Shown here piece after piece: positions 1 through 55,085 of a DNA stretch of 55,085 nucleotides (position 1 is the first letter of the stretch; every line of letters begins with the position of its first letter). Origin of the DNA: Planctomycetota bacterium (GTDB lineage: Bacteria > Planctomycetota > Planctomycetia > Gemmatales > Gemmataceae). Below the pieces are notes generated by a model. It saw nothing but the letters and a program-made list of their open reading frames with translations, ran no database searches and was not told the origin of the DNA. The translations under genes and the position numbers were made by a program. The DNA lies in the NCBI GenBank assembly GCA_021807595.1, contig JAKBCS010000015.1, positions 1 through 55,085 on the forward strand, written 5' to 3'.

Positions 1-2
1 GT

Positions 3-224
3 GGCAACGAGTGGGAACCGCTTACGAACGGCTTGCCTCAAGAGAACTGCTTCGTCAACGTGTTGCGCGACGCCATGGCCGTCGATAAACTCGATTCGTG
101 CGGAGTCTATTTCGGCACCTCGGGTGGACAAGTATACGCCTCCACCGATTCGGGCGACAGTTGGACAGCGATTGTTCGCGATCTTCCCTATGTTTTGTCC
201 GTTGAGGCGCAAACTTTGCCGTAA
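3..224 (+). CDS. C-terminal end of a BNR/WD40-like repeat protein (5' truncated by window edge)
   Basis: The frame is open from base 3 to a TAA at 222-224; the start lies outside the window. The visible 73 residues contain a [12 protein letters not shown] stretch and then [20 protein letters not shown], which is the Asp-box (SxDxGxTW-like) pattern of BNR/sialidase-type beta-propeller blades. Proteins of this kind are usually annotated as exo-alpha-sialidase-like or YVTN/BNR-repeat proteins, often without proven enzymatic activity. It is followed on the same strand by a DoxX-like gene (93 bases downstream) and a MoaD-like gene. In my knowledge of bacterial genomes, a BNR protein next to a MoaD/ThiS protein is a recurring pairing, but that is not proof of a shared function. 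The family call is fairly safe; the substrate is unknown. Confidence 0.75.
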
Positions 225-317
225 TGAGAACCCACCGCGGCGTGGGCATTAGCCGCGCCGCACTTTGACCGTCTCCCCATGCAGCTTTCGACCGATTGAG
301 ACTTGGAGGAAAGCCTT

Positions 318-722
318 ATGCCATCGGCAACGCAAACCACTTCGGTTTCGACATGGAACTTTTGGGCCGGCTGGATCATGAGTCTTGTATCGGGCCTGTT
401 GATGTTACTGGATGGGGCGATGAAACTGGTCAAGCCCCCACAAGTCATTGAGGCCACCACAAAACTAGGCTATCCGGAAAGCATCATTTCTGGTTTGGGG
501 ATCGTTCTAGGCGTTTGCACGCTAATCTATCTGATTCCACGCACTGCTTTTCTCGGCGCTATTCTTCTGACTGGCTACCTGGGCGGCGCGGTCGCCAGCC
601 ATGTGCGCTTGGAGGAAGGATTGTTTCCTACACTTTTCCCCGTGGTATTCGCTTCCGTGCTTTGGGGAGGGCTTGTCTTGCGCGACCCGCGTCTGCGCGC
701 CCTATTATCCCTGCGAAGTTAG
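318..722 (+). CDS. DoxX-like family membrane protein
   Basis: This 134-residue protein has four predicted membrane segments (roughly residues 10-32, 53-72, 77-97 and 103-124). It has the overall pattern of the DoxX-like family: an early Gly/Lys-rich loop after helix 1 and a [12 protein letters not shown] segment ahead of the last helix. Family members are small inner-membrane proteins of poorly defined, possibly redox-linked function. The ATG at 318 is chosen over an in-frame TTG at 303 because GGAGG (305-309) sits 8 bases upstream of it. The gene ends 16 bases before the MoaD-like gene, so the two are probably co-transcribed. Confidence 0.8.
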
Positions 723-738
723 GTCGGAGCTATCCGCT

Positions 739-1035
739 ATGATCCGAGTCGTGCTGCCGTATCATTTACGCGAATTGGCGAGCGTCGGTGCCGAGGTGCA
801 TCTTGAGGTTGATCCACCCATCACCCAGCGCTCGCTGGTCGACGTTTTGGAGTCGCGTTATCCGGCCCTATGCGGCACGATTCGCGATCGACTCACCCAG
901 CAACGCCGACCGATGTTGCGCTTCTTCGCCTGTGCAGAGGATCTGTCCCACGAGTCGCCGGACGCTCTCCTGCCCGATGCCGTGATTTCCGGAGAGGAGC
1001 CGTACTTCATCGTCGCCGCCATCGCAGGGGGATAG
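739..1035 (+). CDS. MoaD/ThiS-family ubiquitin-like protein with C-terminal GG
   Basis: This 98-residue protein starts [14 protein letters not shown], continues with a [11 protein letters not shown] helix, and ends in FIVAAIAGG. The exposed terminal Gly-Gly is the hallmark of MoaD/ThiS sulfur carriers and of the archaeal and bacterial ubiquitin-like modifiers, in which it is adenylated by an E1/MoeB-like enzyme. It is longer than typical MoaD (about 80 residues). An upstream in-frame ATG at 601 lies inside the DoxX gene, so the start at 739 is preferred. No molybdopterin or thiamine biosynthesis gene is nearby; its neighbours are a DoxX protein and a BNR-repeat protein. The fold family is likely; the role as sulfur carrier or protein modifier is open. 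Confidence 0.8.
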
Positions 1036-1078
1036 CCCCGTTGAGTAATTTGTGGTGTCGGGATGGGATTTGTCCCCG

Positions 1079-1858
1079 CTACTCCCGTGGCATTTTCTGG
1101 TCGATGGCTTCGAGAACTTCGGAAGGCTGAAGGCGAGTCAAAAAACGATCCGGTCGAAAGAGCCAACGGACGACGCCTTGGGAATCCACCAGGATCGTAG
1201 TGGGTGCGGCCGTGTCGCCGCCGTCGGGCGCGGAATTGGGATGGAGGACATCCAACGTCTCCGAGAGCTTTTTGTCGTCGTCGTAGACGACAAGCAAATG
1301 CGGATATTCGGTCTGCGTGACCCTGGCATTGTCTCGATCTTCCACCGAGATTGCCACGATTTGAACTTTTCTCTTCTCAAACTCTTGCCACTGATCTTCG
1401 AGCTGACCCAGCTCGGTCATGCAGACCCCTCACCACCGACCGCGAAAGAATACCAGAACGTGTCTCCGATCGCCCTTAAGCTCCGAATTCGTGAAAGCTG
1501 AGCCATCCGACCGATTACCTTGGAAGGCGGGGATCGACTTCCCGACCCGAACAGGCCCTTTATATTCCGGCAGTTTGATGATTACCGCCAGGCCATACCA
1601 CTGAATTGCAGCAAACAGGGCAACGAACACAAGGGCGGCCCATCTCGAAACGGTTCGACGGCGAACGACGGCCGCGAGGAGGCAGAGAACGGCCAGCGTG
1701 GCGAGAGCGGGACTGTACCAAGGTACCGCCAAGTGTTTTAGCGCAAACTCGACCGCGAAGAGCGTCGGTCCCAGCAGGCAAAGAAAGACGCCTGCCCAGA
1801 AAAAAGCTCGACCGGATCGGCGCGGATCAGGGTTCGAGGCGTTCGCCGGCTCGGCCAT
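1079..1858 (-). CDS. Membrane-anchored thioredoxin/AhpC-TSA-fold protein, probable selenoprotein (in-frame UGA at U-x-x-C)
   Basis: Reading down the minus strand from the ATG at 1858 (GGAGG about 9 bases upstream), the frame is open for 142 codons, meets TGA at 1432-1430, and continues in the same frame for 116 more codons to the stop at 1079. The protein has two or three membrane segments (about residues 16-36, 46-62 and 71-91), then a thioredoxin-like domain. That domain shows HVLVFFRGRW, the UGA, then GVCMTELGQLEDQW, and later the cis-Pro region DTAAPTTILVDSQG. AhpC/TSA-like relatives read LVFFRGxWCPxC at this place, so UGA replaces exactly the first active-site Cys (residue 143; second Cys 146). 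Conserved sequence on both sides and an SECIS-like hairpin support selenocysteine rather than decay. Selenocysteine machinery is not in the window. The gene is convergent with the MoaD-like gene. Confidence 0.75.
1399..1415 (-). promoter_or_regulatory. Putative bacterial SECIS element
   Basis: A perfect 7-bp hairpin lies just downstream of the in-frame UGA. Read on the minus strand it has arms CGAGCTG and CAGCTCG around a GGT triloop. The first loop base is 22 bases after the UGA, and the loop begins with G. This fits the accepted bacterial SECIS layout: a short stem 3' of UGA, with a G among the first loop bases and about 16-37 bases between UGA and loop. The hairpin also encodes the conserved ELGQLE residues, so some of the pairing could be coincidental. 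Confidence 0.6.
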
Positions 1859-2136
1859 GTGGTATCCCCTCCACTACCCACTCAAAGAAAGGTAGATGAA
1901 GAATCGTACACGATGCCTAGTAATCTACGACCTGTCATCCACATATCACCGTAAACTTCATTTATATTGGCCGGTATTCTCCGCACCACCGCTAATCGTC
2001 GCTCGCTCGGCATCTATTCTCTGCCTTCGCTCACCTTACATTCGTGGCTCGGCGGCATTTTCAGAGGCACAATTGATTTGCGACGGAGTTCCTTCCGCTT
2101 TATCCTTGGCATCGCCGACATACCGGGAGTAGAGAA

Positions 2137-3003
2137 ATGGGGCAGCGACGAAGGATTGATGGTTTGCGCATCATCATCACCGGGGCATCACAAGGTATTG
2201 GTAAGGCGTTGGCCGAGGCGGCGGCACGGCGCGGGGCGCGTGTGTTGGCGGCTGCCCGCTCCGAAGAGTTGCTGGACGACTTGGCCGCGGAGGTGCGCGC
2301 TGGAGGAGGACTGATCGAGACCGTTTGTGCCGACATCACCGAGCGGGCAGACCGCGAGGCGATGGCGGGAGCGGCTCTGCGTCACTACGGCGGCGTCGAT
2401 GTACTCGTGAACAATGCTGGCATCGGCGCGACGGGGCATTTTGCGGAAGCCAGCCCCGAACGGCTCCGCAAGATCATGGAAGTCAATCTGTTCGCTTTAG
2501 CCGAGACGACACGGCAGTTTTTGCCCTTGCTTCGTCTGGGCACGACGCCGGCCATTTTGAACATCTCCTCGATTGCCGGCAAGCGAGGCATCCCGGCCCG
2601 CAGCGATTATTCGGCCAGCAAATTCGCCGTCCAAGGTTTCAGTGAGGCGTTGCGGGCTGAATTGGCTAAAGACGGAATCGACGTTTTAGTTGTGTGCCCG
2701 GGTCTGACACAGACGAATTTCTCTCACAACATGCTGGAGCAAAAAGCCGCGTTGCAGCTCGATCATCTGCGCGGCATGACGGCGGAAGCGGTGGCCGAGT
2801 GTTGTTTGCGATCCCTCCAACGCGGACGGAATGAAGTCTCTCTCTCGCTCGGTGGACGACTGATCGTTCTGGTCAATCGCTTTTTCCCTCGCTTGGCCGA
2901 TCGGATTGCCAAACGCAAGGTTTACAATCTGTTCCGCGAGGAAATCGCCGCAGGGGGACCACGGCTGCCGACGCCTACCTCGGTTGTAAGCGGCAAACGG
3001 TAG
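2137..3003 (+). CDS. Short-chain dehydrogenase/reductase (SDR)
   Basis: This 288-residue classical SDR has the dinucleotide-binding TGASQGIG near residue 16, the structural NNAG near residue 91, a catalytic Ser in ILNISSIAGKRG, and the YSASK Tyr/Lys pair near residue 155, followed by VVCPGLTQTNF. These make it a competent NAD(P)H-dependent oxidoreductase. The substrate cannot be read from sequence; the tail after residue 210 is typical of the broad DltE/YqjQ-like SDR group. The start at 2137 has GGGAG upstream. It sits alone, 121 bases before proS on the same strand. Confidence 0.88.
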   Translation: MGQRRRIDGLRIIITGASQGIGKALAEAAARRGARVLAAARSEELLDDLAAEVRAGGGLIETVCADITERADREAMAGAALRHYGGVDVLVNNAGIGATGHFAEASPERLRKIMEVNLFALAETTRQFLPLLRLGTTPAILNISSIAGKRGIPARSDYSASKFAVQGFSEALRAELAKDGIDVLVVCPGLTQTNFSHNMLEQKAALQLDHLRGMTAEAVAECCLRSLQRGRNEVSLSLGGRLIVLVNRFFPRLADRIAKRKVYNLFREEIAAGGPRLPTPTSVVSGKR

Positions 3004-3060
3004 CCAGCGGGCGACTTGCCTTCTTCCCGTTGCCTTTCGCTTCCCTCGTGCGCGCCTCCG

Positions 3061-3118
3061 TTGGTTTTCCTGTGTCCGTTTTCTATAATCGCTCCAAACA
3101 TGAACCGCGGACACAGGA
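3061..3118 (+). promoter_or_regulatory. Putative proS promoter with flanking inverted repeat
   Basis: TTGGTT (3061-3066) and TATAAT (3084-3089) are separated by 17 bases, giving a plausible sigma-70 promoter 36 bases upstream of the proS ATG. An 11-bp perfect inverted repeat brackets the -10: TCCTGTGTCCG at 3068-3078 and CGGACACAGGA at 3108-3118. The right arm includes part of the proS Shine-Dalgarno. Whether it is an operator or chance is not known. Confidence 0.5.
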
Positions 3119-3124
3119 GCCGAC

Positions 3125-4639
3125 ATGGCAGCCGAGAAAATTACCAGCAGAGCCAAGGATTATTCGCAGTGGTATCTCGATATCGTCAACCGCGCTGGAC
3201 TCGCCGAGAACTCCGACGTGCGCGGCTGCATGGTCATCAAGCCGCACGGCTACGCCATCTGGGAAAAGATTCAGCGCTCACTCGACCGGCTGTTCAAGGA
3301 CACCGGACACGTTAACGCTTATTTCCCTCTGTTTATTCCTAAATCTTTCCTTGCTCGCGAAGAGCAGATGGCCGAGGGATTCGCCAAAGAGTGCGCCGTC
3401 ATCACCCACCATCGGCTGAAAGCCATTCCCGGCGGAGGCGTCGAGGTTGACCCCGAGTCGAAGCTCGAAGAGCCGTTGATCGTTCGCCCCACTTCCGAAA
3501 CGATCATCTGGAACAGCTATCGCAACTGGGTGCAGAGTTACCGCGATCTACCGCTGCTTATCAATCAGTGGGCCAACGTAGTCCGTTGGGAGATGCGCAC
3601 GCGCCTCTTTCTGCGCACTGCCGAGTTTCTTTGGCAAGAAGGCCACACCGCGCACGCCACCCAGCAGGAGGCCGAAGAGGAGACGCGACGGATGGTCGAA
3701 GTGTATCGGACCTTCGCGGAAGATTGGATGGCGATGCCGGTACTGGTCGGTCCCAAGAGCGAGGGGCAAAAGTTTCCCGGCGCGATCTATACGCTCTGCA
3801 TCGAGGCGATGATGCAGGACAAAAAAGCTCTGCAAGCGGGTACGAGCCATTTCCTCGGTCAAAACTTCGCCAAGGCGTTCGACGTGAAGTTTCAGGATCG
3901 AGACGGCAAGGTCGAATACGCTTGGGCCACCAGTTGGGGCGTCTCGACTCGCCTCATCGGCGGACTGATTATGACCCATAGCGACGATCAAGGTTTGGTG
4001 CTGCCTCCCCGGCTGGCTCCGATTCACGCCGTCATCGTGCCGATCTACAAAACGGCGGAGGAGAAATCGGCCGTACTCGAAGCGGCGAACAAACTGGCGC
4101 AGAGCATCCGCGATCTTCCGCTGCGCGAATGGCTAACCTACGAGCCGGTTTCGGTTAAAGTCGATGACCGCGACCAGTATCAACCGGGATTCAAGTTCAA
4201 CGAGTGGGAGTTAAAGGGCGTGCCGGTGCGCGTCGAACTGGGACCAAAAGACCTCGCCAAAGGCTCTTGTGTTTTGGCCCGCCGCGATCTACCCGGCAAG
4301 GAAGCGAAAGAGATGGGAGTGCCGTTGGCGAACGCAGCAACGCGGATCGGGGAAATGCTTAAGGCGATGCAGACGGCATTGTTCGATCGCGCTCGCGACT
4401 TCCGCGACCAGAACATCCATGAGGTCGATTCCTACGACGATTTCAAAATGCGAATCGAACAGTCCGGCGGCTTCTTCCTCGCCCATTGGGACGGCACGCG
4501 CGAAACCGAGGACCGTATTGCCGCCGAGACGAAGGCAACCATCCGCTGCATTCCCTTCGATCGCAAGCAGGAAACCGGCAAGTGCATGGTAACAGGTCAA
4601 CCCTCCGAGGGCCGTGTTGTCTTCGCCAAGGCGTATTGA
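3125..4639 (+). CDS. proS: Prolyl-tRNA synthetase (archaeal/eukaryote-like, no editing insertion)
   Basis: This 504-residue class II aminoacyl-tRNA synthetase charges tRNA-Pro with proline. Visible features are a [11 protein letters not shown] segment near residue 122, motif 2 with [20 protein letters not shown] (about 151-170), and motif 3 near [12 protein letters not shown] (272). The anticodon-binding domain follows the [17 protein letters not shown] hinge. Its length and the absence of the large insertion between motifs 2 and 3 place it in the short archaeal/eukaryote-like ProS type. A zinc-domain-like C terminus follows, ending VVFAKAY. The ATG at 3125 is preceded by AGGAG with 6-base spacing. 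Confidence 0.96.
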
Positions 4640-4691
4640 TTGAAATGCCGCGAGGAAGGAAGGTCGAATGCTCTGACGACTCAGCGACCGT

Positions 4692-4718
4692 CTCTTCGCT
4701 GTACTCAGGGGAGAGGGG
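4692..4718. repeat. REP-like palindrome (GTACTCA-loop family), copy 1
   Basis: This imperfect hairpin has the loop GTACTCA (4701-4707) and arms CTCTTCGC and GGGGAGAG. The same loop with CCCTCTC/GAGAGGG-type arms recurs at 12485, 14584 and, with a variant loop, 34192. It overlaps the end of the acetyltransferase gene on the minus strand: the loop supplies its TGA stop and the arm encodes its last residues. Confidence 0.6.
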
Positions 4719-5271
4719 CTTCTCGGATCGTTTCTGACTCTCCTTCAGAATCGGCGCGGCGAAGACGATAAAGAACATGGGGTAAGTCTTTGTAGATTAC
4801 CTCGCCTTCCCGCCGGAAGCCCGCTTTTTGCATGACGCGCTCCGAGGCTCGGTTGGTCGTCAGAGTGAAACAAACGATGTCCGGTAGATTGAGTACGGTG
4901 AAGGCGACACGAATGCTCTCGCGCGCCAATTCCACCGCCAGGCCGCGACCCCAGAACTCGGGGAGAAAGCTGTAGCCCACTTCGATCTCCTCGCGCCCTC
5001 CGATCTCGACGCGATGCAGTCCGCCGCGTCCCGCGAAGATTCCCGTCTCTCGTTCGCGCGCCAACCACAATCCGTATCCATAAATGCGCCAATGTTCGAG
5101 GTGATTGTTCAGCCAGGCCCGCGTTACCTCCGGCGATCGCAACCCCCCGAGCGTGGCCATGACGCGCGGGTCGAGGTGCATGCGCGTCAAATCGTCGAGA
5201 TCGTTCGCGGACATGCGGTACAGGGTTAATCGAGGGGTATGTCGTTCGTCTAGAGCAACCATTCGTCGCAT
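4705..5271 (-). CDS. GNAT-family N-acetyltransferase (RimJ/RimL-like)
   Basis: This 188-residue protein matches the RimJ/RimL-type GNAT fold. It begins with TPRLTLYRMSANDLDDL, has a central WGRGLAVELARESIRVAF that serves as the acetyl-CoA pyrophosphate loop and following helix, and then NRASERVMQKAGFRREGE. Such enzymes acetylate small molecules or protein N termini; the target is unknown here. The last residues (EAPLP) and the stop codon are encoded by a REP-like element, so the C terminus has probably been altered by it. An alternative start is the ATG three codons downstream (5262). It is convergent with proS. Confidence 0.82.
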   Translation of the reverse strand: MRRMVALDERHTPRLTLYRMSANDLDDLTRMHLDPRVMATLGGLRSPEVTRAWLNNHLEHWRIYGYGLWLARERETGIFAGRGGLHRVEIGGREEIEVGYSFLPEFWGRGLAVELARESIRVAFTVLNLPDIVCFTLTTNRASERVMQKAGFRREGEVIYKDLPHVLYRLRRADSEGESETIREAPLP

Positions 5272-5353
5272 CCAATCGAGTCGTGAGATTGGCGACCGTG
5301 GGGTACTTCCAAATCGAAAGTAGCCTCCGCCACCCGTCCGTATCGTCTCTTCG

Positions 5354-6574
5354 TCATGGAGGGTCGATTGAGCGATAGAAATCGCATGTCTGACGGGCGA
5401 TGCTGGGCCAACCGAAATGGCTTTCGACGCGCGTGCGAGAACGATGGCCCATCTCGCGGCGGAGCGGCGAATCGTCGAGAAGGCGATTGACGGCGGCGGC
5501 GAGATCGAGCGCGAAGCGGATCGGATCGCGCGGCTCGAAATCAGATTCGCCGCGCGCTTCGATGGGAACGAGCAAGCCGGTCTCCTCAGGGATCACTACC
5601 TCGCGGATACCGCCCACCGCCGAAGCGACGACTGGTGTGCCGCAAGCCATCGCCTCCAAATTGATGATGCCGAACGGCTCGTACACCGATGGGCAGACGA
5701 AGACGGCGGCTTGCGAATATAGCGGGATGATCTCTGTCTTGGGCAACATGCGCGCGATCCAGATAATCGGGTTCGAGGTGCGCCGCCGGGCTTGTTCGAC
5801 CGCCTCGGTCATCTCCCGGCCAATCTCTTCGGTATCGGGAGCGCCGGCGCAGAGAACCACTTGCGTGCCTGCAAGAAGATGCGGAATGGCATGGACGAGA
5901 TGCACGATGCCCTTTTGGCGCGTGATCCGTCCGACGAAGAGAACGAACGGCTTGTCGGCATCAATGCCGTGGCTCGCCAAAACGGAGCGATCCGGCGTCG
6001 GTTGATACTGGTCGAGATCGATGCCGTTGTGAATGACGCGAACGCGTTCGGGCCGCACGCCATAGAGCGACTGCACATCGGCATGCATCGCCTCGGAGAC
6101 GGCAATGATCCCGTCGGCATTTTGATAGGCGGTGCGCTCGATCCAGGTACTGGCATGATAGGCCGTGCCTAGCTGTTCAATTTTCCAGGGCCGATGCGGT
6201 TCCAACGAATGCGTAGTCAGCACGAGCGGCGCGCCGGTTAACTGCCTAGCCAGGCAACCGGCGAGATGGGTGTACCACGTATGGCAATGGATCACGTCCA
6301 CGTCGCGCAAACTCCCTGCCATGAGGAGATCGCGCGCCAGGGTATCCATGAACTTTTCGTGGCGCGGTTCTTGAGACGGCAGGCAGAAATCGGGCCGCAC
6401 ACCGCGCACCGTCAGATTGCCTTGGCGAAGCGTTTGCTCACCGAACGCGAGGACGTTGATGGTGTGTGCGCCATTATCCAGGCGCGTCAGCTCGCGGGCG
6501 AGATATTCGACGTGGACGCCGGCACCGCCGTAGATGTGCGGCGGATATTCGTTGGTGAGAATGGCGATGCGCAT
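5354..6574 (-). CDS. glgM: GT4-family glycogen synthase / alpha-maltose-1-phosphate synthase (GlgM type)
   Basis: This 406-residue GT-B glycosyltransferase has the N-terminal acceptor domain TNEYPPHIYGGAGVHVEYLA, a central LFVGRITRQKGIVHLV hinge, and the donor-site segment VYEPFGIINLEAMACGTPVV with the EX7E pair. The sequence resembles the actinobacterial-type glycogen synthase family. Its characterised mycobacterial member, GlgM, makes maltose-1-phosphate from ADP-glucose and glucose-1-phosphate. That role is supported here by a GlgE-maltokinase-GlgB operon at 45-50.7 kb. It is transcribed alone, well apart from that operon. A plain ADP-glucose glycogen synthase remains possible. Confidence 0.85.
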   Translation of the reverse strand: MRIAILTNEYPPHIYGGAGVHVEYLARELTRLDNGAHTINVLAFGEQTLRQGNLTVRGVRPDFCLPSQEPRHEKFMDTLARDLLMAGSLRDVDVIHCHTWYTHLAGCLARQLTGAPLVLTTHSLEPHRPWKIEQLGTAYHASTWIERTAYQNADGIIAVSEAMHADVQSLYGVRPERVRVIHNGIDLDQYQPTPDRSVLASHGIDADKPFVLFVGRITRQKGIVHLVHAIPHLLAGTQVVLCAGAPDTEEIGREMTEAVEQARRRTSNPIIWIARMLPKTEIIPLYSQAAVFVCPSVYEPFGIINLEAMACGTPVVASAVGGIREVVIPEETGLLVPIEARGESDFEPRDPIRFALDLAAAVNRLLDDSPLRREMGHRSRTRVESHFGWPSIARQTCDFYRSIDPP

Positions 6575-6708
6575 GCGATCCGCTCTCTTTCTGGACGCTG
6601 TTAGATTATCACGGAGCTCTCACATTCGCCATTCACTTCGCGCCGCTTGGACCCGATGTCGCGCTTCTTACGCGCGGTCTGTCCCGATTGTATCGACTGG
6701 CGGATCGC

Positions 6709-6912
6709 TTATTTCGCTACGTCGAGAATCAGTTGCCGGGCGAGTTTGTACGCCGCTTTCAGGCTGGTGACGCGCACCTCCATTTGTCCTTCATTGAAAT
6801 TCTTACCCAACTCCGATTTCGGCAGACCGGCGATTTCCATCGTCAAAGGAAGTAGACGCAAAAACTCTGTGACCTTTTGTTGTTGACGATCGACCGAGAC
6901 TTCGCTGCTCAT
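6709..6912 (-). CDS. Small conserved-looking protein of unknown function
   Basis: This 67-residue protein starts MSSEVSVDRQQQKVTEFLRLLP. It is charged and mostly helical, with no membrane segment and no recognisable motif. The ATG at 6912 is chosen because GAGGAA lies 6-7 bases upstream; the frame extends further to 6993 but without a ribosome site. It stands between glgM and a small plus-strand gene. I do not recognise it. Confidence 0.65.
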   Translation of the reverse strand: MSSEVSVDRQQQKVTEFLRLLPLTMEIAGLPKSELGKNFNEGQMEVRVTSLKAAYKLARQLILDVAK

Positions 6913-7069
6913 GATTCGTTCCTCGTGAGATCGGCCAGGAAAAAGAATGTGCCGAAGCATAAGGACAAGATAATCCGACGACGAGTCGTCCACAAGCCCC
7001 CACTCTCACCTGGCGTCGATAGACTGGCGTAGGTTTTTCAGGTCGCGCTCGCCTTGTGACGGCTAGACA

Positions 7070-7078
7070 TGGTATACT
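7070..7078 (+). promoter_or_regulatory. Extended -10 promoter-like element
   Basis: TGGTATACT (7070-7078) is a good extended -10 (TGn followed by a TATAAT-like hexamer) 40 bases before the ATG at 7119. No convincing -35 is visible at the right distance. It supports plus-strand transcription of the small gene that follows. Confidence 0.35.
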
Positions 7079-7118
7079 GCGTAAAAGTATGGATGACACT
7101 GTCGAGAGGTGAACCGCC

Positions 7119-7415
7119 ATGTTCGACGAAATACCCGCCCTCGCGCCCTCCCGTGCTTCGACGCCGACCGCGGAACCGTCGTTGGGTGAATCCGCCTTAC
7201 CCGCTCCCACGAGCGAACGGGTCGAGATCACCGATCGCATTTTCGCCGAAACCGAGCCGAGGCACCCTCTCGCCGAGTTGTTCGTTGTGCCCGCCGTCGT
7301 GGGTTTGTTGCGCGATGTCGTCGCCGATTCTTTCGATGCGTCCGAGGAGGACGCCGAGAAAAAACAACATAAAGAGTCCAACGCAACAGGCTCCCGTTGC
7401 CGCGACGGACATTGA
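7119..7415 (+). CDS. Small hypothetical protein
   Basis: This 98-residue protein has a Pro/Ser/Ala-rich N terminus (about residues 8-33), a compact central part containing HPLAELFVVPAVVGLLRDVV, and an acidic then basic tail. GAGAGGTGA lies about 10 bases before the ATG and a -10-like element stands at 7073. Codon choice in the first 85 codons resembles neighbouring genes. A minus-strand frame over the same bases (7197-7412) has one hydrophobic helix but a poorer start. It ends 65 bases before the GT39 gene. Function is unknown. Confidence 0.5.
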   Translation: MFDEIPALAPSRASTPTAEPSLGESALPAPTSERVEITDRIFAETEPRHPLAELFVVPAVVGLLRDVVADSFDASEEDAEKKQHKESNATGSRCRDGH

Positions 7416-7480
7416 CGGTTTTCGCCGTCTGTGGCATCATCTTGCCGAGGTAGTGAACTCCTTCGGCGAGGGGGCGGATC

Positions 7481-9175
7481 ATGGATGATCGAGCGAGGTG
7501 GCAGGCGAGCGAGCGGGACGGCTTGCCACATACCGTTCCGGCTTGGTTGCCCTACTTGTGGTCGCGCGTTCTCTTTCCGGGAGGGGCGAACCGAGAGCGC
7601 GAATCCATTCGCCCTTCTTCGGTCCTGTTACTACTTCTCTTGCCGGCGGCGTTGATCTATCCGTGTCTGTCGTTTCATCTCTTTGAGCCGGACGAAAGCC
7701 GCTATGCCGAGATTGGCCGCGAGATGCTGCAACGCGGCGAGTGGGTGGTTCCCTATCTGCAAAGCGAACCGTATCTCGATAAACCGCCGATGCTCTATTG
7801 GTGCATCGAAGCGAGTTACCTCATCTTCGGCGTGAAAGTGTGGGCGGCGCGGCTGGTTCCGGCCTTGGCCGTGCATGGCTGCATTCTGATGGTGTATTTC
7901 CTCGGACGCCGTCTGATTGGCGAACGAGCGGCGTTCTGGGGCGCGCTGGCCTTGGGTTTAGCGCCGGGTTGGGTGAGCATGGGCAGCCTTCTGACGATGG
8001 ATAGCCTTCTCACCTTTTGGACGACGCTGGCTCTGCTCAGCGCATATCTGGCCGTGCGCGGCGAACGACTGCGTTGGGGTTGGTGGCTGCTGGCGTCGGC
8101 GGCGTGTGGGTTCGGCGTACTGACCAAGGGGCCGGTCGCCGTGGTGTTGCTGTTGCCGCCGTTGGTGTTGCAGCGTTGGCTGACGAAGACCGGCAGCCGG
8201 ATCGGCCGCGCAGGGATGGCGGCGTTTCTTCTCGTCGTCCTGGCCATCGCTCTGCCATGGTACGCGGCCATGTCGTTGCGCGCGCCGGCTTTTGCCCGCG
8301 ATTTCTTATGGGAACACAACGTCCGCCGATTTCTCGCGCCGTTCGCACACGAACACGGCATCTGGTTTTACGTTCCGGTCGTATTGGCTGGACTTCTGCC
8401 GATGACGTTCTGGATCGTGCCGTTCTCGCGTTTTCTTCTGGGAAGCGATCCGAGGCATGTCGAGCGGCGCACGATCGAGTTTAGCTATCTCTTATTATCC
8501 GGCGGCTGGTGCGCGTTCTTCTTCACCCTGTCGCAATGTAAACTGCCGACGTACATCATGCCGGCCTTTCCGATGCTGTGTCTCGCCGTTGGACATTTTC
8601 TGAGCCGGAGCCGCTGGAGCGAATCCCGTCTGCCCAGACTGGCCGTCGCCGGCGCGTTTGTTCTGCTGGCATCGGCGCATTATGTCGTAGTTCCCTGGTA
8701 CGCGGCTTACCGTTCGCCGGTCGGCAGGCCGGAAGCGCTGAGTCGATTGTGTGCGGATAAATCTACCACTGTAGTCTGCTATCCGCGCAACTGCGATTCG
8801 GCAGCGTTCTTCCTCTGCCGCGACGATCTGCACAGCTATCGCAGCAAGTGCATTGAGGAACTACGAACGCTGGTGCGTCAGAGACCGCGCACCGTCATCC
8901 TCTGCACGCACCGCCATTCGCTTTTGGGGTTGCACCAGCTGCTGCCGCCGGACGTTCGCATCGTCGAGGAAGTCCATCTCGGCCTCGCGCCCATCCCCAA
9001 CGTGCCGCCGCGCGCCATGAAGCTGCTGGCCAAGCTGATGGGCGAAACGGCCTTGGGCTTATGCGACATCGCCGTCGTTGAACCAGGCTGGGCACATCCC
9101 GAATGGCCGACGCCCCCGTTCATTCCTCTCGGCGTTATTCCCGGCGCGGTCGAGATGAGTGAAGACGAACCGTGA
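7481..9175 (+). CDS. GT39/ArnT-like integral membrane glycosyltransferase
   Basis: This 564-residue protein has about ten membrane helices and the ArnT/PMT-type first loop LFEPDESRYAEIGREMLQRG near residue 68, with the catalytic-type Asp-Glu pair, followed by VPYLQSEPYLDKPPMLYW. Proteins of this family move sugars from a polyprenyl-phosphate donor to lipids or proteins on the periplasmic side. The C-terminal third (from about residue 420) is a soluble domain. The sugar and acceptor are not predictable. The ATG at 7481 has a GAGGGGG stretch upstream; a shorter start is possible because the first 40 residues are poorly constrained. It is convergent with the amidohydrolase at 9292. Confidence 0.85.
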   Translation: MDDRARWQASERDGLPHTVPAWLPYLWSRVLFPGGANRERESIRPSSVLLLLLLPAALIYPCLSFHLFEPDESRYAEIGREMLQRGEWVVPYLQSEPYLDKPPMLYWCIEASYLIFGVKVWAARLVPALAVHGCILMVYFLGRRLIGERAAFWGALALGLAPGWVSMGSLLTMDSLLTFWTTLALLSAYLAVRGERLRWGWWLLASAACGFGVLTKGPVAVVLLLPPLVLQRWLTKTGSRIGRAGMAAFLLVVLAIALPWYAAMSLRAPAFARDFLWEHNVRRFLAPFAHEHGIWFYVPVVLAGLLPMTFWIVPFSRFLLGSDPRHVERRTIEFSYLLLSGGWCAFFFTLSQCKLPTYIMPAFPMLCLAVGHFLSRSRWSESRLPRLAVAGAFVLLASAHYVVVPWYAAYRSPVGRPEALSRLCADKSTTVVCYPRNCDSAAFFLCRDDLHSYRSKCIEELRTLVRQRPRTVILCTHRHSLLGLHQLLPPDVRIVEEVHLGLAPIPNVPPRAMKLLAKLMGETALGLCDIAVVEPGWAHPEWPTPPFIPLGVIPGAVEMSEDEP

Positions 9176-9291
9176 ACACCGAGCGCTCTTTCTCGATAGG
9201 TCCAACCATCCAACCCGTTCGCTTCTCGTTACGTTGGCGCTCTGCCGATCTCGACCGCAAGAAGACGGTGAAGCGAACAAAGGCCGATCCT

Positions 9292-10860
9292 TCATTTCTT
9301 CCTCGCCGAACTCTCGTGCCGCAGAACCTTGCCCGCCAGGATGCCGGTGAACTTGCCGTCGTCGATGGCGAGTTGACCGTTGACGAAGAGATAGCGAACT
9401 CCCGTGGCATACTGATGGGGCTTGTCGAATGTCGCCGTGTCGCGGAAGGTCTTCGGATCGAAAACGACGACATCGGCGAAATAATCCTTCTTTAAGTATC
9501 CTCGTTGGGACAAATGCAAGATGTCCGCCGGTAGGCCGCTGGCACTGCGGATGGCTTGCGGGAGCGTGAGTATCTTGTCCTCAATGGCATACCGGCCGAT
9601 TTTCCGCGGAAAACAGCCGTAGCTGCGCGGATGAGGAACCGTGTCGGCGGAGGGGACCATCGACGCGCCGTCGCTGGCGGTGGCCACGAAAGGCTGGCGC
9701 ATGATGAGCCGCACGTCTTCCTCGCTCATGTTAAAAATGACCACCTGTGCGCCTTCTTTGCGTTCGATCTCCAACACGATGTCGGCGATCGACTTCTTCT
9801 CCAGGGAGGCGATGGCGGCTAAATCTTTGCCCTGCCATGCGACGTTGGGGGCATAGCGCGCGATCCGGATACTCTTGCCGCCGTCGTGCTGTTCGATGCC
9901 GCGCTCAAGAGGGAGCGCGAGGCGCTTGAGTTGCTCGGCATCGTTGAGCCGCGCGACGTAGGCTTTGTCATCGCCTTCCCGGAACGAAGTGGGTATTAAG
10001 GTTGCCTTCAGGCTGGTGCTGCTGGCTACATAAGGATACTGATCGGCACTAACGGCTTGGCCGGCCTTGCGCGCTCGGTCGATCAGCGCGATCTCATCGG
10101 CAGCCGTTCCCCAAACGCGGCGGCCGGAGGCTTTCAAGTGCGAGATGTGAACGGGTAGTTTTGCTTCGCGGCCAATGGTCAAGGCTTCGTCGATGGCGGC
10201 GAGAACGCCCGTTCCCTCGTCGCGGATATGGCTGGCGTAAAAGCCGCCGTGGCGGGCCGCGACCTTGGCCAAGGCTATCAGTTCATCCGTTTTCGCATAG
10301 GTACCGGGATTGTAAATCAAGCCCGTGGCCAATCCCCACGCCCCGTCCTTCATGCCGCGATCCACCAACTCCTCCATGCGTCGCAGTTCGTCGGCGGTCG
10401 GCGGGCGATCGGCGTTTTTCATAACGGTCTGGCGCACGTCGTTGTGGGGTACTTGATGGACGACGTTCGTTCCCACTTTGCCGCTCTCTAAAGTGTGGAA
10501 ATACTTGCTCACATCTACGGGACCGGATCCGCAGTTGCCGGTGACGACCGTGGTAACGCCTTGATGCAAATAGCAGCGGTTGGCGCGGGTGGCCTCGCGC
10601 TGCAACGGATAATCGCTGTGCGTGTGCAGGTCGATGAAGCCGGGAGAGGCGAGAAGACCCTTGCCCTCGATGACGCGAGGATTTCCAGCCACTGTGAACT
10701 TGCCGACGCCGACGATGCGGTCGCCGCGAATGGCCAAATCGCCGCGAACGCCTTCCGCGCCGCTGCCGTCGTAGTAGGTGACGCCGCGAACGACGACGTC
10801 GGCCTCAATCGGCGCGGCGGACAAGAGGGTACACATCAAGAAGAGTGCTGGGTTGAACAT
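9292..10860 (-). CDS. D-aminoacylase / N-acyl-D-amino-acid deacylase-like amidohydrolase
   Basis: This 522-residue protein has a short signal peptide (about residues 1-20, ending SAAPIEA) and then the composite amidohydrolase fold. The metal-binding motif GFIDLHTHSDYPLQ is near residue 75, QGVTTVVTGNCGSGP follows, then YASHIRDEGTG and HISHLKASG. The strand-end NMSEEDVRLIM and SDGASMVP segments supply the usual catalytic Asp. The set of motifs matches D-aminoacylases and related deacylases that release D-amino acids from N-acyl forms. A periplasmic location would suit recycling of cell-wall or foreign acyl-amino acids. A broader dihydroorotase-like or prolidase-type function cannot be excluded. 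Confidence 0.88.
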   Translation of the reverse strand: MFNPALFLMCTLLSAAPIEADVVVRGVTYYDGSGAEGVRGDLAIRGDRIVGVGKFTVAGNPRVIEGKGLLASPGFIDLHTHSDYPLQREATRANRCYLHQGVTTVVTGNCGSGPVDVSKYFHTLESGKVGTNVVHQVPHNDVRQTVMKNADRPPTADELRRMEELVDRGMKDGAWGLATGLIYNPGTYAKTDELIALAKVAARHGGFYASHIRDEGTGVLAAIDEALTIGREAKLPVHISHLKASGRRVWGTAADEIALIDRARKAGQAVSADQYPYVASSTSLKATLIPTSFREGDDKAYVARLNDAEQLKRLALPLERGIEQHDGGKSIRIARYAPNVAWQGKDLAAIASLEKKSIADIVLEIERKEGAQVVIFNMSEEDVRLIMRQPFVATASDGASMVPSADTVPHPRSYGCFPRKIGRYAIEDKILTLPQAIRSASGLPADILHLSQRGYLKKDYFADVVVFDPKTFRDTATFDKPHQYATGVRYLFVNGQLAIDDGKFTGILAGKVLRHESSARKK

Positions 10861-11013
10861 AACGACCTCGCGGTGGATTATGGGTATCGTTCACTCTACC
10901 CCAGCTTACCCGAACCGGCTAGTTTTTTTAATGAATCGCTCCACGAGGTCCGATACTGAAGAAGACACTCGCACTGTAGGATACGATACCTCGCGCGGAG
11001 CAGGAAGCTCACC

Positions 11014-12468
11014 ATGACGATGCACCCCAGACGCCCATTTCTCGGCGGCTTAGTACGGCCGTTTTGGTTGCTGGCCGTGGTCCTATACACGAGCGGTTGT
11101 CAAACTCCCCCCACGCCGCCGGCCGGTTGTACTTCGAGAACGGCGGACGCCAATCGCTTTCGCATCCTCGCTCGGCAGGCGTTGTGCGATAGCGGAGAAG
11201 AGGTTGCGCACCATCCACTGCGCGCCGGTCGAACCGTTTTGGCCGATCAGGCGGCATGGATCTCTTCTGCCAGCCGAGGCATCTTCTGCAAACGGCTGGG
11301 CATGCGCTTGCACGGTACTCCGCCTCCTCTGAGCGGTTGCTCCGACACTCTCGATCCGGCTTTGATCGAGACGGACTTACAACCGGCCAGCGTGCATCTG
11401 TATCGCAACGGACCAGAGGCACTGGCGCTGCTCGAACACTTGATCGACTCGGCGCAAAGCCGCATTGATGTCTTAATTTTTACCTGGGAGAACGACTCGG
11501 TGGGTTGGAACGTCGCCCGCCGCTTAGCAGCGGCAGCGGCGTCGAATCGGCGCGTCCGTCTCTTGGTGGACGGCAGCGCGAACTTGATCTTCGCTCCCGC
11601 GCCTCGGCCGAACTCTCCCCTCAAGCAGAGCGACGACCAGAAAACCGTGGGCGAACTCAATCGAGTTCTCTGTTGGCTACGGCGACAACCGAACGTCGAG
11701 TTGATCCGCAACCGCAGTCCGTTCGCGCACTTCGACCATCGCAAATTGGTCTTAATCGACGGCCAAACGGCTTGGGCGGGGGGGAGAAACTTCACCGACT
11801 CGGCCTTCTACGAACGCCACGACATCACTTATACCCTGCAAGGTCCGCTCGTCACTCAATGGCAAGAGATGTTTGAGAAATCGTGGCGGCTACAGGGGGG
11901 CAATCCGGCGTGTATCTCGTCGCAGACACTTCCCATCGTCGCCAATGCAGCAGGCCGCCTCGTCGCCAATTCGCCGACGCACCACAGTCTGCGTAAGTCG
12001 CTGTATCGCGCGCTCGACGGAGCCAGACATTCCATTCTCTTGGAAAACCCCTATCTGACGGACAATGGAGTGATAACAAAGCTGGCTCGTGCCCGCCGGC
12101 GCGGCGTCGATACGCGCATCCTGTTCACGATCCAATCCCAGACCGAGTCGATCGACCACGCGAACAAGGTGACGGCCAATCGTCTGCTCGCAGCTGGGGT
12201 GCGCGTCTATCTGTATCCCGGTCGCATCCACACGAAAACCGCGTTGATCGACGGCTGTTGGGCCTATATGGGCAGCGGCAACTTCGATCTGCTCAGCCTC
12301 TATCGCAACCACGAACTCGGCATCGTCTTCGGGCCGGGGCCGATTATTCAGGATCTCGAACAAACTCTGTTCATTCCCGATTTCAACCCAGAGTATGAAT
12401 TGCACGCTCCCTTGCCGTTGACCGCCGAGGACTATGCCTACGAGTTGCTCGCTGGGATGTTTTTCTAA
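11014..12468 (+). CDS. Phospholipase D-family lipoprotein (cardiolipin-synthase-like)
   Basis: This 484-residue protein has a lipoprotein signal with lipobox-like TSGC at about residues 26-29. The two HKD motifs of the PLD superfamily are intact: HRKLVLID near residue 243 and HTKTALID near residue 406, each followed by a Gly-rich GxxN segment (AGGRN and MGSGN). Family members are cardiolipin synthases, phospholipases D or nucleases; the two-domain arrangement and the membrane anchor suit a phosphatidyltransferase in the envelope. The start has AGGAAG upstream. About 100 residues between the lipobox and the first catalytic domain are of unknown purpose. The gene is followed by a REP-like palindrome. 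Confidence 0.87.
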   Translation: MTMHPRRPFLGGLVRPFWLLAVVLYTSGCQTPPTPPAGCTSRTADANRFRILARQALCDSGEEVAHHPLRAGRTVLADQAAWISSASRGIFCKRLGMRLHGTPPPLSGCSDTLDPALIETDLQPASVHLYRNGPEALALLEHLIDSAQSRIDVLIFTWENDSVGWNVARRLAAAAASNRRVRLLVDGSANLIFAPAPRPNSPLKQSDDQKTVGELNRVLCWLRRQPNVELIRNRSPFAHFDHRKLVLIDGQTAWAGGRNFTDSAFYERHDITYTLQGPLVTQWQEMFEKSWRLQGGNPACISSQTLPIVANAAGRLVANSPTHHSLRKSLYRALDGARHSILLENPYLTDNGVITKLARARRRGVDTRILFTIQSQTESIDHANKVTANRLLAAGVRVYLYPGRIHTKTALIDGCWAYMGSGNFDLLSLYRNHELGIVFGPGPIIQDLEQTLFIPDFNPEYELHAPLPLTAEDYAYELLAGMFF

Positions 12469-12484
12469 CGGAGCGGCGCTCTTT

Positions 12485-12513
12485 CCCTCTCGCCTGAGTA
12501 CGGGGGAGAGGGG
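12485..12513. repeat. REP-like palindrome (GTACTCA-loop family), copy 2
   Basis: The arms are CCCTCTCGCC and GGGGAGAGGG with one mismatch; the loop TGAGTAC is the reverse complement of the GTACTCA loop of copies 1 and 3. It lies 17 bases after the PLD gene and could act as its terminator hairpin, although no T-run follows. Confidence 0.65.
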
Positions 12514-12601
12514 AGCGGTTGTTCGGTTGGTCGATCCATTCTCGTTGTCGATTCGTAATACTATCTATGGATATCGACTAACGGACAATGGATGCGAATT
12601 T

Positions 12602-14440
12602 GTGCTTGGACCGATCTTCAATCGCGAGTTTTTGACCGTGCCGCGCCGGGAGAATCACTACCTGGCGCGGGCGGCTTATCTGGGTACGCTGTGGATCATC
12701 TGCGTGACGGCGTGGCTGGCCAGCGGCGGTCTGTGGCGCGCCGAGACTTTGGGCGATTCGGCCCGATTGGGGCCGGTACTGTTTCGCGTTCTCACCTACG
12801 TTGAATTGGCCTTGTTCTTGTTCTTCGCCGCTCTGTCCGCCGTTGCCGCCGTGTCGCAAGAGAAAGATCGGCGCACGTTCATTCTCCTTCTCATCACCGA
12901 TCTGCGCAACCGCGAAATCGTGATCGGCAAACTCTTGGGCAGCCTGCTTCCGATCGTCCTCTTGATGGCGGCGACATTTCCACTCCTGATGGCGCTGGTG
13001 TTGCTCGGAGGCATCGATCCCCGACAGGTTTGGCAATCGGTGTTGATCGTGGCGGCCACCTCGTTGGCAGCCGGTTCCTTGGGCGGACTCGTGGCGCTGT
13101 GGCGCGACCGCACCTTTCAAGCATTGGCGCTGACCGTGCTGCTCCTCGTACTCTATCTGGGTGCCGCGAACGGATTGACGCTCCTTCCGATGTTGACCTC
13201 GCACGTTACCCCGGAGGGGATAAACCTGTGGCAAGCGCGGCTCGATCCCTTCCGCGCCCTGTCCTCCGTGCAAGATCCGTCGTCGCTGTTGGGGCCGGGA
13301 CTATCGCCAGCCTATGTCTTCACATGGGTGATGTTCGCCTTTTCCGTAATGCTCAATGCGTGGGGATTGTCTCGTCTGCGCGTGTGGAACCCGAGCGGCG
13401 AACCGATTATGCAGCGCGAGCAACCCGAAGAAGCCGAGGACAAAGAGCGCAGCCTCGCCGCCGACGCGAAGGGCCGCGCCAGCGTTCACGCCGCTCCGGG
13501 AGGACTTCGCCGGGTCGGTCCCAACCCAATTCTTTGGCGCGAGATTTCCACGAGAGCTTATGGCCGGCGACCGCTGTTGGTCAAGACGGCCTATTTCATC
13601 GTACTGGGTCTCATCTGCTGGTCGGCACTGGCTCCCGTGTTGATCGAACATCAAAGTTGGGCTTTCGCTGCGGCGTCGGGTCTAATCCCCGTATGCGTAC
13701 TCAGTCTCTTGTTGGCGGCGGCACAGGCGGTGACGTCCATCACCTCGGAGCGCGACACCGGATCGCTCGATCTGCTGCTCGTTACCGATCTGACGGCGAA
13801 AGAGTTCATATTCGGCAAGCTCGGCGGGATCGTCTACAACACGAAAGAGTATCTGCTGCCGCCCTTAATTTTGGCGGCGGTCTATGCGGCTTATGGACTC
13901 TTGGCCACACCGCCCCTCGGACATCCGGAACTGCGCCCAAGCATGAACGCGATGTCGCTACTGTGCATCGGCGGCGGTACGGTCGTACTGTTGGCCTTCG
14001 CCATGCTTTTGGGCATCCACGTTGCCTTGCGAACGCCGAACAGCCGACTCGCCATCATTCATACGCTCAGCACCATTTTCTTCCTCTCCGTGGGCACGAT
14101 GGTCTGTGTCGCCCTGATTCTGATCAATGGGCGATTCGAATATCAGTGGGGCAGCTTTGTCTTTTTCTTGGCCGCTGGCGTTGGCGGTTTCTGGTGGGTG
14201 CTTTCGGGAGAGCGACCCTCCGGCGCACTGACCTGCGCCAGTTGGTTTTGTCCGTTGGCCGTGTTGTATACCGTGATGAATGTCCTCGTAGCCAAGCCCG
14301 GATCGCAAGAGTCGGCCGATCCATTGATTCCCTTCCTGGTAATCTCCGGCGCGTTTGGCTTCGCGGTGGCGGCTATGTTGGTACCGCTGCTCAGCGAATT
14401 CGACGTGGCCATGGGACGCACCTCCGGCGGAGCGGATTGA
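12602..14440 (+). CDS. ABC-2-type transporter permease with two homologous halves
   Basis: This 612-residue protein has about 12 membrane helices. The cytoplasmic signature of ABC-2 permeases occurs twice: SQEKDRRTFILLLITDL with a GKLLG end, near residue 84, and TSERDTGSLDLLLVTDL with GKLGG, near residue 382. The halves are joined by a charged linker (residues 260-300). So this looks like a fused, internally duplicated permease. The GTG at 12602 is chosen because the product then begins MLGPIFNREF, as other planctomycete permeases do; the open frame continues upstream through the REP palindrome without sense. No ATPase gene is adjacent, so the ATP-binding partner must be encoded elsewhere. 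The substrate is unknown. Confidence 0.83.
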   Translation: MLGPIFNREFLTVPRRENHYLARAAYLGTLWIICVTAWLASGGLWRAETLGDSARLGPVLFRVLTYVELALFLFFAALSAVAAVSQEKDRRTFILLLITDLRNREIVIGKLLGSLLPIVLLMAATFPLLMALVLLGGIDPRQVWQSVLIVAATSLAAGSLGGLVALWRDRTFQALALTVLLLVLYLGAANGLTLLPMLTSHVTPEGINLWQARLDPFRALSSVQDPSSLLGPGLSPAYVFTWVMFAFSVMLNAWGLSRLRVWNPSGEPIMQREQPEEAEDKERSLAADAKGRASVHAAPGGLRRVGPNPILWREISTRAYGRRPLLVKTAYFIVLGLICWSALAPVLIEHQSWAFAAASGLIPVCVLSLLLAAAQAVTSITSERDTGSLDLLLVTDLTAKEFIFGKLGGIVYNTKEYLLPPLILAAVYAAYGLLATPPLGHPELRPSMNAMSLLCIGGGTVVLLAFAMLLGIHVALRTPNSRLAIIHTLSTIFFLSVGTMVCVALILINGRFEYQWGSFVFFLAAGVGGFWWVLSGERPSGALTCASWFCPLAVLYTVMNVLVAKPGSQESADPLIPFLVISGAFGFAVAAMLVPLLSEFDVAMGRTSGGAD

Positions 14441-14583
14441 GGCGTACTCGGCGTTCGGCGAGCGCCGGTCCCTTCATCTCGCGGCGTGGTGAACGAGGTG
14501 CGACAGAAGGTGGTTGTCCATCACTTTTTCTTCTTATTCGACCTTAAAAGTGCGATTTTGAGTGAGAGGCGATCTGAGAAGCT

Positions 14584-14614
14584 CCTCTCCCCCGGTACTC
14601 AGGGGGAGAAGGGG
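14584..14614. repeat. REP-like palindrome (GTACTCA-loop family), copy 3
   Basis: The arms are TCTCCCCC (14586-14593) and GGGGGAGA (14602-14609). The loop region contains GTACTCA, as in the copy at 4692, and as the reverse complement of the loop at 12485. Confidence 0.65.
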
Positions 14615-14846
14615 GTATGAGACAGTCTCCGAGCGGGAACGCATGATCTCTCGATGTGCCGACTCATGCACTTTGCCATCGTCGGCATCGTGCCGTTGGC
14701 CGTATGGTTCGCGCCGCAGCCGAAAAAAGCGGGGGGAAATGCCGGGAGAGCCGGGCGAGAACTCGACTTCTCGAAGACGACGGGGCACGACGTTTCGCGG
14801 ACTCGCATGGCAAGAATCAACGCGGAACGCTACTATGAAATCGAGA

Positions 14847-14869
14847 GTGGGTCGAGGAACGAGACCCAC
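14847..14869. repeat. GAGGAACGA-loop hairpin, copy 1
   Basis: Perfect 7-bp arms GTGGGTC and GACCCAC enclose the nine-base loop GAGGAACGA. The same loop recurs at 16814-16839, and a close variant is found in reverse orientation at 14881-14905. Confidence 0.6.
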
Positions 14870-14880
14870 CGAGAGAGCGC

Positions 14881-14905
14881 GGCGGGTCTCATGCCTCGAC
14901 CCGCC
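14881..14905. repeat. GAGGAACGA-loop hairpin, copy 2 (reverse orientation)
   Basis: Perfect 8-bp arms GGCGGGTC and GACCCGCC enclose TCATGCCTC. Read on the minus strand the loop is GAGGCATGA, differing from copy 1 at two positions. It ends 17 bases before the ispH GTG and, if transcribed, would fold just upstream of its ribosome-binding site. Confidence 0.55.
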
Positions 14906-14921
14906 CCACAAGGGAGTTATC

Positions 14922-15863
14922 GTGAAAATAATCCTCGCCAATCCGCGCGGCTTCTGTGCCGGCGTGAACATGGCCATCGAGAGCCTGGAGCGCGCTCTCG
15001 AAGTGTATGGCTCGCCGCTGTATGTATACCATGAAATCGTCCACAATCGCCCGGTCGTCGAGCAATTCCGCAAGCGGGGCGTTGTGTTCGTGGATCACAT
15101 CGACGAGATCCCTGCGGGCGCGACGGTGTTGTACAGCGCCCACGGTGTCGCCCCGGCCATTCGCGCCGCCGCCGTCGAACGCAACCTCTTAGCCATCGAT
15201 GCCACTTGCCCGCTCGTCACCAAAGTGCATCTCGAAGCCGTTCGTTTCGCCAAGGAAAACTACACGATTTTACTCATCGGCCATAAGGGTCACGACGAGG
15301 TACTCGGCACCACCGGCGAAGCGCCCGATCACATTCGCCTCGTGCAAACCGTCGAAGAGGTCGAGGCGCTCGATCTACCTTCCGATGCCAAAGTCGCTTT
15401 CCTGACGCAGACGACTCTGAGCGTCGATGACGCCGAGATTATTGTCGCCGCTCTGAGACGGCGTTTTCCGCACATCGTCGGTCCCTCCCGCGACGACATT
15501 TGCTATGCCACGCAAAACCGGCAAGAAGCCGTCAAGGAGTTGGTGCCGGAGGCCGACGCCGTTATCGTGCTGGGCAGTCAGAACAGCTCGAACAGTATGC
15601 GCTTGGCCGAGTTGGCGCGCGCACACGGCCGGCCCGCTTATCTCATCGACGGTATCCGCGATTTACCAGCCGACTGTTTCGACGGCAACGAGACCGTCCT
15701 CGTCACTGCGGGAGCGAGCGCGCCGGAAGAAATGGTTCAAGAATGCGTGACGGCGCTGCGCGAGCGCTTCGGGGCGCGCGTCGAAACCCGCACCATCCGC
15801 GAAGAACACGTCAGCTTCCCCCTGCCGCGAGAACTGCGCGTCCTGGCGAACTGCGGCGGCTGA
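14922..15863 (+). CDS. ispH: 4-hydroxy-3-methylbut-2-enyl diphosphate reductase
   Basis: This 313-residue [4Fe-4S] enzyme carries out the last step of the MEP isoprenoid pathway, giving IPP and DMAPP. The three cluster Cys are seen in NPRGFCAGVNMAI (Cys near 13), IDATCPLVTKVH (near 96) and DDICYATQNRQ (near 192). The catalytic Glu is in the TGEAPDHI region, and the substrate-binding SQNSSNSMRL is present. The start is GTG at 14922 with AGGGAG five bases upstream; the frame upstream of it is intergenic. A pair of hairpins in front may affect its expression. Its neighbour metF is convergent, 7 bases away. Confidence 0.95.
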   Translation: MKIILANPRGFCAGVNMAIESLERALEVYGSPLYVYHEIVHNRPVVEQFRKRGVVFVDHIDEIPAGATVLYSAHGVAPAIRAAAVERNLLAIDATCPLVTKVHLEAVRFAKENYTILLIGHKGHDEVLGTTGEAPDHIRLVQTVEEVEALDLPSDAKVAFLTQTTLSVDDAEIIVAALRRRFPHIVGPSRDDICYATQNRQEAVKELVPEADAVIVLGSQNSSNSMRLAELARAHGRPAYLIDGIRDLPADCFDGNETVLVTAGASAPEEMVQECVTALRERFGARVETRTIREEHVSFPLPRELRVLANCGG

Positions 15864-15870
15864 GGACGAT

Positions 15871-16773
15871 TTAACGATTCGTTCGTCTCACCTCGTCGAG
15901 AACAGGTTTCAGTTGCTCCATGATACGGCGCATGTGGCTGGATTTGTTCAAGACGTAGAAATGGATACCTGGCACGCCGCGGCGCAACAACTCGCTTCCT
16001 TGGGCCACGCATTGTCGGATGCCTACTTCCTCGGCGCGGCCATCGTCGTCCCCGGCGGCTTCCAGATCGGCTTGGAGCGCCGGAGGAATCGTCGAGCCGC
16101 ACAACGAAGTGATGCGACGTACCTGCTTCGAGGATAACACGGGCAATAGTCCGGGTACGATCGGTTTCTCGATTCCCAAGTTGCGGGCCTCGTCTGCAAA
16201 CGAGAAGAAATGGCGGTTGTCGTAAAACAGCTGCGAGATGACGAGATCTGCCCCCGCCTCAACTTTGTTTTTAAGATAGTGTAAGTCGGAATCTCGATCG
16301 GGAGATTCGACGTGCTTCTCGGGATAGCCGGCCACGGCCAAGCCCAATCGATCTCCAAGTCGGTGTCGAATGTGGGCGACCAATTCGTTGGCGTGGGCGT
16401 ACCCATCGGGCGGCGGCACGAATTGTGCTTCGCCGCGCGGAGGATCGCCTCGCAGCGCAACGATGTTCTCGAGGCCCGCGCCCAGTATGTCGTCGAGAAT
16501 GCGGTCGAGATCGGCTCGGCCCGAACCTACACAGGTCAGATGACAGGCAGTCTCCATCCCGTACTCGCCCTTTAGAAGCGAGGCAATTTCCAACGTCCGC
16601 TCGCGGGTGGTGCCCAGCGCGCCGTAGGTCACGGTCATGTAGCTCGGCTGCAACTCGATCAACTCTGGCAGCACGCGGCGCAGGGACATTAAGGCAGCGT
16701 CGTTTTTGGGGGGGAAGACCTCGAAGGAGATGTGGGGGCCATCCGTTCCCGCGTAAAGCTCGGCGAAGCGCAT
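15871..16773 (-). CDS. metF: 5,10-methylenetetrahydrofolate reductase
   Basis: This 300-residue flavoenzyme reduces 5,10-methylene-H4folate to 5-methyl-H4folate for methionine synthesis. Seen are SFEVFPPKND near residue 17 with the catalytic Glu, the MTVTYGALGTTRERTLEIA strand-helix, and NIVALRGDPPRGE (FAD and folate site). YPEKHVESPDRDSDLHYLKNK and QLFYDNRHFFSFADEA follow. The length matches bacterial MetF. It is the last gene of a probable tal-cbiX-metF transcript, with 90 bases and a hairpin before it. Confidence 0.94.
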   Translation of the reverse strand: MRFAELYAGTDGPHISFEVFPPKNDAALMSLRRVLPELIELQPSYMTVTYGALGTTRERTLEIASLLKGEYGMETACHLTCVGSGRADLDRILDDILGAGLENIVALRGDPPRGEAQFVPPPDGYAHANELVAHIRHRLGDRLGLAVAGYPEKHVESPDRDSDLHYLKNKVEAGADLVISQLFYDNRHFFSFADEARNLGIEKPIVPGLLPVLSSKQVRRITSLCGSTIPPALQADLEAAGDDDGRAEEVGIRQCVAQGSELLRRGVPGIHFYVLNKSSHMRRIMEQLKPVLDEVRRTNR

Positions 16774-16813
16774 GAACTCATTCCAAACGATTAGTAGAAA
16801 TTGGTAGTTTGAA

Positions 16814-16839
16814 GGAGGGGTCGAGGAACGAGCCTCCCC
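16814..16839. repeat. GAGGAACGA-loop hairpin, copy 3
   Basis: This is an imperfect hairpin with GGAGGGG and CCTCCCC arms around a TCGAGGAACGAG core. It shares the 15-base string GGGTCGAGGAACGAG with the copy at 14847 and lies in the gap between cbiX and metF, so it would be within the transcript. Confidence 0.55.
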
Positions 16840-16863
16840 AACTGTTCGGGGCGAAACCGTCCC

Positions 16864-17247
16864 TCAACCCGTCCTATGTGTTGATGATTCCACCGCCCGC
16901 ACGCGATCCACGACCACTTCGATCAACAGCGGGTGTCGGCCCAGCGGTTCGGCTAGTCGAAACGCCACTTTGGGAAACTGCTCGGCCAACCTCTCAAGAA
17001 TGGCCGACAGATCGCGTCGAACGTGAACGCCAGCCGACAGAAAATACGGAACCAGGATCACGCACTCGGCTCCTTGCGCGACACAGTCCGCGCCGCCATC
17101 CGCGATGCTCGGCTCGGCCAGTTCCAAAAACGACGCCGCGACAATCGACCATTCCCGCTCGCGCAGACGGTCGGCGAGATGAAAGAGATCGTCGTTGGCC
17201 TCTTTCTGTCGGCTGCCATGCGCGATCAGCAACAGGGCCGTCTTCAC
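16864..17247 (-). CDS. CbiX/sirohydrochlorin chelatase-like protein
   Basis: This 127-residue protein is a short CbiX-type chelatase. It opens with VKTALLLIAHGSR, containing the His-Gly-Ser metal-site signature. FLELAEPSIADG follows near residue 40 and VPYFLSAGVHVRRDL near residue 65, with the second metal-ligand His. It is expected to insert cobalt or iron into sirohydrochlorin. The GTG at 17247 is preferred because GGAGG lies 8 bases before it. The upstream ATG at 17268 would give seven more residues and overlap the tal stop codon as ATGA, so translational coupling is possible either way. Confidence 0.82.
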   Translation of the reverse strand: MKTALLLIAHGSRQKEANDDLFHLADRLREREWSIVAASFLELAEPSIADGGADCVAQGAECVILVPYFLSAGVHVRRDLSAILERLAEQFPKVAFRLAEPLGRHPLLIEVVVDRVRAVESSTHRTG

Positions 17248-17264
17248 GATGCGGCCTCCACGCT

Positions 17265-18341
17265 TCATCGAGTTGCAGTCGCCGTTAACGAAGCCCGCTT
17301 CTCGGCAATCAACTTCAGCAACGCGTGCTGCGGATCGGCGAATTTACGCAATCCCTCATCCATCAACGTATCCACGAGATGCTTCATGTTCACCTTTTCC
17401 TCGATCTCGTGGAGAACTTCTCGCGGAGGCATTTGATCGACTTGGCGCGTGAAGGTCCGTCCGCTCTGTTGCACCGCATGGTTGGTGGCCGGCGGGTTGG
17501 TTTCGATGTCGGAACCGGCGAACGCCTCGACGTATTTCCACGGCGGGTCGCTCGGCTTCTTCGTTCCGGTACTGGCGAAGATGATTTCTTGCTTGAGCGG
17601 AAGTTTCTTCGCGGCCCAGAACTGTTGATTGAGCTGCCAAATCTTCTTGGCGTTGACGATGCCGACCATCCCCTGAGATGCGGGAGACAAAGTCGGGGCG
17701 TGTTTTTCGGTGTAAACGTCGAGCCGGCTGACGAAGATGCTGTAAACCGATTTGAAGTGCGTCAGGCCGGCGGAGCGCCGCTGCGCGCCGCGCCAGACGG
17801 CCTCGCATGCCGTCCGATACTGTTCCTCGCCGAAGATCAGCGTCACGTTAAGACTCAATCCCGCCGCCGCCAACTCCTCCAAAGCACCGAGTCCGCCGGG
17901 GGTCGCCGGCACCTTAATCATGCGATTCTTGTGATCCTTGCTCCACTTCTTTCCTAGCTCGATGTACCGCGCCGACCGCTGTTCCGCGGTCATAGGGTTC
18001 GCTCGGTCCTCCAGAAGCGGGTCCAACTCGAAACTGACGTAGCCATCCTCGCCCTTGGACTGCTCCCAAACCGGCAGAAACTCTTGTTGGGCACTGCGGA
18101 CAAGACGATCCGTCAAGCTCCAAGCGAGGGCTTCGTTGTCTTCTTGACCTTCGCGGATGAACTTACTTATTAGATCGTCAAAGTGCCCCGTCTTAATCAG
18201 ATCGGAGATGATGATCGGATTGGAGGTCGCCCCGCTGGCACCGAAGGCCCGATTAGCCTTCACCTCCTCGGGATCGACCGAATCCAACCACAGTTTAGTT
18301 CCGCATGCGACCAGCGATTGCAACGGAGTCATTTGAGCCAT
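17265..18341 (-). CDS. tal: Transaldolase
   Basis: This 358-residue transaldolase of the longer TalB-like subfamily carries out reversible C3 transfer in the pentose phosphate pathway. It has [21 protein letters not shown] and [12 protein letters not shown] at the N terminus, the Schiff-base Lys in [12 protein letters not shown] near residue 138, [14 protein letters not shown], and [20 protein letters not shown]. The last 50 residues are an extra helical tail. The ATG at 18341 has GGGAG 7 bases upstream. It is first in the tal-cbiX-metF order and has a promoter-like sequence just upstream. Confidence 0.93.
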
Positions 18342-18369
18342 TACGCAACTCCCAAAGCGAGGAGGTTAA

Positions 18370-18413
18370 TCGGCGACAGTTTCATTATTATAGGCATCCT
18401 GTCGCCCGTTGTC
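18370..18413 (-). promoter_or_regulatory. Putative tal promoter with bracketing inverted repeat
   Basis: On the minus strand CGGACA (18413-18408) and TATAAT (18390-18385) are 17 bases apart, ending 43 bases before the tal ATG. A perfect 8-bp inverted repeat, GGCGACAG (minus strand 18404-18397) and CTGTCGCC (minus strand 18377-18370), brackets the -10, a layout also seen at proS. Confidence 0.45.
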
Positions 18414-18862
18414 CGCGAAACGAAAACCGCTGTGACCGCCGGGAGAAATCCTCTCGACGACGATTGTGAATCTCGTTTGCGATGCGTAGCTTGCAGTCGT
18501 TCGACGAACGCGATGCGTTCGCGGCTGACAAGCACCTCCAACAGACGCGCCGAATTGAGACACAATGAGGTTGCCGTGTAGAGCCACAGACCCGGAAACA
18601 CCAGCGAACGACCGATCCTCTCCCGAATGGATTGAATCGTTTTGCCGCTCGGAATATGGTACGAGTGAACTTCCTTCTTCCATGCACACAACCAGATGCT
18701 CGACAACGCCGGTGAAATTCCGATTGCGTCATGCGTTCGCCGTTCACGAGCGGTGGAACGCAGCTGTGATTGTTGGGGAGCGACGAGGAAAGTGTACGCA
18801 TGGCCCAAAACTCTCGGCGAACCGGCAGGGTAAGCTGCCGGTTCGCCTGAATCGGGACGGGC
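18414..18862. other. Intergenic region without a recognisable gene
   Basis: Open frames exist on both strands, the longest on the minus strand up to about 155 codons. None has a ribosome site, a familiar motif or consistent codon use. I find no tRNA-like or repeat structure. Confidence 0.5.
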
Positions 18863-21800
18863 TTATTTGCGGAACATCGGATTCTTGGGATCGCCGCGTG
18901 ACAACAGGTAAGCGAGGAGGTCGAGTACCTCGTTTTCGTTGAGCGTCTTCAGCAGACCTTCCGGCATGAGCGAGATCGTCGAGGGTTTGATTTCCTCGAC
19001 GCCGTTTTTGTTCACCTCGACGATCTTTGTGGAATCTTCCGGGTCGAGTAAGACGGTCAGACTCTTGCGCGACTCCGCGATGATGCGGCCCGAGTATACT
19101 TTGCCGCTCTTTGTGGTCACGACCGAGGCGCGATACTGATCGGAGACGACCTTGCTCGGTTCGACGATGGATTCGCACAGATCCTTCAAATTGAAGCGAC
19201 CGGCCACTTGGCTGAGGTCCGGCCCGGTCGCCCCGCCGTCGATGTCGAAACGATGACAGACGATGCACCGCGCCGCCGCGAACATCGTTTGGCCGTTCTT
19301 GAAATCGCGGCCTTTCAGCTTTGGCTCGGCGAACTTCACCAATTCGTCGAGCTTCCAATCGCGGCCAGGTCCTATCGCTTTGGGAAGCACTTTGACCTTG
19401 AACGGCTTGCGCATACCCGCCGCCTCAATGACCAAGCGCTCGGCGTCGGTGGCATTGTCGAAAGCCTCTTTCTCGATGTTCGTGAGGAAGCCCTGATAGC
19501 TCGCACCGCCGCTGTGCAAACGAGCATCGCCCAGCCATTGGAAGTAAAACTTGCGTTGGTCCATCGTCCAGCCGTCGCGGACGTTGCGCAGCACGAACAA
19601 ATAATGGAGCTTTTGCAGATCGGCTCCGTTGGCGAGAAGGCGCGCGATGGTGTCGCCGTAGCCGCGATTGCGCGCCAGCAGATCTTCCATACGTTCCAAG
19701 TTAGTCGTCTTCGACTCTTGCCGCATCAGTTGGATCGTTTTGGCGACTACGGTGGGCGACTTGAGGTAGACGAGCAGCATCACCAATTCCCGATTGAACG
19801 GATCGGTTTTGGCGGGATAGTGGGAATCGAGCTTCTTGGCCAGGCGCGAGGCCGTGGCGGCATCCGGCTCGCCCATGCGGATGAAGACGAGTTGATAGAC
19901 TCGCAATAATTCCAATTGCTGCTCGCTGGTCAACTTGTCGTAATCGAGACGGTCCAGGGCGGCGAGGAGTTTTCCTTGGAGCGATTTGTCGCCCTGTCGC
20001 GCCAATGCCACAGCGCCCGTGATAAGCGTTTCTGCGTCCTTTTCGCCCAAGACGCGATCCTGCCAAAGGCTGAGCTGTTGATGTTCCAGGGCCACACGCG
20101 CGGCATAGCGGATAAAGCGATCGCGGTGGCCGAGCGATGAGTAGAGGGTCTGGAACCCATAGGCCCACGCTACCGCCTCTGGTCCCGGCTTTGGGTCCAC
20201 AAAAGGCGTTTGTTGATACTGTTCCAACCTGTGGCGCAGTTCGCGCAGATCGGCATGGCGCGGATCGTGCGCATCCACCTTCGCCGTCGCTTCTTTGCCG
20301 ACGTAGGTGACGCGATACAGTTCCGATTGTGTGCCGCGTCCGCCGACGGTGAAGTAGAGCGCCCCGTCGGGTCCGATGGCGATGTCGGTGAGAGGCAGCG
20401 GAGTGCGCGACAGGAATTCTTCCTTGGTCGCCTTGTAGCTGCTTCCGTAAGGCTCAAGGTGTAGAGCGTAAATGGTGCCGAAGGTCCAATCGAGGAGATA
20501 CAAAGCCTTCTGATATTTGGCGGGGAACTTGGTGCCGTAGCCGAAGCTCATGCCGACCGGCGAACCGGGTCCGATGTTGACCATAGGCGGCAGACTATCG
20601 ACGTAGTAATCCGGCCATTTGCCGGTGCCGCTGCGCCAGCCGAAATCGCTGCCGCTGACGGCGTGCATCGCCCGCGTCGGACGATACCAGGGCATACCCA
20701 TGTCCCATTCCATGTCGGAATCGTAGGCAAACAACTCGCCGTCGGCGTTGAAGGCAATGCGATAGGCATTGCGATAGCCGGCGCTGTAAATGTCGATTTT
20801 TTTACTCTCTGGATCGGTATTAGCGACCCAGCCGCCGGGGGCCATGCGTCCGCGCGCGTGTCCGTTGGCGTCCCACTGGCGCGGCAGCAGCAGATCCTCG
20901 CCCCAATTGCGGGGGAGACGGCTGGCGTCGATCTTGGGCGGTAGGTCGGTGTGATTGCCGCACACGAAGAACAGCGACTTGCCGTCGGGAGACAGACGAA
21001 CGGCATGCGGGCCATGCTCGCCGCCTCCGGCGATGGAGCGCAGTTTCACTACCTCGTCGAATTGGTCGTTGCCCTTGGTGTCGCGCAGCCGATAGAGTCC
21101 GCTGCCGCCGCCGTTGACCATCACATAGAGGCTGTCGAAAGCCCAAAGCAAACCCTGCGCGCCGGAGATTTTCACGTCGAGATGTTCGACTTTGACCTCG
21201 TCGCTGCTGCCCCCCCTCACCCTACCCTCTCCTCCCCTGGGGGTGAGGGGGGGGAGCGTGATACGGCACAGCCCATGTTTTCCCTCGTCGCTAGCGATGA
21301 GTCGACCCTTGTTGTCGAAGGCGATGCTGACCCACGAACCCAGTTCGGCCTTGGGCACGGTGAACAGGCGCTCGACCTGAAAGCCGGGCAAGACGTTGAA
21401 GGCGCTCGATCCAGCGGCGAGTTGAGCGGGAGCGGAAAACACGTCCTTCCACGGATCGTCGCCAAGTTTGGCAACCTTGCGCACTGCGGATGGCTTCGCG
21501 TTTTTCTTTAGCTCGGTCGCTTGCCAGCTGTCGTCGCTGACGATGTACCGCGTCTTTTCGCCATCCTTTGCCAGGACGAGCTTCAAGACGAATCCCGCGA
21601 CTCCGCCCTCGTTCGATACCTCGGCTTGCAAGACGTTCTTGCCCGGTTTGAGGAGTTTTTGCACGTCCACCTCGACCGGAGTCTGCCAATTATCACCCCG
21701 CGCGATCTCGCGTCCATTGAGCGATAGTTTCATGCGGTTGTCGCAAGAGGCTTTAATGCGCGCGGTTGTCGTGCCGCCCTCAAACTCTTTGCGGAGGAGG

Positions 21801-22036
21801 TAGCGGGCATTGTCGTTCGCGCCCCAGATCCACGATGGAGTTGGACCAGGCTTGAATACGTTGGGCCGCTGCTCCGGTTTTGTCGCGGGTTTCTCTGGCT
21901 CGCCGCGAACCTCGCCGACGATAATTTCCGGCTTCTGCGTGTAGGTCTTCGACTCGGCGAAGAGAAAAGCGGGGGTCATCGGTATCGCGGCGACAAGCGC
22001 TAGCCGTCCGAGGGACCAGAGCATGTGATGGAGCAT
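18863..22036 (-). CDS. PVC-type membrane-bound dehydrogenase / heme-binding CxxCH protein
   Basis: This 1057-residue protein has a signal peptide (residues 1-28) and a domain with NPCBM/galactose-binding character (about 70-190, GANDNARYLLRKEF onward). Next come a beta-propeller of the putative membrane-bound dehydrogenase family (about 220-600) and a HEAT-like helical part (600-900). A C-terminal cytochrome c domain has CIVCH near residue 925 and the LSQVAGRFNLKDLCESIVEPS and MPEGLLKTL segments usual in planctomycete proteins. It is likely periplasmic and redox-active on sugars or polymers. Between residues about 261 and 276 it carries LPPLTPRGGEGRVRGG, the translation of a palindromic repeat. 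Transcribed alone. Confidence 0.9.
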   Translation of the reverse strand: MLHHMLWSLGRLALVAAIPMTPAFLFAESKTYTQKPEIIVGEVRGEPEKPATKPEQRPNVFKPGPTPSWIWGANDNARYLLRKEFEGGTTTARIKASCDNRMKLSLNGREIARGDNWQTPVEVDVQKLLKPGKNVLQAEVSNEGGVAGFVLKLVLAKDGEKTRYIVSDDSWQATELKKNAKPSAVRKVAKLGDDPWKDVFSAPAQLAAGSSAFNVLPGFQVERLFTVPKAELGSWVSIAFDNKGRLIASDEGKHGLCRITLPPLTPRGGEGRVRGGSSDEVKVEHLDVKISGAQGLLWAFDSLYVMVNGGGSGLYRLRDTKGNDQFDEVVKLRSIAGGGEHGPHAVRLSPDGKSLFFVCGNHTDLPPKIDASRLPRNWGEDLLLPRQWDANGHARGRMAPGGWVANTDPESKKIDIYSAGYRNAYRIAFNADGELFAYDSDMEWDMGMPWYRPTRAMHAVSGSDFGWRSGTGKWPDYYVDSLPPMVNIGPGSPVGMSFGYGTKFPAKYQKALYLLDWTFGTIYALHLEPYGSSYKATKEEFLSRTPLPLTDIAIGPDGALYFTVGGRGTQSELYRVTYVGKEATAKVDAHDPRHADLRELRHRLEQYQQTPFVDPKPGPEAVAWAYGFQTLYSSLGHRDRFIRYAARVALEHQQLSLWQDRVLGEKDAETLITGAVALARQGDKSLQGKLLAALDRLDYDKLTSEQQLELLRVYQLVFIRMGEPDAATASRLAKKLDSHYPAKTDPFNRELVMLLVYLKSPTVVAKTIQLMRQESKTTNLERMEDLLARNRGYGDTIARLLANGADLQKLHYLFVLRNVRDGWTMDQRKFYFQWLGDARLHSGGASYQGFLTNIEKEAFDNATDAERLVIEAAGMRKPFKVKVLPKAIGPGRDWKLDELVKFAEPKLKGRDFKNGQTMFAAARCIVCHRFDIDGGATGPDLSQVAGRFNLKDLCESIVEPSKVVSDQYRASVVTTKSGKVYSGRIIAESRKSLTVLLDPEDSTKIVEVNKNGVEEIKPSTISLMPEGLLKTLNENEVLDLLAYLLSRGDPKNPMFRK
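21210..21253. repeat. Palindromic repeat inside the cytochrome coding sequence
   Basis: Perfect 13-bp arms (21210-21222, seven C then TCACCC; 21241-21253, GGGTGA then seven G) flank an 18-base spacer containing CCTCTCCTCCCC. It looks like a widespread G/C-rich REP-like element and is read in frame in the gene at 18863-22036. Confidence 0.6.
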
Positions 22037-22241
22037 AATGGGTTTGTCTCGTGGTGGGTAGGGAGAATTTCCTTTTCCTTATCCTAACAAGAAGGGCGGT
22101 TGCCGACAATCGCCCACTGTTCCACCAACGAACCGTGCGACGGCGTCCTCCGGATCGAACTCTGCTTGGAGCCGTGGCGAAAATCGTATACACTAGGACG
22201 CGGGTTCCGAGGCCGCATTTTTCTCGTTGAGAGCAACGGAC

Positions 22242-23006
22242 ATGGATACGCTGGCAACCTTGCAGGTATACCGAGAATTGGCCGATTGGTACGAGCGTCA
22301 AGGTGCGGCGGCGATGCGCGATCGCTTTCTCATTTTGGCGGGAGAGGCGGCCTACTCCGCAGGCAATCCCGACGAAGCCGAACGCCTTCGGCAGCGCCTA
22401 TTACAGGGTAACCCGCACCATATGCTGAAGCCGTTCAGCTCGTTTGCGCAGGCATTGCAATCGACGAACATCCAGACTTACATCCACGATTTGCAAGTGA
22501 ACTACCCGATGGAGACGGCGGAGAACCTTTTGCGGACGCTCCGCGACGGCGCGCCCTCCGCGCCCCCCAACTCTTCGGGGAATAGCACGTTGGGTGTCGT
22601 GCCTCAAACGGCTCCGCTGATCGAGATCCGCGACGAACCCACTCTGCCGATGGAACCGTTGAAAGTGTACGCGTTGCGCGAAGAGCCGCAACGAACCACG
22701 GTCCCGACGCCGCCCATCAAACCGACTCACTTGAATCGTCCCGCCGCGCGCAAGCCGGTCGTCGTTCCTTTGGAACGCCCATCGCTCGAAGCGCCGATGC
22801 CGCGTTCCCAATCCGCTCCGGCGCGTCCGCCTCGTCCCACTGCCTTGCCCACGCCGATTCCCTCGCTGCTGCCGCCCCCCGAACCGAGCGCTCCTGCCGG
22901 GCTTTGGCTCACGCACTTGCTACTCGGCATGACGGTCACCGCCGGCGCGGCACTCGTGGTCTACACCTTGGTACGACCCTTTCTTCCAGCGGAATGGCTG
23001 CCGTAG
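22242..23006 (+). CDS. Hypothetical protein with C-terminal membrane anchor
   Basis: This 254-residue protein has an N-terminal helical segment (1-95) with VYRELADWYERQGAAAMRD and GNPDEAERLRQRLLQG, reminiscent of a single TPR-like pair. A long Pro/Arg-rich low-complexity linker follows (about 105-215), then one membrane helix (about 222-245) near the C terminus. The topology suggests a cytoplasmic domain held to the membrane by its tail. The ATG at 22242 (MDTLATLQVYREL) is preferred to an upstream TTG at 22227. It is convergent with a small membrane protein 3 bases away. I do not recognise the family. Confidence 0.75.
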   Translation: MDTLATLQVYRELADWYERQGAAAMRDRFLILAGEAAYSAGNPDEAERLRQRLLQGNPHHMLKPFSSFAQALQSTNIQTYIHDLQVNYPMETAENLLRTLRDGAPSAPPNSSGNSTLGVVPQTAPLIEIRDEPTLPMEPLKVYALREEPQRTTVPTPPIKPTHLNRPAARKPVVVPLERPSLEAPMPRSQSAPARPPRPTALPTPIPSLLPPPEPSAPAGLWLTHLLLGMTVTAGAALVVYTLVRPFLPAEWLP

Positions 23007-23008
23007 GA

Positions 23009-23224
23009 TTATGGTTCGTCAATCGGAGTATGGACCATCGCATTAGCCTGCACACTGCGACCGTTGCCCGAAGGGATGGAGGGCGGAGTAATATCGGGAA
23101 CGGGTTTGACAATCGTGGCGGCTGCGGAATCGAGCGACGGTGCTTCTTTGCGGAAGAAAAACACCGATACGACGATGACCAGACTGATCCCAACGACCAT
23201 CCCGAATTTGGCATCCTTGGGCAT
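23009..23224 (-). CDS. Small single-pass membrane protein, unknown function
   Basis: This 71-residue protein has one membrane helix near the N terminus (MVVGISLVIVVSVFFF, about residues 9-24) and then a short Pro/Ser-rich external or cytoplasmic tail. AGGGAG lies 8 bases before the ATG. It tightly abuts the convergent gene at 22242. No motif is recognised. Confidence 0.68.
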   Translation of the reverse strand: MPKDAKFGMVVGISLVIVVSVFFFRKEAPSLDSAAATIVKPVPDITPPSIPSGNGRSVQANAMVHTPIDEP

Positions 23225-23406
23225 GGCAACAACTCCCTAAGCACAACGGCGCGAGAGGCACTCTACTATTTCCCCATCCGGCGGACGATGACGGCTGAAG
23301 TTCACAAAATATCGTCATTGTGTCCGAAGCGGACACGGAAGATGAGGCAGGCGATGCTTCGCTGGATTGGAAGGTATTTTCGGCGCGGTCGCTTCGCACG
23401 GAGCGT

Positions 23407-23889
23407 TCATTTCTCAAGCGGTTCTTCACGCCGCGTCATCGGCGCGCCGCAGCATTCGCAATCGTTCTTCTCGCTCCGGCGAATCGAACAGACCTCGCAC
23501 CAATAATAAATCTCGTGCAACTGTCCCTTGACGTAACTGTGAACCGCCGTCGCCTGCAAGAGTTGGCTCTTGGGCAGAAGCCTGCCCGTAAGGCGCATGG
23601 GCCGATGGAGCAACTCGCGATCGCTAAAGAACATGCGCGATCCACTGTCTTTAACGAGCGGATAGATTGTGCCGTCGTCGGCCACGAGCGCCAACCAATG
23701 GGGAACGGCATCGGCGTCGAGTTTCGCTCCAGATTTGGCGGCAAGCTCAACCAAGGGGACAACCTTGCCCTTAAAGTGTTCGACCTTGACTGCTTGTTTC
23801 TTGTCGCCCAATCCGCCCGCAAACAACGGAGCAAAAGCGATGCTTCCCGCGAACACCACAAGAATCCGGCGGACGAATGAACGATTCAC
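23407..23889 (-). CDS. Secreted small protein with a Cys-rich zinc-ribbon-like end
   Basis: This 160-residue protein begins with a signal peptide (about 1-25, VVFAGSIAFAPLFAGG). A beta-rich middle (DKKQAVKVEHFKGKVVPLV onward, HWLALVADDGTIYPLV) resembles a small OB-like or redox-sensor domain. It ends with WCEVCSIRRSEKNDCECCG, two Cys-X2-Cys pairs that probably bind a metal ion. The GTG start at 23889 is set by GGAG 8 bases upstream. The Cys pattern is unlike a c-type heme site because no His follows. Function is unknown. Confidence 0.75.
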   Translation of the reverse strand: MNRSFVRRILVVFAGSIAFAPLFAGGLGDKKQAVKVEHFKGKVVPLVELAAKSGAKLDADAVPHWLALVADDGTIYPLVKDSGSRMFFSDRELLHRPMRLTGRLLPKSQLLQATAVHSYVKGQLHEIYYWCEVCSIRRSEKNDCECCGAPMTRREEPLEK

Positions 23890-23945
23890 GATGGCGACTC
23901 CCTGTTAGGCTTGCGCTCCGACCCCTCGACTTCGCGCCGAGTGCG

Positions 23946-26147
23946 CTACTGGCTCGGCTGGTGGTCGGCGGAGGAAGCGGGAACCAACTGCGCGAACAGA
24001 TCTTTCAAAGCCGGCTCGTAATTCTTCCACCGAGCAACCGAGCGCGTGTACAACGGTTGCCTTACCTGCGTGACGCTGGCCGTGCGCACTGGCCGCTCGG
24101 TCTGATGAAATTCGAGACAAGCCGGCTCCCATTCCAGGCCGCACCAAGCGACCAGTCGGCGCGCTACATTCTCGAAGTCCCCCACGGTATCTTCATAGTA
24201 AATCTCCAAAACCGGCACGGGCAAAGTCTTCCGCCAGTGTTCGGTCAAACGCTCGTACTGATGGAAGCGCGACGCGATGTGATCCAGCGAGTTCGCCCAA
24301 CGTATCTGGCGGAAATTGGTCATCCAGCACGACACAGCCACATCGCGCAGATCGCGGCGGCAATGGATGAACTTGGCCTTGGGGAACAGCACCCCTAAGA
24401 GACCGAGATACATATAGTTGTCCGGCATCTTATCGACCACTCGCGCCGCCGTCGCACTGTGCGCATTCAAGCAATCGAGATGCCTGAGTGTCAAGGACTG
24501 CGCGGCCTCACGAGTGATTTGACTCATGCAGGTCATGGCGTCCGCCCCGCTTCGCATCGCCGCGGGCAACAGTTCAAAGTCTTCTCGAGTCAGGCGCAGC
24601 TCGCCGGCACCAAACACCTGAGAATGGCTGGCCAACACCTGTTCGATCAGGGTTGTTCCCGAGCGCGGCAGACCGACGATGAATACCGGACGTTCGCTGT
24701 CCGAGCCTAGACCGCGAGTGCGCGCGAAAAACTCCGGCGTGGAGACTGCCAGCATGTCATCGACGAATTGCGAGTGCTTGATGGGATCGTAGATTTCGCC
24801 GCGCTTTTTCCACGATTCTAAAGCGAGGGCGTTCGCATTGCGGAGGTGCTGCGCGGCTTCGGCGTATTCTTTCCGCGCGTCCAGCGCCTGGGCCAATCCG
24901 AAATGCAGCACGGCGCGGCGGCCGTCGAGTTGCTCCGGTTCGTCCAGCATCTTCCGCAGCGAGGCTAAATCCTCATCCGGAAGTTTGCCGCGCAGCAGCG
25001 TCGCCAACTGAGATAGCGCACCGGCATGATTCGGGTCGCAGCGCCGGGCGTTGCGAAACGCGATTTCCGCACCTTCCAGATCGTTTAACTCTTCCAAGAG
25101 CGTGCCGAGATTGCAGTGCGCCGGAGCAAAATCCGTCTTGCTGCGCAGAGCGGCTTCATAGTGCGTCTTGGCCTCAAGGTCGCGGCCTTGCTCGTGTCGG
25201 ACGAAACCGAGGCCATTGTGTGCCTCGGCGCAGTCCGCGTCGATCCGCAACGCTGTCTCATAATGGACAACCGCTTCGTCGTAGCGTTCCTTTTCGCTGA
25301 GCGCGCTCGCAAGATTGCAGTAGATTCGCGGAGTTCGCGCGTCGCGAGCCAATGCCTGTTCGTACCAGCCGAGTGCCAAATCGTAATGGCCTTCTTCTTG
25401 CAACAACTGGGCCATGTTGTTGTAGATCATGCCGATGGAGGGATTGAGCCGCAGCGCTTCGGTGTAGTGCAGGCGCGCTTCGTCGAGGCGGCCTTTCTCG
25501 CGCAGCACGTTTCCGAGATTGCTGAAGGCTTCGGCAAAGTGCGGACGCAACCGAACGGCCTGTTCACAGTGAGTGAGCGCCTCGTTCAATTCTTGCCGTT
25601 CGCACAACATCTGACCGAGATTACTATGGGCTTCGGCCAATCCCGGATCGCACTCGATAGCGCACCGAAACTCCTCCATGGCTGGGAGAATCTCGCCTTT
25701 CGATCGCAGAGCGTTGCCGAGATTATTGTGGGCCATGGCGAAGCGAGGCTGCAATTCGACCGCCGTTCGGAATTGGTCGATCGCTTCGTTCGTGCTACCC
25801 GCTTGCAACAACACCAGTCCGAGATTGTTGAACGCCTCCGGATAGTTGGGCTGGAGTCGCAGTGCGGCGCGGCAGCATTCCAACGCACGGTCCAATTGTC
25901 CCAAGGTGCGATAAACCTCGGCGAGATTCGCGTGGTATGCCGCGATGTTGGGTCGCAAAAACACGGCGCGGGCGATCAGGTCGACCGCTCGCTGATTTTG
26001 ACCGAACTGATGGGCGACCACGCCGAGCAGATGCAACGCATCCGAGTGATTGGGATTATGCGCGAGAACGGCCTGATAGAGTCGCGCCGCTTCTTGGAGT
26101 TGTCCCCGTTGATGGTGCTGGATGGCAACTTGCAGTTTGTCTTCCAT
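23946..26147 (-). CDS. TPR-repeat sulfotransferase
   Basis: This 733-residue protein begins with about eleven tetratricopeptide repeats (residues 5-430), with the usual pattern of a Leu/Gly/Ala-rich helix pair every 34 residues, for example YPEAFNNLGLVLLQAG and FAEAFSNLGNVLREKG. The C-terminal part (about 480-725) is a sulfotransferase: PVFIVGLPRSGTTLIEQVLA is the PAPS 5'-phosphosulfate loop, KFIHCRRDLRDVAVSCW is the 3'-phosphate-binding segment, and NFRQIRWANSLDHIA follows. The upstream frame is discarded because translation from ATG 26147 (MEDKLQVAIQHHQ) begins the first TPR and GAGG precedes it. It lies 107 bases after the giant surface protein gene on the same strand. Confidence 0.92.
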   Translation of the reverse strand: MEDKLQVAIQHHQRGQLQEAARLYQAVLAHNPNHSDALHLLGVVAHQFGQNQRAVDLIARAVFLRPNIAAYHANLAEVYRTLGQLDRALECCRAALRLQPNYPEAFNNLGLVLLQAGSTNEAIDQFRTAVELQPRFAMAHNNLGNALRSKGEILPAMEEFRCAIECDPGLAEAHSNLGQMLCERQELNEALTHCEQAVRLRPHFAEAFSNLGNVLREKGRLDEARLHYTEALRLNPSIGMIYNNMAQLLQEEGHYDLALGWYEQALARDARTPRIYCNLASALSEKERYDEAVVHYETALRIDADCAEAHNGLGFVRHEQGRDLEAKTHYEAALRSKTDFAPAHCNLGTLLEELNDLEGAEIAFRNARRCDPNHAGALSQLATLLRGKLPDEDLASLRKMLDEPEQLDGRRAVLHFGLAQALDARKEYAEAAQHLRNANALALESWKKRGEIYDPIKHSQFVDDMLAVSTPEFFARTRGLGSDSERPVFIVGLPRSGTTLIEQVLASHSQVFGAGELRLTREDFELLPAAMRSGADAMTCMSQITREAAQSLTLRHLDCLNAHSATAARVVDKMPDNYMYLGLLGVLFPKAKFIHCRRDLRDVAVSCWMTNFRQIRWANSLDHIASRFHQYERLTEHWRKTLPVPVLEIYYEDTVGDFENVARRLVAWCGLEWEPACLEFHQTERPVRTASVTQVRQPLYTRSVARWKNYEPALKDLFAQLVPASSADHQPSQ

Positions 26148-26254
26148 TCCGGAGACCCTCTGACATCGGATTGTCGCACGCCTCTCCCATCTCGAGCGGG
26201 GCGCTCGCACCAAATCGCTCGGCGCAAGCGCCACCGTCGAAGACGAGAGAGGCA

Positions 26255-29200
26255 TTACAGACCTTGTACGATCTCCGGTGTGTAGGTGATCGGCACGCCG
26301 TTGGGATCGCTGAACTGAAGCGTCACGAAGAGAAAGTTCCACCAACCCGGACTCCACGAACCGTTCGCGGAGACGATGTTAATATAGGGACTGCCGTTGT
26401 AGGTACCGCTGGCATTCGTCAAGGTCACGCCGGTAGGCAAGCCAGTTAGAACCAAGGCGACCGGCCCGGTGATGGTCGTGCGCGTCTTGTTGATGAGGAG
26501 GAGCAACTGGAAGTAATGGCCCTTGCCATCGTCGAAGTCGGGGATGATGGGCGTTTTGAGCATCGCGACTTCGTTGGTGATGACATTGAACGGCGTTCCC
26601 ACCGTCGCACTCAACGCGACGCTTGCATTGCCGATTTGAGAACCCGTTTGGGTCGTCGCAACGGTGGCGGTATTCTGTATCGTCGTGCCGCCGGACACCG
26701 TGGCATTGACTTGGACGACCAAGGTGAAGGTGACGGACGCGCCGCCCGCGAGCGAGGTGGTGGAAGCGGTCACGGTTCCCGTCTGGCCGACGGTGGGAAC
26801 CGTCGGGGTCCATCCGCTCGGAGCCGTTAAGGAAACGAACGTGGTGTTGGTCGGCAGTATATCGGTCAGGGTCAGATCGCTGATGGCGAACTGGCCGGGG
26901 TTCGTGACGGTAAAGGTGTAGGTAATGTCACCGCCAGCCTGGACATTGGTGGGAGTGACGGTCCCGGAGATGTTCAACCCAGGTTGGTATTCGTCCGCGC
27001 CGATATCGATCTTGCTGCTCACCGACCGTGCGTAGCCGCGTTCATCGGTGGTGTTGGCGGACGTGGTGTTTTCGTAGGTGGCGATGGCCGAGAGCGCGGC
27101 GGTATCCCCCGCTCCGATAACGGCGCTGCCGCTGGTCGGAAGCATGGTCAACGTGGGACCGCCGTAATTGGCTAACGAGCCAAGTCCGGGATTCAAGGGG
27201 CTTGCAGCTGTCCCGATCTGATCGCCGCTGCTGGTGGTAAACGTGGCTCCACTGCCATTGCCGATGAAGTCGTGATCGCTGGACGCGATCGTTCCGAGAA
27301 TGTCGTTGGGCGAAGTGAAAACCGTATCGAGGGCAACGATTGTGTTTTCCAGCGCGACCGAATCGGTAGCGTTGGGATTGTTGTACAGTCCACCCGCTTG
27401 CGCGGCGTAAGTGCTGCCGCTGGTTCCCACCGTGGTGCCACTGCCACCTTGGTTCACAATGACGCCGTTGGCGGCAATGGTGTCGTTGAGAATCGTCGCG
27501 GTTCCCCCAGAGAGATACAGGCCGCCTCCCTGCCCCGTGCCGCTGTTGACGCCACCCGCTCCCCCGACGCCAGTCTTGCCTCCGTTGCCTCCCAAGGCGA
27601 CGTTAAGGGCGTTTCCAGCCAAGGTGTCATTGACGAGGGTAAGGGTGCTGGAACCGGCGAACAATCCGCCCCCCTGTGCCGTGCCGCTGGTCGTGGCCGA
27701 GGTTCCCACGCCGCCGGCACCTCCCGCTCCCACCCCACTTCCGTTCCCGCCAAAATCGACTTTGATGAGATTGTCGGCGAGGGTCGAGTTGATAGCTTTC
27801 AGCGTCGAAGTCCCGCTGCTATAGACGCCACCGCCAAAACCGCTGCCGGCGTTCCCGCCCGCTCCACCCGCCCCGCCCGGAGCGCCGTTTCCGCCGAAAC
27901 CGATGGTCGTGGTGTTGTTGGAAACACTGGTATCCAACATCGAGATGGAACTCGTTGAGCTGGCATAGAGTCCGGCTCCTTCGCCGATGCCGCCCGATCC
28001 TCCCGTGCCCGCAATTCCGTTGGGCTTGCCGCTGTTGCCCACGCCGGCATTTCCGCCATTGTCGACCGACAGGCTGTTGCCTACGAGAGTGGAACTGGTC
28101 AGGCTGATGGTGCTTCCTGTGGCATAGAGACCGCCGCCCTGCGCGGTGTTCAGTCCCCCACCGTTGGCCCCATTCCCTCCGGTCTGCACAAACTTGGTCG
28201 TCTTGAGGGCGTTGGCACCATTGCCGCCGTTGCCGACTTGAATTCCATTATTGGTAATCGTGGCTCCCGTGCCGTTTAATGTGGAACTCAGCACATAAAG
28301 TCCCGCACCTTGCGCAAGCCCTCCACTCCCGCCTACGTGTCCATTCATTGGATAGAGCCCAGAGGCGGTATAATTTTTAGGTGCATTTGCATCGCCAGCT
28401 CCTCCGTCGTTCGTTTGCAAGAGGTTGCTATCGATGGTCGAATTGGAAAGAGTGACGGCCGAGGTCATGTTCTCGATTGCCACCCCTCCCCCCTTCGCAG
28501 CTCCGGGAGCAACAACGACGGGATTGAACCCAGCTGCTTTGTAGTCGTTGTACTGAACTGGCCCCCCTAGGCCTCCACTCACAACGTTATTTGTCACACT
28601 ACTCCCGTTTTCGATCGTGAGTGAACCATTCGCGGCAAAAAGTCCCCCTCCCGTCGCCGAGCCGCCAACGCCGTTCGTTCCCGAAGCATAGAAACTGAGA
28701 TTTGTCTTTTCGTAATTGCTGAAGGCACCACCTGTTCCCCCCGGACCTCCGATACTGGAATTTGCGGAAAGAGTGACATTGAGAATCAGGGCTGCTCCTG
28801 TAGCGGCGATTCCGCCTCCGATTGCGTCGGTGCCTGCTCCACCGAGGCCAGAATGGATTGGAGTTTTGGAGACGTTGTTGGTCGACTTACCCGCCCTGCC
28901 TCCTCTACCACCCGTTTGACCGAGAGCTTGATTGTTCTCAACGACAGAAGCGCTTTGAATCGTGAGAGTACCCCCGTTGACGAAGACACCGCCACCCTGA
29001 AGGACTCCAGGATTGCCCGCATTGCCTCCAGCACCACCGACCAAACCTGAACCTCCCGCTCCGGCATCACCGGGTCCAACGGCGAGGATGTGGTCGTACA
29101 CCACGCTGACTCCGGTGAGCGTCACGGTGTTATTGCCCAAAAAGGCTGCGCCGCCTCCCTCCGAATTGGGATCGTTGCCTGCGGCTCCTCCCGCTCCTCC

Positions 29201-31369
29201 CGTGCCGTTGATGGCAGCGCCACCCTTACCCCCCCCTCCGCCGTTTGCCGACGGAGTCCCCTCCTGATTGTAGCTAAGCGAACTTGAGGTGATGTTAACG
29301 GTGAGATTATTGCCGCTGACGCAGAGTCCGCCGCCGATCAAGGCTCCGCCGGTTCCGCCCGCGCCACCCGCTCCGCCGACACCATTCGCGGCCGCATTGG
29401 TCGCGCCTGGTCCGCCAGCTCCGGCCAAGCCACTCGCGGAAAGGTTGGACTGGACTTGTACCGAGTTCAAAGTGACATTTCCACCAGCGGTATACACACC
29501 CGCGCCTTCGACACTTCCACCGTTTCCTCCGGCACCCCCATTAAGGATTGTTGAGATGCCCGCGCCACCCGCACCGCCCGTGCCACCGTTCAACTTGTTC
29601 CCGTTGAATTGAGCGTTGCCAGTGAGCGTGACGCTGCCGCCCTGCGAGTAGAGGCCGCCACCCAGAGCGCTGCCACCTGCACCGCCCGCACCGCCCGCAC
29701 CGCCGGTTCCGCCCGCTCCGGCAGTCGCTTGATTCGTGTTGAGAACGGTTGCGCCATTGATTTGAACCGCGGTTTTGGTTGCAAAAACAGCTCCGCCAGC
29801 AGCCTGGCCCCCTTGTCCACCGACGTTGCCCTGCCCGCCAGAACCACCGGTACCAGCCAAAACGATGTTCGTCACCAATTGGGAACTGCCGTTTATCTGG
29901 AAGGTAGTTAAATTGGCCGCATAGATCGCCCCGCCCTCGGCTGCTCCGCCCACTCCACCCGCTCCGCCCACACCGCCAGTGGCTGCGGCTCCGCCACTCC
30001 CTCCACCGGCAGATATCGCACCATTCGATGACAGAATAGCTCCATTGCCAACGGTGAGCGAGCCACCTTGAGCATAAATACCCGCCCCCTGTGCATTTCC
30101 GGCAGCACCGCCGACGCCTCCGTTGAGATGATTCGCCGTTCCGGCTACTCCGGTCCCACCGTTGCCGGAGATGAGGAAATTGTTTCGGAACGAGCCGCCC
30201 GAAACCGTCAGCGTCGCGTTGTTCGCATAAATCCCTCCACCCTGAGCGCTGCCACCCGCGCCGCCCGACAGGCCGTTTCCGCCGAAAGCACCGTTGCCGC
30301 TGATCGAGCAATTCGTCGCTTTGACCGTGCCGCCGCTCACGAACAGGCCGATGCCTTGTGCCGAACCTCCACTGCTGCCTCCCTTGACGCTGTTGGCAAC
30401 CCCGATCGACGTTTGTTTCGTTAGGGCGTTGTTGGAATTGGAGTGCTTAATGACTTTAGTGCCGATGAAATCTTTGTTGAGATCGAGGGTGGCTCCATTC
30501 GAGTAAATAGCTCCGCCTTGAGCATTTCCACCCGTGCCTCCCGTGGCGGGAGATCCGCCTGTGGCATAATTGGCAGCGAAGGTTCCGTTCGACACTTTCA
30601 CCGTTCCACCGGTGACATACAGCCCCGCACCCTGACCGGCTCCGCCGACGCCTCCCGTTGCCTTGTTCGAGTTCCCGAAGGTCGATTGTTTGGTAATGGC
30701 GAAGGTGGAGTTGTAGTATTTAGTAACCTTTTTCCCCACGATGTCTTTGCTGAGCGACAGGGTTCCGCCGTTGGAATAGATCGCACCCCCCTGCCCGTTC
30801 TCGCTCGCCCCGCCGACCGCTTGATTGCCGCCGATCACGTCCGTAGTCAGCGTTACGCTTCCACCGTTGTTGAGGATCGCGCCGCCTTGAGCCGTGGCTC
30901 CGCTCGCCAACCCTCCCGTCAGTGTGAGGTTGTCCACCGTCAGCCCCGCACCGGAGCCTACGTCGAACAGACGTCCGAACGATGCCGCGTTCAACTTCGA
31001 GCCATTGCCGAGTACGGTAAGATTGGTTGCCGAGATGACCGGCAAGACGTTCGCGCCGTTGGTCGTGTTGTTCGCGGCGGTGAACGTATAGGTGCTATTA
31101 GCGGCCAGGCTGATCGTGTCGGCGATGCCGTTAACGCTATCGGTGTTGGCTCGATTGATGGCACCCACCAAACTGTAATATCCCGTCGGCGGAGTCCCAT
31201 TAACGTCGCCGACTCCGTTCGTCGCATCGACTTGAAGCGTCGAGGGTACGATGCGATCTTCAAGATGGTCGAGCATTAGGCACACCCGACGCCGTTGACG
31301 CCGAGTTTGCTTCGAAGAGGAGGGTTTGGATTTACCGAAAAGCGAGCGACGAAGGGATGCAAGCCACAT
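26255..31369 (-). CDS. Giant glycine-rich beta-helix surface protein with LExRxxPS N terminus and DUF11
   Basis: This 1704-residue protein has no classical signal peptide but a basic N terminus followed by MLDHLEDRIVPSTLQVD, the LExRxxPS signature of planctomycete exported proteins (about residues 31-47). A long right-handed beta-helix region (about 60-1400) has about 24 turns with the core GGG(L/I/A)(Y/F)xxxG and T/S-rich strands, separated by Gly-rich linkers. A DUF11-type beta-sandwich comes next (about 1465-1575, ISGTVTPTNVQAGGDITYTF), then a C-terminal domain of unknown type ending PEIVQGL. Two adjacent turns near residues 202-235 and 293-326 share a KDxxGxKVxK insertion. It is likely a cell-surface or secreted adhesin-like protein. 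The ATG at 31369 has AGGAA upstream. Confidence 0.88.
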   Translation of the reverse strand: MWLASLRRSLFGKSKPSSSKQTRRQRRRVCLMLDHLEDRIVPSTLQVDATNGVGDVNGTPPTGYYSLVGAINRANTDSVNGIADTISLAANSTYTFTAANNTTNGANVLPVISATNLTVLGNGSKLNAASFGRLFDVGSGAGLTVDNLTLTGGLASGATAQGGAILNNGGSVTLTTDVIGGNQAVGGASENGQGGAIYSNGGTLSLSKDIVGKKVTKYYNSTFAITKQSTFGNSNKATGGVGGAGQGAGLYVTGGTVKVSNGTFAANYATGGSPATGGTGGNAQGGAIYSNGATLDLNKDFIGTKVIKHSNSNNALTKQTSIGVANSVKGGSSGGSAQGIGLFVSGGTVKATNCSISGNGAFGGNGLSGGAGGSAQGGGIYANNATLTVSGGSFRNNFLISGNGGTGVAGTANHLNGGVGGAAGNAQGAGIYAQGGSLTVGNGAILSSNGAISAGGGSGGAAATGGVGGAGGVGGAAEGGAIYAANLTTFQINGSSQLVTNIVLAGTGGSGGQGNVGGQGGQAAGGAVFATKTAVQINGATVLNTNQATAGAGGTGGAGGAGGAGGSALGGGLYSQGGSVTLTGNAQFNGNKLNGGTGGAGGAGISTILNGGAGGNGGSVEGAGVYTAGGNVTLNSVQVQSNLSASGLAGAGGPGATNAAANGVGGAGGAGGTGGALIGGGLCVSGNNLTVNITSSSLSYNQEGTPSANGGGGGKGGAAINGTGGAGGAAGNDPNSEGGGAAFLGNNTVTLTGVSVVYDHILAVGPGDAGAGGSGLVGGAGGNAGNPGVLQGGGVFVNGGTLTIQSASVVENNQALGQTGGRGGRAGKSTNNVSKTPIHSGLGGAGTDAIGGGIAATGAALILNVTLSANSSIGGPGGTGGAFSNYEKTNLSFYASGTNGVGGSATGGGLFAANGSLTIENGSSVTNNVVSGGLGGPVQYNDYKAAGFNPVVVAPGAAKGGGVAIENMTSAVTLSNSTIDSNLLQTNDGGAGDANAPKNYTASGLYPMNGHVGGSGGLAQGAGLYVLSSTLNGTGATITNNGIQVGNGGNGANALKTTKFVQTGGNGANGGGLNTAQGGGLYATGSTISLTSSTLVGNSLSVDNGGNAGVGNSGKPNGIAGTGGSGGIGEGAGLYASSTSSISMLDTSVSNNTTTIGFGGNGAPGGAGGAGGNAGSGFGGGVYSSGTSTLKAINSTLADNLIKVDFGGNGSGVGAGGAGGVGTSATTSGTAQGGGLFAGSSTLTLVNDTLAGNALNVALGGNGGKTGVGGAGGVNSGTGQGGGLYLSGGTATILNDTIAANGVIVNQGGSGTTVGTSGSTYAAQAGGLYNNPNATDSVALENTIVALDTVFTSPNDILGTIASSDHDFIGNGSGATFTTSSGDQIGTAASPLNPGLGSLANYGGPTLTMLPTSGSAVIGAGDTAALSAIATYENTTSANTTDERGYARSVSSKIDIGADEYQPGLNISGTVTPTNVQAGGDITYTFTVTNPGQFAISDLTLTDILPTNTTFVSLTAPSGWTPTVPTVGQTGTVTASTTSLAGGASVTFTLVVQVNATVSGGTTIQNTATVATTQTGSQIGNASVALSATVGTPFNVITNEVAMLKTPIIPDFDDGKGHYFQLLLLINKTRTTITGPVALVLTGLPTGVTLTNASGTYNGSPYINIVSANGSWSPGWWNFLFVTLQFSDPNGVPITYTPEIVQGL

Positions 31370-31693
31370 GGTGAAGGGGTTCCTATCGGAAGATTGAAAC
31401 GGGTCCAAGTGCAATACGTCCGCTAAGCTACACTGCTCGAGACGGCGAATCTTTTGCGAATCGATACAATCGTTAAGCAAGCCAGGAGTTGATCGACATA
31501 CTCCCAGCAACTTTGGAAGTGGATGACCGGAGCGACCGCTTTCTTCGGTGATCCAGGAGGCGAGGAAGTTAAGCTCAGAGTTTAGATGCGAATTTTCGGC
31601 TTGTCAAGTCGATTGCCGGTGAAAAATGGATACTTTTCGATTATTATTGTGGAAGCATAATTGGATTGCTGGAAAACGGAGGGATTCGATCTC
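31370..31693. other. Divergent intergenic region between the beta-helix gene and the CNNM-type gene
   Basis: This 324-base region is AT-richer than its surroundings and must hold the promoters of two outward-facing genes. I see no repeat or RNA gene, and no unambiguous -35/-10 pair. Confidence 0.4.
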
Positions 31694-32848
31694 GTGTTCT
31701 CCAATTTGACTAGCAACGATCGTTGGTGGTTGGACGCGGCGGGACTGTTGTTAATTCCCGCGCTGGTGGTGTTGAACGGTCTGTTCGTAGCGGCAGAGTT
31801 CGCCCTGGTCTCGGTGCGGAAGACGCGCGTTGAGGAGTTGGTGGAACGCGGCATCAAGTCGGCGCGCTCGGTGGAGTCGGCGCTGCGGCATCTCGATCGC
31901 TCGATCGCGGCGACACAGCTGGGCATCACCCTGGCGAGCATTGGGTTGGGCTTCGTCGGCGAGCCGACCCTGGCTCGATTGCTGCGTCCCTTGGCCGATT
32001 ATCTTCCCGCAACTTGGCGCGGCGCTGCCACCGACTCGCTTGCAACACTGCTGGCGTTTCTCGTCATCACCTACCTGCATGTGGCGTTCGGCGAGTTGAT
32101 TCCCAAGACGTTGGCTCTACAAACCGCCGACCGCGCGTCACTTTGGCTGTCTGGGCCGCTGAATGTGTTTGCCCGGCTAAGCCGGCCGCTGCTTCTGATG
32201 ATGAGCGGCACGTCCAACTTCGTGGTCCGTCTGCTCGGGTACCAACCCGCCTCCGGGGAGGAGATGGTTCACTCGGTCGAAGAGTTGAAGCTCCTCATTG
32301 AGGACAGCGAAGAAGCGGGCGTTCTCGACGCCGACCAGGCCGAGTTCGTACAGAATGTCTTCCGACTATCGAATAAGCACATCCGCGATTGCATGGTGCC
32401 GCGCGACAAGATGGCCGCACTGGAATTGAATGCGCCGCCGGATCAGGTTTTGGAGGCCGTCCGCTCCGGTGCGCATACGCGCATGCCCGTCTACGAAGCC
32501 GACCTCGACAACATCGCCGGCATTGTCAACACGAAAGACCTCTTTTATCTTTTTAGTCTCAAGGGGATCGTCGTTTTGCAAGACGCCATGTATCCGCCGT
32601 TGTTTCTCAAGCCCGACGAGAGCATGGCCAATGCCCTGCGCCTGTTCCGCCGCGCCCGCCGACCGATGGCTTTGGTGCGCGACGACCACAACGCGATCCT
32701 GGGACTTATCACCTTGGAAGACATAATCGAGGAGATCGTGGGCGACATTGAGGACGAACACGACCGCCCCACGCCGAAACTGCCGCGCGGTCGGGGCATC
32801 GGCATCTCGGTCATTACAAAATTGAGAGATTCTAATAGCGGAAAATAA
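31694..32848 (+). CDS. CNNM/CorC (DUF21-CBS) hemolysin-family membrane transporter
   Basis: This 384-residue protein has a DUF21 transmembrane domain (about 10-190) with VLNGLFVAAEFALVSVRKTRVEEL and ITYLHVAFGELIPKTLALQ, the polar core of CNNM/CorC Mg/divalent-cation transporters. A CBS pair follows (about 210-365), from MVPRDKMAALELNAPP to LGLITLEDIIEEIVGDIEDE. The usual C-terminal CorC/HlyC domain is absent, so it is a short form. The GTG at 31694 is chosen for its GGAGGG at 31678-31683; an in-frame TTG upstream (31661) lacks one. Its last 17 bases overlap the convergent gene at 32832. Confidence 0.85.
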   Translation: MFSNLTSNDRWWLDAAGLLLIPALVVLNGLFVAAEFALVSVRKTRVEELVERGIKSARSVESALRHLDRSIAATQLGITLASIGLGFVGEPTLARLLRPLADYLPATWRGAATDSLATLLAFLVITYLHVAFGELIPKTLALQTADRASLWLSGPLNVFARLSRPLLLMMSGTSNFVVRLLGYQPASGEEMVHSVEELKLLIEDSEEAGVLDADQAEFVQNVFRLSNKHIRDCMVPRDKMAALELNAPPDQVLEAVRSGAHTRMPVYEADLDNIAGIVNTKDLFYLFSLKGIVVLQDAMYPPLFLKPDESMANALRLFRRARRPMALVRDDHNAILGLITLEDIIEEIVGDIEDEHDRPTPKLPRGRGIGISVITKLRDSNSGK

Positions 32849-34151
32849 TATCGAAGGTCAATGTGTAGTCGTTGATTTCCTTTTGTTTGAGCAACGGCCA
32901 CGACACCGCCGCGCCAAATTGGATGTTCTCGTTCAATTTGAATCGCATGCCGGGGGATATATTGAGATAATCGCGGCCGCCCACGTCCTTCGATCCGAAG
33001 TTCACAAGATCCAATCCCTCGAAGCCGAAGCCGGGTACGTTGGCGTTGCCGCCGCGCGTGTAGTGGAAATAGCTCATTTCAACGAACGGGAAAAAACGAT
33101 TCATGTTGACGACGTTATAATCCCAATGCAGATTCAAATAGTAATACTCAGAACGATTGTTATCGACGGCGAAGTTGAATCCGGTCGTACCCATTAAGTT
33201 CGTGCTGCCCCAACCGGCCGGCAGCGTGAAGTTCTTTGCCGCCGACACGAACGGCGCGATGCCGAGCGTGCCGGTGTTTTGAAACACTTTCTGCGACCCC
33301 GCCGGTATCTGGAAGAGGACGCCGCCGGCCACCACCGTCTTCCAGTCCTCCGAGCGGAGAAAGGTGTACTTGGGCATCAGACCCACCTGAGCGAAGCCCG
33401 TACTTTGGCTGAACGCACCGGGAGGACCGGCTCCCGGATCGAACGGATTGAGCGTCATGAACCCCAATTCGTTGACCGTCATCGACAGCCGCTCGGTGAA
33501 TGCCAATCGCGCTTGCAGACCGTAAAACTCGGTATTGCCGCCCCGAAAGATCGGATTGGTATTGGGCGCGCCGGCGTAGATGAACAGCGGTTTGATTTCG
33601 GTCAACGCCCGCGGATCTTCAAACAAAAACGGATTGGTGACGGGAGAGGCCATGTAATCGAACGAATGATCGCTCTGGAAGAGACAACGTCCCGAAGCGC
33701 TGACGCGCTCGCTGCCTCCGCTGGAAAAGTAATCCTTGCAGCGATCCCAAAACGAGTGCTGCAACGGTTTGTCGATGACTACCCCCTGGTTGACGGGCGC
33801 GTCTCCGAACAACGGCGGAGCGATAGGGCTGCCACCTTGGGGCGGCAAGGGAGATTCAGGCGGTTGCAAGGCGATATGCGTGATCGGCTGGTCCGAAGCC
33901 GGAGGCGTGCCGTTGGGAGATTCGAACGACACGCGCGCAAACGGAGTTGGCATCGGCTCCGTGGCCTCGTGCGCCACCGAGCTACCATCCGCGGAGCGAG
34001 GCGATTCGAGGACCACGGCGGATTGAGCGGCACTGATGGGCGAGGGAGGGATCTCATCCACCGCCCGCCACGGTTCCTCGGCGGCAACCGTGACGGCAGA
34101 AAATAACATCACGGCCAAGGCCGCGATCCACAGGGGGTATCGCACGGTCAT
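32832..34151 (-). CDS. Putative outer-membrane beta-barrel protein
   Basis: This 439-residue protein has a signal peptide (1-24, LAVMLFSAVTVAA), a Pro/Ser/Glu-rich N-terminal segment (25-130), then a region (about 170-439) of alternating aromatic and hydrophobic strands. Examples are FGLQARLAFTERLSMTVN-like repeats with loop segments SQSTGFAQVGLMPKYTFLR and NLHWDYNVVNMNRFFPFVEM. It ends with an aromatic residue in FDIIFRY, the typical end of outer-membrane barrels. It could be a porin-like channel or lipid-related protein. It overlaps the CNNM-type gene tail to tail by 17 bases. No family is confidently recognised. Confidence 0.75.
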   Translation of the reverse strand: MTVRYPLWIAALAVMLFSAVTVAAEEPWRAVDEIPPSPISAAQSAVVLESPRSADGSSVAHEATEPMPTPFARVSFESPNGTPPASDQPITHIALQPPESPLPPQGGSPIAPPLFGDAPVNQGVVIDKPLQHSFWDRCKDYFSSGGSERVSASGRCLFQSDHSFDYMASPVTNPFLFEDPRALTEIKPLFIYAGAPNTNPIFRGGNTEFYGLQARLAFTERLSMTVNELGFMTLNPFDPGAGPPGAFSQSTGFAQVGLMPKYTFLRSEDWKTVVAGGVLFQIPAGSQKVFQNTGTLGIAPFVSAAKNFTLPAGWGSTNLMGTTGFNFAVDNNRSEYYYLNLHWDYNVVNMNRFFPFVEMSYFHYTRGGNANVPGFGFEGLDLVNFGSKDVGGRDYLNISPGMRFKLNENIQFGAAVSWPLLKQKEINDYTLTFDIIFRY

Positions 34152-34191
34152 GGTGTCACCTTCCTTTTCCCCGAATCGCAGTGCGGCGCTA

Positions 34192-34225
34192 CTCCCCGCT
34201 CTCCTGAGGACAGGCGAGAGGGGAG
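34192..34225. repeat. REP-like palindrome, variant copy 4
   Basis: The arms are CTCCCCGCTCTCC and GGCGAGAGGGGAG (two mismatches) with loop TGAGGACA, a variant of the TGAGTAC loop. It lies between the barrel gene and the surface protein that ends at 34246, where it could help terminate transcription. Confidence 0.55.
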
Positions 34226-34245
34226 AAGTCGAGCGTCTCGTGCCG

Positions 34246-35556
34246 TTATCCTAACGATTGCCAGCCGTCTCCCAGCAGCGAGCGTTTGCTGAGACCCAAC
34301 GAGGGATCGGTGGGTGTCGCCGGATCGGAAGGCGTGGGCGCGGAGGGCGCGATCGTTGTCCCCGAAGTCGGCGTGGTGGTTCCTGAAGTCGGTCCAACGC
34401 TCGGTGCTGAGGTGGGAACCAGGCCGAAGTCGTAGCACATGGCATCCCCGCCTTGAGGCAGCGCCAAGATCAGCTGACCGTTCGAGACCGTGCCGCCGAG
34501 GCTGCCCACCGTCGCCGCTCCCGCCGTGAACTGCGAGGGGATCGGTTGATCGCTCAACGAATAGATTCCCGGTTGAAGGCCCGTAAAGCTGTAGGTTCCA
34601 TTGGCGGCGGTCGTGGTCGTTTCCGACACCATCTGTTGCGTCAAGGTGATGCCGCTCAGCGTTACCGTCGCGCTGCCGACCCCCGTATCGCTGGTCTGGT
34701 ACTGTCCGGCATTGCCCGCGTCGTTATAGACAATGCCCGTGATAGTTGCGGGGCCAGTAGGCGGCGCGCAAGGTGCGGTTGACGGCGGCGTTGTGGTAGG
34801 AGGAGGAGTCGTAGTCGGCGTCGTAGCTGGAGTGTAGTTATATATCACCGTCGCCACGCCGGACCCTTGCGACGCAATTTGGACTTGTTGATTTCCCGAG
34901 CCGGAAACTGTGGAGGAGGATTGAGCGCTCTCGGTCAACGAGACGTTGCCGGTGCCTTCCCACGCCGACAGATTGTTCGTCAGCGTGACCGACTGCTGCG
35001 CTGACGCCGATTGTGAGCCGAAATCGTGGCCGCTGGTTCCGCCGTAGTCGAGCGTACCGTCGAATGCCGACAACGACGTATTCTCGCTGAGCGTCGGTGT
35101 CGCGGAAAGGAGACTGCTGCCTCCCGGTCCTAACAACGACAGGTTGCCGTTGACCTGCGCGTTCACCGTGCTGGACGAGGCATCGAGATTCTCGACTTTC
35201 ACATCGCTACTGAGTGTGCCGTTAAACTGAATCTGCACGCTGTTGAGTGTGCCCAGAGACGGATTGAACTGAGCCGCCGATTGCGTCTGCGTGCCCCCGG
35301 TCACAAACGGGGTAAAGTTGGCCGTGACCTGTTGCGTTTGGGTCGCGGCGTTCGCTGTGGCGGTGGTTGTGGGTGTGGTGGTCGTACTCGCGGTGGCACT
35401 GTACAGCAACGAATTGATGCTGCCTATGCCGGGTGTGACGCTCGGCATCCAACGCTCTTCCAACGCTTCCAGCATCGGAGCGCCGTGGGACTTTGATTTC
35501 GCTCGGAGTTTGCAGCGCCCGGTGCGATTGAGAAGCCGGAACAAAGAAACAAACAT
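34246..35556 (-). CDS. Planctomycete surface protein with LEERWMPS signature and SdrD-B-like domain
   Basis: This 436-residue protein has a basic N terminus, then the LExRxxPS signature in LEALEERWMPSVTPG (about residues 29-43). A Thr/Ser/Gln-rich region follows (about 50-265) that looks like repetitive extracellular sequence, with a Pro/Thr linker. Next is an SdrD-B/prealbumin-like domain (about 280-385, TITGIVYNDAGNAGQY through NGTYSFTGLQPGIYSL), and then a Thr/Pro tail. Like the giant protein it has no ordinary signal peptide. The ATG at 35556 has GGAGG 12 bases upstream. It is probably secreted or surface-bound; its partner is unknown. Confidence 0.8.
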   Translation of the reverse strand: MFVSLFRLLNRTGRCKLRAKSKSHGAPMLEALEERWMPSVTPGIGSINSLLYSATASTTTTPTTTATANAATQTQQVTANFTPFVTGGTQTQSAAQFNPSLGTLNSVQIQFNGTLSSDVKVENLDASSSTVNAQVNGNLSLLGPGGSSLLSATPTLSENTSLSAFDGTLDYGGTSGHDFGSQSASAQQSVTLTNNLSAWEGTGNVSLTESAQSSSTVSGSGNQQVQIASQGSGVATVIYNYTPATTPTTTPPPTTTPPSTAPCAPPTGPATITGIVYNDAGNAGQYQTSDTGVGSATVTLSGITLTQQMVSETTTTAANGTYSFTGLQPGIYSLSDQPIPSQFTAGAATVGSLGGTVSNGQLILALPQGGDAMCYDFGLVPTSAPSVGPTSGTTTPTSGTTIAPSAPTPSDPATPTDPSLGLSKRSLLGDGWQSLG

Positions 35557-35962
35557 GACAAGATGCCCTCCTTGGCAAGGTGTCGAACGAGAGAAGCTAT
35601 CCACGCATCCAGGACTCCGCCCGGACTGGCAAGGGAGGAACGAACTCTAAGGAAGCACGTCTCTCATGGTAGCGTTTTTCATCGACCCGACGGAAGGATG
35701 GCAATGAGGAGATATACGATGCCGAGACCGCGCGAGACGGCAACCGTAGCGAAAGCGCCGCTGGAAGCGAAGAGACCGTTTCGTCCGACGAAAGCGATTC
35801 CCACGATGGAGAAGACCAGGCCGCGGCAATATAGGTAGTATGGTGAAACAAGGCTCTATCGCGACAGCGCTGGCGAGTCGGAACGGCCTTCCGTAGCATC
35901 AGTTACAGAGGCGCGCGTCGCTGGGGCGGGGCGCGTGGACTAAATCTTGTTGAGGACGGCCA
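35557..35962. other. Intergenic region with a cryptic hydrophobic minus-strand frame
   Basis: On the minus strand 35855-35679 is open without an ATG. It reads as a membrane-like peptide including GLVFSIVGIAFVGRNGLF and GIVYLLIAILPSGR, with codons like the neighbouring genes. On the plus strand a 39-codon basic frame starts at 35719 with AGGAG. Neither is convincing; the hydrophobic one may be a decayed or non-ATG-started small membrane protein. Confidence 0.3.
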
Positions 35963-37081
35963 ATGAAATCCTTACGCTTCGTGATGATTGGCGGCTTTCT
36001 CGGAGCAGGCAAGACGACGACGTTGGCGCGTCTGGCCCGATTCTATCTCGATCGCGGCCAAAAAATCGGTTTGGTGACGAACGACCAAGCCCAGGATCTC
36101 GTCGATACCACGAGCCTGCGCTCGCAAGGCTTTCCTGTCGAGGAGGTTCCCGGCGCGTGTTTCTGCTGTCGTTTCAACGATCTCGTCGAACGGGTCGAAA
36201 TGCTGGAGGCGAAAGAGCGGCCGGATGTGATTCTCGCCGAGCCGGTCGGCAGCTGCACGGATCTCGTCGCAACCGTCGTACAGCCGTTAAAGGATTTGTA
36301 TGGCAACCGCTTCCAAGTCGCGCCTTATCCGGTTTTGTTCAAGCCGAGCCACGGTCTACGCATCCTCAAATCGGAGGAGAACTCCGGCTTCTCCCCTAAG
36401 GCAGCGTACATCTTCCGGAAACAGCTGGAAGAAGCCGACGCGATCGTTCTCAATCGTCTCGACGAACTCGACGCCGACTCACTCAACGAATTGACCGATC
36501 TCGTTCGCGCCACCTTCCCCGAGACGCCGCTCTTGCGAATGTCGGCCAAAACGGGGCTTGGTTTCGATGCCCTCACGGAGTTGATCGACCAAGAAGGCAA
36601 CTTCGGCCGCAAGATTCTCGACATCGATTACGATGTGTACGCCGAGGGCGAGGCGGAACTCGGCTGGCTGAACAGCAGCATCCGCGTGGTCGCCGACAAA
36701 CCGTTCTCCGTGGACGATTTTCTACTCGATACCATCGACCGGATGCGCGAAGCCCTGCAGGATCTCGGTGAAGTGGCGCATTTGAAGGCGATCGGTCTCT
36801 CCGACGTATCGTTCGGCGTGGCGAATCTGGTCAGTAGTTTCTCGCCGCCCGAGTTATCGCTCCCGGCCCGAGGCGCGGTCAAGGAACTGGATTTGATTGT
36901 GAACGCGCGCGCAGCGGTCGATCCGGCATTGCTGGCGGAACAAGTGCGACGAACGGTGACGTCCGTATGCGCGGCGCATGCCGCCTCGGCAGTATTTCAC
37001 ACCATGCAGAGTTTCCGTCCCGGACGACCGCAACCCACGCATCGTTACGCATCCGCAATTGCAAACGACCCCTCGCGATGA
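35963..37081 (+). CDS. COG0523/CobW-like metal-associated GTPase (G3E family)
   Basis: This 372-residue protein has the Walker A GGFLGAGKTT at residues 10-19, a metal-binding-type GACFCCRF (CxCC) near residue 65, and VILAEPVGS near residue 92. A nucleotide-specificity segment LNRLDE stands in place of NKxD. COG0523 proteins bind zinc or other metals and hydrolyse GTP in metal delivery; the target enzyme is unknown. The C-terminal 120 residues do not look like the usual CobW C-terminal domain, so it is a divergent or reshaped member. The ATG at 35963 has GAGG 7 bases upstream. Confidence 0.82.
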   Translation: MKSLRFVMIGGFLGAGKTTTLARLARFYLDRGQKIGLVTNDQAQDLVDTTSLRSQGFPVEEVPGACFCCRFNDLVERVEMLEAKERPDVILAEPVGSCTDLVATVVQPLKDLYGNRFQVAPYPVLFKPSHGLRILKSEENSGFSPKAAYIFRKQLEEADAIVLNRLDELDADSLNELTDLVRATFPETPLLRMSAKTGLGFDALTELIDQEGNFGRKILDIDYDVYAEGEAELGWLNSSIRVVADKPFSVDDFLLDTIDRMREALQDLGEVAHLKAIGLSDVSFGVANLVSSFSPPELSLPARGAVKELDLIVNARAAVDPALLAEQVRRTVTSVCAAHAASAVFHTMQSFRPGRPQPTHRYASAIANDPSR

Positions 37082-37088
37082 GTCGAGC

Positions 37089-39293
37089 TTAACTCGTCTG
37101 GCGCTTGCGGTGGCGGCGGGCGGTGGGGCGATCTTCGACGAACGGCAGCGGGGGCGGGGTGTTGTCCACGAGGGGACGCGCGGCATTTTGCGCGGCCATC
37201 TCCAAGAATCCTTCCTGGCTGCGAACGCGCATCTGACCGTCGATCGGTTTCATGCGTTCGTAATGCCCATCCGGAAGCAACAGACGCGCTTTGGCGTTGT
37301 CGGCGAGCGAGGTCGCCAAGATCTCACGAATCAAGCGCTGCTTCAATTCGGGAGGTTCGATGGGAAAGACGACCTCGACGCGCCGACTCAAATTGCGATC
37401 CATCCAATCGGCCGAGCCGATGTAGACTTCCGGCTCGCCGTCGTTGCCGAAATAGAAGATGCGGCTGTGTTCCAAAAAGCGATCCACAATGGAGATGACA
37501 CGGATGTGGTCGCTAATCCCCGGCACGTTGGGGCGGAGCGAACAGATGCCGCGACAAATGAGATCGACGCGGACGCCGGCCTGGCTGGCGCGGTAAAGCG
37601 CTTGCACGATCGCCGGTTCCAGGATGCCATTGATCTTGGCGAGGATGCGTCCTTCGCGACCGATCTGTTGAAGGTGCGTTTCGCGGGCAATTTTTTCGAT
37701 CATAAAGGCTTGCAGTCGGCTCGGTGCGACGATCAGCTTGCGCCATTGCGGTAGTTCGCCGTAGCCCGTCAGATAGTTGAACAGGGCCGATACATCTTCG
37801 CAAAAGTCGGGATTACAGGTGAAGTAGCCGAGGTCGGTGTATAACCTCGCCGTCTGCGGATTGTAGTTGCCCGTCGCCAAATGAACGTAGCGGCGAATGC
37901 CGTCGTCTTCGCGCCGCACCACCAGCGCTACCTTGCAGTGCGTCTTCAATCCGATGAACCCGAAGACGACGTGGACGCCGGCCTCTTCCAATTCGCGCGC
38001 CCAGACGATGTTGCGCTCCTCGTCGAGTCGTGCCTTCAATTCGATGACGGCGGTGACTTGCTTGCCGTTATCGGCGGCTCGCGCCAGCGCGCGCACCACC
38101 GGCGAATCGCTGCTGGTGCGATACAGCGTTAACTTCACCGCCAAAACGCGCTCGTCGTTCGCCGCCGCATCGATGAAATCGACGACGTGGCCGAACGACT
38201 CATACGGATGATGCAGGAGGATGTCGCGGTTGCGGATTGCCGCCCACTGATTGGTCGCCTGAACGAATTCCGGCACCAATTGAGGTACGAATTGCGGATC
38301 GCGCAGGTGCGGAAATCCCGGCAGGCCATGAATCTGAAACAGCCCGGTCAGATCGAGCAGTCCCGGATGACGGTATACATCGTTCGGATCGAGATCGAGC
38401 GCGCCCATCAGAAACTGCTCGATCTCTACGGGAGCATTGGCCTCGATTTGCAGGCGCACCGCCGCGCCGCGCCGCCGCCGTCGCACTTCTTCTTCAATCG
38501 TCTTCAGGAGATCTTCCACCTCGTCGTCGTCGATCTCAAAATCGCTGTTCCTGGTGACGCGGAAAACGGTATCGTGTTCGATCTCCATGCCCGGAAACAG
38601 CTCCGGCATATGGAGGCGGATGATCGCATCGAGAGGCACGAACACGTGGCGCGCCGCCGCCCCGCCCGTGGCATCGCCGAGGCCAGAAGTAGGGAGGGCG
38701 AAGAAGCGCGGCAGCACGCTCGGCACCTGCACGACAGCAAAGAGCTTTTCGGGATTGCCCGGACGTTGGAGAATGACGGCCAAATTGAGCGATTTGTTGA
38801 GCAAGTGCGGGAATGGATGCCCCGGATCGACGGCCAACGGCGTGAGGACCGGGAAAACATCGCGCCGGAAGAGGGCCGTCAGATGTTTGCGATGCTCCTC
38901 GCTGAGATCCTTGGGATGCAGAATGAGGATGCCCTCGCTCTCCAAAGTGGGCAAGACTTGATCCATCAGACAATGATACGTCTGCCCCGTCATCTCGCGG
39001 ACAATCAGGCTGATTCGTTCGAGTTGATCCTTGACCGGCATACGGTCGGCCCCGGAACCGTAGGCTACCCCCGACTGCACTTTTTGTTGCAGACCGCCAA
39101 CGCGCACCATGAAGAATTCATCGAGATTCGATTCGAAGATCGCCAGGAACTTCAGCCGCTCCAGCAGAGGCACGCTCGGATCCTGCGCTTCCTCCAGAAC
39201 CCGCCGATTGAATTCCAACCAACTCAATTCTCGGTTGAAATATAAGGAAGGATCGTCGAGTGCTATCGTCGTCGGCGCGGTCGGCCGTGGCAT
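37089..39293 (-). CDS. ppk1: Polyphosphate kinase 1
   Basis: This 734-residue enzyme makes polyphosphate from ATP reversibly. The N-terminal helical domain begins LYFNRELSWLEFNRRVLEEA, and the head region includes LKFLAIFESNLDEFFMVRVGG. The phosphohistidine-bearing core contains HHPYESFGHVVDFIDAAA and FGFIGLKTHCKVALVVRRE, followed by YFGNDGEPEVYIGSADWMD and DRNLSRRVEVVFPIE. Length and order match bacterial PPK1. It is convergent with the GTPase gene, whose stop is 8 bases away. No PPX gene is next to it. Confidence 0.96.
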   Translation of the reverse strand: MPRPTAPTTIALDDPSLYFNRELSWLEFNRRVLEEAQDPSVPLLERLKFLAIFESNLDEFFMVRVGGLQQKVQSGVAYGSGADRMPVKDQLERISLIVREMTGQTYHCLMDQVLPTLESEGILILHPKDLSEEHRKHLTALFRRDVFPVLTPLAVDPGHPFPHLLNKSLNLAVILQRPGNPEKLFAVVQVPSVLPRFFALPTSGLGDATGGAAARHVFVPLDAIIRLHMPELFPGMEIEHDTVFRVTRNSDFEIDDDEVEDLLKTIEEEVRRRRRGAAVRLQIEANAPVEIEQFLMGALDLDPNDVYRHPGLLDLTGLFQIHGLPGFPHLRDPQFVPQLVPEFVQATNQWAAIRNRDILLHHPYESFGHVVDFIDAAANDERVLAVKLTLYRTSSDSPVVRALARAADNGKQVTAVIELKARLDEERNIVWARELEEAGVHVVFGFIGLKTHCKVALVVRREDDGIRRYVHLATGNYNPQTARLYTDLGYFTCNPDFCEDVSALFNYLTGYGELPQWRKLIVAPSRLQAFMIEKIARETHLQQIGREGRILAKINGILEPAIVQALYRASQAGVRVDLICRGICSLRPNVPGISDHIRVISIVDRFLEHSRIFYFGNDGEPEVYIGSADWMDRNLSRRVEVVFPIEPPELKQRLIREILATSLADNAKARLLLPDGHYERMKPIDGQMRVRSQEGFLEMAAQNAARPLVDNTPPPLPFVEDRPTARRHRKRQTS

Positions 39294-39434
39294 ACTCCAC
39301 CTCCAGATGGGGAAGATTTCATTATAACAACTTCGTCCGGATTAGCGAGCGAGTACCATCGGGAATGGTCGCGGGTTTTGCCCCCCTGGAGTCGAAACGG
39401 CGACGAGAGCTATCGGGTAGAGAGGTTACAACGG

Positions 39435-40205
39435 ATGCGCGAGAGCATTTTGGCCGAACAGACGCACGCCTTCGTCCGCGAACGGGCATGGCAAGTGGCA
39501 GTGCTGCCGTTTGGAGCAACCGAACCTCACAACCTGCACATGCCCTACGGCACCGATACGTTTCAAGTCGAGACCCTGGCGCAACGCGCCTGCGAGCGCG
39601 CCTATCGAGCCGGCGCTCAAGTCGTTCTCTTGCCGGCCATCCCGTATGGAGTCAACACCAATCATCTGAAGATCCCAGGAGCGTTGGCTTGCAGCGTGAC
39701 GCCGACGACCCTACTCCACCTGCTTACCGACCTCGTCGATTCGTTGGAACGGCAGGGAGTGCGCAAGCTCGTCTTACTCAATGGCCACGGTGGCAACGAG
39801 TTAAAGCCGCTGACGCGCGAATTGCACCATCGCAGCTCGGTCTTTCTATGTGTCTGCGACTGGTTTCGCATGGCCGCCGACGTGTACCCGCAGCTATTCG
39901 AGGCACCCGGCGAACACGCCGACGAGGTCGAAACGAGTTTGGGACTGGCCTTCTTTCCCGATCTCCTTCGGCCCGAATTGGCCGACGAGGGAGCGGCCAA
40001 GCCGTCGCGCTTCGACGCCATCAATCGCGGCTGGGTCAACATTACACGCCCCTGGCATCTGGTCAGCGCTAACACCGGCTTGGGCAATCCACGAGCCGCC
40101 ACCGCCGAAAAGGGACGACGCTTGATGGAGGTGTTAATCGAACGGCTCGGCGATTTTCTCGTCGAGTTGGCCGCCTCCCCGATGGACGAATTGTTTCCCT
40201 ACTAG
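39435..40205 (+). CDS. Creatininase-family amidohydrolase
   Basis: This 256-residue protein has the family metal-site layout: LPFGATEPHNLHMPYGTDTF near residue 25 (Glu/His/Asp ligands, here TEPHNLH instead of the usual EQHGPH), LPAIPYGVNTNHL near 65, and VLLNGHGGNELKP near 110. EHADEVETSLGL carries a further metal-ligand Glu pair. The family includes creatininase and enzymes acting on pterin- or mycofactocin-type substrates, so the reaction is not assigned. The ATG at 39435 is chosen because AGAGAGG precedes it and the upstream frame has no homology. Confidence 0.82.
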   Translation: MRESILAEQTHAFVRERAWQVAVLPFGATEPHNLHMPYGTDTFQVETLAQRACERAYRAGAQVVLLPAIPYGVNTNHLKIPGALACSVTPTTLLHLLTDLVDSLERQGVRKLVLLNGHGGNELKPLTRELHHRSSVFLCVCDWFRMAADVYPQLFEAPGEHADEVETSLGLAFFPDLLRPELADEGAAKPSRFDAINRGWVNITRPWHLVSANTGLGNPRAATAEKGRRLMEVLIERLGDFLVELAASPMDELFPY

Positions 40206-40255
40206 CCGAAACGCGCTCGTCGCGCTGTCCCCTTCCACGAGGCGGACGGTGTTTC

Positions 40256-40261
40256 TATAAT
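40256..40261 (+). promoter_or_regulatory. TATAAT -10 element for the DHH gene
   Basis: A perfect TATAAT (40256-40261) preceded by TTTC lies 31 bases before the ATG of the DHH gene, as in the proS promoter (TTCTATAAT). A -35 is not clear. Confidence 0.35.
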
Positions 40262-40291
40262 TCGTATTTTGCTTGCCTTGAAGGACGATCC

Positions 40292-41284
40292 ATGCCTCTC
40301 GACTGGTCACCGTTTGTCGATCTGATTCATCGCCATCGGCGTTTCGTGCTGACCACACACGTTCGGCCAGACGGCGACGGACTCGGTTCGATGTTGGCAT
40401 TGGCCGAGGCACTCGAAGCGCCGCCCCTCTCCAAGACGGTGCATTTAACCGTTGCCAGCTTTCTTCCGCCGCGCTACGGGTTTCTCGATCCTGCGCAGCG
40501 CATCCACCGCTTTGAACCGCCCGGCGACCTCTATCGAAACGTCGATGCCGCTCTCGTTCTGGACACCGGCACATGGAACCAGCTGGGCGATTTCGGCGAC
40601 TTCTTGAAATCGCTGCCGGTGTCCAAAGCGGTAATCGACCACCATCTCACGCAAGACGATTTGGGCGCGCTTCGCTTTGTCGATACCACCGCCGAGGCGA
40701 CGGGACGTCTAGTTTACGAAGCGATTACCGCCCTCGACGTGCCCATGCCACCGGCAGCCGCTCACTGTTTGTTCGTCGCGTTGGCGATGGATACGGGCTG
40801 GTTTCGGCACAACAATACGACGCCCGCCACCTTCGCTCTTGCTGCCGATCTCGTTCGCGCCGGTGCCCGCGCCACCGAGGCTTACGAGTGCCTTTTCGAG
40901 CAAAACACCTTGGCGCGGCTTCAGCTGACAGGTCTGGTGCTGTCGCGCTTGCAAATGGCACAAGAGGGCAGGGTAGCCCATACGGAAATCCGCCGCGACG
41001 ACTACGAGGCCACGGGAGCCACACCCCAAGATAGCGAAGATCTGATCAACTACACTCGCAGCATCGCCGGAGTCGAGGTCGGCTTATTGTTCATGGAGCA
41101 ACCGCGAGGCGGCGTCAAAATCAGCTTTCGTTCGCGCCAGAGCATCGATGTGGCGAAACTGGCCGAGCGCTTCGGCGGAGGCGGGCATCGCCTTGCCTCT
41201 GGAGCGATTCTCGAAACCTCCCTGAATGAAGCTCGGCTTCGCGTTCTCGATGCGGTCGCCGAGGCGCTTCTCTCCACACCTTGA
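40292..41284 (+). CDS. DHH/DHHA1 phosphoesterase (NrnA-like)
   Basis: This 330-residue protein has the DHH domain motifs HVRPDGDGLGS near residue 23, DAALVLDTG near 86, VIDHH near 112 and ALAMDTGWFRH near 166. The DHHA1 C-terminal segment FGGGGHRLASGA is near 286. It has the size and arrangement of NrnA-type oligoribonuclease / pAp phosphatases, which degrade short RNAs or 3'-phosphoadenosine-5'-phosphate. A role in clearing the pAp product of the sulfotransferases is possible. Direct evidence is limited to the motifs. Confidence 0.86.
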   Translation: MPLDWSPFVDLIHRHRRFVLTTHVRPDGDGLGSMLALAEALEAPPLSKTVHLTVASFLPPRYGFLDPAQRIHRFEPPGDLYRNVDAALVLDTGTWNQLGDFGDFLKSLPVSKAVIDHHLTQDDLGALRFVDTTAEATGRLVYEAITALDVPMPPAAAHCLFVALAMDTGWFRHNNTTPATFALAADLVRAGARATEAYECLFEQNTLARLQLTGLVLSRLQMAQEGRVAHTEIRRDDYEATGATPQDSEDLINYTRSIAGVEVGLLFMEQPRGGVKISFRSRQSIDVAKLAERFGGGGHRLASGAILETSLNEARLRVLDAVAEALLSTP

Positions 41285-41305
41285 TCGTCCGTAGGAGTCC
41301 CACCC

Positions 41306-42439
41306 ATGAATGAAGCCCCTTCCCTACCCACACCCCACCCCTACAATCTGCGCGATCTCCCCCTCGCCGCTCGACTGACCTTGGCTTTGTTTTTACTGTC
41401 GGTCGGTCTGGGTTACGTCGCGGCATTGGTGCAACTACACTTTCAGCACGCCGCGCCCGGAGCGGTACTGCCGAGCGGCGAGGACGCCGTTCGCATCTTT
41501 CACGGCGATGTCGGCGACAAACAGATGAGCAAGATCGAACAGTTGCTGCCCGAGGATTTCAAAGACAAAAAAATGACTGGCCAGGGACAGATGACTTCGG
41601 CGTTTTATAAACGCGCCGAAGACTACGACGATACCATTGGCGAAAAGGCCGCCGAATTGGCGAAGAAACGGGGCCAGAAAAGTGTGACGAAAGAGATCAA
41701 GATAGAGGCAAAGTCGGAGGTAGACAAGGAACGCGATGGCGAACGCTTGGTCATGATCGCCTGGGTTCGCGGCGGTGCCAAGGAGGAAGAGTACAACGAG
41801 GATAAATATCTCCTCCCCGGCGAGTTGGCGAAACGTCCTTTCACTCGCAAATATCTGGTTGTCGAGGGAGATAAGCCTGCCGAACCCCCGGCTGCGAAGA
41901 TCCAAACCCTATTTCAGGAACGCTGCGCAACCTGTCACATGGATGGAGGTGAGGGACAGAAATATCCTTTGACAACCTATGCGGAGATCAAAAAGTATAC
42001 GGTCGTCAAAAAATCGAGCGGCATGTCGCTGGAGAAACTGGCCCAAACGACGCACGTTCACTTGCTCGGCTTCTCCATGCTCTACGGTCTGACGGGGCTA
42101 ATCCTCGCTTTTAGCAGTTATCCTCGATTCTTGCGCGTCCTGCTTTGTCCTCTTCCCCTTTTGGCGCAGGTCGCGGACATTGGTTTCTGGTGGCTGGCGC
42201 GGCTGGAGCCACCGCATGGACCGTCGTTCGCTCAAGCGATCGCCGTCAGCGGCGGCTTGGTCGCTGCGGGACTGCTCTCGCACATCGTACTCGCTCTCTT
42301 CAATCTATTTCGTTGGAAGGGATGGCTCGTTTTGTTAATCCTGTTCGCCTCGGCTGGATATGCCGGGTTTGTGGTCAAGACGAAGGTGATCGATCCGCAA
42401 CTCGCGGCGGAGAAGGCACCGGACCCGGCAGCGAAGTAA
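41306..42439 (+). CDS. Membrane protein with a periplasmic c-type heme motif
   Basis: This 377-residue protein has an N-terminal membrane helix (about 20-42) and a charged Lys/Glu-rich soluble region (55-200). A single heme-attachment site CATCHMDGGEGQKYPL lies near residue 206, and four C-terminal membrane helices (about 245-360) follow. The layout is a membrane-anchored cytochrome-like protein with a soluble CxxCH domain and a helical bundle, as seen in planctomycete respiratory accessory proteins. It begins 21 bases after the DHH gene and is probably in its transcript. The electron partner is unknown, and the polytopic end is not a familiar oxidase subunit. Confidence 0.75.
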   Translation: MNEAPSLPTPHPYNLRDLPLAARLTLALFLLSVGLGYVAALVQLHFQHAAPGAVLPSGEDAVRIFHGDVGDKQMSKIEQLLPEDFKDKKMTGQGQMTSAFYKRAEDYDDTIGEKAAELAKKRGQKSVTKEIKIEAKSEVDKERDGERLVMIAWVRGGAKEEEYNEDKYLLPGELAKRPFTRKYLVVEGDKPAEPPAAKIQTLFQERCATCHMDGGEGQKYPLTTYAEIKKYTVVKKSSGMSLEKLAQTTHVHLLGFSMLYGLTGLILAFSSYPRFLRVLLCPLPLLAQVADIGFWWLARLEPPHGPSFAQAIAVSGGLVAAGLLSHIVLALFNLFRWKGWLVLLILFASAGYAGFVVKTKVIDPQLAAEKAPDPAAK

Positions 42440-42535
42440 GGAGTCTACCTCAGAAGCTCCCAAGTCCGTTGCCGCAAGTGATGATTCCAAAGCGGTTTGT
42501 GGTGTATCAGGCCGCCGAACTCGGACAGTCGAACC

Positions 42536-42811
42536 ATCGCGACGAGTTATCGGCAGATGCACCAGGGGAGGGTTCGGACGTGTATTCGGGACCCACTGCT
42601 ACGTTTGTTGTTTGTGGGGATAGCGTTGATCCTGCGCAACGTGTGGGTGTGGCTGCATTGGCAAGTGTTGGCGCGTCGGCGGTGTGGCGGTCGGCGACTG
42701 GACTTGGGCCGTTTGAGTTTTCGCAAGATGCTGATGTAGTTGCAACACTGGGCCGAAGCGCGTTTTGGAATCCACGATGAAATCGCGACGGAACATCGGC
42801 CGGATGAATGA
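42536..42811 (+). pseudogene. Transposase C-terminal remnant
   Basis: From 42536 the frame reads IATSYRQMHQGRVRT, then DPLLRLLFVGIALILRNVWV, which is the C-terminal end typical of DDE transposases with an (I)ExSYR...RLLYxGxALLLxNLW pattern. A TAG at 42737-42739 interrupts it, after which LQHWAEARFGIHDEIATEHR continues in frame until TGA at 42809. The 5' part of the gene is gone. IS family assignment is uncertain. Confidence 0.65.
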
Positions 42812-42827
42812 GTTTAAGCATGGTATC

Positions 42828-43163
42828 ATGATTCAGGATAATCGGAAACGACGGAGGCTGACTGCCCACGAGAATTGGTCGCATGATTCGCCCCGCAAGC
42901 CGAAGTCGAGTGATCCTTTCGCGGAAGTGGAATAGCGCGATATACATACTCTGCTCGACGAAGAATTGAATCGCTTGTCGGAGAAAGAGCGCTCGCCCTT
43001 GGCGCTGTGCCATCTGGAGGACAAGTCGTTTGCCGAGGCGGAGCGGCAGTTGGGTTGGTGTGAGGCGACCGTTTGCGGACGCTTGACGGGAACACGGTGT
43101 TTATGGACGTCCTGCGAAGAGAGGGCAATTCACCGCCGTGCGCGAACGGGCGTAACGCTATAG
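42828..43163 (+). pseudogene. ECF-type sigma factor remnant
   Basis: The frame from ATG 42828 reads through DPFAEVE, a TAG, and then RDIHTLLDEELNRLSEKERS, LALCHLEDKSFAEAERQLGW and CEATVCGRLTG. This is the sigma-4 region of the ECF sigma factors abundant in planctomycetes (LDEELxxLPEKYRxPLVLCxLEG...EAARQLGW). The sigma-2 half is missing, there is an in-frame stop, and the end is out of frame. It is adjacent to the transposase remnant and overlaps the last bases of mtdB, so it looks like a decaying accessory segment. Confidence 0.7.
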
Positions 43164-44051
43164 CCCCTCGCCCAATGCGTACACTTCCTCCGCGTCCAGT
43201 ACCAAATCGTTGCGATCGAACAGGCGCGCGATGGCGGCTTTGTGAATTTTCATCTTGAGATCCCCAACGCCAAGCGCTCCATAACCGAGGACACCGTCGT
43301 ACTCGACGGCCTTGTCGGCAATGCCGAGGCCCTCGATCCCCACGGGCGGCACAGCGTTGAGATCGATGGCCACACGAAGAGTTGGACAGGAGCGCCGTGC
43401 GCTGGAGGGCAACAACAGCGCGCCTGCCGCGCCGGCGGCGACAACTAACGTGCGCTCGGCGAGTGCCGTGGAGAGATCGCCCGCAGGGTCGGCGGCCACG
43501 GCCTCCAACTTGGCTTGAGGCTCTTTGGCGCGGATCGCCTCGGCCACCGCCGCCGCCTTCGATGCTTGCCGCGAGCCGAGCCTTACCTCCGCCCCCTGCC
43601 GCGCCAGAAGCAACGCGACGCGCTGACCCACCGGACCCGTCGCTGCCAGGACCAGCGCCTTGGTCGTTTTCAAATCGAGATGCCTCGCCGCCGCCCGCAC
43701 CGCCGCCGCTGCTGTCGTATTCGCGCCGTTGGCGTCGAGCAGCACCGACACGCGCAGTCCGAACTGCGGCAACATATGCTTGCGCGCCTCGGCCAAGAGT
43801 CGCTCGCCCAGCGCAACATCGCTGCCGCCGATAAAGATAGCCGTGCGATGCAGATCTTTCGGCCCGCGTGTGAAAATCGCACCGTGAACCTTCTCGCGGA
43901 TCGCTTCCGGCGTCACGCCGCCGTAACTCATCACCACATCCGCGCCGGCGTCGTAGGCCACGACCTGATCGAACACGCTCGGCTGCGGATCGCCGTCCAG
44001 TTGAATCAGAAGTTTGCGCTTCTCCAAGGTAACCCCGCAATTCAAGATCAT
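43158..44051 (-). CDS. mtdB: Methylene-tetrahydromethanopterin dehydrogenase
   Basis: This 297-residue NAD(P)-dependent enzyme of the MtdB family oxidises methylene-H4MPT in C1 metabolism. It begins MILNCGVTLEKRKLLIQLDG; the pterin-binding half contains SYGGVTPEAIREKVHGAIFTRGP-type sequence. A Rossmann half has KALVLAATGPVGQRVALLLA, and the end includes AIDLNAVPPVGIEGLG. The longer frame starting upstream at 44276 overlaps the neighbouring aldolase gene and is discarded. A Shine-Dalgarno is not obvious. H4MPT-linked genes are a known feature of planctomycetes. Other genes of this pathway are not in the window. Confidence 0.88.
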   Translation of the reverse strand: MILNCGVTLEKRKLLIQLDGDPQPSVFDQVVAYDAGADVVMSYGGVTPEAIREKVHGAIFTRGPKDLHRTAIFIGGSDVALGERLLAEARKHMLPQFGLRVSVLLDANGANTTAAAAVRAAARHLDLKTTKALVLAATGPVGQRVALLLARQGAEVRLGSRQASKAAAVAEAIRAKEPQAKLEAVAADPAGDLSTALAERTLVVAAGAAGALLLPSSARRSCPTLRVAIDLNAVPPVGIEGLGIADKAVEYDGVLGYGALGVGDLKMKIHKAAIARLFDRNDLVLDAEEVYALGEGL

Positions 44052-44060
44052 CACCAGACC

Positions 44061-44102
44061 GGAGCGCCGGCGACGGGCACATCCGCCCGTCGCCGGCGTT
44101 CC
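44061..44102. terminator. Long perfect hairpin between the aldolase gene and mtdB
   Basis: Arms of 18 bp (44061-44078 and 44085-44102, one G-T pair) enclose ACATCC: GGAGCGCCGGCGACGGGC pairs with GCCCGTCGCCGGCGTTCC. It lies 9 bases in front of the mtdB start and 24 bases after the aldolase stop. It lacks a U-run on the minus strand, so it may be a REP-type hairpin or an attenuating structure rather than a true terminator. Confidence 0.55.
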
Positions 44103-44125
44103 GGGCTGGTGGGCTTGTGGTGCAA

Positions 44126-44920
44126 TCAATACTTCGCCATCGCCGCTTCTTGCTTGACGCCCAGACGATCCAGCACGTTTTTGACGCCTTCGAGCATCAT
44201 CCGCAGCTCGCTGTTGATGGCCAGGAATTGCCAGCCTTCTTCGATGCGTGCCTGTACTTCTTCCACGCTGAAACAATGAATGCCGGCTGCGACGCCGTTT
44301 TTCTTGCAGGCAGCCAGGACGTGCTTCATCGCCTCAGACGTGGCCTGTGCGCTGGGCGGTTTGCCGTCTTTGCTCCGCATGTTGGCCGCCAGATCGTTGG
44401 GACCGATGAAAAAGGCATCAACGCCCGGCACCGAGCAAATGGCGTCGGCGTTCTCAACCCCTTGCGGCGATTCACATTGCAGGACAATCAAAATCTCTTT
44501 ATCGGCATTTTGGAAATAATCGACGGCGGTCGTCCCGAAATTGAGCGCGTGGACGCTGCCGCCGACGCTGCGCGTGCCAAGGGGTGGGTAGCGACAGGCG
44601 GCGACGGCGTCGAGCGCTTCTTGCCGCGTGTTGACCATCGGCACGACGATGCCGTGCGCGCCGTTGTCGAGAACTCGCTTAATGTGATCGTGACGATTGG
44701 CCGGCACGCGCGCCAACGGCACGCAGCCAGCGTCGGCGATGGCGGCAAACATATGCGTGGCCGTCTCCCAATCGACGTGCGTATGCTCGATATCCACCGT
44801 CAGCCACGGGAAGCCGGTTCGCGCCAGGAAACGGCAGGCCACGATACTGCCCAGCGATAACCAAGTGCCGACCGATGGTTTGCCGGACTTCAACGCTTGT
44901 TTGACGGGATTGGCACGCAC
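44126..44920 (-). CDS. HpcH/HpaI-type aldolase
   Basis: This 264-residue class II pyruvate aldolase fold protein starts MRANPVKQALKSGKPSVGTWLSL-like. Visible are TVDIEHTHVDWETA (with the general base His), VPANRHDHIKRVLDNGAHG, the metal-site Glu in LQCESPQGVENA, and the Asp in FFIGPNDLAANM. Such enzymes split or form 2-keto-3-deoxy sugar acids or hydroxy-keto acids with pyruvate as donor; the substrate is unresolved. It is bordered by two long hairpins, at 44061-44102 and 44994-45040, which is unusual. Confidence 0.88.
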   Translation of the reverse strand: MRANPVKQALKSGKPSVGTWLSLGSIVACRFLARTGFPWLTVDIEHTHVDWETATHMFAAIADAGCVPLARVPANRHDHIKRVLDNGAHGIVVPMVNTRQEALDAVAACRYPPLGTRSVGGSVHALNFGTTAVDYFQNADKEILIVLQCESPQGVENADAICSVPGVDAFFIGPNDLAANMRSKDGKPPSAQATSEAMKHVLAACKKNGVAAGIHCFSVEEVQARIEEGWQFLAINSELRMMLEGVKNVLDRLGVKQEAAMAKY

Positions 44921-44993
44921 GATCTTTCTCCTCTTAGGACGGCGGTGGGTTGGTCTGCCGTGATTATAGAAGTTCGATGCGTCACCGTCAGAG

Positions 44994-45040
44994 CCGGAAG
45001 GGTAAGCGACGGATCGGATTGCCGTCGCTTACCCTTCCGG
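44994..45040. terminator. 19-bp perfect hairpin between glgB and the aldolase gene
   Basis: CCGGAAGGGTAAGCGACGG (44994-45012) and its exact reverse complement (45022-45040) flank ATCGGATTG. It lies 24 bases after the glgB stop. The strong stem without a U-run fits a REP-like or mRNA-stabilising hairpin, or a terminator of glgE-glgB transcription. Confidence 0.6.
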
Positions 45041-45064
45041 ATCCGAGGGTTGAGTCCGAAACCC

Positions 45065-46966
45065 TTAGCCTCCTCGTTTGAATGCTACCATGCCGAGAGG
45101 CGGAACGGTGATGGTCAGCATGTAATCGCGTCCGTGACAGGGGACGGGCACCGCCTCGACGCCGCCGAGATTGCCTTGACCGCTGCCGCCATAGAGCGGC
45201 GCGTCGCTGTTGAGAATCTCGATCCAAAAGCCGCCTTGAGGTACGCCGATCTGATAGTTGTGACGCGGGACCGGAGTGAAATTGGCGACGACGGCGATGG
45301 TATCCTCGGGCGAACGACCTTTGCGCAATAGGCTAACCACACTGGTTTCCGCGTCGCAGCAGTCGATCCACTCGAAGCCAGTGGCATCGCAGTCGAGAAG
45401 GTGCATGGCCGGCTCGCCGCGGTATAAGGTGTTCAGATCTCGCACCCAGCGCTGCAATCCCGAATGCAAGGGCAGGCCCAACAAGTGCCAATCGAGACTC
45501 GCCTCCGCGTTCCATTCGTTTCGTTGGCCAAACTCGCCGCCCATGAACAGAAGTTTCTTACCGGGTTGCGCGTACATATAACCGAAGAGCATGCGCAGGT
45601 TGGCGAACTTCTGCCAGTCGTCGCCGGGCATTTTCGACAGGAGCGATTGCTTTCCATGTACGACTTCATCGTGCGACAAGGGCAGCACGAAGTTTTCACC
45701 GAACGCATATAACATTCGGAACGTCAATCGATTGTAATGATACTTTCGATGAATGGGGTCGCGCTCCATGTAATCGAGCGTGTCGTGCATCCATCCCATA
45801 TCCCATTTGTAGCCGAATCCCAGCCCGCCCAAATAGATGGGGCGCGACACCTGCGGCCAGGAGGTCGATTCCTCGGCAAAGGTTACGACGTCGGGATATT
45901 CGCGGTAGACGATTTCGTTGAGACGGCGCAGAAAACTAATGGCGTGCAAATTCTCGCGTCCACCGTATTCATTGGGGGTCCATTCGCCTTCTTTTCGAGA
46001 ATAATCGAGATAGAGCATGGAGGCGACGGCATCCACGCGCAGACCGTCGATATGATATTTGTCCAGCCAAAAGAGAGCGTTGCCGATGAGAAAGTTGCCG
46101 ACTTCCTTGCGACCATAATTATAAATAAACGTGCCCCAATCGGGATGTTCGCCCTGGCGCGGGTCGGCGTGTTCGTAGAGATGGCTGCCGTCGAAGTAAC
46201 CAAGTCCATGTTCGTCGCGCGGAAAGTGAGCCGGTACCCAATCCAGCAACACGCCGATGCCGCGTTGATGCAGCACGTCGATAAGATACATCAAATCGTG
46301 CGGCGTACCGAAGCGGCTGGTAGGCGCGTAGTAGCCGACCGTCTGATAGCCCCACGAAGCGTCGAGCGGATGTTCGGTCAATGGTAAGAATTCGACGTGG
46401 GTGTAGCCCATGTCGTGCAGGTAATCTGCCAGTTGTATGGCAGCCTCGCGGTACGTCAACCAGCGATTGCCTTCCTCCACCATGCGCCGCCACGAACCGA
46501 GATGCACTTCGTAAATCGCCACGGGAGCATCGAGCGCGTGGGCGTTTCGGCGTCGTGCGATCCATTCGCCGTCGTTCCACGAATACCCCGACAGCTCCCA
46601 GACCTTTGAGGCCGTTCGCGGTCGAATCTCGGCGGCAAAACCAAAGGGATCGGCCTTTTCCACGACATAATCGGCAACGCGCGAGACGAGTGCATATTTG
46701 TAGAGAGCGCCTTGACCGACATCGGGAATGAAACACTCCCAGATGCCCGATGTACCCAGCGGATGCATCAGATGTGCGCCTCGACGCCAACCGTTGAAGT
46801 CGCCGACCACCGACACTTCGCGCGCGTCCGGTGCCCACACGGCGAAATGCGTCCCGGCGACGCCGTTCTGGACCATCAGATGCGCGCCCAACTTTTCATA
46901 GGCTCGGTAGTGCGTACCTTCCGACCAAAGATAGACATCGAAATCGGTCAGCGTGGCGGTAATCAC
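45065..46966 (-). CDS. glgB: 1,4-alpha-glucan branching enzyme
   Basis: This 633-residue GH13 enzyme introduces alpha-1,6 branches. Its N-terminal CBM48-like domain shows [20 protein letters not shown] near residue 40. The barrel has the conserved [10 protein letters not shown] and [11 protein letters not shown], the catalytic Asp in [18 protein letters not shown] near 315, the catalytic Glu in [11 protein letters not shown] near 370, and [10 protein letters not shown] near 435. The GTG at 46966 overlaps the maltokinase stop as GTGA, with AAGGA 8 bases ahead, so it is translationally coupled. It is the last gene of the glgE-maltokinase-glgB operon. Confidence 0.94.
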
Positions 46967-48600
46967 AGAGTCGATCCTTTTTCCATCAGAGCCAGGATGC
47001 CGCGCAGGGGGATGCGAACCCATTCGGGGCGATTGTTCCATTCGTAATTTAGCTCGTAAAATGCCTTGTCGAGCAAGAAGGCATCGAGCAGCCTTGCCAC
47101 CGTCTCGCCGTCGTTGGGCCAAAACGGTTCGTCTTCGGCGTCTTTTCGGTAGGCGCGGAGGAAGGCGGCGGCTGCCCATTGATACCACAACTCGGCCCAA
47201 GGCAGTAGATGCGCGAAGGCGTCGGCGCGATTTTCCGTGAAGGCGAACAACCCGGCGTAGGCGGCGTAGTGGAACGAGCGCACCATGCCGGCCACATCCT
47301 TTAACGGCAATTGCTTGGCTCGGCGTTCGGTCAAGGTCCGAGCCGGCTCGCCCTCAAAATCGAGGAGGAAATAATCGTTGTCCACGCGCAACACTTGACC
47401 GAGATGATAGTCGCCGTGGCAACGAATCTTAATCGACGCCATCTGATCCGACACGCCTAGTTCCACCCGCCGCGCCAGTTCGATGCCGTTCTCCAAAAGA
47501 TGCCGCGCCGAGGAAATCACGTCCGAGGGGAGACGATCCAGATTGTTGCGCAGCGAGGCGAGCGCGCCGCTCGCTTGCTCGCGCAGGCTTTGCCGCACCG
47601 CGCCGGCGTCGCGCGGCGTGAACGGCTCAGGAGCGAAGTCGGGATTGTCGCCGTCCGCGGACAGGGCGCGGTGCATCTGCGCGGTGCGTCGACCGAGAAC
47701 CGCGGCGGAGTGCGGATACTCGCCGAGCGCTTCGAGAACCCGCGGCGACGGCGAAGCGGCGGCGAGTTCGAGCAAGCCGCGTCTCTCCGGCTCAAGGAAC
47801 GGCTGCGCGGAAGCGCGCCGATAATAGTGGCTGAGTTCCTGCAGCGCATGATTCCAACCGTCCCCCCGATTGATGACGAACGATTGCAGTATGGCCAACG
47901 TAATGGGTTGAAAGCCGGAGCGATGGTATTCCAGCGCGCCCGCCATGGTTGGGATGCGGTCGAAGCGGTGGTTTTCGGTAAGAAATCGGCCTATCTCGGC
48001 ATCGGGATGAATCCCCCAATCCAGATGGCGAAACACCTTCAATAGTAAGCGCTCGCCAAAGCGTATCAAAGTATTGCTTGAAGTGGCAGCGCCGTGCGAC
48101 ACGGCAAGAGGTTGCGAAGCATCGCCGCGCAGCGAGGCGTAGGCCTCCGTCGGCAGGGATCGGATTCGGCCTCGTCGCATCGGCTGCTCGCGTCCCATGC
48201 CGATCGCCGATAGCAGCGATGCGCAGGTCTCTGCGTCGGCCAAGGCATCGTGCAATAGCGCCGATCCCTGTGGTCCCGTCAAATGGGCAATGGCCCACGG
48301 TGAACCAAAAGGCAACAGATCGCCGGTGGGAGTTCCAATCGTCACCCCCAAGGGTAGGAAATACAGATCGCTCTTTCCGTCGAGAAAGCTGACTTCGAGC
48401 AACACCGGAAAGACGCGCGTGGCACCGGCCGACCATTCGCCCCAATCGACGAGACACACCGAGTCGATTTGCCGCCCCTTGCCGCCGAACCAGCGTTGTT
48501 GCCGCAGGTAATTGGGCAGCACGACGTTCTCCAACTCCGAGCGCGCCGAACCATCCAAAATCGCCTCCCAGTCGCCCGGCAGGGTCAAGGTGGGGAACAT
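46963..48600 (-). CDS. Maltokinase (Mak/Pep2 family)
   Basis: This 545-residue protein of the aminoglycoside-phosphotransferase-like fold phosphorylates maltose to maltose-1-phosphate. Signs are the N-terminal [20 protein letters not shown], the [18 protein letters not shown] segment (catalytic Asp and metal site) and the preceding [12 protein letters not shown] (catalytic loop). The AWAxxxx-type phosphotransferase order is typical of Pep2. Of two nearby ATGs, 48600 is preferred for its GGAGG 8 bases before. It follows glgE after 41 bases and overlaps glgB. In many bacteria Mak is fused to trehalose synthase TreS; here it is free and TreS is not seen. Confidence 0.85.
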
Positions 48601-48641
48601 CGCTTTGGCCTCCATTTCCGTATCGGTATGTCCGTGCCGGA

Positions 48642-50654
48642 TCAATCGAAATAGTCGAAGTCCCTTTCGCTGCGTATGCGCTTGCGCAGCCGCAGGATGT
48701 GTGCGATCGACGCATGAGGATCGAGACGCACGAAGTTCGATTCTCCGTTCCACAGATAGCGCGCCTCGGTCAGGAGGTCGTGAACCTGATACGGTTCGCC
48801 TTCCTGCAATCCCAACTCGTCCAATGGTATGCGCACCCAGCCGGATTGCACATGATGCGGATCGAGATTGACCACTGTGAGAATAACATTGGATAGGTCC
48901 GGCGTCGTTTTGCCATAACAGACGATTTGTTCGTTGTCGGTCGCATAAAAGCGGAGACGGTCGTTGGAATGCAGGGCCGGATTGTTGCGTCGAATGGTAT
49001 TGACGCGCGCAATAAACTCGCGGAAAACATTGGGACGATTCCACTCCCAATGGCGTATTTGATACTTTTCCGAGTCGAGATACTCTTCACTGCCGTGCTT
49101 GACTGCCTTGTGTTGATAGGTCTCGAAGGGCGGCCCGTAGATGCCGTAGGTCGCACCGAGTGTGGCGGCGAGAACGAGGCGGATGTGAAAGGCAGGATGT
49201 CCACCGTATTGCAAATACTCCGGCAGAATATCCGGCGTGTTGACGAACAGATTGGGCCGCATGTACTCGCGCGCCGGCGATTGCGTCAACTCCGTGAAAT
49301 ACTCGGTCAATTCGTGTTTGCTGTTGCGCCAGGTGAAATAGGTGTACGACTGTGTGAAACCGGACTTGGCGAGATAGCGCATCACCTTGGGCCGAGTGAA
49401 CGCCTCGGCGAGGAAAATGGCTTCGGGATAGCGCGACTGCATTGCTTCGATGAGCCATTCCCAGAGGCGAAACGGCTTGGTGTGCGGATTGTCCACGCGG
49501 AAGATGCGTACGCCGCGCTCGCTCCAGAACGAGACGACATCGAGCAAGGCGTGCCACAGTCCTTGCCACTCGGAACACTCGAAATCGAGAGGGTAAATGT
49601 CTTGATATTTCTTGGGTGGATTCTCGGCATACTTGATGGTGCCGTCGGGCCGATGGCGAAACCAGCCGGGATGCTCGCGCACCCAAGGATGATCGGGCGA
49701 ACATTGAAACGCCACATCCATCGCGATCTCGATGCCGCAATCGCGCGCCGCTTTTACGAGCCGCTCGAATTCTTTTAGCGATCCTAAATTGGGATGAACG
49801 GCCGTGTGTCCGCCCTCGGCCGCGCCGATGCCCCACGGACTGCCGGGATCGTCGGGACCGGCATTCAGACTGTTGTTCGGTCCTTTACGGAAGGCATGGC
49901 CGATCGGGTGAATGGGCGGCAGATAGAGTACGTCGAAGCCCATGGCACGGATCTCAGGCAACCGTTTCTCGACATCGGCGAACGTGCCGTGCCGACCGGG
50001 TTCCTCGGCGCACGAACGAGGAAACAGTTCGTACCACGCGCCGAAACGCGCCAGCTGTCGATCGACGCGCACTCGGAGAACGCGATCGTATTCGACGCCG
50101 CCCCCGCGTTCCTGGTGACGCGCCATCACGGCGGCGAGCAGCGGATCGAGCGCGGCTTCGATGCTTGCCGTTCGGTCGTCGTCTTTGCACATGGCCTCGG
50201 CCCACTCGCGCAGCCATTCGCCTTCCTCGCCGCGCACACCTTCGGCCGTTTGCCGGACCAGCGCAGCCCCTTCCAACAGCTCGCTGGCCACATCCTGATT
50301 CGCATCCACTTTCTTCGACAAATCTCGCCGCCACGACGCAAAGCGATCGATCCAGGCTTGCAGGGTGTACTCGTAAACGCCCAGTTGTGTCACCAGAAAA
50401 TGCGCTGCCCAGTGGTCGTTGGCAAGCGGTTGCATCGGCGATTCGCTCCATTCCGTCTCGCCGGCGCGTCGATAGCGCAGCACGGCGGCCAACGCATCGT
50501 GACCGTCGGCGTGAATGTCCGCCGACACGTTGACCGCTTCGCCGACTACGCGCTTGATGGGAAAGCGTCCGCCGTCAATCTCCGGCTGCACCGCTTCGAT
50601 GATGAGACGTGAGGGTAGGCAAGCGGGCAAACCATGCGTCGATACGAGTGCCAT
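48642..50654 (-). CDS. glgE: Alpha-1,4-glucan:maltose-1-phosphate maltosyltransferase
   Basis: This 670-residue GH13 enzyme extends alpha-glucan using maltose-1-phosphate. It starts with a beta-rich N-terminal domain (about 10-110), then a helical insert and a barrel. Seen are MGFDVLYLPPIHPIGHAFRK near 235, MDVAFQCSPDHPWVREHPGW, the nucleophile Asp in RIFRVDNPHTKPF near 387 and the Glu in AIFLAEAFTRPKVM near 415. The C-terminal HVQSGWVRIPLDELGLQ sheet closes it. The length matches GlgE family members. The start at 50654 has AAGGA 9 bases upstream. It is first in the operon, so its promoter should lie in 50655-51014. Confidence 0.93.
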   Translation of the reverse strand: MALVSTHGLPACLPSRLIIEAVQPEIDGGRFPIKRVVGEAVNVSADIHADGHDALAAVLRYRRAGETEWSESPMQPLANDHWAAHFLVTQLGVYEYTLQAWIDRFASWRRDLSKKVDANQDVASELLEGAALVRQTAEGVRGEEGEWLREWAEAMCKDDDRTASIEAALDPLLAAVMARHQERGGGVEYDRVLRVRVDRQLARFGAWYELFPRSCAEEPGRHGTFADVEKRLPEIRAMGFDVLYLPPIHPIGHAFRKGPNNSLNAGPDDPGSPWGIGAAEGGHTAVHPNLGSLKEFERLVKAARDCGIEIAMDVAFQCSPDHPWVREHPGWFRHRPDGTIKYAENPPKKYQDIYPLDFECSEWQGLWHALLDVVSFWSERGVRIFRVDNPHTKPFRLWEWLIEAMQSRYPEAIFLAEAFTRPKVMRYLAKSGFTQSYTYFTWRNSKHELTEYFTELTQSPAREYMRPNLFVNTPDILPEYLQYGGHPAFHIRLVLAATLGATYGIYGPPFETYQHKAVKHGSEEYLDSEKYQIRHWEWNRPNVFREFIARVNTIRRNNPALHSNDRLRFYATDNEQIVCYGKTTPDLSNVILTVVNLDPHHVQSGWVRIPLDELGLQEGEPYQVHDLLTEARYLWNGESNFVRLDPHASIAHILRLRKRIRSERDFDYFD

Positions 50655-51014
50655 CGAACAGTCCTTCCAGACAGGGCGGAGTGATGCTTCCACCATTATT
50701 CAACGAGCGAGCAAATCGAGTGCCAAGACAATAATGCCGAATTGCTGGAAGTGTAGCCGTTTTCGCTTCTCGTGTCTCGCCTGCGTGGACGTTCGAGCGG
50801 GCCGACGATCTAAAACAGGGCAGTCGATAAAGACCATAGTTCTTTGGTCGGTGCGCCGCGACGCGGAGCCGAGCGCGGCACGTCGCGCTCCGCTCCACGT
50901 CGCGACGAACCGATGAAAAAGCGTCGGCAAGACAAAAAAACGCGCTTGCCGAAACGGCCTCAGTTCGAAACAGTAAAGGAAGACTCGAAATCACTCCGAA
51001 TTGAGGTGGCTCGC
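50655..51014. other. Divergent intergenic region between glgE and the fusion protein
   Basis: Outward promoters for glgE (minus) and the fused dehydrogenase (plus) should be here, but I cannot pick clear hexamers. An imperfect 13-bp inverted repeat, CGCGACGCGGAGC (50858-50870) and GCTCCACGTCGCG (50892-50904), marks the middle. An open plus-strand frame runs from 50844, but the translated part before 51015 is basic and unlike anything known. Confidence 0.45.
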
Positions 51015-54000
51015 ATGAATCGCTTCCCGTGGATACGACGAGGGTTGTTCCCGATGCTGCCGGTACTCGGTCTGATGCTTTACCTCAAGAGCGAGGAGAC
51101 GCCGGCGGATGGGCCGAAGCGGTTTGTGCCGCCCCCGACTGCGTTTGAATGCCGCTGGACGGAGACGCGGATTGCGCTCGACGGTAAGGCCGACGAACCG
51201 GCCTGGAAGCAGGCTCAGATTATCGACAATTTCTATCTTCCTTGGCTGGGTGCCAAGGCTCGCGCTGCCAAGACGGCGACAAAGGCGCGTCTTCTGTGGG
51301 ACCGCGAATATCTCTACTTCTTCGCCGACATGGAGGACGCCGATCTCTACGCCGACGTGAAGGATCACGATGGGCAGACGTGGAACAACGACGTGTTCGA
51401 GCTGTTCTTCAAACCCGCCGCCGACAAGCCGGGGTACTACGAGTTTCAAGTCAACGCCGCCGGTACGGTCATGGATATGTTCCTGCCGCGCCGCGGGGCG
51501 GGTGGGTATCAACGCTTCAAGAGCGACGGCGATTTTCACCTGGATACCAAAGTCCAGCTTCGCGGCACGCTCAATCGTTGGCAAGACACGGATCAGGGTT
51601 GGTCGGTCGAAGGACGTATCCCTTGGAGCGATTTTCTACGCACCGGCGGGCGTCCGGAGATCGGCGAGAAGTGGAAATTCGTCCTGTGCCGCTACGATTA
51701 CTCCGTTGATTTCGAGGGGCCGGAGCTATCCACTTGCGCTCCCTTGAAAACGCAGGGCCGTCCCGATTTTCACCACCACGAAGACTATGCCACCCTGAAA
51801 TTCGTTGGTCCCCCCACGGAGAGTACGGCCAGACCTTACGGCATCGAGCGGCGCATTCCGCTGACGACTTCGCATGTGGCCGGCTCTCCGGAACCGCCGC
51901 CGCCCTATCGCGTTCGCCGCCTCTATCCGAACCTCAAAATCAACTTTCCCGTCGCCGTCGCCCATCAGCCCGGCAGCAACTGGTTGCTGGCAGTGACTCA
52001 ACTCGCGCCGTATGCACGCACGAGTATCCTCCGCTTCAAGGACGATCCGAGCGCGGAACAAACCGAGACGCTCCTCGACCTGGACGGCACGGCCTATAGT
52101 TTCGCATTCCATCCGCATTTCAAAGAGAACGGCTACGTTTATCTCGGCATGAACGGCCCCTCCTCGGCTCCTTCCGCCAAGAAGAAGACGCGCATCCTCC
52201 GCTATACGATGGAGCGCAACCCGCCTTACAAACTCGATCCGAAGTCGGAGGCGTCGATCATCGAATGGCCGTCCGACGGCCACAATGGCGGCGCGCTGGC
52301 GTTCGGTAAGGACGGCATGTTGTACGTCACCTCCGGCGACGGCACTTCCGATTCGGATACCCATATTGTCGGGCAAGATCTCGGCAAATTGACGGCAAAA
52401 GTGTTGCGCATCGACGTGGACCACCCCGACGAAGGCAAACGCTACTCGGTGCCGAAGGACAATCCGTTCGTCGGTCGGAACGACGCTCGCCCCGAGACGT
52501 GGGCCTACGGTCTGCGAAACCCCTGGCGCATGACCGTCGACGAGAAGACGGGCCATCTCTGGGTCGGCAACAACGGTCAGGATCTGTGGGAGCAGGCGTA
52601 TCTGATCGAGAAAGGGGCCAATTACGGCTGGAGCGTCATGGAAGGGAGCCATCCGTTCTATCCCCAACGCAAGGCGGGTCCGACGCCTTTTAGCAAGCCG
52701 ACCGTCGAGCATTCGCACTCCGAGGCGCGGTCGCTGACGGGAGGCATCGTTTATTACGGATCGCAATTGCCCGAATTGCGGGGCGCGTACCTGTACGGCG
52801 ATTACTCGACGGGCAAGATCTGGGGCGTTCGCCACGATGGGAAGCGCATCGTCTGGCACAAAGAGATCGCAGACTCCAGGCTGCAAATCACCGCGTTCGA
52901 CGTCGATGCTCGCGGGGAAATCCTCATCGCCGATCATCGGGGACAAGAAAAGGGCGGTTTTTATACGCTGGAGGCGTCTCCGAAAGATCTGCCGCCTTCC
53001 ACGTTTCCTCGCAAACTCAGCGAAAGCGGTCTTTTTCGATCCGTGAAAGGCCACAAGATGGAACCGGCCTTGATTCCCTATTCCGTCAACGCTCCCTTGT
53101 GGTCCGACGGCGCGTACAAGGAGCGTTGGATTGCCTTGCCCGGCGAGGATTCGCGGATCGACTTCACAACGGGGCGAGGTTGGAATTTCCCGGACGACAC
53201 GGTGTTGGTCAAATCGTTCGCCCTGGAAATGGAAGAGGGCAACCCCGCTTCACGCCGCTGGATCGAGACGCGCTTTTTGACCAAACAACGGGGCGAGTGG
53301 TTCGGCTATTCCTATCGGTGGAACGAACAGCAAACGGAGGGCTTCCTCGTAGAGGCGAAGGGAGAGGAACGCGATTTCTCGATCCGCGCGGAAAAGGGCG
53401 TTCGCAACCAGCGATGGAGTTATCCCAGCCGAGCCGAGTGCATGGTGTGCCACAGCCGCGCCGCCAACTTTGTCTTGGGCCTCACCGAAGTGCAGATGAA
53501 CAAGGATCACGAATACGGCGACATCCGCGACAATCAGCTGCGCGTCTTGGAACATCTGGGCGTTCTCCGCGTCAACTGGATGCAAGAGACCAAAGATCGT
53601 ATGCGCCGAGACGCGGAAACGCAAGGCAGGAAAGAAAAGGACATCAACGACTATCTCGACCGTCAGTCGGCAACGCGCTTGCAGCGTGCTTCCGCCCCGT
53701 CATCGTTATTGTCGGTGCCGCCGGAGAACTATCGCCGACTCGTCGATCCCTACGATCCCAAGCAGGATTTGACGCTGCGGGCACGATCTTATTTACACGC
53801 CAACTGCGCACAGTGCCACATCGAGGCTGGCGGCGGCAACGCGCAAATGGAACTGGAGTTTACGACGAAGCTCAACAAAATGCGCGTCGTCGATGAGAAG
53901 CCAGTTCACGATACCTTCGGCTTGCCCGAGGCGAGACTGATCGCGTCGGGACATCCGGAGCGATCGGTGTTATTGCGGCGCATCGGCCACCGAGAGGCCG

Positions 54001-54104
54001 GCCACATGCCGCCGTTGGCCACCTCAGTGGTCGATCGACAAGCGTTACGAATGATGCGAGAGTGGGTGGAGAAACTTCGTCCCGAGCCTGCCGCCCGTCG
54101 CTGA
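51015..54104 (+). CDS. Fused CBM9-like, sugar-dehydrogenase-type propeller and diheme cytochrome protein
   Basis: This 1029-residue protein has an N-terminal hydrophobic segment (about 11-27) and then a CBM9-like carbohydrate-binding domain (about 45-260, RIALDGKADEPAWKQA onward). A soluble glucose/sorbosone-dehydrogenase-type beta-propeller is next (about 280-640), with GHNGGALAFGKDGMLYV and PETWAYGLRNPWRMTVD. The C-terminal region has LSESGLFRSVKGHKMEPALI and two CxxCH heme sites: CMVCH near residue 808 and CAQCH near 930. This C-terminal part resembles the diheme c-type cytochrome family known from proteobacteria (SO2930/HNE_0200-like). Probably periplasmic. The ATG at 51015 follows GAGG. 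Confidence 0.85.
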   Translation: MNRFPWIRRGLFPMLPVLGLMLYLKSEETPADGPKRFVPPPTAFECRWTETRIALDGKADEPAWKQAQIIDNFYLPWLGAKARAAKTATKARLLWDREYLYFFADMEDADLYADVKDHDGQTWNNDVFELFFKPAADKPGYYEFQVNAAGTVMDMFLPRRGAGGYQRFKSDGDFHLDTKVQLRGTLNRWQDTDQGWSVEGRIPWSDFLRTGGRPEIGEKWKFVLCRYDYSVDFEGPELSTCAPLKTQGRPDFHHHEDYATLKFVGPPTESTARPYGIERRIPLTTSHVAGSPEPPPPYRVRRLYPNLKINFPVAVAHQPGSNWLLAVTQLAPYARTSILRFKDDPSAEQTETLLDLDGTAYSFAFHPHFKENGYVYLGMNGPSSAPSAKKKTRILRYTMERNPPYKLDPKSEASIIEWPSDGHNGGALAFGKDGMLYVTSGDGTSDSDTHIVGQDLGKLTAKVLRIDVDHPDEGKRYSVPKDNPFVGRNDARPETWAYGLRNPWRMTVDEKTGHLWVGNNGQDLWEQAYLIEKGANYGWSVMEGSHPFYPQRKAGPTPFSKPTVEHSHSEARSLTGGIVYYGSQLPELRGAYLYGDYSTGKIWGVRHDGKRIVWHKEIADSRLQITAFDVDARGEILIADHRGQEKGGFYTLEASPKDLPPSTFPRKLSESGLFRSVKGHKMEPALIPYSVNAPLWSDGAYKERWIALPGEDSRIDFTTGRGWNFPDDTVLVKSFALEMEEGNPASRRWIETRFLTKQRGEWFGYSYRWNEQQTEGFLVEAKGEERDFSIRAEKGVRNQRWSYPSRAECMVCHSRAANFVLGLTEVQMNKDHEYGDIRDNQLRVLEHLGVLRVNWMQETKDRMRRDAETQGRKEKDINDYLDRQSATRLQRASAPSSLLSVPPENYRRLVDPYDPKQDLTLRARSYLHANCAQCHIEAGGGNAQMELEFTTKLNKMRVVDEKPVHDTFGLPEARLIASGHPERSVLLRRIGHREAGHMPPLATSVVDRQALRMMREWVEKLRPEPAARR

Positions 54105-54308
54105 GCGCCTCTATACGCTATTAGGCCAGGATCGCAACTTCTACTGTGGGCCATATTCTCATTTGCCGATTCTCAACGGCGGCAAGCGGCTAAGGGCTTT
54201 CCAGCGGTACAGACGCGCTTCCTCAAGACGACGCAAACGACGCCTCGCCGTGGGACGCCGGTACCCACAACGACTCGTACCCAAACGACGCTCCACCACC
54301 CCCGCAAT

Positions 54309-54701
54309 TCATTTCTGCAACGTCGCCACCGTCAACGCCAACGCCTGGTGGTGATGCCAACCAAGCCACGTCCGCACCTCTTAGCACGCCAAACCCGCTT
54401 CTCCCTTGGCACGTTGCAAACACTCCTCAATCCGATGCTGCACCTTGAACACACGCGCGAACTCTTCCACGGGTGTCAACAACGACGCATTCGACAACAG
54501 GTAGTCGTGCTTCCAACTGCCGTCGCCCTGCCGCTCGCGGAATACCACTAGAGTCTCAGCTACGTCCGGGACGCGCCCCTCCGTGCGTGCTTGCACCAAC
54601 GTCCACGCCACCTGCACCACGATCGGCCCCATCTCCTCGTCGTCGCCGGGAATCCACGCTTGTGTGTCAACTGCGGGCCGCGTTGCCCCAACATTCGGCA
54701 A
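54309..54701 (-). pseudogene. IS701-like transposase remnant
   Basis: The minus-strand frame reads VVFRERQGDGSWKHDYLLSN, then EFARVFKVQHRIEECLQRAK and GEAGLAC, a TAA, EVRTWLGWHHHQALALTVAT, and a TGA at 54309. This is the C-terminal part of IS701-family transposases (consensus EAGLADYxVRxWxGWHHHQxLxLLA). It lacks the N-terminal DDE core and has premature stops. No terminal inverted repeats are visible. Confidence 0.72.
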
Positions 54702-55041
54702 AACGGCAGTTCATCGCTAAGTCCTTTCAGAGGATTATTGTCTCCGAAAGTCTTTTGTAGAAAACAAGTTAGCGCTGGCAAAGAAAGGCACAGAGTAGAA
54801 GTAAAAAGTGAGCGATCAATTATCGGATCGCAACGACCCTGGGATACATCAACCCGGCCATCAGAATCGAGGAGGCCGTCGCGGACATGCCGGTACCGGA
54901 AGCACTGAAACAGGAGAAGAAACATGCCGAACGGCAAGTCACGACGATGAAAGCTCAAGCATCCTCGGAGGACGGTGGATCGAGAAGAAGCTCGGTGGTT
55001 GGTTTTTGGTAGGTCGGCGAGGGCGAATCGCCGTAAGTCAA
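54702..55041. other. Region between the transposase remnant and tRNA-Lys
   Basis: No gene is recognisable. On the plus strand 54812-54970 is open after a TGA and reads YRIATTLGYINPAIRIEEAV then DMPVPEALKQEKKHAERQVT, a helical charged peptide without start signals. It could be another remnant. Confidence 0.4.
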
Positions 55042-55085
55042 TGCCCCCTGTCGGAGTCGAACCGACAACCTACTGATTAAGAGTC
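55042..55085 (-). tRNA. tRNA-Lys (anticodon CTT), partial at window edge
   Basis: Read on the minus strand, the anticodon-arm sequence GACTCTTAATC is followed by a variable region, the T-arm GTCGG-TTCGACT-CCGAC and the 3' acceptor strand AGGGGGC with discriminator A at 55042. The anticodon CTT specifies lysine. The 5' half lies beyond the window, and CCA is not encoded. It is a likely integration-prone site next to the transposase remnant. Confidence 0.9.

Follow-up and report, generated by a model that had tools for sequence, protein, structure and literature searches.

Selenoproteins of the Prx-like thiol:disulfide oxidoreductase type, with a UxxC motif in a PF00578 domain, have been catalogued (PMC9312934, PMC13188914) and correspond to 'Prx-like 1' of PMC2398784. 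A 'Redoxin family protein' selenoprotein (PF08534, UxxC) is also described, with HEU0032618.1 as its representative (PMC13188914). Planctomycete selenoproteins were reported in 2016 from the Porphyra-associated P1 and P2 (PMC4807772); the main text of that report names FdhA and FmdB, and the word redoxin is absent there. The DNA analysed here is a stretch of 55,085 nucleotides from a Planctomycetota bacterium (the window), in which a preliminary description had proposed a selenoprotein. Its statement that the protein family includes selenoproteins in bacteria agreed with the catalogued UxxC Prx-like and redoxin proteins (PMC13188914), and the present case extends an already known type of selenoprotein. 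Its suggestion that such a protein may be undescribed in planctomycetes held for the membrane-bound subfamily only, since selenoproteins of planctomycetes had been reported in 2016 (PMC4807772). In the open-access literature searched, no paper described a membrane-anchored UxxC redoxin of Planctomycetota.

The window protein shared with the Prx-like UxxC selenoproteins the same Pfam domain, the UxxC motif with Sec in first position and a predicted role in thiol redox chemistry, but it carried a three-helix N-terminal anchor; the catalogued members were compared by domain and motif. With the 'Redoxin family protein', compared by its description, it had in common UxxC and a match to Pfam Redoxin (67.5 bits, cut-off 26.6, E 1.4e-18). 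ResA, TlpA and DsbE are likewise membrane-anchored thioredoxin-fold proteins with WCxxC, and the PTT segment of the window protein was aligned with ResA; the window protein differed in having Sec for the first Cys and three predicted helices. No NCBIfam model scored above its cut-off (ResA 47.8 of 170, DsbE 25.1 of 123), and membership in the ResA/TlpA/DsbE equivalogs was rejected at scores this far below the thresholds. The fold was also common to the peroxiredoxins (Bcp, AhpE, AhpC) and the TxxU Sec-peroxiredoxins, and Cys146 aligned with the Cys of TxxC; however, Sec stood in place of the Thr/Ser of TxxC and not of the peroxidatic Cys, so a peroxiredoxin in the strict sense, with TxxC or TxxU, was rejected. 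As far as the main text of their report goes, P1 and P2 shared with the window's organism the phylum, Sec machinery and the presence of several selenoproteins.

Gene structure, domain and predicted topology

As shown in Table 1, the gene lies on the minus strand. The frame ran from ATG 1858 to the stop at 1081-1079 and comprised 259 codons plus stop, with TGA 1432-1430 as its single internal stop. The preliminary description had noted a frame with an internal UGA at 1079-1858 and left the strand unstated; the frame was confirmed, and the plus-strand frame over the same positions was rejected as a gene because it is different and non-homologous. A plausible ribosome-binding site, GGAGGGG, was found upstream of ATG 1858. 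The UGA (residue 143) stood in the context FFRGRW-U-GVCMTELGQLE, which places W-U-G-V-C in the WCxxC column of AhpC-TSA/Redoxin, at the first active-site Cys of a thioredoxin-type CxxC as first described. Of the 28 longest non-overlapping ORFs in the window, 13 ended in TGA; elsewhere in the window TGA is thus an ordinary stop, and global reassignment of UGA was rejected.

Table 1. Coordinates of the predicted selenoprotein gene and its features in the window.
Feature	Position	Strand	Evidence
Predicted selenoprotein gene, membrane-anchored AhpC-TSA/Redoxin	1079..1858	minus	Frame with one TGA, Pfam, orthologues with TGA
In-frame UGA, predicted Sec143, first position of W-U-x-x-C	1430..1432	minus	Sequence; homologue column
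Cys146, second position of UxxC (putative resolving Cys)	1421..1423	minus	Invariance, PDB profile alignments
Candidate SECIS hairpin CGAGCUG-GGU-CAGCUCG	1399..1415	minus	Shuffle test, UGA vs Cys homologues, covariation, bSECIS model
AhpC-TSA/thioredoxin-fold domain, residues 105-232	1163..1546	minus	Pfam, AlphaFold, Foldseek
Predicted transmembrane helix 1, residues 17-39	1742..1810	minus	AlphaFold helix and hydrophobicity
Predicted transmembrane helix 2, residues 48-66	1661..1717	minus	AlphaFold and hydrophobicity
Predicted transmembrane helix 3, residues 70-93	1580..1651	minus	AlphaFold and hydrophobicity

The Pfam matches to AhpC-TSA (78.4 bits, cut-off 26, E 5.8e-22) and Redoxin covered residues 105-237, spanning the UGA, and the protein thus combined an AhpC-TSA domain above the Pfam cut-off with a UxxC motif. 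The AlphaFold model (mean pLDDT 94.8) showed three N-terminal helices followed by a thioredoxin-fold domain, and in Foldseek this domain matched PDB peroxiredoxins with a TM-score by target of up to 0.87. An N-terminal transmembrane anchor had been proposed before; an anchor was indeed predicted, with three helices and not one. Arg-rich stretches were located ahead of helix 1 and in the segment linking helices 2 and 3, and by the positive-inside rule they suggest that the redoxin domain is extracytoplasmic. Two or more hydrophobic helices preceded the domain in 40 of the 67 UGA-containing homologues described below, as a rough count in which some loci were shortened. In profile alignments with PDB structures, Sec143 aligned with the first Cys of WCxxC in ResA and with the Thr/Ser of peroxiredoxin TxxC/SxxC, while Cys146 fell at the peroxidatic Cys of peroxiredoxins. 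From this alignment to both ResA and the peroxiredoxin Cys, the protein is most likely a membrane-anchored selenol/thiol oxidoreductase, whose substrate may be a disulfide or a peroxide.

The UGA codon and the SECIS hairpin in homologues

The search of 59 related genomes gave relatives that were full-length and had a single internal TGA, with identities of 83% for one in the same genus and of 52%, 41-44% and 28%. Counting the window's own genome, eight genomes kept the TGA, over the range from 83 to 28% identity, and the U column, W142 and C146 were invariant in the alignment of these relatives. A search across the phylum gave matches in 86 of 392 genomes, and every internal stop among the matches listed was TGA. 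From this search and the relatives, 90 homologues were extracted by the motif [W/G/F/A/C]-[U/C]-x-x-C; at the same codon, 67 had TGA and 23 had Cys (18 TGC, 5 TGT). An in-frame UGA where homologues have Cys was therefore present, as the preliminary description had asked to be checked. In a tree that omitted two doubtful rows of the 23 Cys homologues, Sec and Cys were exchanged at least 4 times on supported branches and, most simply, 7 times; the clade of the window gene itself was all Sec, with seven family members and two from outside the family. In plasmid and phage collections, only redoxins at 27-33% identity were found.

When the window gene was compared with its 83% identical same-genus orthologue, dN/dS was 0.19 in the part downstream of the UGA and 0.30 in the upstream part. 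The value after the UGA indicates that the downstream part is translated and selected, and selection on this part, estimated from the sequence pair, is purifying. The sequence after the UGA is thus conserved, as it had seemed from the window alone.

Downstream of the UGA, a hairpin of 7 bp with loop GGU was found, its stem starting 15 nt past that codon, as already noted in the preliminary description; its energy was -9.1 kcal/mol, and the first loop G was the 22nd nucleotide downstream of the UGA, with 21 nt in between. The published bSECIS model (PMC13188914) allows an apical loop of 3-9 nt, a stem of 4-16 bp, G in the first two loop bases, a spacing of 16-37 nt from the UGA and an MFE of at most -7.5 kcal/mol. 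With a loop of 3 nt, a stem of 7 bp, a spacing of 21 nt and the energy given above, the hairpin fell within all of these limits, which answered an earlier call for a SECIS search.

A stretch of 66 nt, folded as a whole, showed no excess stability against shuffles (z -1.07), and a positional test was therefore used, in which the best hairpin at the same distance in each homologue was compared with synonymous-codon shuffles. The median was -8.9 kcal/mol in 67 UGA genes (shuffle mean -3.6) and 0 kcal/mol in 22 Cys genes (shuffle mean -1.6), a difference between the two groups with Mann-Whitney p = 3e-10. A hairpin with an energy of -5 kcal/mol or lower was present in 58/67 UGA homologues vs 2/22 Cys homologues, and all 58 of the former had G in the first two loop positions. 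In 28 UGA genes with the hairpin in the same register, 96.9% of cells were paired vs 76.5% in shuffles (0/500 shuffles as high), a figure biased upward because these genes were picked for forming this hairpin; the positional comparison of UGA with Cys genes used the unselected set and is free of this bias. Two-sided changes were seen in 5/7 pairs of the same 28 genes, the first loop G was invariant, and the covariation score was 0.505, compared with 0.173 +/- 0.026 for shuffles and no more than 0.11 after sliding. In other members the hairpin was displaced by about three bases, again with G atop the loop. That the hairpin keeps its place, is lost in Cys homologues and covaries exceeds what chance would give.

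Selenocysteine machinery and alternative readings

The window's own genome (G000) is a draft of 282 contigs, 95.5% complete. SelB was identified on contig C81 with 385.8 bits together with a neighbouring piece (cut-off 242) and no stop over 642 codons. SelD was identified on contig C218 (G000:C218:694-1620, minus) with 351.8 bits (cut-off 125); it had an in-frame UGA in CAG-U-AGK, which is a second Sec codon in this genome and was the same in other genomes of the genus. SelA was found in the draft neither by profile nor by DNA search. A SelA match above the family cut-off was present in 50 of 59 related genomes, including 3/3 of the genus, and some of the weaker matches may be other aminotransferases. 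Base 1 of contig C81 corresponded to the selA start in G003, a sister genome with selA placed after selB, so the break of the SelB contig at this point explains why selA is missing from the draft.

For tRNA-Sec, neither the RNA model nor a DNA search gave a hit in the draft; the best eight of the sub-threshold matches were ordinary tRNAs (Ser, Leu, Tyr, Gly; ARAGORN) and were rejected. All three same-genus genomes contained tRNA-Sec with 73-75 bits and anticodon TCA (ARAGORN). The flank of the G003 tRNA-Sec had a counterpart on C179 of the window's own genome and ran there into unrelated DNA; the organism's own tRNA-Sec, if present, therefore lies elsewhere, and a gap at C179 is not proven. 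We take the absence of SelA and tRNA-Sec to reflect incompleteness of the draft, true loss being the less probable alternative, weighed below. Of the machinery that was to be checked, SelB and a Sec-type SelD were thus present, while SelA and tRNA-Sec were absent from the draft, though found in 3/3 sister genomes. In G003, the tRNA-Sec abutted an integrase ORF and a mobile-element-like ORF, as if at an integration site (G003:C209 9792-9887 and 9830-11302), and this region had no counterpart in the draft. Separately, a dispersed inverted repeat of the CCCCTCTCCCCTGTACTCAGGGGAGAGGGG type, roughly 150 bases long, had >100 matches in G000, often at contig ends (for example C70:10366-10528 and C213:2384-2528); CCCCTCTCCCCTGTACTCAGGGGAGAGGGG-type repeats may be the cause of assembly breaks in this genome.

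The missing SelA and tRNA-Sec would fit a UGA that is a real stop, in which case the gene would be a pseudogene or would encode two proteins. The second of these would restart at ATG 1420, which lies 9 nt past the UGA and opens an ORF of 113 residues. A real stop is very improbable, because tens of relatives keep the same TGA and show no alternative to it other than Cys, the downstream dN/dS is low, the SECIS hairpin is kept only in UGA members and the active site would be divided between the two proteins. Homologues ending at TGA 1432-1430, which the preliminary description had named as evidence against a selenoprotein, were not seen, as the relatives continued to full length. That a TGC/TGT codon was misread in sequencing or assembly has in its favour that the genome is a draft of 282 contigs, and nothing else; the TGA also occurs in the 83% identical orthologue of another assembly and in more distant ones, and with the same codon in independent assemblies we regard such a misreading as excluded for practical purposes.

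A recent loss of selA and tRNA-Sec, which would leave the gene, selD and selB as decaying relics, agrees with the failure of profile, RNA model and DNA searches to find either component and with the G003 tRNA-Sec site not being kept. Such decay is nevertheless quite improbable: SelB has no internal stop, the UGA codons of SelD and of the redoxin gene are both kept, the gene is under purifying selection, and the SelB contig ends exactly at selA.

It is thus highly probable, from the conserved TGA with Cys as its alternative, the SECIS hairpin and the presence of SelB and SelD, that the gene encodes a selenoprotein, as first interpreted, with SelB/SECIS-directed Sec143 in the UxxC centre of a membrane-anchored extracytoplasmic redoxin. 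The UGA/Cys exchange, SECIS hairpin, family, SelB and SelD were read from sequence; Sec insertion, topology, substrate and partner are predictions. SelB would deliver Sec-tRNA to the ribosome at UGA 1432-1430, guided by the hairpin just downstream. How SelB recognises a SECIS varies with the species. The three N-terminal helices would hold the protein in the membrane, with the AhpC-TSA/TlpA-like thioredoxin-fold domain on the extracytoplasmic side. Sec143, as the putative nucleophile of the UxxC redox centre, would attack a disulfide or peroxide substrate; Cys146 would resolve the selenenyl-sulfide, and a thiol partner would re-reduce the Sec143/Cys146 pair.

More tentatively, and with somewhat less than even confidence, the homologues may form an undescribed subfamily of membrane-anchored extracytoplasmic UxxC redoxins across Planctomycetota, with Sec commoner than Cys in the homologues recovered, and with Sec and Cys exchanged repeatedly. 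If this is true, selenium chemistry would operate on the extracytoplasmic side in a phylum that is not known to be rich in selenoproteins. The gene itself would add a membrane-bound UxxC redoxin to the Planctomycetota selenoproteins. Gene finders that take UGA as stop would end the protein at residue 142 or annotate it as two fragments, and the same miscalling would apply to the 66 UGA relatives. The UGA/Cys pairs with covarying SECIS hairpins would provide a clean set for studying SelB recognition.

Other loci were also observed. The window contained a DoxX-like gene (303-722) and after it a small ORF (739-1035) with GG at its end, MoaD/ThiS-like by eye and without a Pfam match; in the alignment to the sister contig, the stretch with the DoxX-like gene did not align and the small GG-ending ORF did. 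In G006, a redoxin-like frame with one TGA (G006:C81:10807-11223) directly adjoined selB (11316-13193). In the sister genome G002, a TlpA-like protein (G002:C24:11496-11861) read WASW-U-GPC and is a further candidate selenoprotein.
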